DNA from: a virus
Reading direction: 5' to 3' (one strand)
Virus record (IMG/VR): IMGVR_UViG_3300021413_000002
Span: 1 to 20,281 of that record
DNA: 20,281 nt
Shown: positions 1 to 20,281 of the stretch, piece after piece
Numbering within the stretch: position 1 is the first letter of the stretch
Layout of the letters: each line of letters opens with the position of its first letter
Notes under the pieces: model-generated
Databases searched by the model: none
Seen by the model: the letters and a program-made list of their open reading frames with translations, nothing else
What the model was told of the DNA's origin: nothing
Program-made: the position numbers and the translations under genes

Positions 1-226
1 CCTCGCGTGCCGGGTCATGGGTGTAGGGGTGGTCCGCCGGCGTCGAGCAGACGAGCGGGGTTCCACTGGCCGATCCGTTCAGGGTGTTCGCGACACCGAG
101 TGCATCGCCGAGCGTCATGGAGACGAGGTGTACGTCAAAGCCGGCGGCGATGTAATAGAGCATCGCCAGGCCCATGCTGAGCGACTCATCGTCTGGGTGA
201 GGTGCATAAAAGAAGACGCGTCCCAT
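1..226 (-). CDS. PIG-L/LmbE-family deacetylase, N-terminal part (cut by window edge)
   Basis: The first 75 residues are visible; the gene runs off the left end of the window. Residues 10-14 read HPDDE, followed by SLSMG. This is the hallmark zinc-binding and catalytic motif of the PIG-L/LmbE family (MshB, GlcNAc-PI deacetylase), where His and Asp bind zinc and the second Asp acts as base. A short hydrophobic strand (VFFYA) precedes the motif and a helix-strand (AGFDVHLVSMTLGDA) follows, as in the Rossmann-like fold of this family. Family members remove N-acetyl groups from sugar substrates; the substrate here is unknown. The ATG start is preceded by a G-rich stretch (GGGGG). The gene is last in the visible tail operon, after the glycine-rich tail protein and a 79-aa unknown. 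The family assignment is firm; a role in modifying virion or host glycans is inference. Confidence 0.85.
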   Translation of the reverse strand, partial: MGRVFFYAPHPDDESLSMGLAMLYYIAAGFDVHLVSMTLGDALGVANTLNGSASGTPLVCSTPADHPYTHDPARE

Positions 227-255
227 TGGAACCCCCAGTTCCTAGGCGTGCTTCA

Positions 256-495
256 TCAGAGGGTGTAGCTCTCGTAGGTGGTGTAGGTCTTCTGGCCACC
301 CTCGTAGGTGAAGTCGGCGTCCCCATCCAGTAGCGCAATGGCGGCGGTCCAGGCCTCATCCATGTCTGTCGGGTCGAGCACGTTTGACCCCGGATCCAGC
401 ACCGACCTGATCTCGATTACCTGACCATTCGAGTGCGTGACCACGGCCGCGTAGGCAGCATGGATGGGGTCTGACGTAGGGCTGCCAAAGCTCAT
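256..495 (-). CDS. hypothetical protein, 79 aa, tail-tip region
   Basis: I do not recognise this small acidic protein. It has no membrane segment, signal peptide or cysteine. It looks like one compact alpha/beta domain: an N-terminal helix-strand (HAAYAAVVTHSNGQVIEIRSV), an acidic middle (DPTDMDEAWTAAIALLDGD) and a Tyr/Thr-rich end (TYTTYESYTL). The ATG has a good ribosome site, GGAG six bases upstream, which overlaps the TAG stop of the preceding glycine-rich tail gene and so implies translational coupling. Its place between a tail-tip protein and a PIG-L deacetylase suggests an accessory tail or host-interaction role, but nothing in the sequence shows a function. Confidence 0.7.
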   Translation of the reverse strand: MSFGSPTSDPIHAAYAAVVTHSNGQVIEIRSVLDPGSNVLDPTDMDEAWTAAIALLDGDADFTYEGGQKTYTTYESYTL

Positions 496-504
496 TTGAA
501 TCTC

Positions 505-1236
505 CTAGCCTGCGAAGTAGCTGTAGATGATGACCTGGCCGCCTGCGCCAGTGGTGCCGTTCATGCCAGCAGAGTTGCTTGCATACGACCCGGATGACCC
601 GCCTCCGGGGAACTTCCCGGCCGTACCGACGGACGGCGACGACGCTTGCAGCAGGGTCATCCCGCCGCCACAGGGACTGCCGCCGCCGTTGTTGATCCAA
701 ACCCCGAGACCCGTGATGACCTGACCCTTGCCACCGTCGTCGCCTGTGAGATTCACATCGCCACCGGAGGCTGAGCCTCCGGTGCCAGCAGCAACGATCG
801 TCGAGCCTGAGGTCGCAGCCATGGACACGCCATTCGCGCCGCCGCCTGAGCTCAACGACTTGAACGTAGACGCAGTGCCAGAGTTACCGGCACCGCCGTT
901 ACCTGAACCTCCGACCCCAATAGTGAAGGACTCAGAGGAACTGAGCGCAGACGACGCATAGAGTTTCTTGCAGTACCCGGCTCCGCCACCGCCCGCACCC
1001 ATCGCAGCCTGCCCGGCGGTAGCTGTCCCTGCTGAGCTACCCGATGCCCCTCCGCCCCAGCATTCGACAACGTGCCACTTCATGTCCGCTGTCTTACTGA
1101 AGGACGAGCTCGTTGTCGCGACGGTCACCGTGGGAACAGTGGCGAGCGCGAGCTCGTTGTCGCGGATCTGCGCATTGAGAAGGGCCGCGGTGACAATCTC
1201 CCCTGCGACCCACGTGCGCGGCGCGGTCCAACTCAT
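505..1236 (-). CDS. glycine-rich minor tail protein
   Basis: This 243-aa protein opens with SWTAPRTWVAGEIVTAALLN and then an RDNELAL helix, an N-terminal segment common in minor tail and tail-tip proteins of actinobacterial phages. Residues about 55-235 are extremely rich in Gly, Ser, Ala and Thr, with many GGG and GGSG runs, and the protein ends in a short beta strand (GGQVIIYSYFAG). Such glycine-rich domains form elongated polyglycine-type folds in phage adhesins and often determine receptor binding. There is no membrane segment. The start codon overlaps the stop of the upstream zinc-ribbon gene (ATGA, four bases). A receptor-binding or tail-tip role is inferred from composition and position; the exact receptor cannot be read from sequence. 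Confidence 0.8.
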   Translation of the reverse strand: MSWTAPRTWVAGEIVTAALLNAQIRDNELALATVPTVTVATTSSSFSKTADMKWHVVECWGGGASGSSAGTATAGQAAMGAGGGGAGYCKKLYASSALSSSESFTIGVGGSGNGGAGNSGTASTFKSLSSGGGANGVSMAATSGSTIVAAGTGGSASGGDVNLTGDDGGKGQVITGLGVWINNGGGSPCGGGMTLLQASSPSVGTAGKFPGGGSSGSYASNSAGMNGTTGAGGQVIIYSYFAG

Positions 1237-1634
1237 TTGATCTTCCCCGTGTTCTCGAGGTTCTCGATCGCCAGCAGGCGCACGTCTTCGTCGGGGTTCC
1301 AGTTCTGGTACTGCCGCGGCCGGCTCTCAAGCAGATTTGCGATGCGCACGGAGTCCGCCGGCCACTCGACAGGCCGCCACAGATGGCCGACCGCGATGTT
1401 GCCGCACTCGTTGCACATGAAGCGGTGGTCAGTGGCGCACGCGAGTTGCGCATTGCGGCAGTCCGGACAGTCGACGACCCAACGGCCATGGTTCACGTAC
1501 GCCGGAACCGTCGCCTCTGGATCTGTTGCCGCACTCAACGGAGCCGTAGAACTGCGTAGCTGGTGGTGGATCCACTCAGCACCCCGCGCGGCAGCGACGC
1601 CTGAGACCGCGTAGGCGGAAGCATCGATCAGCAT
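1233..1634 (-). CDS. zinc-ribbon protein of the tail-tip region
   Basis: This 133-aa protein carries two CxxC knuckles, CPDC at residues 56-59 and CNEC at 74-77, separated by 14 residues, which is the spacing of a small zinc ribbon. The N-terminal 50 residues contain an Ala-rich helix and AEWIHHQLRSS. The C-terminal part has WRPVEWPADSVRIANLLESRP, then NWNPDEDVRLLAIEN, probably helical. The reading frame stays open further upstream, but the ATG at 1634 overlaps the stop of the LamG-containing tail gene (TGATG), as at many junctions in this operon, so I chose it. The function is unknown. A zinc ribbon in this position could stabilise a virion protein or act in tail-tip assembly. Nothing suggests DNA binding beyond the ribbon itself. 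Confidence 0.75.
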   Translation of the reverse strand: MLIDASAYAVSGVAAARGAEWIHHQLRSSTAPLSAATDPEATVPAYVNHGRWVVDCPDCRNAQLACATDHRFMCNECGNIAVGHLWRPVEWPADSVRIANLLESRPRQYQNWNPDEDVRLLAIENLENTGKIK

Positions 1635-3439
1635 CAGTACGCGCTCCTTGTCGTAGAACCCAAGACCGAGTACGTGGATGAGTCGAGTTGCCACACCCCC
1701 GACAGGGTTGCGGCGGACAGGTTGAACACGATCCGGTAGGTGAGGTCGGCGATCGTCTCGGTCCACCCCTCGATGAAGAAGTCCATCGACGAAGCAGGAG
1801 CCTGTGCCGGTAGAACCGACAGGGTCATCCGGTCGCCAACGTCCCGCGCCAGCACGGTCAGCTTCTGTGCTGACGACAGCAGCGCCAATTCCGTCTCCGC
1901 GGTAGGCACCCTCACCTGCGGTGTCGAGGCTGTGTACACCTTCCACGACGCGGCATCGAACACTTCGTTGTCGCTGGTCGTCAGCAACTGAAGGTCCTCG
2001 CGGTAGGTGCCGTACTCAGCGACACTGGACGAGTCCACGACCCGCGACGAGACACCGCCCGTGCGGGAAGCCGAGACATCGTTGACGAGGTCCTGGTCGT
2101 CCAGCCGCGGTTCCAGGCTCGGCATGATCTCGCCCTGCGCCGTCGACAGCGTCAACTGTGACGACGCGTTGTACCGGTGGGATCTGCCGTGGAACGACAG
2201 GAGCCCGGTCCGCGAATCGAACAGGACCCCGCCCTCAGTAGCTGCTACGTCCTGCATCAACGTGATCGGCTGCTGGCCCGTGGTGTCTTGGTTCGTGATC
2301 GATGTCGACAGGCCTACCTCGAAGGCGATCTCGCTATCAGGAACCCCCGCGTACAAGGCGAGGCGGTGGATGCGGTTGCCCGAGCTCTCCCCGGAGAATC
2401 CTGTCGATCCCGCTAGGGAATGCTGCGCGATCCTGGCATCCGTGATCGCCGTGCCCGAGTAGGCGGCGACGTGCGACAGGGTCCCGGCGAACGCCGAGTT
2501 CGTGATGCCGCCGCCGCCGATGAGACGAGCCATGTCGAACTGGCTGGAACCGATCGACGTGGTCGCCACCGAGGTGCCGTCGAGGAACAGTGCTGCGGAT
2601 GTGGCGCCACCGGAGGTGGTCTGTCTCACCGCGACGTGATGGGTGAGTCCGTCGGTGATCGTTGCCGCCGAGGTGAGGGTGTACGAGAACCCTGTACTTA
2701 GATAGGAGGCGGTGAGCTTCCCCGACGAGTTGGTCCCCAGCGCGAGGTAGATGTTGCTGGTGCCGTCGTCGAGTCGAGCGATCCCCATCTCCTGTGCGGT
2801 GTTCGCCGACATGAACGCCTCGAGCAGGATCGACGGGTCCGATCCGGATGTGAAGCCATTGAGGGGAGCCAGCAGATATGCGCCGGCCGTGGCGGAGACC
2901 CTGGTGAACAGCGCCGAGGTGAGGCTCTCCGTGGTCGGTCCGGTGGCGGACCCGAACGTGATGTTCGCGTTGCTGCCGCCACCGAACGGCGTGACCGCCA
3001 TCGGGGACTGCACGGCTGCCGACACGTTCCCGGCTTGCAGGCTGCCCTGGTCCTCACCCAACGGGTAGTACACGACCGGGGCGTCCTGGAGGTACTCGAT
3101 CTCGACGATCGCCGGGGGGGCGATGAACCCGGCGAACCGGATGAAGGTGGACCCGGCCCACGTACTGGAGACCCGGATCCTGCGGCCCTTCTTCACATTC
3201 GGGTAGTACAGCGACGACACATTGCCGGGGGTGAACTTGCCGTCGGTGTTGATCAGCGTCAGGCTCAGCCGCGCGGCCTGAGTGGTTTCGAACTGGTCCT
3301 GGCGGCCGTAGGTGATTTTGATCCCGCCACCTTCGGCCAGTGGGAGGCGGACGTAGGACGTGATGTCCACCCATACTGGCGATGGGTCGTCCGGCTGGGT
3401 CGTGAAGGACACCTCTACCTTGGCGGTCGGGATGGCCAT
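1634..3439 (-). CDS. minor tail protein with LamG-like insert
   Basis: This 601-aa protein directly follows the tape measure gene, where siphoviruses encode distal tail and hub proteins. Residues 1-115 are beta-rich (VSFTTQPDDP, DITSYVR, FRFAGFI-type strands) and look like a distal-tail adaptor domain. At residue 119 DAPVVYYPLGE begins a concanavalin A-like (LamG) domain running to about 345. It contains LLEAFM, IYLALGT, DGLTHHVAVRQT, AALFLDGT and FAGTLSHVAAYSGTAI, all typical LamG strands. Residues about 355-601 resume the tail-hub type sequence (IHRLALYAGVP, RTGLLSFHGRS, VNDVSASR, DRMTLSVLPAQ). The LamG domain probably binds carbohydrate at the tail tip. The start overlaps the tape measure stop by one base (TGATG). 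Confidence 0.88.
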   Translation of the reverse strand: MAIPTAKVEVSFTTQPDDPSPVWVDITSYVRLPLAEGGGIKITYGRQDQFETTQAARLSLTLINTDGKFTPGNVSSLYYPNVKKGRRIRVSSTWAGSTFIRFAGFIAPPAIVEIEYLQDAPVVYYPLGEDQGSLQAGNVSAAVQSPMAVTPFGGGSNANITFGSATGPTTESLTSALFTRVSATAGAYLLAPLNGFTSGSDPSILLEAFMSANTAQEMGIARLDDGTSNIYLALGTNSSGKLTASYLSTGFSYTLTSAATITDGLTHHVAVRQTTSGGATSAALFLDGTSVATTSIGSSQFDMARLIGGGGITNSAFAGTLSHVAAYSGTAITDARIAQHSLAGSTGFSGESSGNRIHRLALYAGVPDSEIAFEVGLSTSITNQDTTGQQPITLMQDVAATEGGVLFDSRTGLLSFHGRSHRYNASSQLTLSTAQGEIMPSLEPRLDDQDLVNDVSASRTGGVSSRVVDSSSVAEYGTYREDLQLLTTSDNEVFDAASWKVYTASTPQVRVPTAETELALLSSAQKLTVLARDVGDRMTLSVLPAQAPASSMDFFIEGWTETIADLTYRIVFNLSAATLSGVWQLDSSTYSVLGSTTRSAY

Positions 3440-6400
3440 CAGCGACTCACCGACACACCGCCGGTACGGCCGTACCGGTTCAGCAGTTGCTGAATCTGAA
3501 GCGCCACCGCGTTCGGGTCGAGTGCGCCATTCACTGTGATGTAGATGCCGCCACCTCCCCGGACTCCATTAGCTGGGACGGCTGCACGGCGTGGACGTGA
3601 ACCAGGAAGCACAGAGGTGCCGAGTCCGGCACCGGCCTTCATGACCCGCCCGTACTCACCCTCGACACCCTTCGCGAAGCCCTTACCGGCCATCGAGCCG
3701 TGCCACTCGAGCACCGTCGACGGGGAATGGATGCCCAAGGTCTTCTTGATCTGGGCAACGATCGCGTTTGCCAACTTCTGGCTGGCCGCATCGAGCGCCT
3801 TCGTCTTGGCCAGCAGGCCGTTCACGAGGCCCTGTGCGGCGTCGACACCGGCCTGATACATGTTGGCCGCGGCAGTGCTGCCGAGGCCAGTAGCGGCGCT
3901 GTTGATGTTCGCCTGCAGCCGGTTGATCGAGTTGAACGTGTTCCCGCCACCCGACAGCAGGGCATCCGCGATCGAGCCGCCTTGATCCACCCCGGCCGAT
4001 GCGATCTGCTCGTAGGTGGTGGAGTTCAGCCCGGACTTCTTCAGCCGCGCGAGGTTCGCGGCGAACGCCTGCGTCTTCCGCAGCGTCTCCGACATCTGCG
4101 CGATGATCCCCGACGCGGTCAGTTGCCCACCGTCGGGCGGCTGAATGTTCGCGATGCTGTTGAATGTCATCGCCGCGTCGGTAATGGACTTCTTGAACTC
4201 GTCCCTCACCTGGATGGCGGAGGCCAGTTTCGTCTGCGCCGCCTTCAACTGGTTCGCGACCACGGCGCGCGCGTTGGCGAGCTTCTGCATCGCCACGTTC
4301 TCACGCTGCAGCATCCCGATCACCGCGTTGCGCTTCACCGTCGTACCCAACCGGGAAGCGATTGCCTGCACGTTCGCCAGGTCGATCTTCGCGCCAGCCA
4401 GCTTCGCCCGCAGCGCCTTGATGCTCGCGGCAGCAGCGGCGTTGTTGCGTTCGGTCTTCGCGGCCTCCGAGTTCGACATGCCAGACGTGACCGGCTTGAT
4501 CTTCTTCCGTGCAGCGGCGATCGCCGTGTTGTACGAGGCGATGGTCTTCTGGATGGCCTTCTTCGTGTCGGCGGCGTTGAACGCGATGTTCAGCACCTTC
4601 GACATGAGCGAGGACATCACCGACTGGACGGACTTCGAACTCCCGAGCAGGCCGATCTTGAAGCCCTGGTTGATGTACAGACCCAGCTGAGCGAACGCCT
4701 TCGACGGGGATGCGATACCCAGCACGTCTCGTGCCTTCGCGATCATTTGGGCAGCCACCTGGCCGGCCGCGGAGATCGCCGAACCGGCCCCACCGAGCAT
4801 GCCCTGCGCCAAGCCGGACGCGACGCTCTGGCCGGTCTTCAGCGCGTTGTTGGGGATGATCGTGCCGTCGGTCTTCGGGGTCCAGAGTTCCGGGCCCTTC
4901 TCGCCGACCATGTACGGCTGACCAGCCTTCACCGGTCCACCCACGGCCCTGCCCGGGGCGACCGGGGCCAAGTGGCCACCACCCACGCCGGACCCGCTGC
5001 TGCGGCTGCCGACCGTCGTGTACTTGGTGACGATGTTCGTGGTGAGGGTGGTCGACTTCGACTTCGGAAGTCCCGCCAGCATCCCGTTGATAGTCGCGAT
5101 ACCCGCCTTGGCGTTCGCGATGTTGGCGGTAAGTGTGGCCTTCTTCGTGGCAGACAGCTTCGGGCTCGCCAACAGCGCCTGGGCAGACTTGATCTTCGCT
5201 TCGAGGTCGGCCTTGTTCGCCTGCAGTTTCGCTGTCCTGCTCTGCGGCAGACTCGCCAGCAGTGCCTTCGAGGTTGCGATCCCGGACGTCAGGTTCGAGA
5301 TCGTCGCCTCGAGCTTCGACTTCTTGGTGGCCGTCAGGTGCGGGCTCTTCAGCGCTGTCTGAGCCGTGGCGAGTTTGCCCTGCAGGTCCTTGATGTTCGC
5401 GGTCACATCGACGCGCTTGACGGGCGGGAGCGCGATCAGCTGCGCCGCCATCGCCTTGGCGACCGGGATGGAGAACCCCATCTGCTGGGCTAGCTTCTCG
5501 TAGGCGCCCCGGGAAGACAACGCCGACTTCGCGGCCGACATGTTGCCGTCGTTGGCCTTCAGCATCGCGTCGCGCTGAGCAATCGCCGACGCCGCGACCT
5601 GGTCCAGAGCAGTCTTGTTGTCGCGGCCTTTCTGGGTGTTGATGTCGTGCGTCTTGCCGTTGTCCTTGACCGCCTGGGTGGCGTCGTCCACGGCCTGCTG
5701 GTAGCCGATCTGCGCACCCGAAAGGGTCAGCAGCAGCCCGGACAGCTTGTTGAGGCTGCCGACCAGCTTGTCCGTCGCCGCGGCTTGCCGGTCGTACGCA
5801 CCCGCGGCCAGAGCGGCAGCAGCGTTCGCCGCGTGGGTCTCGTGAGCCGATCGTGCGGCAGCGCCCGCCTGCTTGTCCAGACCACCGGCCGCACCCGCCG
5901 CAGCCTGGCCGTAAGCGGAGACCGCCGCACCCGACTTACCGACAATGTCCGCCAACTGCTGGCTGTTCGCCGACGACCCGGCGAGAAGGTTGTCGAGATT
6001 CGAGATCGCAGTGAAGATCGCGTCGATGCTGCCCTTGACGGGGTCCAGCTTGCCGGGCAGACCGCTGAAGAACCCGAAGCCGCCCGGGATCTTCTTCAGC
6101 ACCGAGTCAACGTCATTCAGGACCTTGATCGTCTTCAGTGCCCCATCCGTCACCCCGATGAGTCCGGACGCCAGATCCTTCAGGCCCGCCGGGTTCCGCT
6201 CCACCGAGGCCGATAGGTCAATCAACTGGGACGACAGTTTGCCGATCAGATCCGGCAGCGCACCACCCAGCGACTTCAGGACCGCAGCGGTAGCCGTCGA
6301 CAGGGGTACGAGCGCAGGGCCCAGCCGCGCGAACGAATGACCGAGCTGATCACCGAACGACGTGAAGGCAGGAGCCAGCGCCTTGAACGACGCCGCCAGA

Positions 6401-7185
6401 TCCGGGCTCAGGGACTTGAAGGTCCGGGACGCAAAACCGGCCATCGACACCAGAGTCGACTCGAACGGCTTCGAGATGATCTTCATGTCCGCGGCCATCG
6501 ACCACAGGCTCTTGTTCCAGGCGTTGCGGACAGCAACGGTCTTCGCAGCGAACACGATGCCCAGGGCACCTAGTCCGACACCGAACCCGGCGACGATCCC
6601 GGCGCCCGCGATCTCACCCACGACAGGCAGCGCAACAGCCAGCGCGCCACCGACGCCGGCGATCAGCGCAGGGCCGATCACCGGCGTCTTCAGGGCGCCG
6701 GTGATGCCGCCGAGGATGCCGTTCCCGGCGTTGGTGCCGATCTGCTTGAAGACACTGCCGCCGCCGAGGTCGAACGACTTCTTCAACGACCCAAGGAGGC
6801 CCTTACCGGCCTTCTTGCTCTCGTTGTCGAGAGCAGACCCCAGTTCCTTCGCCGCCTTCAACGCGACCTCGCCGGACACGGCAGCGTCACGGCGCGCCTT
6901 CGCCAGCGCCTTCTCGGCGGCGATGACCTGACCGGTCTTCGCCTTCGAGTTGCCACGGACATCGGCGAGCCGCGCCTCCGCGACCTGAACCTTGTCCAGG
7001 GCATCGGACTCGGCGTTGTGGGCCTTCGTCAGGTTCGCCGACGCCTTCGCTACGTCGTCGCTGATCTTCGAGGTCTTCTTCAGCGCCGTGCCGGTCTTGT
7101 CCGCCGCACGCGCCACCTTGTCGAAGACGGCCGACGCCCCGTCGTCACGGGCGAAGACGTCGAACGCGAGAGTGGAGTCAACCAC
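3439..7185 (-). CDS. tail tape measure protein
   Basis: This 1248-aa protein is the longest in the window and sits between the tail chaperone and the distal tail gene, the diagnostic position for a tape measure. The N-terminal 150 residues are helical and Lys/Ala-rich. Residues about 165-215 are strongly hydrophobic and Gly-rich (GPALIAGVGGALAVALPVVGEIAGAG), a likely membrane-inserting segment. Residues 596-655 and 656-715 are two 60-residue tandem repeats. Residues about 761-779 hold GEKGPELWTPKTDGTIIPN, a motif seen in many tape measures, and LGIASPSKAF near 822 and LGIHSPSTVLEWHG near the C-terminus recur in the family. The protein sets tail length and travels with the DNA into the host. 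The start is GTG with GGAGG seven bases upstream, two bases after the frameshifted chaperone stop. Confidence 0.96.
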   Translation of the reverse strand: MVDSTLAFDVFARDDGASAVFDKVARAADKTGTALKKTSKISDDVAKASANLTKAHNAESDALDKVQVAEARLADVRGNSKAKTGQVIAAEKALAKARRDAAVSGEVALKAAKELGSALDNESKKAGKGLLGSLKKSFDLGGGSVFKQIGTNAGNGILGGITGALKTPVIGPALIAGVGGALAVALPVVGEIAGAGIVAGFGVGLGALGIVFAAKTVAVRNAWNKSLWSMAADMKIISKPFESTLVSMAGFASRTFKSLSPDLAASFKALAPAFTSFGDQLGHSFARLGPALVPLSTATAAVLKSLGGALPDLIGKLSSQLIDLSASVERNPAGLKDLASGLIGVTDGALKTIKVLNDVDSVLKKIPGGFGFFSGLPGKLDPVKGSIDAIFTAISNLDNLLAGSSANSQQLADIVGKSGAAVSAYGQAAAGAAGGLDKQAGAAARSAHETHAANAAAALAAGAYDRQAAATDKLVGSLNKLSGLLLTLSGAQIGYQQAVDDATQAVKDNGKTHDINTQKGRDNKTALDQVAASAIAQRDAMLKANDGNMSAAKSALSSRGAYEKLAQQMGFSIPVAKAMAAQLIALPPVKRVDVTANIKDLQGKLATAQTALKSPHLTATKKSKLEATISNLTSGIATSKALLASLPQSRTAKLQANKADLEAKIKSAQALLASPKLSATKKATLTANIANAKAGIATINGMLAGLPKSKSTTLTTNIVTKYTTVGSRSSGSGVGGGHLAPVAPGRAVGGPVKAGQPYMVGEKGPELWTPKTDGTIIPNNALKTGQSVASGLAQGMLGGAGSAISAAGQVAAQMIAKARDVLGIASPSKAFAQLGLYINQGFKIGLLGSSKSVQSVMSSLMSKVLNIAFNAADTKKAIQKTIASYNTAIAAARKKIKPVTSGMSNSEAAKTERNNAAAAASIKALRAKLAGAKIDLANVQAIASRLGTTVKRNAVIGMLQRENVAMQKLANARAVVANQLKAAQTKLASAIQVRDEFKKSITDAAMTFNSIANIQPPDGGQLTASGIIAQMSETLRKTQAFAANLARLKKSGLNSTTYEQIASAGVDQGGSIADALLSGGGNTFNSINRLQANINSAATGLGSTAAANMYQAGVDAAQGLVNGLLAKTKALDAASQKLANAIVAQIKKTLGIHSPSTVLEWHGSMAGKGFAKGVEGEYGRVMKAGAGLGTSVLPGSRPRRAAVPANGVRGGGGIYITVNGALDPNAVALQIQQLLNRYGRTGGVSVSR
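5041..5400 (-). repeat. two 60-residue tandem repeats in the tape measure protein
   Basis: Residues 596-655 and 656-715 align without gaps. Both start AN, and both carry an (L/S)PxL(T/S)ATKK block at the same offset, a GIAT block and LP(Q/K)S(R/K) near the end. A partial older copy (LPPVKRVDVT) lies just before. The copies are diverged at the DNA level. Confidence 0.75.
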
Positions 7186-7187
7186 GA

Positions 7188-7406
7188 TCAGCCTCCGTAC
7201 TTGCGCGCCATGTCGATGAGGGCCTGTTTGCCGTCGACCTGCTGGGGTTGGTCGTCTGGTTCGTCCAGTTCAGCGAGGACCGCTTCGTACGTGTGGAGCG
7301 TCTGCCAGTTCCAGTTCTCTGCGGCGATGACGGAGAGTGGGATGCCGGTGCGGGCGCTTATTCGGACGAGACGTCGGCGGTCGGATCCGGCTGGGTAGGT
7401 GGGATC
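7188..7406 (-). CDS. tail assembly chaperone, frameshift extension (-1 frame)
   Basis: This 72-codon open frame overlaps the end of the chaperone gene in the -1 frame and continues to a TGA two bases before the tape measure start. It reads DPTYPAGSDRRRLVRISART, then GIPLSVIAAENWNWQTLHTY, and ends ALIDMARKYGG. It contains no ATG, GTG or TTG before its last few codons, so it cannot be translated on its own. Siphoviruses usually place two chaperone products, G and G-T, before the tape measure and join them by programmed -1 frameshifting. Read that way, the long form would be about 159 aa. The window for slippage is short, between the -1 frame TGA at 7407-7409 and the zero-frame TAA at 7358-7360. 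Confidence 0.85.
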   Translation of the reverse strand, partial: DPTYPAGSDRRRLVRISARTGIPLSVIAAENWNWQTLHTYEAVLAELDEPDDQPQQVDGKQALIDMARKYGG

Positions 7407-7666
7407 TCATCGGTGGTCTCGTCAGGCTTCTCGGGGTCCTCGTAGACCTCGACATCCTCGACCCGGTCGAGCCAGGTCTCGTAGTCGAGCGTTTCCTTCT
7501 TGAGGGTGACGAGCGAGGCCCACCCGAGGTGGTAGCCGATCGCAGCGGCGTTCTCGCTGTTCATCCCGTTGAAGTGCTGCTCGGTCATCACCGTCGCGCG
7601 CGGGAGGACTTTCACGATCTCCTCGCGGCCGTCCTGGTAGGTGACCTTGACCTTCTTCGCTGCCAT
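7358..7666 (-). CDS. tail assembly chaperone (short form)
   Basis: This 102-aa acidic protein lies directly before the tape measure gene. It begins MAAKKVKVTYQDGREE and has a helical centre (NSENAAAIGYHLGWASLVTL) and an acidic Pro/Asp/Glu-rich tail (VYEDPEKPDETTDE). The size, acidity and position match the short tail assembly chaperone that binds the tape measure protein while the tube assembles around it. The frame stays open further upstream, but the ATG at 7666 has the ribosome site AAGGGAG and gives a natural N-terminus; the extra upstream residues come from the hairpin region. The second product is made by slipping into the -1 frame near the end of this gene. Confidence 0.85.
   Translation of the reverse strand: MAAKKVKVTYQDGREEIVKVLPRATVMTEQHFNGMNSENAAAIGYHLGWASLVTLKKETLDYETWLDRVEDVEVYEDPEKPDETTDEIPPTQPDPTADVSSE
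7397..7403 (-). promoter_or_regulatory. candidate -1 ribosomal frameshift site
   Basis: Between the -1 frame stop and the zero-frame stop, the best candidate is C CCA CCT read in the zero frame. The proline tRNA on CCA would re-pair with CCC after slipping one base back, while the second tRNA would have one mismatch (ACC). This is not a textbook X XXY YYZ heptamer. The frameshift itself is well supported by the overlapping frame; this exact site is a guess. Confidence 0.3.
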
Positions 7667-7673
7667 GACTTCT

Positions 7674-7741
7674 CCCTTGACCGTCCTTGACCGGGGGATG
7701 TGGCAGCGGCACCGTCCGGTCAAGGGTGGACGGTGCCGCTG
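7674..7741 (-). promoter_or_regulatory. hairpin with potential pseudoknot before the tail chaperone gene
   Basis: The 81-base gap between the gp10-like gene and the chaperone holds a perfect 14-bp inverted repeat (arms 7704-7717 and 7728-7741, cagcggcaccgtcc and its complement) around a ten-base loop. In the minus-strand RNA the loop reads ACCCUUGACC. Its CCCUUGACC is complementary over nine bases to GGUCAAGGG at 7674-7682, which overlaps the chaperone ribosome site, and it can alternatively pair with CCGGUCAAGG at 7685-7694. Translation control or transcript processing is possible. There is no T-run, so a plain intrinsic terminator is unlikely. Confidence 0.55.
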
Positions 7742-7747
7742 GACTAG

Positions 7748-8185
7748 CTAGGCGATCTTGCGGGCGATCGTGTCGAGCGCCTTCTTCAGTTCCTCGCGGA
7801 CCTTCGGCGCGCCGTCATGGATCGGCTTCGTGAACCAGTCCTTCGCCTTCGGGATCAACTGCCCCACCCACGTACCGGGCTCTCCGTACACCGGGTGGCG
7901 GACCGCTCCGTCGTTCGTCAGCCGCAACTGAGTGATGCCGCGGGCAACGATGTGGATTCCGCCGACCCGACGCTGGTGAGACATGCCCGCGGACGCGACG
8001 AGTGCGTTCAGTCCACCCCTGCGGGGCAGGTTCGCCGCAGCCGAACGTGTCGCTGCCCGCTCCAGAGGCGGCGCTGCGCGTTCGAGCGCGTCGTACAACT
8101 CAGGCTTGAGCTCACCCCGGGCTTTGCGGAGCCGGGCGGCGAGCTCGTTGAACTGCTCGGCACCCCGGACCTCGATGCTGGCCAC
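7748..8185 (-). CDS. HK97 gp10-like neck or head-tail protein
   Basis: This 145-aa basic protein begins MASIEVRGAEQFNELAARLRKAR and continues with a long helix (ELYDALERAAPPLERAATRSA). Its middle is beta-rich (VGGIHIVARGITQLRLTNDGAVRHPVYGEPGTWVGQ). The C-terminus is a Lys-rich helix (KVREELKKALDTIARKIA). The helix, then basic beta-sheet with a HPVYG motif, then helix layout is that of the HK97 gp10-like family, which works at the head-tail junction during tail joining. The start is GTG and overlaps the tube stop by one base (TAGTG), showing tight coupling. In many siphoviruses this gene precedes the tube gene, so lying after it is a small order change. Confidence 0.75.
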   Translation of the reverse strand: MASIEVRGAEQFNELAARLRKARGELKPELYDALERAAPPLERAATRSAAANLPRRGGLNALVASAGMSHQRRVGGIHIVARGITQLRLTNDGAVRHPVYGEPGTWVGQLIPKAKDWFTKPIHDGAPKVREELKKALDTIARKIA

Positions 8186-8607
8186 TAGGCGGTGGGGTAC
8201 GTCATGCCTGCGTTGCCGCTGTTCTTGAAGGTCGCGGTGGTCGCGGGCACGTCGCCGATGCTGGCGTCGAGGAACTTGTACTCGAACATCAGCGCCGTGG
8301 CCAGCAGTGCGGCCGGGTTGGTCGCTGAACGCGCCGCACTGGTCGGCCGGACCTCGACGGCCACCGGGGTAGTCGAAGCGATCAGCGGTGAGAGCGTCGC
8401 GTGAACCTTGGACGCGGCGAAGTCCTGCAGGAGGACGATGTCCATCGTCGCGTCACCGAGGCCCTTCAGCGAGGCCTTCGAGGTCGCGCCGAACGTGGTG
8501 GCGTCCTTGTCGTCACGGGAGTCGGTGACAGTAACTTGGTTGCCGTGGTCACTCAAAGTGACCCCGTTGATGATGATGAGGCAATCGACGAGCGTGAACG
8601 CGGCCAT
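8185..8607 (-). CDS. major tail (tube) protein
   Basis: This 140-aa protein is beta-rich throughout. It contains IIINGVTLSDHGNQVTVTDSRDDKDATTFGA, KGLGDATMDIVLLQDFAASKVHATL and a C-terminal strand pair ending TATFKNSGNAGMTYPTA. The pattern of a strand with SRD(D), then an FGA turn, GLGDAT, QDFAAG-type sequence and a final strand matches short tail tube proteins of actinobacterial siphoviruses. These stack as hexameric rings into the tail tube. It lies two genes before the chaperone and tape measure, as expected. AGGAG lies about nine bases before the ATG. Two hairpins sit just upstream, which may insulate this highly expressed gene. I am fairly sure of the tube assignment. Confidence 0.8.
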   Translation of the reverse strand: MAAFTLVDCLIIINGVTLSDHGNQVTVTDSRDDKDATTFGATSKASLKGLGDATMDIVLLQDFAASKVHATLSPLIASTTPVAVEVRPTSAARSATNPAALLATALMFEYKFLDASIGDVPATTATFKNSGNAGMTYPTA

Positions 8608-8658
8608 GAGTGTGGCTCCTGGAGTCTCGGGGGTGGGAACGGAAACCCCAGGCAGTGC

Positions 8659-8694
8659 GGAAGGCCCGGCGCGCCTGGGTGTGCCGGGCCTTCC
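8659..8694 (-). promoter_or_regulatory. 12-bp perfect hairpin upstream of the tube gene
   Basis: The arms ggaaggcccggc (8659-8670) and gccgggccttcc (8683-8694) are perfect complements around a 12-base loop in the 122-base gap between the 111-aa gene and the tube gene. The stem is very GC-rich and no T-run follows on the minus strand. It may be a transcript-stabilising or partial-termination element. Confidence 0.5.
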
Positions 8695-8696
8695 TT

Positions 8697-8717
8697 CCCT
8701 CGGGGATCAGCCGAGGG
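8697..8717 (-). promoter_or_regulatory. 7-bp hairpin after the 111-aa gene
   Basis: Arms ccctcgg (8697-8703) and ccgaggg (8711-8717) enclose a seven-base loop, 12 bases downstream of the stop of the preceding gene. With the larger hairpin at 8659-8694 it forms a tandem pair of stems before the tube gene. Confidence 0.4.
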
Positions 8718-8729
8718 TGTCTACGTGTG

Positions 8730-9065
8730 CTACTTCTTCTTGGCCGGTGCTTCCTCGGCGGGAGTCGCGTCCTGTACGGACACAGCGACGGGACCCGTCT
8801 TGGTAGCAGGGGCCTCGATGCGCTCAAGTTGGCCGCCGGCAATCAAGGCGCGCTCGGTCTCGACCCGCAGCGCGCCCATCCACTCGCCGTCCTGAGGACC
8901 GCCCGAGAAGTTGTCCGACAGCACCCTGTAGGCGCGCGGGACGATCTCCAGGTGTCCGCCGTCGATCGCGTCCTTCTCGTCCATGACAGACAAGGCGAGA
9001 CTGACCGCCGCGTCGCCATACTGCGACTTCGCGGCGACCGAGATCGGCATGTACGTGTTCGTCAT
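8730..9065 (-). CDS. hypothetical structural-region protein, 111 aa
   Basis: I do not recognise this protein. It starts MTNTYMPISVAAKSQYGDAA and has a helix (VSLALSVMDEKDAI), a central segment (LEIVPRAYRVLSDNFSGGPQDGEWM), a second helix (LRVETERALIAGGQLERIE) and a low-complexity Ala/Pro/Lys tail ending EEAPAKKK. There is no membrane segment. The frame is open ten codons further upstream, but the ATG at 9065 has GGGAGAG a few bases before it and lies 11 bases after the preceding stop, so I use it. The position between the tail terminator region and the tube suggests a neck or tail accessory protein; the flexible charged tail is typical of small phage scaffold or connector proteins. Confidence 0.7.
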   Translation of the reverse strand: MTNTYMPISVAAKSQYGDAAVSLALSVMDEKDAIDGGHLEIVPRAYRVLSDNFSGGPQDGEWMGALRVETERALIAGGQLERIEAPATKTGPVAVSVQDATPAEEAPAKKK

Positions 9066-9076
9066 CAGCTCTCCCA

Positions 9077-9424
9077 TCAGAAGCTCAGCGACCACAATTC
9101 GTACGTCACCGTTGGGGTGACGGAGTGGGTGATCGTCACCAGACCGGTGGCCGGGTTCACCTGCTCGGGGTGGATGATGTAGATCTGCGACGTGCCGTTC
9201 GCGACGACGTCCGTGATCAACCCGGCGGGGAGCGGGTTGCCCGCAGCGGTGGACCCGGCGTCGGAGATCGTCACCGTGTCGGATGCGGCGTTGCCGTTGT
9301 TGATCTTGAGGAGCGCGCCGCGCTGGCCGATGAGGGCCTGGGCGATCGTGTCCGTGGCTGTGACGACGGCAGTGGCTGTGACCGTGCCGCTGTTCGTCGG
9401 CGTGGTGGCGACGAGTGCGCCCAT
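9077..9424 (-). CDS. beta-rich small structural protein, 115 aa
   Basis: I cannot name this one. It is Thr/Val/Ala/Gly-rich and looks all-beta: GTVTATAVVTATDTIAQA, ALLKINNGNAASDTVTISDAGS, GLITDVVANGTSQIYIIHPEQV, GLVTITHSVTPTVTYELWSL. The alternating pattern, length and lack of charged helices resemble small phage decoration or tail-surface beta-sandwich proteins. It follows the tail terminator gene by 15 bases with a clear ribosome site (GAAGGAG). It could be a decoration protein, a tail-tube partner or a stabiliser; the sequence alone does not choose. Having several beta-sandwich proteins nearby (Ig-like domain, tube, this one) suggests a shared structural role in the virion. Confidence 0.7.
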   Translation of the reverse strand: MGALVATTPTNSGTVTATAVVTATDTIAQALIGQRGALLKINNGNAASDTVTISDAGSTAAGNPLPAGLITDVVANGTSQIYIIHPEQVNPATGLVTITHSVTPTVTYELWSLSF

Positions 9425-9439
9425 GGTTGCTCCTTCGAG

Positions 9440-9901
9440 TCAGATTTGGCCCTTGTAGGTGACCGTGAACACGATCCGGACTTTGCCGGCCTGCGATGTT
9501 TGGACCGGGGAGTACCGGTGGTCCGAGACGAACGAATCCATCACCAGACCGCCGAGTTGCGGGTCTTGACGGAGTGCGTCCTCAGCGGCCGACACGAACC
9601 CGTACGCACGCGCCCGGATCGCCGGAACGCCGGTATCGCCGCTCACGGACACGACCGCACAGGTGATCTGGCCGTCTTCGGACTTCACCCGCTGGAACGC
9701 CATCCGGGACTGCTGAGCGGTCGCGCCCTCGTTGAACTCGTCCGGGGTCGCGCCGTTGTACCCGACGAACAGCCAGTCGTTCGACGGGTCACTGTTCACT
9801 TGGGGGCCGTCGGCAACCTGCAACCCCGTGAGGGTCGTGGGCGTTAGCGCCGACCACATCGCCGTGAGGTAGAGGATCACCGCGTCTGTCTGGGCGCTCA
9901 C
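9440..9901 (-). CDS. tail terminator protein
   Basis: This 153-aa alpha/beta protein starts with a helix (TDAVILYLTAMWSAL), then a strand and glycine turn (LQVADGPQVNSDPSNDWLFVGYNG), and a central sheet (QITCAVVSVSGDTG). A helix follows (VSAAEDALRQDPQLGGLVMDS), then a final beta pair (YSPVQTSQAGKVRIVFTVTYKGQ). The DGP...DWLFVGY turn, the LRQDPQLGG helix end and the final VRIVFTVTY strand are typical of tail terminators in actinobacterial siphoviruses, which form the ring that ends tail growth and docks the tail to the head. The start is GTG and overlaps the connector stop by four bases (GTGA). The order connector then terminator is the usual one. Confidence 0.75.
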   Translation of the reverse strand: MSAQTDAVILYLTAMWSALTPTTLTGLQVADGPQVNSDPSNDWLFVGYNGATPDEFNEGATAQQSRMAFQRVKSEDGQITCAVVSVSGDTGVPAIRARAYGFVSAAEDALRQDPQLGGLVMDSFVSDHRYSPVQTSQAGKVRIVFTVTYKGQI

Positions 9902-10710
9902 CCGAAATCACCCACCGAGTCCGGGGCGAGCAGCGCGACCGCACGGTACGGCACCATGTGGCCCGAGCCCGTCACCACGTAGCCCGCATCGTCACCTTGG
10001 ATGCTGGGCAGGTTCCCGAGCTTCGTCTGCCATAGGTGCTGAACGATCAGGCCTGCCGCGAGGATCCAGTTGGCCTTCACGTACGACTGGCCCACCGTGT
10101 AGGTGATGTCCATGTCGTTGTAAGGGAAGATCCCGCCCGGGGTCTTGAAAGACACGATTCCGGTCGTCGCGTCGACGGTGATGGATGTCAGGGCGATCGG
10201 GGTCGACCCGTCAGAGACGAGAGTGAGACCGGTGATGGCCGTGACGTTCGTGTGCGGCAGGTGGATGTACTGGCGGTAGCGCATGTTGACCCGGCGCGTG
10301 AAAGTCCTGGGGACGATCGGCCCGACGTACGACTCGACGATCTCCGTCGCTGACTCGAGGTACCCGCGCAGTTCGTCGTCGGATGCCGTATTGGTGATCT
10401 TCAGCTGCGTCTTCGCGTCCGCCAGCGACAGGAGCGCCGTGGATGCGGTGTCGCGGACCTCGAACACGTCCTGGTAGGCGGTGCTCGGGGAGGTGGTGAC
10501 CGCACGCCACGAGTACCGGCCCTTGACGGACGGTACGTAGGTGACCCGGTACTGGCCCATCACAGCGGGCGGGTTCGATACAGCCGGGGTTGCGGTGGTG
10601 CCGTCCGGAAGCGTGACCGTCAGCACTGCAGTAGACGCGTTCACTGGGGCGCCCGTGGCGTCCACCACGTCCCATGCGATGCCGATGGAATCCGCGATGT
10701 CGTAAGGCAT
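9898..10710 (-). CDS. head-tail connector with N-terminal Ig-like domain
   Basis: This 270-aa protein has two parts. Residues about 8-88 form an Ig-like beta-sandwich: GIAWDVVDATGAPVNASTAV, then LTVTLPDG, MGQYRVTYVPSVKGRYSWRAV and YQDVFEVRD. From residue 93, LSLADAKTQLKITNTASDDELRGYLESATEIVESYVG is the N-terminal helical signature of gp6-like head-tail connectors. It is followed by a beta stretch (RRVNMRYRQYIHLP, ITGLTLVSDG) and a C-terminal helix (WILAAGLIVQHLWQTKL). Connectors of this kind form the ring under the portal. The usual gp6-like domain stands alone or nearly so; here an Ig-like module is fused in front, perhaps exposed on the neck. GGAGG lies just before the ATG and overlaps the previous stop. 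Confidence 0.82.
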   Translation of the reverse strand: MPYDIADSIGIAWDVVDATGAPVNASTAVLTVTLPDGTTATPAVSNPPAVMGQYRVTYVPSVKGRYSWRAVTTSPSTAYQDVFEVRDTASTALLSLADAKTQLKITNTASDDELRGYLESATEIVESYVGPIVPRTFTRRVNMRYRQYIHLPHTNVTAITGLTLVSDGSTPIALTSITVDATTGIVSFKTPGGIFPYNDMDITYTVGQSYVKANWILAAGLIVQHLWQTKLGNLPSIQGDDAGYVVTGSGHMVPYRAVALLAPDSVGDFG

Positions 10711-13224
10711 CTATCCTCCAGTCGCGTTAGGGACGGGCATTGCTCCGCGGGATGCGGAAGGTGTAGCCATCTGCGACCCAGCAGAACCTGCGGTGGGAAC
10801 GATCACAGGCCTTGCCGTTGGCACCGGCCCGGTTGCTGCGTGGGCTACGCCGAGTTGGGTCGAGTTGTTGACTCCGGCGGCGGCGATGAGCGTCGTGACA
10901 AGCAGCGCGGCTGTCCGCTGCAGATTCGCTGCTCCGGTCGCGCTGAGAGTCACCGTCACCGGAACTGTTGCCGCTGACGACTTCCCGACCACTCCGGAAG
11001 CAGTGACAGAAACAGTGACCGTGGGCGCTGCGGAGCCATTGAAGGCCGGTGAGCCGACATTGCCCGCTGCAGTGACCGTCGCCGTGACGGTGCGAACCGC
11101 TGCTCCCGAGACAAGCCCCGATGCCGTGACAGTCGCAGTGATCGTGGTTGTGGATCCGCCGCTGAGTCCGGCACCTGCCGGCGACGCCGTGATCGTAGAG
11201 GTGATGGTCAGGGAACTCTGCCCCTGGTAACTCGCGACACCGGCGGCCGTTGTGGCTGCGGTGACCGTGAGGGTCGCGCTCGTACTCTTGTCGACCGCCC
11301 CTGTGGCCGCCGATGTTGCCAAGGCCGACACGGAGGCGCTTCCCGTGACCGCGAGGTTGCCGGTAGCAATGACCGCGGCGGTGACAGCAAGGGTTGATCC
11401 GGATGATGTGCCGCCACCACTCGAGGCGGCGACAGTGGCGGTGATAGGAACCGACGCGCTGCTCGAGGTGGCGACGTTGCCAACGGCGGCGACAGTCGCG
11501 GTGACAGGCAGCACGGCTGTGCCTGAAGCCACCCCGGTGGCCGTTACTGCAGATGAGACCGCCAGAGCCGCAGAATTCGCACCTGATGTGAGGCCGGCCG
11601 CAGCGATGGTGGCCACTGCGTTCAGGGTCGAGCTCGCGGTCGCTGCTCCAGTAGTCAACAGTCCCGCTGTCGCTACCAGGGACGCGCCGGTCGAGGCCAC
11701 GGTCGAGCCTGTTGCGGTTACGTTCGCCGCGGCGGTTGGTGTGGAACCGCCCGTCCAGACGACCGAAGCGGACGCCGAGACGGTCGCGGTTGCTGCTACG
11801 GACGCTCCGCTGCTGACTGTGCCGCTTGCCGCGATCGTGGCCGTGCCCGTGAGGGAGGCGGACCCGTTGAAACTGCCACCTGTCGGCGCAAAGACCAGTG
11901 CGAGCTGCGCCCAGTCGCGCGAGGTACCGATGTTCGGGTTCCACGTCTGCACACTGGTACCCGTGACGAGCTTGGCGACACCATAGACGTCTTGGTTGCT
12001 GGCTGCGGTGGCGTTCGCCGAAGCGACCCGCGTCAACGTCACCCAGTTGCCGTCGGTGGTGTCGGTGTCCTGCGTGAACACGTCGGTCGCCGGGCCCTCG
12101 GCCGAGATCGCGCCGTAGAACAGTTGGCCCGCAGCAAGCGGGGTCCGGGCGATCGATGGGGTCGCGGATGACCCTGTGGCAGTGGTGGATGCGACCGCCA
12201 CCGGGGTGGTGCCGTCGATGCCGTACCACTCTTCGACGTTGATCGCCTTCGCAGGCGTCGTTGGGGAATGGTTGACCGTCAGGCTGTCGCCGTTGGTGTA
12301 GGTGTTCACGACCTTCGCGTAGGCGATGTAGGTCGTCGACCCGTCATTGGCCGCAGAGGCCGCAGTGCGGTTCGCAGGACCGACCACCGTCCACGTGTTC
12401 GACCGCGGATCGGTGATCGTGCAGGTCGGTGCGGCACCGCTCGTGCCCGCGTTGTCCAGCGCGATCCGGGCGATCAGGTAGTTCCCGGTCGAGATCGACC
12501 CCGCGGCAGCCATAGCGACCGCTGTAGAGGTCGCCGTGGTGGTGTTGGCGACCTGCCCGCGGTCCGCCTTCTTGCCGATCGCCGGGGGAGTGAAGGACGC
12601 CGGCCGGATCGAGATCAGGTTCCACGCCCACGCCGACGTCGCAGTACCGACGGCGTCGAAGTTCACCAGTTCGGGACCGGCCTTGGTCGTCTCGTTGGCT
12701 TTCCGTGCAGCCGTGTAGGCGATATCGACGCCGAAGATGTTCTCGGCGACATCAGTGCTGCTGGAGATACCGACATCCTGGAACTCGGCACCGCCGCCGA
12801 ACACCCAGCAGCCGTCCTGGCCAGTGGTGATCGTGCCGTTGAAGGCGTTGGCGGTCGTGTTACTGGTGTTCGTGGTGTCGACATACAGGGTCGCGTGCTG
12901 CCCTGTGACGACCCACACCTTCAGCCCGATGGAGGCGTAGGCGTTGGTGGTTGCATTGACCGTGCGCGCAGACCCGCCGCTCGCCCCGACGTCACAGGTG
13001 TACATCTGGATGACGCTTTGACCGGCCACGTTGTTGAACGGACCGGCCGTCGCGAAGGTCAAGCCGCTGCTGGTGACGGTGAAGGTCGGGGTACCGGAGA
13101 ACGATGTGCTCATCACCTGCAGCACCAGCAGCGAGCCGACCGGAGGCGTGAAACTCGCCGTTGTTACCGAGGTGGCCGCGAGCGCTACGAGCGGTGGAGT
13201 GGAGGTATCAATCGCGAGAGTCAC
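10711..13224 (-). CDS. large repeat-containing virion protein, putative head or neck fibre
   Basis: This 837-aa protein has no obvious named family. Residues 1-208 and about 215-448 look like two related beta-sandwich domains; each ends in a similar strand with a hydrophobic core (AWAWNLISIRPAS and DWAQLALVFAPTG). Residues about 454-788 are made of roughly 17 degenerate repeats of 17-23 residues with the consensus (S/A)(S/T)LxVTATVxAxGxV, rich in Ala, Thr, Val and Ser. The last 49 residues are Pro/Ala/Thr-rich. There is no signal peptide or membrane segment. The repeat length and alternation suggest a beta-stacked fibre. It sits between the capsid gene and the connector, so it may decorate the head or neck rather than the tail. 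The start is GTG with AAGGGGG before it. Confidence 0.75.
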   Translation of the reverse strand: MTLAIDTSTPPLVALAATSVTTASFTPPVGSLLVLQVMSTSFSGTPTFTVTSSGLTFATAGPFNNVAGQSVIQMYTCDVGASGGSARTVNATTNAYASIGLKVWVVTGQHATLYVDTTNTSNTTANAFNGTITTGQDGCWVFGGGAEFQDVGISSSTDVAENIFGVDIAYTAARKANETTKAGPELVNFDAVGTATSAWAWNLISIRPASFTPPAIGKKADRGQVANTTTATSTAVAMAAAGSISTGNYLIARIALDNAGTSGAAPTCTITDPRSNTWTVVGPANRTAASAANDGSTTYIAYAKVVNTYTNGDSLTVNHSPTTPAKAINVEEWYGIDGTTPVAVASTTATGSSATPSIARTPLAAGQLFYGAISAEGPATDVFTQDTDTTDGNWVTLTRVASANATAASNQDVYGVAKLVTGTSVQTWNPNIGTSRDWAQLALVFAPTGGSFNGSASLTGTATIAASGTVSSGASVAATATVSASASVVWTGGSTPTAAANVTATGSTVASTGASLVATAGLLTTGAATASSTLNAVATIAAAGLTSGANSAALAVSSAVTATGVASGTAVLPVTATVAAVGNVATSSSASVPITATVAASSGGGTSSGSTLAVTAAVIATGNLAVTGSASVSALATSAATGAVDKSTSATLTVTAATTAAGVASYQGQSSLTITSTITASPAGAGLSGGSTTTITATVTASGLVSGAAVRTVTATVTAAGNVGSPAFNGSAAPTVTVSVTASGVVGKSSAATVPVTVTLSATGAANLQRTAALLVTTLIAAAGVNNSTQLGVAHAATGPVPTARPVIVPTAGSAGSQMATPSASRGAMPVPNATGG
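10861..11865 (-). repeat. about 17 degenerate ~20-residue coding repeats
   Basis: Within the 837-aa protein, units such as GAAVRTVTATVTAAGNV, GSTLAVTAAVIATGNLAV and GTAVLPVTATVAAVGNV follow one another with little or no spacer over residues about 454-788. The DNA copies have drifted, so this is an old protein-level repeat rather than a fresh tandem duplication. Confidence 0.8.
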
Positions 13225-13259
13225 GACAACACCCCCTTACGGCCGGCGAATGGTGCGCG

Positions 13260-13649
13260 TCAGGCGGCGATCGGGGTGAGGCTGATACTGAGGCTCGTCA
13301 GGGAGAACGTGTTGGCCGAGGCCCACGCCTGCGACGCGGTGAGCGCTGCGGAGAACAGGAAGTTGCCGGCCGTGGTCGAGTCCCAGCAGGAGATGTGACT
13401 CAGGGTCTCCGACGTGCCGCCGTTCGTCCACGAACCCGACATCGAAGACATCGCCAGCGAACCGGCCGACGCCGTACCCCAGGTGACCGTCTTCCGGGTC
13501 GCGTCACCGACCGCAGCGGCAGTGGTCGCGGCCACTCCTGGGTCAGCGGTGTGCAGCTTGACCGCGACCAGCGCCGCAGTGTAGCTCGTGTTCTTCAGCG
13601 TCCCCAGCCACAGGTTCGCCAGGGTCGTCGCTGCCAGACCTACGGTCAT
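13260..13649 (-). CDS. tail-fibre-like beta-rich virion protein, 129 aa
   Basis: This protein matches a short family often labelled tail fibre protein in actinobacterial phages. It begins VGLAATTLANLWLGTLKNTS, then has ALVAVKLHTADPGVAAT, RKTVTWGTASAGSLAMSSM and LSHISCWDSTTAGNFLFSAAL, and ends in TFSLTSLSISLTPIAA. The LHTADPG turn, the VTWG strand and the SHISxWDSxTxGxFL strand are the recognisable parts; the fold is probably all-beta. It does not lie in the tail-tip region but directly before the 837-aa repeat protein, so it may be the base or partner of a head or neck fibre. A strong GGAGGA ribosome site overlaps the end of the 48-aa gene. Confidence 0.75.
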   Translation of the reverse strand: MTVGLAATTLANLWLGTLKNTSYTAALVAVKLHTADPGVAATTAAAVGDATRKTVTWGTASAGSLAMSSMSGSWTNGGTSETLSHISCWDSTTAGNFLFSAALTASQAWASANTFSLTSLSISLTPIAA

Positions 13650-13792
13650 GATTCCTCCTGCTGCGTGAGGGACCGGACCTGGTCCTCGGTGAGTTCGACT
13701 GTCTGATCGACCGGGATCTGCTCGACCAAGTTGCCGGCGGCGTCCCTGACTTCACCGGTCGCCTGGATCCGCAGCTCGTAGCGCTGCGCCAT
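13646..13792 (-). CDS. hypothetical 48-aa protein
   Basis: This small protein reads MAQRYELRIQATGEVRDAAG, then NLVEQIPVDQTVELTEDQVR and SLTQQEES. It is acidic, with a beta-hairpin-like N-terminus and a helical C-terminus, and has no membrane segment or cysteine. The ATG overlaps the stop of the 65-aa gene (TGATG), and the end overlaps the start of the 129-aa gene by four bases (ATGA), so it fits exactly between its neighbours in the operon. That tight fit is the main reason to believe it is real. I do not know its function; a small head-accessory role is likely from position. Confidence 0.65.
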   Translation of the reverse strand: MAQRYELRIQATGEVRDAAGNLVEQIPVDQTVELTEDQVRSLTQQEES

Positions 13793-13989
13793 CAGTCGGC
13801 GGACTTCCGGGTCTCGGCCTTCTTGGCCGGGACCGCCTTCTCGACGTTGTCCTCGACCACCGGCTCACCGATCCCGGAGGCGCACATGTCGGCACCGACG
13901 TTGTCCTCGACCTCGAGCACCTCACCGACCTCAGGCCAGTCCCGGCCGTTCAGGAGCCCGGTGGGGCGGTTGACGATACGAACCTTCAC
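13792..13989 (-). CDS. hypothetical 65-aa head-region protein
   Basis: This protein begins MKVRIVNRPTGLLNGRDWPEVGEVLEVED and ends in an Ala/Lys/Glu tail (EKAVPAKKAETRKSAD). The pattern of a short KVRI strand, WPEVGEVLEVED and a DMCASGIGEPV helix is common in small proteins encoded shortly after capsid genes in actinobacterial phages, where it is usually left unnamed. It looks like an SH3-like or small beta barrel with a disordered basic tail. The start is GTG and overlaps the previous stop by four bases (GTGA). I infer a head-assembly accessory role from position only. Confidence 0.7.
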   Translation of the reverse strand: MKVRIVNRPTGLLNGRDWPEVGEVLEVEDNVGADMCASGIGEPVVEDNVEKAVPAKKAETRKSAD

Positions 13990-14201
13990 AGTGATTCCAC
14001 CAGCCTCTCAACGGCAGCGTTCGCGTCAGCGAGGGTCGTGTAGTCGCCTTCAAGGCGGACCTCGCCGAGCGTGGGGTGGAGTCCGGCGACAGCCCAAACG
14101 GAGTCGGCGGTGATGTAGGACGGGTAGAGCCGAACGAAAGCCTCAACGTTGAAGAACGAACTCTGACCCGAAGTCCCGGCGTAGACCTTTGCCCAATGCA
14201 T
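13986..14201 (-). CDS. hypothetical 71-aa head-region protein
   Basis: I do not recognise this protein. From the ATG at 14201 it reads MHWAKVYAGTSGQSSFFNVE, AFVRLYPSYITADSVWAVAG and so on, and ends in a helix (TTLADANAAVERLVESL). It is mixed alpha/beta with several aromatic residues and no membrane segment. A TTG five codons upstream is also open, but GGAAGG seven bases before the ATG supports the shorter form. It lies between the glycosyltransferase and the 65-aa protein in an unbroken run of co-directional genes. No function can be read from the sequence. Confidence 0.65.
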   Translation of the reverse strand: MHWAKVYAGTSGQSSFFNVEAFVRLYPSYITADSVWAVAGLHPTLGEVRLEGDYTTLADANAAVERLVESL

Positions 14202-14229
14202 CGCAATGCCTTCCAATCGACCGTTCGTG

Positions 14230-14886
14230 TTACTTCTCTAATGTCGGCAGCAGCTTGTAGTAGTCGGCCTTGCGCGATCGACGCTCCGGAGAGCGTTCAT
14301 GCTCGCGGTGGTGTATCCGTAGGTCGAGCGGTTCGGCCGGATCACAGATCAACAGATCTGGATCAGACAGACGCGCTGTCCTGCCGTCTGCTTCGCCGAG
14401 CACCCGACAATGCGAACCCTCGATACGAAGACCAGGAAGCGCCCGGTAGAGCCGACGAATCGGGTAGATAGACCAGCCGGCCGGAAGCCAGGACGGGACC
14501 TGCAGGTACTCGAACTCACACGTGGCAACGTGATGTGACGTACTGGCGAGCTGCTCCCGCAAGTTGCCCGGCACCGCAATCACGAGCTCGTCGGCGTCGA
14601 TCACGAACACCCAGTCGGCGCCCGATGCAACAGCCAGTTGGATCGTGTAGTCCCGCTTCGAAACCTCGCCATCCCATGGCTCCGGCTGGACGTGCACGGT
14701 GCAGCCCGGCCAGGCCTCCCGGATCGCTTCAGCTTGATCCGGGGGGCTGGACGGGTTGTCGTGCGGGAACGCCGCGTAAGGACCATCGACAGCTATCAGG
14801 TGGTCGCAGAACCGGGCGCTGGCCACGCATTCACGCAGCCAGTCGACCGGTTCGTCGTACCACGACAACACCGCGACGATCCTCAT
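14230..14886 (-). CDS. glycosyltransferase, GT-A fold (family 2-like)
   Basis: This 218-aa protein has a typical GT-A start (MRIVAVLSWYDEPVDWLREC) with the first Rossmann strand and an acidic turn, then DHLIAVDGPYAAF. At residues 97-99 the DAD motif, in DWVFVIDADELV, is the DxD that binds the metal and the nucleotide sugar. The region after it (REQLASTSHHVATCEFEYLQVPSWLPAG, RRLYRALPGL) fits the acceptor half. There is no membrane segment, so a cytoplasmic enzyme acting on protein or small acceptor is likely. The ATG at 14886 has AAGGA five bases before it; the ATG two codons earlier sits right on that site. Being embedded among virion genes suggests it glycosylates virion proteins, as described for some actinobacteriophages. 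The sugar and target are unknown. Confidence 0.88.
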   Translation of the reverse strand: MRIVAVLSWYDEPVDWLRECVASARFCDHLIAVDGPYAAFPHDNPSSPPDQAEAIREAWPGCTVHVQPEPWDGEVSKRDYTIQLAVASGADWVFVIDADELVIAVPGNLREQLASTSHHVATCEFEYLQVPSWLPAGWSIYPIRRLYRALPGLRIEGSHCRVLGEADGRTARLSDPDLLICDPAEPLDLRIHHREHERSPERRSRKADYYKLLPTLEK

Positions 14887-14901
14887 CAGCATCCTTAGGT
14901 G

Positions 14902-14932
14902 ACGAACGCAGTTAGCAGGTAACTGCGTTCGT
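14902..14932 (-). terminator. perfect hairpin immediately after the major capsid gene
   Basis: Arms acgaacgcagtta (14902-14914) and taactgcgttcgt (14920-14932) are perfect 13-bp complements around a five-base loop. On the minus strand the hairpin begins two bases after the capsid stop codon. No T-run follows, so it may be a factor-assisted partial terminator or a 3' stabiliser of the capsid message rather than a classical intrinsic terminator. Confidence 0.5.
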
Positions 14933-14934
14933 GC

Positions 14935-16188
14935 TCAGGTGGCCGAGTTGGCCAGGAACTTGACTGCGTTCGGGTCCACCGTGACCGCGCCGGTGCGCAC
15001 CAGCGTGCGGAACGCGACCTGGTCGTTGCCAAAGGCGTACTCGTTGCTGCGCTCGAAGCGCAGGCCGCCCGCGATGCGGATCTTCAGGGCCGACATCTCG
15101 CCGAAGTAGATCGGCTTCGCGCTCGCAGCCATCGACGGCAACTGCGGCACGACGTAGGCCGGCTTGCCGAGGATGGTGTCCGGGTCGCCCGCAGTGAGGG
15201 CTGGCTGCCAGATCGACGAGCCGTTCGGTGCGCCCTTCAGGTTCCGGATCGCCGCGAAGCTCGAGTCGGCCATGACCCACGCCGAGTTCGTCCGGTACTC
15301 CGGGAGAACCGAGTGGAACAGGTTCACCAGCAGGTCCGAACCCATACCGGCGGTGGCCTGCACGCCGAGGCTGGTCGACGTACCGGCCGGGCCGGTCACT
15401 CCGACCGTGGTGAACCCGGCGATCGCGGCGGCGGTACCGATGAACGACAGGGTGCGGGCGAGTTCACGACCGGCCGCCATGGAGATGTAGCCCTCGAGGT
15501 CGAAGTTGGTGTCCTGCACCAGCTCCGACGGGACGAGGGTCAGGTAGCCGTACTTGGAGACCGACAGGTTGACCGTGGTCACCGTCGCGTCGTTGGAGGT
15601 GATCGTGCCGGACGCGGCGATCACGGCCGGGGTTGCGGCGTTCGCCGTACCGGTCGTGGCGTGCACGGTCGCGACAGGCAGGGGCAGGGTGTTGCCGTCG
15701 GTGGTGTTGAGGATGTCGACACCGGCCTGCAGCAGCTGCGAACCGGCTACGGCGTACTGCCACAGCTGGCCGTACACGCCGTCCGGGGCGACACCGCCCG
15801 AAGCGGACATGGCACGGGTCTCAGAGCCACGGGTGGCCATCGCACGCCGCTCCGCACCCGGCACTGCCGGGATGTCGAACACGTCGCCGACGCGGGCCTC
15901 GCGAGCCCACTTCTCGAACTTGTTGTCGTCGGCCTGGCGCTGCTCGTCCGGCTTCTTGCCGGTCACCGAACGGAACGACTCCTCGAGCTCGCTGCCACGC
16001 TTCTCGCCGTCAGCGATGGCCTTCGCGCGCTCCTGGAGCTTGCCTGCTTCGGCGAACATGCCGTCGAAGGCGGACTGCTCCTCGACGGACAGGTCGCGGT
16101 CCTCGGTGACGCCCTTCTGGGCGATCTCCTGGGCCTTGTTGATGAGCGCCGCGCGGCGCTCCATCAGGGTGTCCGCAATGCTGGACAT
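14935..16188 (-). CDS. HK97-fold major capsid protein with scaffold region
   Basis: This 417-aa protein has a charged, helical N-terminal region (about residues 1-110, MSSIADTLMERRAALINKAQ, then EEQSAFDGMFAEAGKLQERA) typical of the HK97 scaffold or delta domain that is cut off during maturation. The rest is the capsid fold: GVYGQLWQYAVAGSQLL, LPLPVATVHATTGTA, VNLSVSKYGYLTLVPSELV, a long spine helix (DLEGYISMAAGRELARTLSF), AWVMADSSFAAIRNLK, GKPAYVVPQLP and a C-terminal part (YAFGNDQVAFRTLVRTGAV). The upstream prohead protease supports a cleaved scaffold, with the cut perhaps near residues 117-130. The ribosome site AAAGGGG precedes the ATG. Hairpins lie both before and after the gene. Confidence 0.95.
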   Translation of the reverse strand: MSSIADTLMERRAALINKAQEIAQKGVTEDRDLSVEEQSAFDGMFAEAGKLQERAKAIADGEKRGSELEESFRSVTGKKPDEQRQADDNKFEKWAREARVGDVFDIPAVPGAERRAMATRGSETRAMSASGGVAPDGVYGQLWQYAVAGSQLLQAGVDILNTTDGNTLPLPVATVHATTGTANAATPAVIAASGTITSNDATVTTVNLSVSKYGYLTLVPSELVQDTNFDLEGYISMAAGRELARTLSFIGTAAAIAGFTTVGVTGPAGTSTSLGVQATAGMGSDLLVNLFHSVLPEYRTNSAWVMADSSFAAIRNLKGAPNGSSIWQPALTAGDPDTILGKPAYVVPQLPSMAASAKPIYFGEMSALKIRIAGGLRFERSNEYAFGNDQVAFRTLVRTGAVTVDPNAVKFLANSAT

Positions 16189-16201
16189 GGATGTCCCCTT
16201 T

Positions 16202-16233
16202 CGGGACTCGGATGTGGTCGTGCATGAGTCCCG
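16202..16233 (-). promoter_or_regulatory. hairpin in the capsid gene leader
   Basis: Arms cgggactc (16202-16209) and gagtcccg (16226-16233) form an 8-bp stem with a 16-base loop, ending just before the capsid ribosome site (AAAGGGG). A second, imperfect stem (gcggg and cccgc, 16282-16303) lies earlier in the same 128-base gap. Leader structure that controls or stabilises the capsid message is possible; I see no convincing promoter in the gap. Confidence 0.4.
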
Positions 16234-16316
16234 GTGGGGGCTGCCCTGCCGGATGATGGTGCTGGTACTGCGCCACGGTCAGCGGGTGGTTCTACCTGCC
16301 CGCCGTTAGTGGTGGT

Positions 16317-17069
16317 CTAGAGGGTCGCGTCGGGGTCCAGCAGCGCGATAGCCGCGAGAGCAGCCTGAGCCGAACGGCGCTGCTTCACCGGCGCGGCGTT
16401 GTCGGTGCGCTTGAAGAACTTGATCAGCTCATCGCGCTCCGCCAGGGTGCGCACCTCAGCGACATCGACGCCGAACTTGCGTGCGAGCGACTCGTACGCC
16501 GAACCAGGGCCGACGAGCGCGCCCCCAACACGCTGCTCGACGCGGGCCAGCGAACGAACGTCCACCGTCCGGCCGGACCGCACGCCCACCGAAGTGTCCA
16601 GGTAGGCGGGGGTGTTGACGGGTGCCACATCGACCAGGCGGACAGACTGCAGCGTCCGCATCGGGTAGCCGGTGACATCGTCGGTGGCCCAGTCATCGTC
16701 GAAGGGGATGAACGCGAACGACGACTGCCGCACATCGCCACGCTGCACGAGCTCGTGCACGTCCGCACGGCTCGCCGGCAGATCGACCTGGTAGGTGAGA
16801 CCCACCTCGTCGATTCCGAGCCGCAACGTGCGGGCACCGGTCGTACCCAGCAACAGGTTGTCCTCATGGTTGTAGCGGGCCAGGACATCAGGCCACCCGT
16901 CACCGTGCGACTTGTTGAAGGCCCGAGAGTCGATCTGCTCGACGAAACCGCCGAGATTCTGGCTCATCCGCCCGAACTTCGCGGCATACCCGCCGATAGT
17001 CATCTTGTTGTCGGAGCCGGCGCGGATCTCCACCGGGACCGACGTGAAGCGCCGCTCAGCGTCGCTCAT
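16317..17069 (-). CDS. prohead (capsid maturation) protease, HK97 type
   Basis: This 250-aa protein has the hallmarks of the HK97 prohead protease family (peptidase U35). Residues 27-34 read GYAAKFGR. The catalytic His is probably H68, in LARYNHEDNLLLG, and the catalytic Ser is S117, in DVRQSSFAFIPF. VRLVDVAPVNTPAYLDTSV is the conserved C-terminal part of the protease domain. Residues about 165-250 form a helical tail (EVRTLAERDELIKFF, AQAALAAIAL) that may be removed by self-cleavage. The enzyme cuts the scaffold region of the capsid protein during head maturation. The start overlaps the portal stop by four bases (ATGA), so the order portal, protease, capsid is the classic HK97 arrangement. 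Confidence 0.95.
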   Translation of the reverse strand: MSDAERRFTSVPVEIRAGSDNKMTIGGYAAKFGRMSQNLGGFVEQIDSRAFNKSHGDGWPDVLARYNHEDNLLLGTTGARTLRLGIDEVGLTYQVDLPASRADVHELVQRGDVRQSSFAFIPFDDDWATDDVTGYPMRTLQSVRLVDVAPVNTPAYLDTSVGVRSGRTVDVRSLARVEQRVGGALVGPGSAYESLARKFGVDVAEVRTLAERDELIKFFKRTDNAAPVKQRRSAQAALAAIALLDPDATL

Positions 17070-18235
17070 GATGGTTCTCCTTCTACTTGGCTCCGAACAC
17101 CCTTCGGGCGATCGATCGGTGCGTGAACTGCATTCGCGATGTCGTGCGGGATGTTGTGGAAGTCGCCACCAGGAACAGGGCCGTTGTCATCGAGCGTACG
17201 GGCCTCGTTCACCGACAGCCGGCCGTCCAGGATCTGCGCACCCACGATGTCGGTGCGGGTCTTGATGTCGGTCCGGATCGTCGCGTCCACGTTCAGCTTG
17301 ATGTACTGCCGGTCCGGCAGTAGACGGTTGAACGCTTCCTCCAGCCGCACGATGTACGGACGCATGTTGTTGGCGCGGTTCAGCGACCGGGACTCGTCCG
17401 TGGAGTACGTCAGTGACTCGGTCTTGTCCCCGCCGATCTCCCGCGGGTCGACACCGTAGATCGCGGCGATCTGGTTCGCGGTCAGCTTCAGCGTCTCGAT
17501 GAACTGGACATGGTTGGGCGGGATCGTCGTCAGCGACAGGTCCCAGTCGGACCCGGTGACGAACGGCTTGCCCGAAGCGAACGCTGACATGGCGCGGTCC
17601 CTGGCCGTGGCCGCCTGATCGCCAGTCAAGACCTTCGCAGTGTTCTTCAGGATCGTCGGCGGAAGCCCGCCGCCCCGACGGACGTCCGCGTACTCCTGCG
17701 CCGACAGTCCCGCGTTGACGATCGTCGCGTAGTGCTCGATCGGCGACAGACCCAGCGTGTGGCCGATCGGCACGATCCACGGCACATGTACCAGTTGTGA
17801 CGACGGAACCGGGGCCCCGTACACGTACCACTGCTTCGAGATCTCGTCGAACGACCACGCTTCACGCTTCAGCCAGTTCACCACCGCCGGGAACCCGAAG
17901 GCGTCGGCCTCTGTGATCCACCCGACCGCGTTGCCCTGCGTCACCAGTCCGTAGGCAGCCTGACCGAACCACTGCCCGACACCCGGTCGCCCGGAAGCGT
18001 TCTGGTTGCGGAACATCAACGGCAGCAGCGGGAGCTCCGTGCGGTCACCAGACTGGTTCATCTGGTACGTATCCAGCGGCAACGTCGAGATGAAGTCGAC
18101 AACATGTCTGATCGCAGCGAAAACAGGGGCCAAATGCACCGCGTTCATGACCGTGACCGCACGGCGGTCGTAGTCGGGGTCAGTGTTGAACCACTGGTCC
18201 ATCGCCCGCTTCTCGCCGCGGAAGAACAGGCTCAC
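17066..18235 (-). CDS. portal protein, HK97 type
   Basis: This 389-aa protein matches the HK97-type phage portal family. It starts MSLFFRGEKRAM, then has VMNAVHLAPVFAAIRHVVDFISTLPLDTY (the wing region) and AAYGLVTQGNAVGWI. GLSPIEHYATIVNAGLSAQEYADVRRGGGLPPTIL and ETLKLTANQIAAIYGVDPREIGG (about 247-269) are strongly conserved blocks. A C-terminal helix (DIKTRTDIVGAQILDGRLSVNEARTLDDNG) follows. The portal forms the twelve-fold ring at the head vertex through which DNA enters and leaves. The start is GTG and overlaps the stop of the small membrane protein by three bases; the ribosome site is weak, so translation is probably coupled to that protein. The length is slightly short for the family. Confidence 0.95.
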   Translation of the reverse strand: MSLFFRGEKRAMDQWFNTDPDYDRRAVTVMNAVHLAPVFAAIRHVVDFISTLPLDTYQMNQSGDRTELPLLPLMFRNQNASGRPGVGQWFGQAAYGLVTQGNAVGWITEADAFGFPAVVNWLKREAWSFDEISKQWYVYGAPVPSSQLVHVPWIVPIGHTLGLSPIEHYATIVNAGLSAQEYADVRRGGGLPPTILKNTAKVLTGDQAATARDRAMSAFASGKPFVTGSDWDLSLTTIPPNHVQFIETLKLTANQIAAIYGVDPREIGGDKTESLTYSTDESRSLNRANNMRPYIVRLEEAFNRLLPDRQYIKLNVDATIRTDIKTRTDIVGAQILDGRLSVNEARTLDDNGPVPGGDFHNIPHDIANAVHAPIDRPKGVRSQVEGEPS

Positions 18236-18405
18236 CGCGAGTCACCACTCTTCGGGTGGGCCGCGAGAGCCGAACCGGCGAGGACGAGCACGCCGGCCAC
18301 CGCGAGACAGGTCCAGCCGATCCACCGGTAGGTCAGGGCCGCCATTCCCGCAGAGAACAGCAGCAAGCCGAGCACATCGAGGGCCGTGGTGAGGTATCCG
18401 CGCAT
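18232..18405 (-). CDS. small membrane protein with two transmembrane helices, 57 aa
   Basis: From the ATG at 18405 the protein has two hydrophobic helices, about residues 5-24 (LTTALDVLGLLLFSAGMAAL) and 30-48 (GWTCLAVAGVLVLAGSALA). A short loop (TYRWIG) joins them and a basic C-terminus (HPKSGDSR) follows. A helical hairpin of this size resembles small holins or membrane anchors, but it lies between the terminase and portal, not in a lysis cluster. The start has an excellent ribosome site, AGGAGGG four bases before the ATG, which overlaps the terminase stop. The reading frame extends further upstream, but only as antisense of the terminase end. The function is unknown; a membrane-linked packaging role or a holin-like role are both possible. 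Confidence 0.75.
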   Translation of the reverse strand: MRGYLTTALDVLGLLLFSAGMAALTYRWIGWTCLAVAGVLVLAGSALAAHPKSGDSR

Positions 18406-18413
18406 CAGCCCTC

Positions 18414-19841
18414 CTAGAAGATCGAGTCGAGCACGTCGTATTCGCCTGAGATCAGCCAGTCGGCCAAAATCGCGCCCTCCAAGGGCGACACGTCGGCAGT
18501 GGAGTTCCTGCGCCCGACCGCCCACCGGTCTAGCACCGGCCGTCGCTGAGCACCGCGTACGGCGTCCTCGAGCTCGGGGTGACTCATGTGCGCGATCACC
18601 GTGGTCTGCACCTTGTCGAAGAACGACGCCGAGGCGTCCTGTACGTCAGAAGTCTTGGCCAGATCAAGGACTGCGCCGGCTTCCTTCATCGGATCGATCA
18701 GATCGGCCGCTGGCCCCCGAGAATCGACAGCTACCTTGCAGTCGTACTTCCGCTGCAGTTCCACGACCCTCTCGACGAGCCCTTGAGTGCCGCGCTGCCT
18801 GTGCACCAGCCCCACCAGCTCACGGCCCGGAAGTGGAACGGCTGCGGAGATCGAGGACCAGGCACGGTCGACCGACACCGCCACACCCAACGCGATGCCC
18901 GCTGTCGGTGGTTCCGTCTCCGGAATGGCGCAGCGCGCCCACTTTTCGGCCCCGAAGATGTGCTCGACCTGTCCTGGGTCGTCCCACCAGCCCAAACGCT
19001 CCCGTGCAAACTCCTCCGGGGGGAGGGCGAGCCGTTCGTTGCGGATCGTGTCCACCAGGATGCGGCGGCCCATCTGCGGGTTCGCCTGCTGCCAGTACGA
19101 CTCGTCATCCAGCACGCAACCGACAGCCCCGACCGCGTGACTGCAGTCCGAAGAGTTGCAGCCGGTCTTCGGGGCGCACCACTCGATGTACACCATCGAC
19201 CGGGAACCGGGACGGCCGCGGTCCCGGATGCCCCGGAGAACCTCCGAGTCGGCCAAACCCGCCGACGAGCCGTACCAGACCTGCGGTTCGTCCTGAGCCG
19301 ACAACATCGGCAGCAGAGCGCCCATGTGTGCCGGTTGCAGCGCGAACGCCTCATCCAGCACGACGCGCTTGCCCGACAGTCCACGACCGCCGGACTTGGT
19401 GCGGGCCTTGAACTTGATCCGGCAACCGTTCAGAAGCTCGATCGCCTCGTCGCCGTTGCCGCGGTGGATGTGCTTGATCTCCCGGTCCAGGTCCGGTGAG
19501 GACTCGATCAGCTCCGACAGGTCCCGGAATGCCTCCTGAGCGGTCGGGAACTCATGCGCGGACCACACCAGCAGCGGAACCTCGCAGATGAACGCCTCAC
19601 CCAGCGCAGCTATTTTGAAGAGACCCGTCTTGATGTTCTGTCTGGCCCCGATCACCGCTACCTCGAACGCGACCCTCCGACCGCCACGGTCCAGGCCGAA
19701 CATCGCATCCAGCACCAGCCGCTGCTCCGGGTCCGCCGCGAAGCCGACCAGCTCCGCCAGATCCGCGACTTCCGGACCGAGAGAGCTGGTGAAGTCCGGG
19801 AACGTGAAGAACGCCGGCTCAACCAGCGTGACGCTTGGCAT
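18414..19841 (-). CDS. terminase large subunit
   Basis: This 475-aa protein is the ATPase-nuclease that drives DNA into the head. The ATPase part has a Walker A-like loop at residues 65-72 (GARQNIKT), LVWSAHEF at 91-98, then GLSGKRVVLDEA with Walker B residues D163 and E164, and WYGSSAG (189-195) as the coupling motif. Between residues 222 and 242 a Cys-rich insert (C222, C228, C233, H235, C242) may bind metal. The nuclease part has acidic residues D325 (AVSVDRAW), D373 (VAVDSRGPAADL) and D461 (ILADWL), as expected for an RNase H-like fold. The Walker A loop has Ile where Gly usually precedes Lys. The gene overlaps the small terminase by 23 bases. Confidence 0.95.
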   Translation of the reverse strand: MPSVTLVEPAFFTFPDFTSSLGPEVADLAELVGFAADPEQRLVLDAMFGLDRGGRRVAFEVAVIGARQNIKTGLFKIAALGEAFICEVPLLVWSAHEFPTAQEAFRDLSELIESSPDLDREIKHIHRGNGDEAIELLNGCRIKFKARTKSGGRGLSGKRVVLDEAFALQPAHMGALLPMLSAQDEPQVWYGSSAGLADSEVLRGIRDRGRPGSRSMVYIEWCAPKTGCNSSDCSHAVGAVGCVLDDESYWQQANPQMGRRILVDTIRNERLALPPEEFARERLGWWDDPGQVEHIFGAEKWARCAIPETEPPTAGIALGVAVSVDRAWSSISAAVPLPGRELVGLVHRQRGTQGLVERVVELQRKYDCKVAVDSRGPAADLIDPMKEAGAVLDLAKTSDVQDASASFFDKVQTTVIAHMSHPELEDAVRGAQRRPVLDRWAVGRRNSTADVSPLEGAILADWLISGEYDVLDSIF

Positions 19842-20220
19842 CGCGGCGCTTCCTCAGTTCATCCAGCCCACTCGCGCTCGGAGCGACCTTCAACGCGTCG
19901 ACCATCACCGACCGGAGCTCCTTGCTGATCGGAGCCACACTCAGGCCCATAGCACGCGGGTCCGACATGCGCCGCGCCAACTCGATCGCCTGCTGGCCCA
20001 GAGCAGTGTCCGCCACACCGGCCTGCTCGAGTTCGAGCCTCGTTGCTGCCAGCAGGGGAGCCACAGCGTCAGATGCGTCCGAAACAGCGGGGAGAGAGGT
20101 GACAGGAGCCGCGCTGGTGCCACTGCGGTGACCGCGGGACCTGCAGGTCGAGCCGCAGAACTTCGCCCGCGTCGACTTCGTCTCGAATTCCTTGCTGCAG
20201 ACCTGGCAGGTGACGAGCAT
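19819..20220 (-). CDS. terminase small subunit with N-terminal zinc finger
   Basis: This 133-aa protein starts with a four-Cys zinc finger: C5xxC8 and C22xxxC26 in a basic context (KEFETKSTRAKFCGSTCRSRGHR). A Ser/Ala/Pro-rich linker to about residue 52 follows, then helices (VAPLLAATRLELEQAG, ALGQQAIELARRM, SKELRSVMVDALKV) and a basic tail (ELRKRRDAKRHAG). The helical part and the position directly before the large terminase, with a 23-base overlap, fit a small terminase that recognises packaging-site DNA; the zinc finger would add DNA contact. AGGGAGG precedes the ATG. A less likely alternative is a small DNA-binding regulator next to the terminase. Confidence 0.78.
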   Translation of the reverse strand: MLVTCQVCSKEFETKSTRAKFCGSTCRSRGHRSGTSAAPVTSLPAVSDASDAVAPLLAATRLELEQAGVADTALGQQAIELARRMSDPRAMGLSVAPISKELRSVMVDALKVAPSASGLDELRKRRDAKRHAG

Positions 20221-20224
20221 GAGA

Positions 20225-20267
20225 CCTCCCTGGCGTTACGCAACGTTGCAACGCCAGAGCAGGGAGG
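20225..20267 (-). promoter_or_regulatory. hairpin that can mask the small terminase ribosome site
   Basis: On the minus strand CTGGCGTT (20250-20257) pairs with AACGCCAG (20230-20237) around a 12-base loop, itself nearly palindromic (GCAACGTTGC). Beyond a short bulge, CCUCC (from about 20267) can pair with GGAGG (20225-20229). GGAGG is the ribosome site of the small terminase, so the folded leader would hide it. This is the first leader of the visible operon. Confidence 0.55.
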
Positions 20268-20281
20268 GATCCGAGTTTGAT

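Follow-up and report, generated by a model that had tools for sequence, protein, structure and literature searches.

The genes for a 129-aa and an 837-aa protein that lie between the capsid and connector genes of the phage studied here rather probably specify a neck-anchored whisker or fibre, and the glycosyltransferase (GT) gene near them would be a separate, moron-like gene. The window, i.e. the whole stretch of DNA analysed (20,281 nucleotides, positions 1 to 20,281 of the IMG/VR record IMGVR_UViG_3300021413_000002), probably belongs to a temperate siphophage of soil actinomycetes. All the genes which the first-pass annotation had listed between capsid and connector were found, in the order given there, which from capsid to connector on the minus strand is GT, 76 aa, 65 aa, 48 aa, 129 aa and 837 aa:

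14935..16188, minus strand: major capsid protein of HK97 type, 417 aa, the upstream border (PF05065, E=2.4e-40; phrog_10, 5e-49)
14230..14892, minus strand: GT-A glycosyltransferase, 220 aa, a separate insertion in the slot between capsid and the 65-aa gene (phrog_7009, 6.6e-43)
13986..14216, minus strand: 76-aa protein of no family
13792..13989, minus strand: 65-aa core protein, weakly DUF7302-like, the border between two slots
13646..13791, minus strand: 48-aa protein, also present in L009 beside the same Gp80 gene
13260..13649, minus strand: 129-aa Gp80/phrog_240 protein, putative building block of a neck whisker (PF23140, 1.9e-15)
10711..13224, minus strand: 837-aa fibre with a GTG start, two non-repetitive domains and a beta-repeat shaft
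9898..10710, minus strand: head-tail connector, 270 aa (PF05135, 4e-5; phrog_442, 8e-26)

The GT gene extends to 14892, slightly past the 14886 of the earlier annotation. The position of the module inside the head-neck operon, with the stop codon of the 837-aa gene abutting the connector ATG, is one reason for which we favour a neck fibre. An exchangeable appendage module in the capsid-connector slot comes and goes among the relatives, which is supported: in many of them the module is missing and the connector directly follows the 65-aa gene (an empty site), and others swap fibre heads and shafts. The neck reading draws on these empty sites and head exchanges, and on the order capsid, 65-aa gene, Gp80, fibre and armed connector being found again in L162, L169 and L183, three contigs with more distant capsids. 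In most relatives, whether they have fibres or not, the 65-aa gene is kept near or upstream of the connector, and it is therefore a core head-neck gene; the three small proteins previously counted into a cassette are all present, but this one does not belong to it. The GT occupies this same slot in L005 and L013, where the 76-aa protein was not seen beside it.

The 129-aa protein had been assigned to a tail-fibre-type family, and its matches to PF23140 Gp80 (E=1.9e-15, 57.8 bits, cut-off 27) and phrog_240 (E=2.7e-18) are both above threshold. phrog_240 carries the label “head protein”. The AF2 model (pLDDT 91.3) predicts the same fold as in solved Gp80/phrog_240 members: the top Foldseek matches were the Bas63 connector and Sf14 neck chains, followed by GP4 fiber I. 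TM scores were 0.67/0.78 for neck chain K of Sf14, 0.51-0.67 (query-normalised) for the Bas63 chains and 0.65 for 8jou. Profile comparison likewise returned 8jou (8e-17), 9c39 (3e-4) and 9mt4 (1.3e-3). In Sf14, the neck whisker seen by cryo-EM is gp31 (FDI99_gp126, 110 aa), attached via gp30 to the neck adapter gp37 (PMC11821841). It belongs to phrog_240 (1.9e-27), as does the 129-aa protein, to which it is related by profile (E 3e-4) and fold (TM 0.67-0.78), and both genes lie among head genes; this shared family and fold is a further ground for placing the window fibre at the neck. When gp31 was used as a query against about 1,400 proteins of the relatives, only the 129-aa protein and its L009 twin were returned. 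The 129-aa protein, a predicted beta-sandwich, would thus play the part that gp31 has in Sf14, as a joint or building block. Sf14 differs in being a myophage whose whiskers are described as consisting of two small proteins, gp30 and gp31, with genes between portal and protease, while the window phage has a large modular fibre gene next. Neither phmmer nor single-sequence hhalign gave a credible match to gp30 or gp37 of Sf14 in the proteins of the window and the relatives, although distant partners are possible. Two other small-protein groups were also compared with Gp80: profile comparison gave no support for homology of the 133-aa proteins of relatives (phrog_3758), and no relation was found for phrog_644-type proteins.

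The 837-aa protein would form the fibre itself. It consists of two non-repetitive domains (about residues 1-214 and 215-450) and a Thr/Ser/Ala beta-repeat shaft (451-837), so the repeats described earlier are present but limited to the last 46% of the protein. Ser and Thr together make up 33% of the shaft, Ala 24% and charged residues 1.8%. The shaft repeats every 20 residues (lag-20 identity 0.242, with a 99% shuffle maximum of 0.222), and its hydropathy shows a strong period of 2.0, as in beta strands. A coiled-coil trimer of the T4 fibritin type was rejected because of this beta pattern, the few charged residues and the lack of heptads. Nor could the protein be assigned to a known family, with no Pfam match and only a sub-threshold PHROG match (E=0.067), and neither the phage collection nor the IMG/VR scan yielded a match to it. 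Its shaft is 63% identical to that of L009, whereas the N-terminal domains of the two are unrelated. Its own N-terminal domain is weakly related to L019. Common ancestry of all head domains was considered and set aside, since the sole links are weak ones that join window domain 1, L019 and the L005/L013 group (hhalign E 2.5e-4 and 7e-5, both stronger than the shuffled controls). Among the swapped heads, L013 has a Laminin_G_3 domain (1.7e-10) and L094 has fn3 together with a sub-threshold pectate-lyase-like match; a second protein of L019 has a weak GDSL match. Such exchangeable heads probably touch host-surface glycans. The A-1(L) Anabaena myophage has a comparable multi-gene neck fibre (gp82-gp81-gp80) which is anchored at the neck ring and bears a carbohydrate-binding-like distal module (PMC10966104), but it is a bead chain of repeated trimers encoded far from other structural genes, and its likeness to the window fibre is one of organization.

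The connector itself is a phage neck connector, a gp6-like adaptor, by its match to PF05135 (24.3 bits, cut-off 21.2, E 4e-5) and by Foldseek matches to the neck proteins of DT57C, T5, 812 and Milano. Residues about 92-263 form the adaptor, and residues 1 to about 91 an extra arm. Among loci with a detected connector, all 12 fibre-positive connectors carry this arm of about 90 residues, as against 4 of the 30 fibre-negative ones (Fisher 1.6e-7), an association that reflects few independent events: in phylogenetically independent pairs only four fibre changes could be counted, 3.5 of them in the same direction as the arm and none opposite (sign test p=0.125). That the arm tracks the fibre also argues for the neck, and the arm would be the likeliest docking point or could itself be part of a collar. 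As a strict fibre dock it is weakened by the four fibre-less armed connectors (L047, L092, L093 and L100). An Ig-like nature of the arm is suggested weakly by a filamin match (E=0.13; AF2 pLDDT about 55-60), and against PDB profiles filamin appeared at E 0.3 or worse. Neither the window connector nor that of L162 had a match in the isolated-phage collection, and therefore no cultured phage with this layout was found there.

However, the position of a gene does not prove the position of its product in the virion, and the main alternative is that these are ordinary tail-tip fibres, i.e. receptor-binding proteins, whose genes merely moved into the head operon. The earlier premise, by which tail-fibre genes usually come after the tape measure, is a fair one, and relatives of the 129-aa family do sit there in other phages: the family is found among minor tail genes in four mycobacteriophages, and Newman gp34, Gardann gp23 and Luchador gp35, of the same small-protein family, lie among minor tail genes and not in the head region. 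Fiber I of the podophage GP4 (PF23140, PDB 8jou), of the same family by sequence (profile E=8e-17) and similarly folded, is paired in its structure title with a fibre-tail adaptor. The head of L014-type fibres has a relative in the C-terminus of a cluster J protein whose gene lies among minor tail genes, and the 133-aa protein which relatives carry as an alternative gave a match to one chain of the tail-fibre structure from 7-7-1, a baseplate component. Downstream of the tape measure, two relatives of 48-51 kb show no further large gene for a repeat fibre; this absence suits a relocated tail fibre and is also among our reasons for the neck. Tail-tip fibres nevertheless appear fairly unlikely, because the same family forms the neck whisker in Sf14 and because the module adjoins the connector gene, tracks the connector arm and recurs in contigs with more distant capsids. 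It is improbable that the fibres stand on capsomers or vertices, like the head fibres of phi29 or phage 7-7-1 (PMC12796354). The location directly behind the capsid gene and the phrog_240 label would fit, but the capsids of relatives with and without fibres are alike (77% identity, L016 versus the window), the covarying partner is the connector and, among solved structures, neck proteins come closest in fold.

The first-pass annotation had seen in these genes a self-contained cassette in which the GT O-glycosylates the Ser/Thr/Ala shaft. Of that proposal the head or neck appendage finds support, in that the module occupies this slot, comes and goes, and contains a member of the Sf14 whisker family; a glycosylated cassette is very improbable. 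The enzyme itself is, by sequence, a phrog_7009 GT-A glycosyltransferase: its D-x-D (D99, D101) is invariant in five homologues, and Glyco_tranf_2_4 was matched just below the Pfam cut-off (E=5.4e-6, 27.3 bits, cut-off 27.5). Its codon use is atypical (GC3 0.74). The adjacency of GT and fibre, the hydroxyl content of the shaft and the co-occurrence of both in the window, L005 and L013 would be in accordance with a cassette, but GT and fibre assort independently (3/12/7/37, p=0.70) and do not appear and vanish as a unit. In independent pairs, GT never changes in the same direction as fibre, and fibres without GT are found in L009, L012, L014, L018, L019, L025, L046, L094 and L095. L009, a near relative that carries the same 129-aa protein, lacks the GT in its slot, and in the 42-kb contig L014, whose shaft is rich in Ser/Thr, none of three common GT families was matched; the shafts of L012 and L019 are built of Arg/Pro repeats and are poor in hydroxyls. 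In fibre-less relatives the same capsid-proximal slot holds unrelated GT-B enzymes, with or without a methyltransferase, and GT homologues lie near head genes without a fibre, one of them between terminase and portal. In cluster J mycobacteriophage MiaZeal the homologue gp21 (phrog_7009, 40% identity) sits in the capsid-connector slot too, but there it stands with two more GT genes and a methyltransferase, and no fibre is present. GT and fibre are therefore best read, at the level of gene content, as two adjacent, separately exchanged insertions.

If the GT acts on the virion, the capsid or another head protein would be a likelier acceptor than the fibre. A glycan coat made in this way, independently of the fibre, is quite possible: unrelated kinds of GT cluster near capsid, terminase and portal in the relatives and in cluster J phages, and glycans on mycobacteriophage capsids and tail tubes have been reported (Freeman 2023, as cited in PMC12619734 and PMC11256854). 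Against it, the capsid C-terminus has no Ser/Thr-rich tail, and GT-positive and GT-negative capsids end alike. It is also conceivable that the enzyme acts on the host surface or modifies DNA. Adjacency alone is no ground for assuming that GT genes of this neighbouring slot act on the fibre.

If the neck reading is true, many uncultured actinomycete phages contact their hosts by exchangeable neck fibres, which host-range predictors that seek receptor-binding genes only past the tape measure would miss; a phrog_240 gene, a fibre and an armed connector between capsid and connector could serve as a marker. A wider generalization, in which actinomycete siphophages share plug-in neck appendages with a phrog_240-type joint, swapped lectin- or enzyme-like heads and a purpose-built adaptor arm, taking over from tail-tip fibres as the main adhesin for host glycans, is tentative and rather doubtful. 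The shared fibre C-terminus ..VPTxTGG was considered as a virion anchor and rejected, because its last GG overlaps the GGAGG ribosome-binding site of the connector. The V-P-T-x-T part varies synonymously, and a role at the protein level is therefore possible.

The recognised phage genes of this 20,281-base IMG/VR virus record are all on the minus strand. They run from terminase through portal, protease and capsid to six genes (the glycosyltransferase and proteins of 76, 65, 48, 129 and 837 aa), followed by the connector, small neck and tail genes, the tape measure and tail proteins. The genes that matter here are:

9898-10710, minus strand, connector
10711-13224, minus strand, 837-aa putative fibre
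13260-13649, minus strand, 129-aa protein
13792-13989, minus strand, 65-aa protein
14230-14892, minus strand, GT-A glycosyltransferase (GT)
14935-16188, minus strand, capsid

Upstream of the connector the 65-aa gene is retained in most relatives (contigs or loci with L-numbers) and splits the region into slot 1, from the capsid to this gene, and slot 2, from this gene to the connector. Slot 1 holds the GT-A enzyme in the window, L005 and L013, an HNH-like gene, recognised by motif only, in L012, L019 and L025, a 111-131-aa protein with C-terminal IA(I/V)WS or, in the fibre-less L058, L060, L061, L064, L070, L071 and L075, a GT-B glycosyltransferase, in some of them accompanied by a methyltransferase. 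This last occupancy suggests that the capsid-proximal slot is a recurrent virion-modification slot. The GT-B genes of these seven stand directly after the capsid gene. Slot 2 is empty in many relatives and elsewhere contains small adaptor-like proteins and at least one fibre. In L094, 6.5 kb of sequence (6614-13131) is inserted between the 65-aa gene and the connector; several appendage-like genes lie in it, of which one encodes an fn3 domain and another has a weak match of pectate-lyase type. Downstream of its 65-aa gene, L089 (6723-8709) has a methyltransferase-like and a glycosyltransferase-like gene, seen by inspection, interleaved with the genes of the connector region.

The first-pass annotation read the region as a possible self-contained decoration cassette, the GT and the hydroxyl-rich repeats suggesting an O-glycosylated appendage on the head or neck. 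Instead, what one slot holds is independent of what the other holds: fibre and GT occur together in 3 loci, fibre alone in 12, GT alone in 7 and neither in 37 (Fisher p=0.70), and in independent pairs on the capsid tree GT never changes the same way as fibre. GT homologues sit without a fibre between terminase and portal in L007, and between capsid and connector in cluster J mycobacteriophages. Whole-record searches of L014, a fibre-positive contig of 42 kb whose shaft is rich in Ser and Thr, gave no match to three common GT families. Synonymous codon use is off-type in the GT and 76-aa genes, and likewise in the fibre and a Gly-rich tail gene. O-glycosylation of the fibre by its neighbour is not supported and very improbable; a head protein, a separate question, is the more plausible putative acceptor, at slightly less than even chances.

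The appendage itself is best read at present, with modest confidence, as a neck fibre, and this part of the earlier proposal gains support. The 129-aa protein is a PF23140/phrog_240 member with a confident predicted structure (pLDDT 91, model from 30 homologues), whose best structural matches are phage Bas63 connector chains and Sf14 neck chain K, then GP4 fiber I; the family profile recovers the same three entries by sequence. Chain K is FDI99_gp126, listed as Sf14 whisker gp31 and detected by mass spectrometry; the whiskers are attached to the neck via gp30 and adapter gp37 (PMC11821841). This gp31 itself falls in phrog_240 (1.9e-27), as does the window's protein. In mycobacteriophages of several clusters, however, the family is placed among minor tail genes and not between capsid and connector, which favours the main rival, a tail-tip fibre whose gene has an unusual location; with a neck whisker in the same family, we consider this rival rather unlikely. 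In the solved baseplate of cluster B5 phage Mysterious, the gene corresponding by order, an inferred correspondence, is absent from the listed components (PMC13252515). Membership of the family is therefore a sign of fibres or whiskers, without settling by itself where on the virion they sit. Since neck whiskers and fibres are already known in Sf14, A-1(L) and T4, the window's putative neck fibre is a further variant, not a new kind.

By its fold, the main part of the connector is a neck adaptor. The connector's N-terminal arm of about 90 residues is present in 12/12 fibre-positive loci with a detected connector and 4/30 fibre-negative ones, and is probably, with moderate confidence, the putative docking point of the fibre. 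Arm and fibre could also travel together through adjacency alone; independent pairs agree in direction, but are only four, a number that puts significance out of reach. Outside the close capsid group, a search with the 129-aa family found the same layout and an armed connector in L162, L169 and L183. In L131, L135, L159 and L191, further hits of this search, the connector is likewise armed and close to the 129-aa gene, and the gene order varies.

Slot 2 fibres share a plan of head domain(s), repetitive shaft and short tail, while many of the relatives have heads and shafts unrelated to one another's; variants include Laminin_G_3 (L013), fn3 with a sub-threshold pectate-lyase-like match (L094) and Arg/Pro repeats (L012, L019). 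In the window, the shaft consists of beta-type repeats, each about 20 residues long, and the head domains have no recognised function. Between the window and L009 the 129-aa protein is 96% and the shaft 63% identical and the heads are unrelated; judged from sequence, such a shared base with unrelated heads is the pattern of a putative host-contact protein with an exchanged tip. Fibres with unrelated shafts end alike in VPTxTGG just before the connector (L012, end 9072; L005, end 9192; L046, end 11147; window, 10711-10750); the motif is partly the next gene's ribosome-binding site, but its own upstream residues vary synonymously.

The search for capsid relatives yielded first 20 and later 80 viral contigs, together with 10 actinomycete genome contigs, including Antribacter, Nocardioides, Microbacterium, Occultella, Streptomyces and Kribbella. 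The group is probably temperate, since sequence inspection of two relatives (48 and 51 kb) revealed integrase- or recombinase-like genes. The terminases of L014 (5496-6947) and L016 (190-1614) share no more than about 31% identity with that of the window, whereas their portal and capsid are 55-82% identical, and therefore the packaging gene has been exchanged. A PIG-L/LmbE-like gene, deacetylase-looking by inspection (APHPDDE motif), is conserved in the group between tail and lysis genes:

2-226, minus strand, PIG-L/LmbE-like gene, cut by the window end; also at L103 6895-7740 and L105 11804-12691
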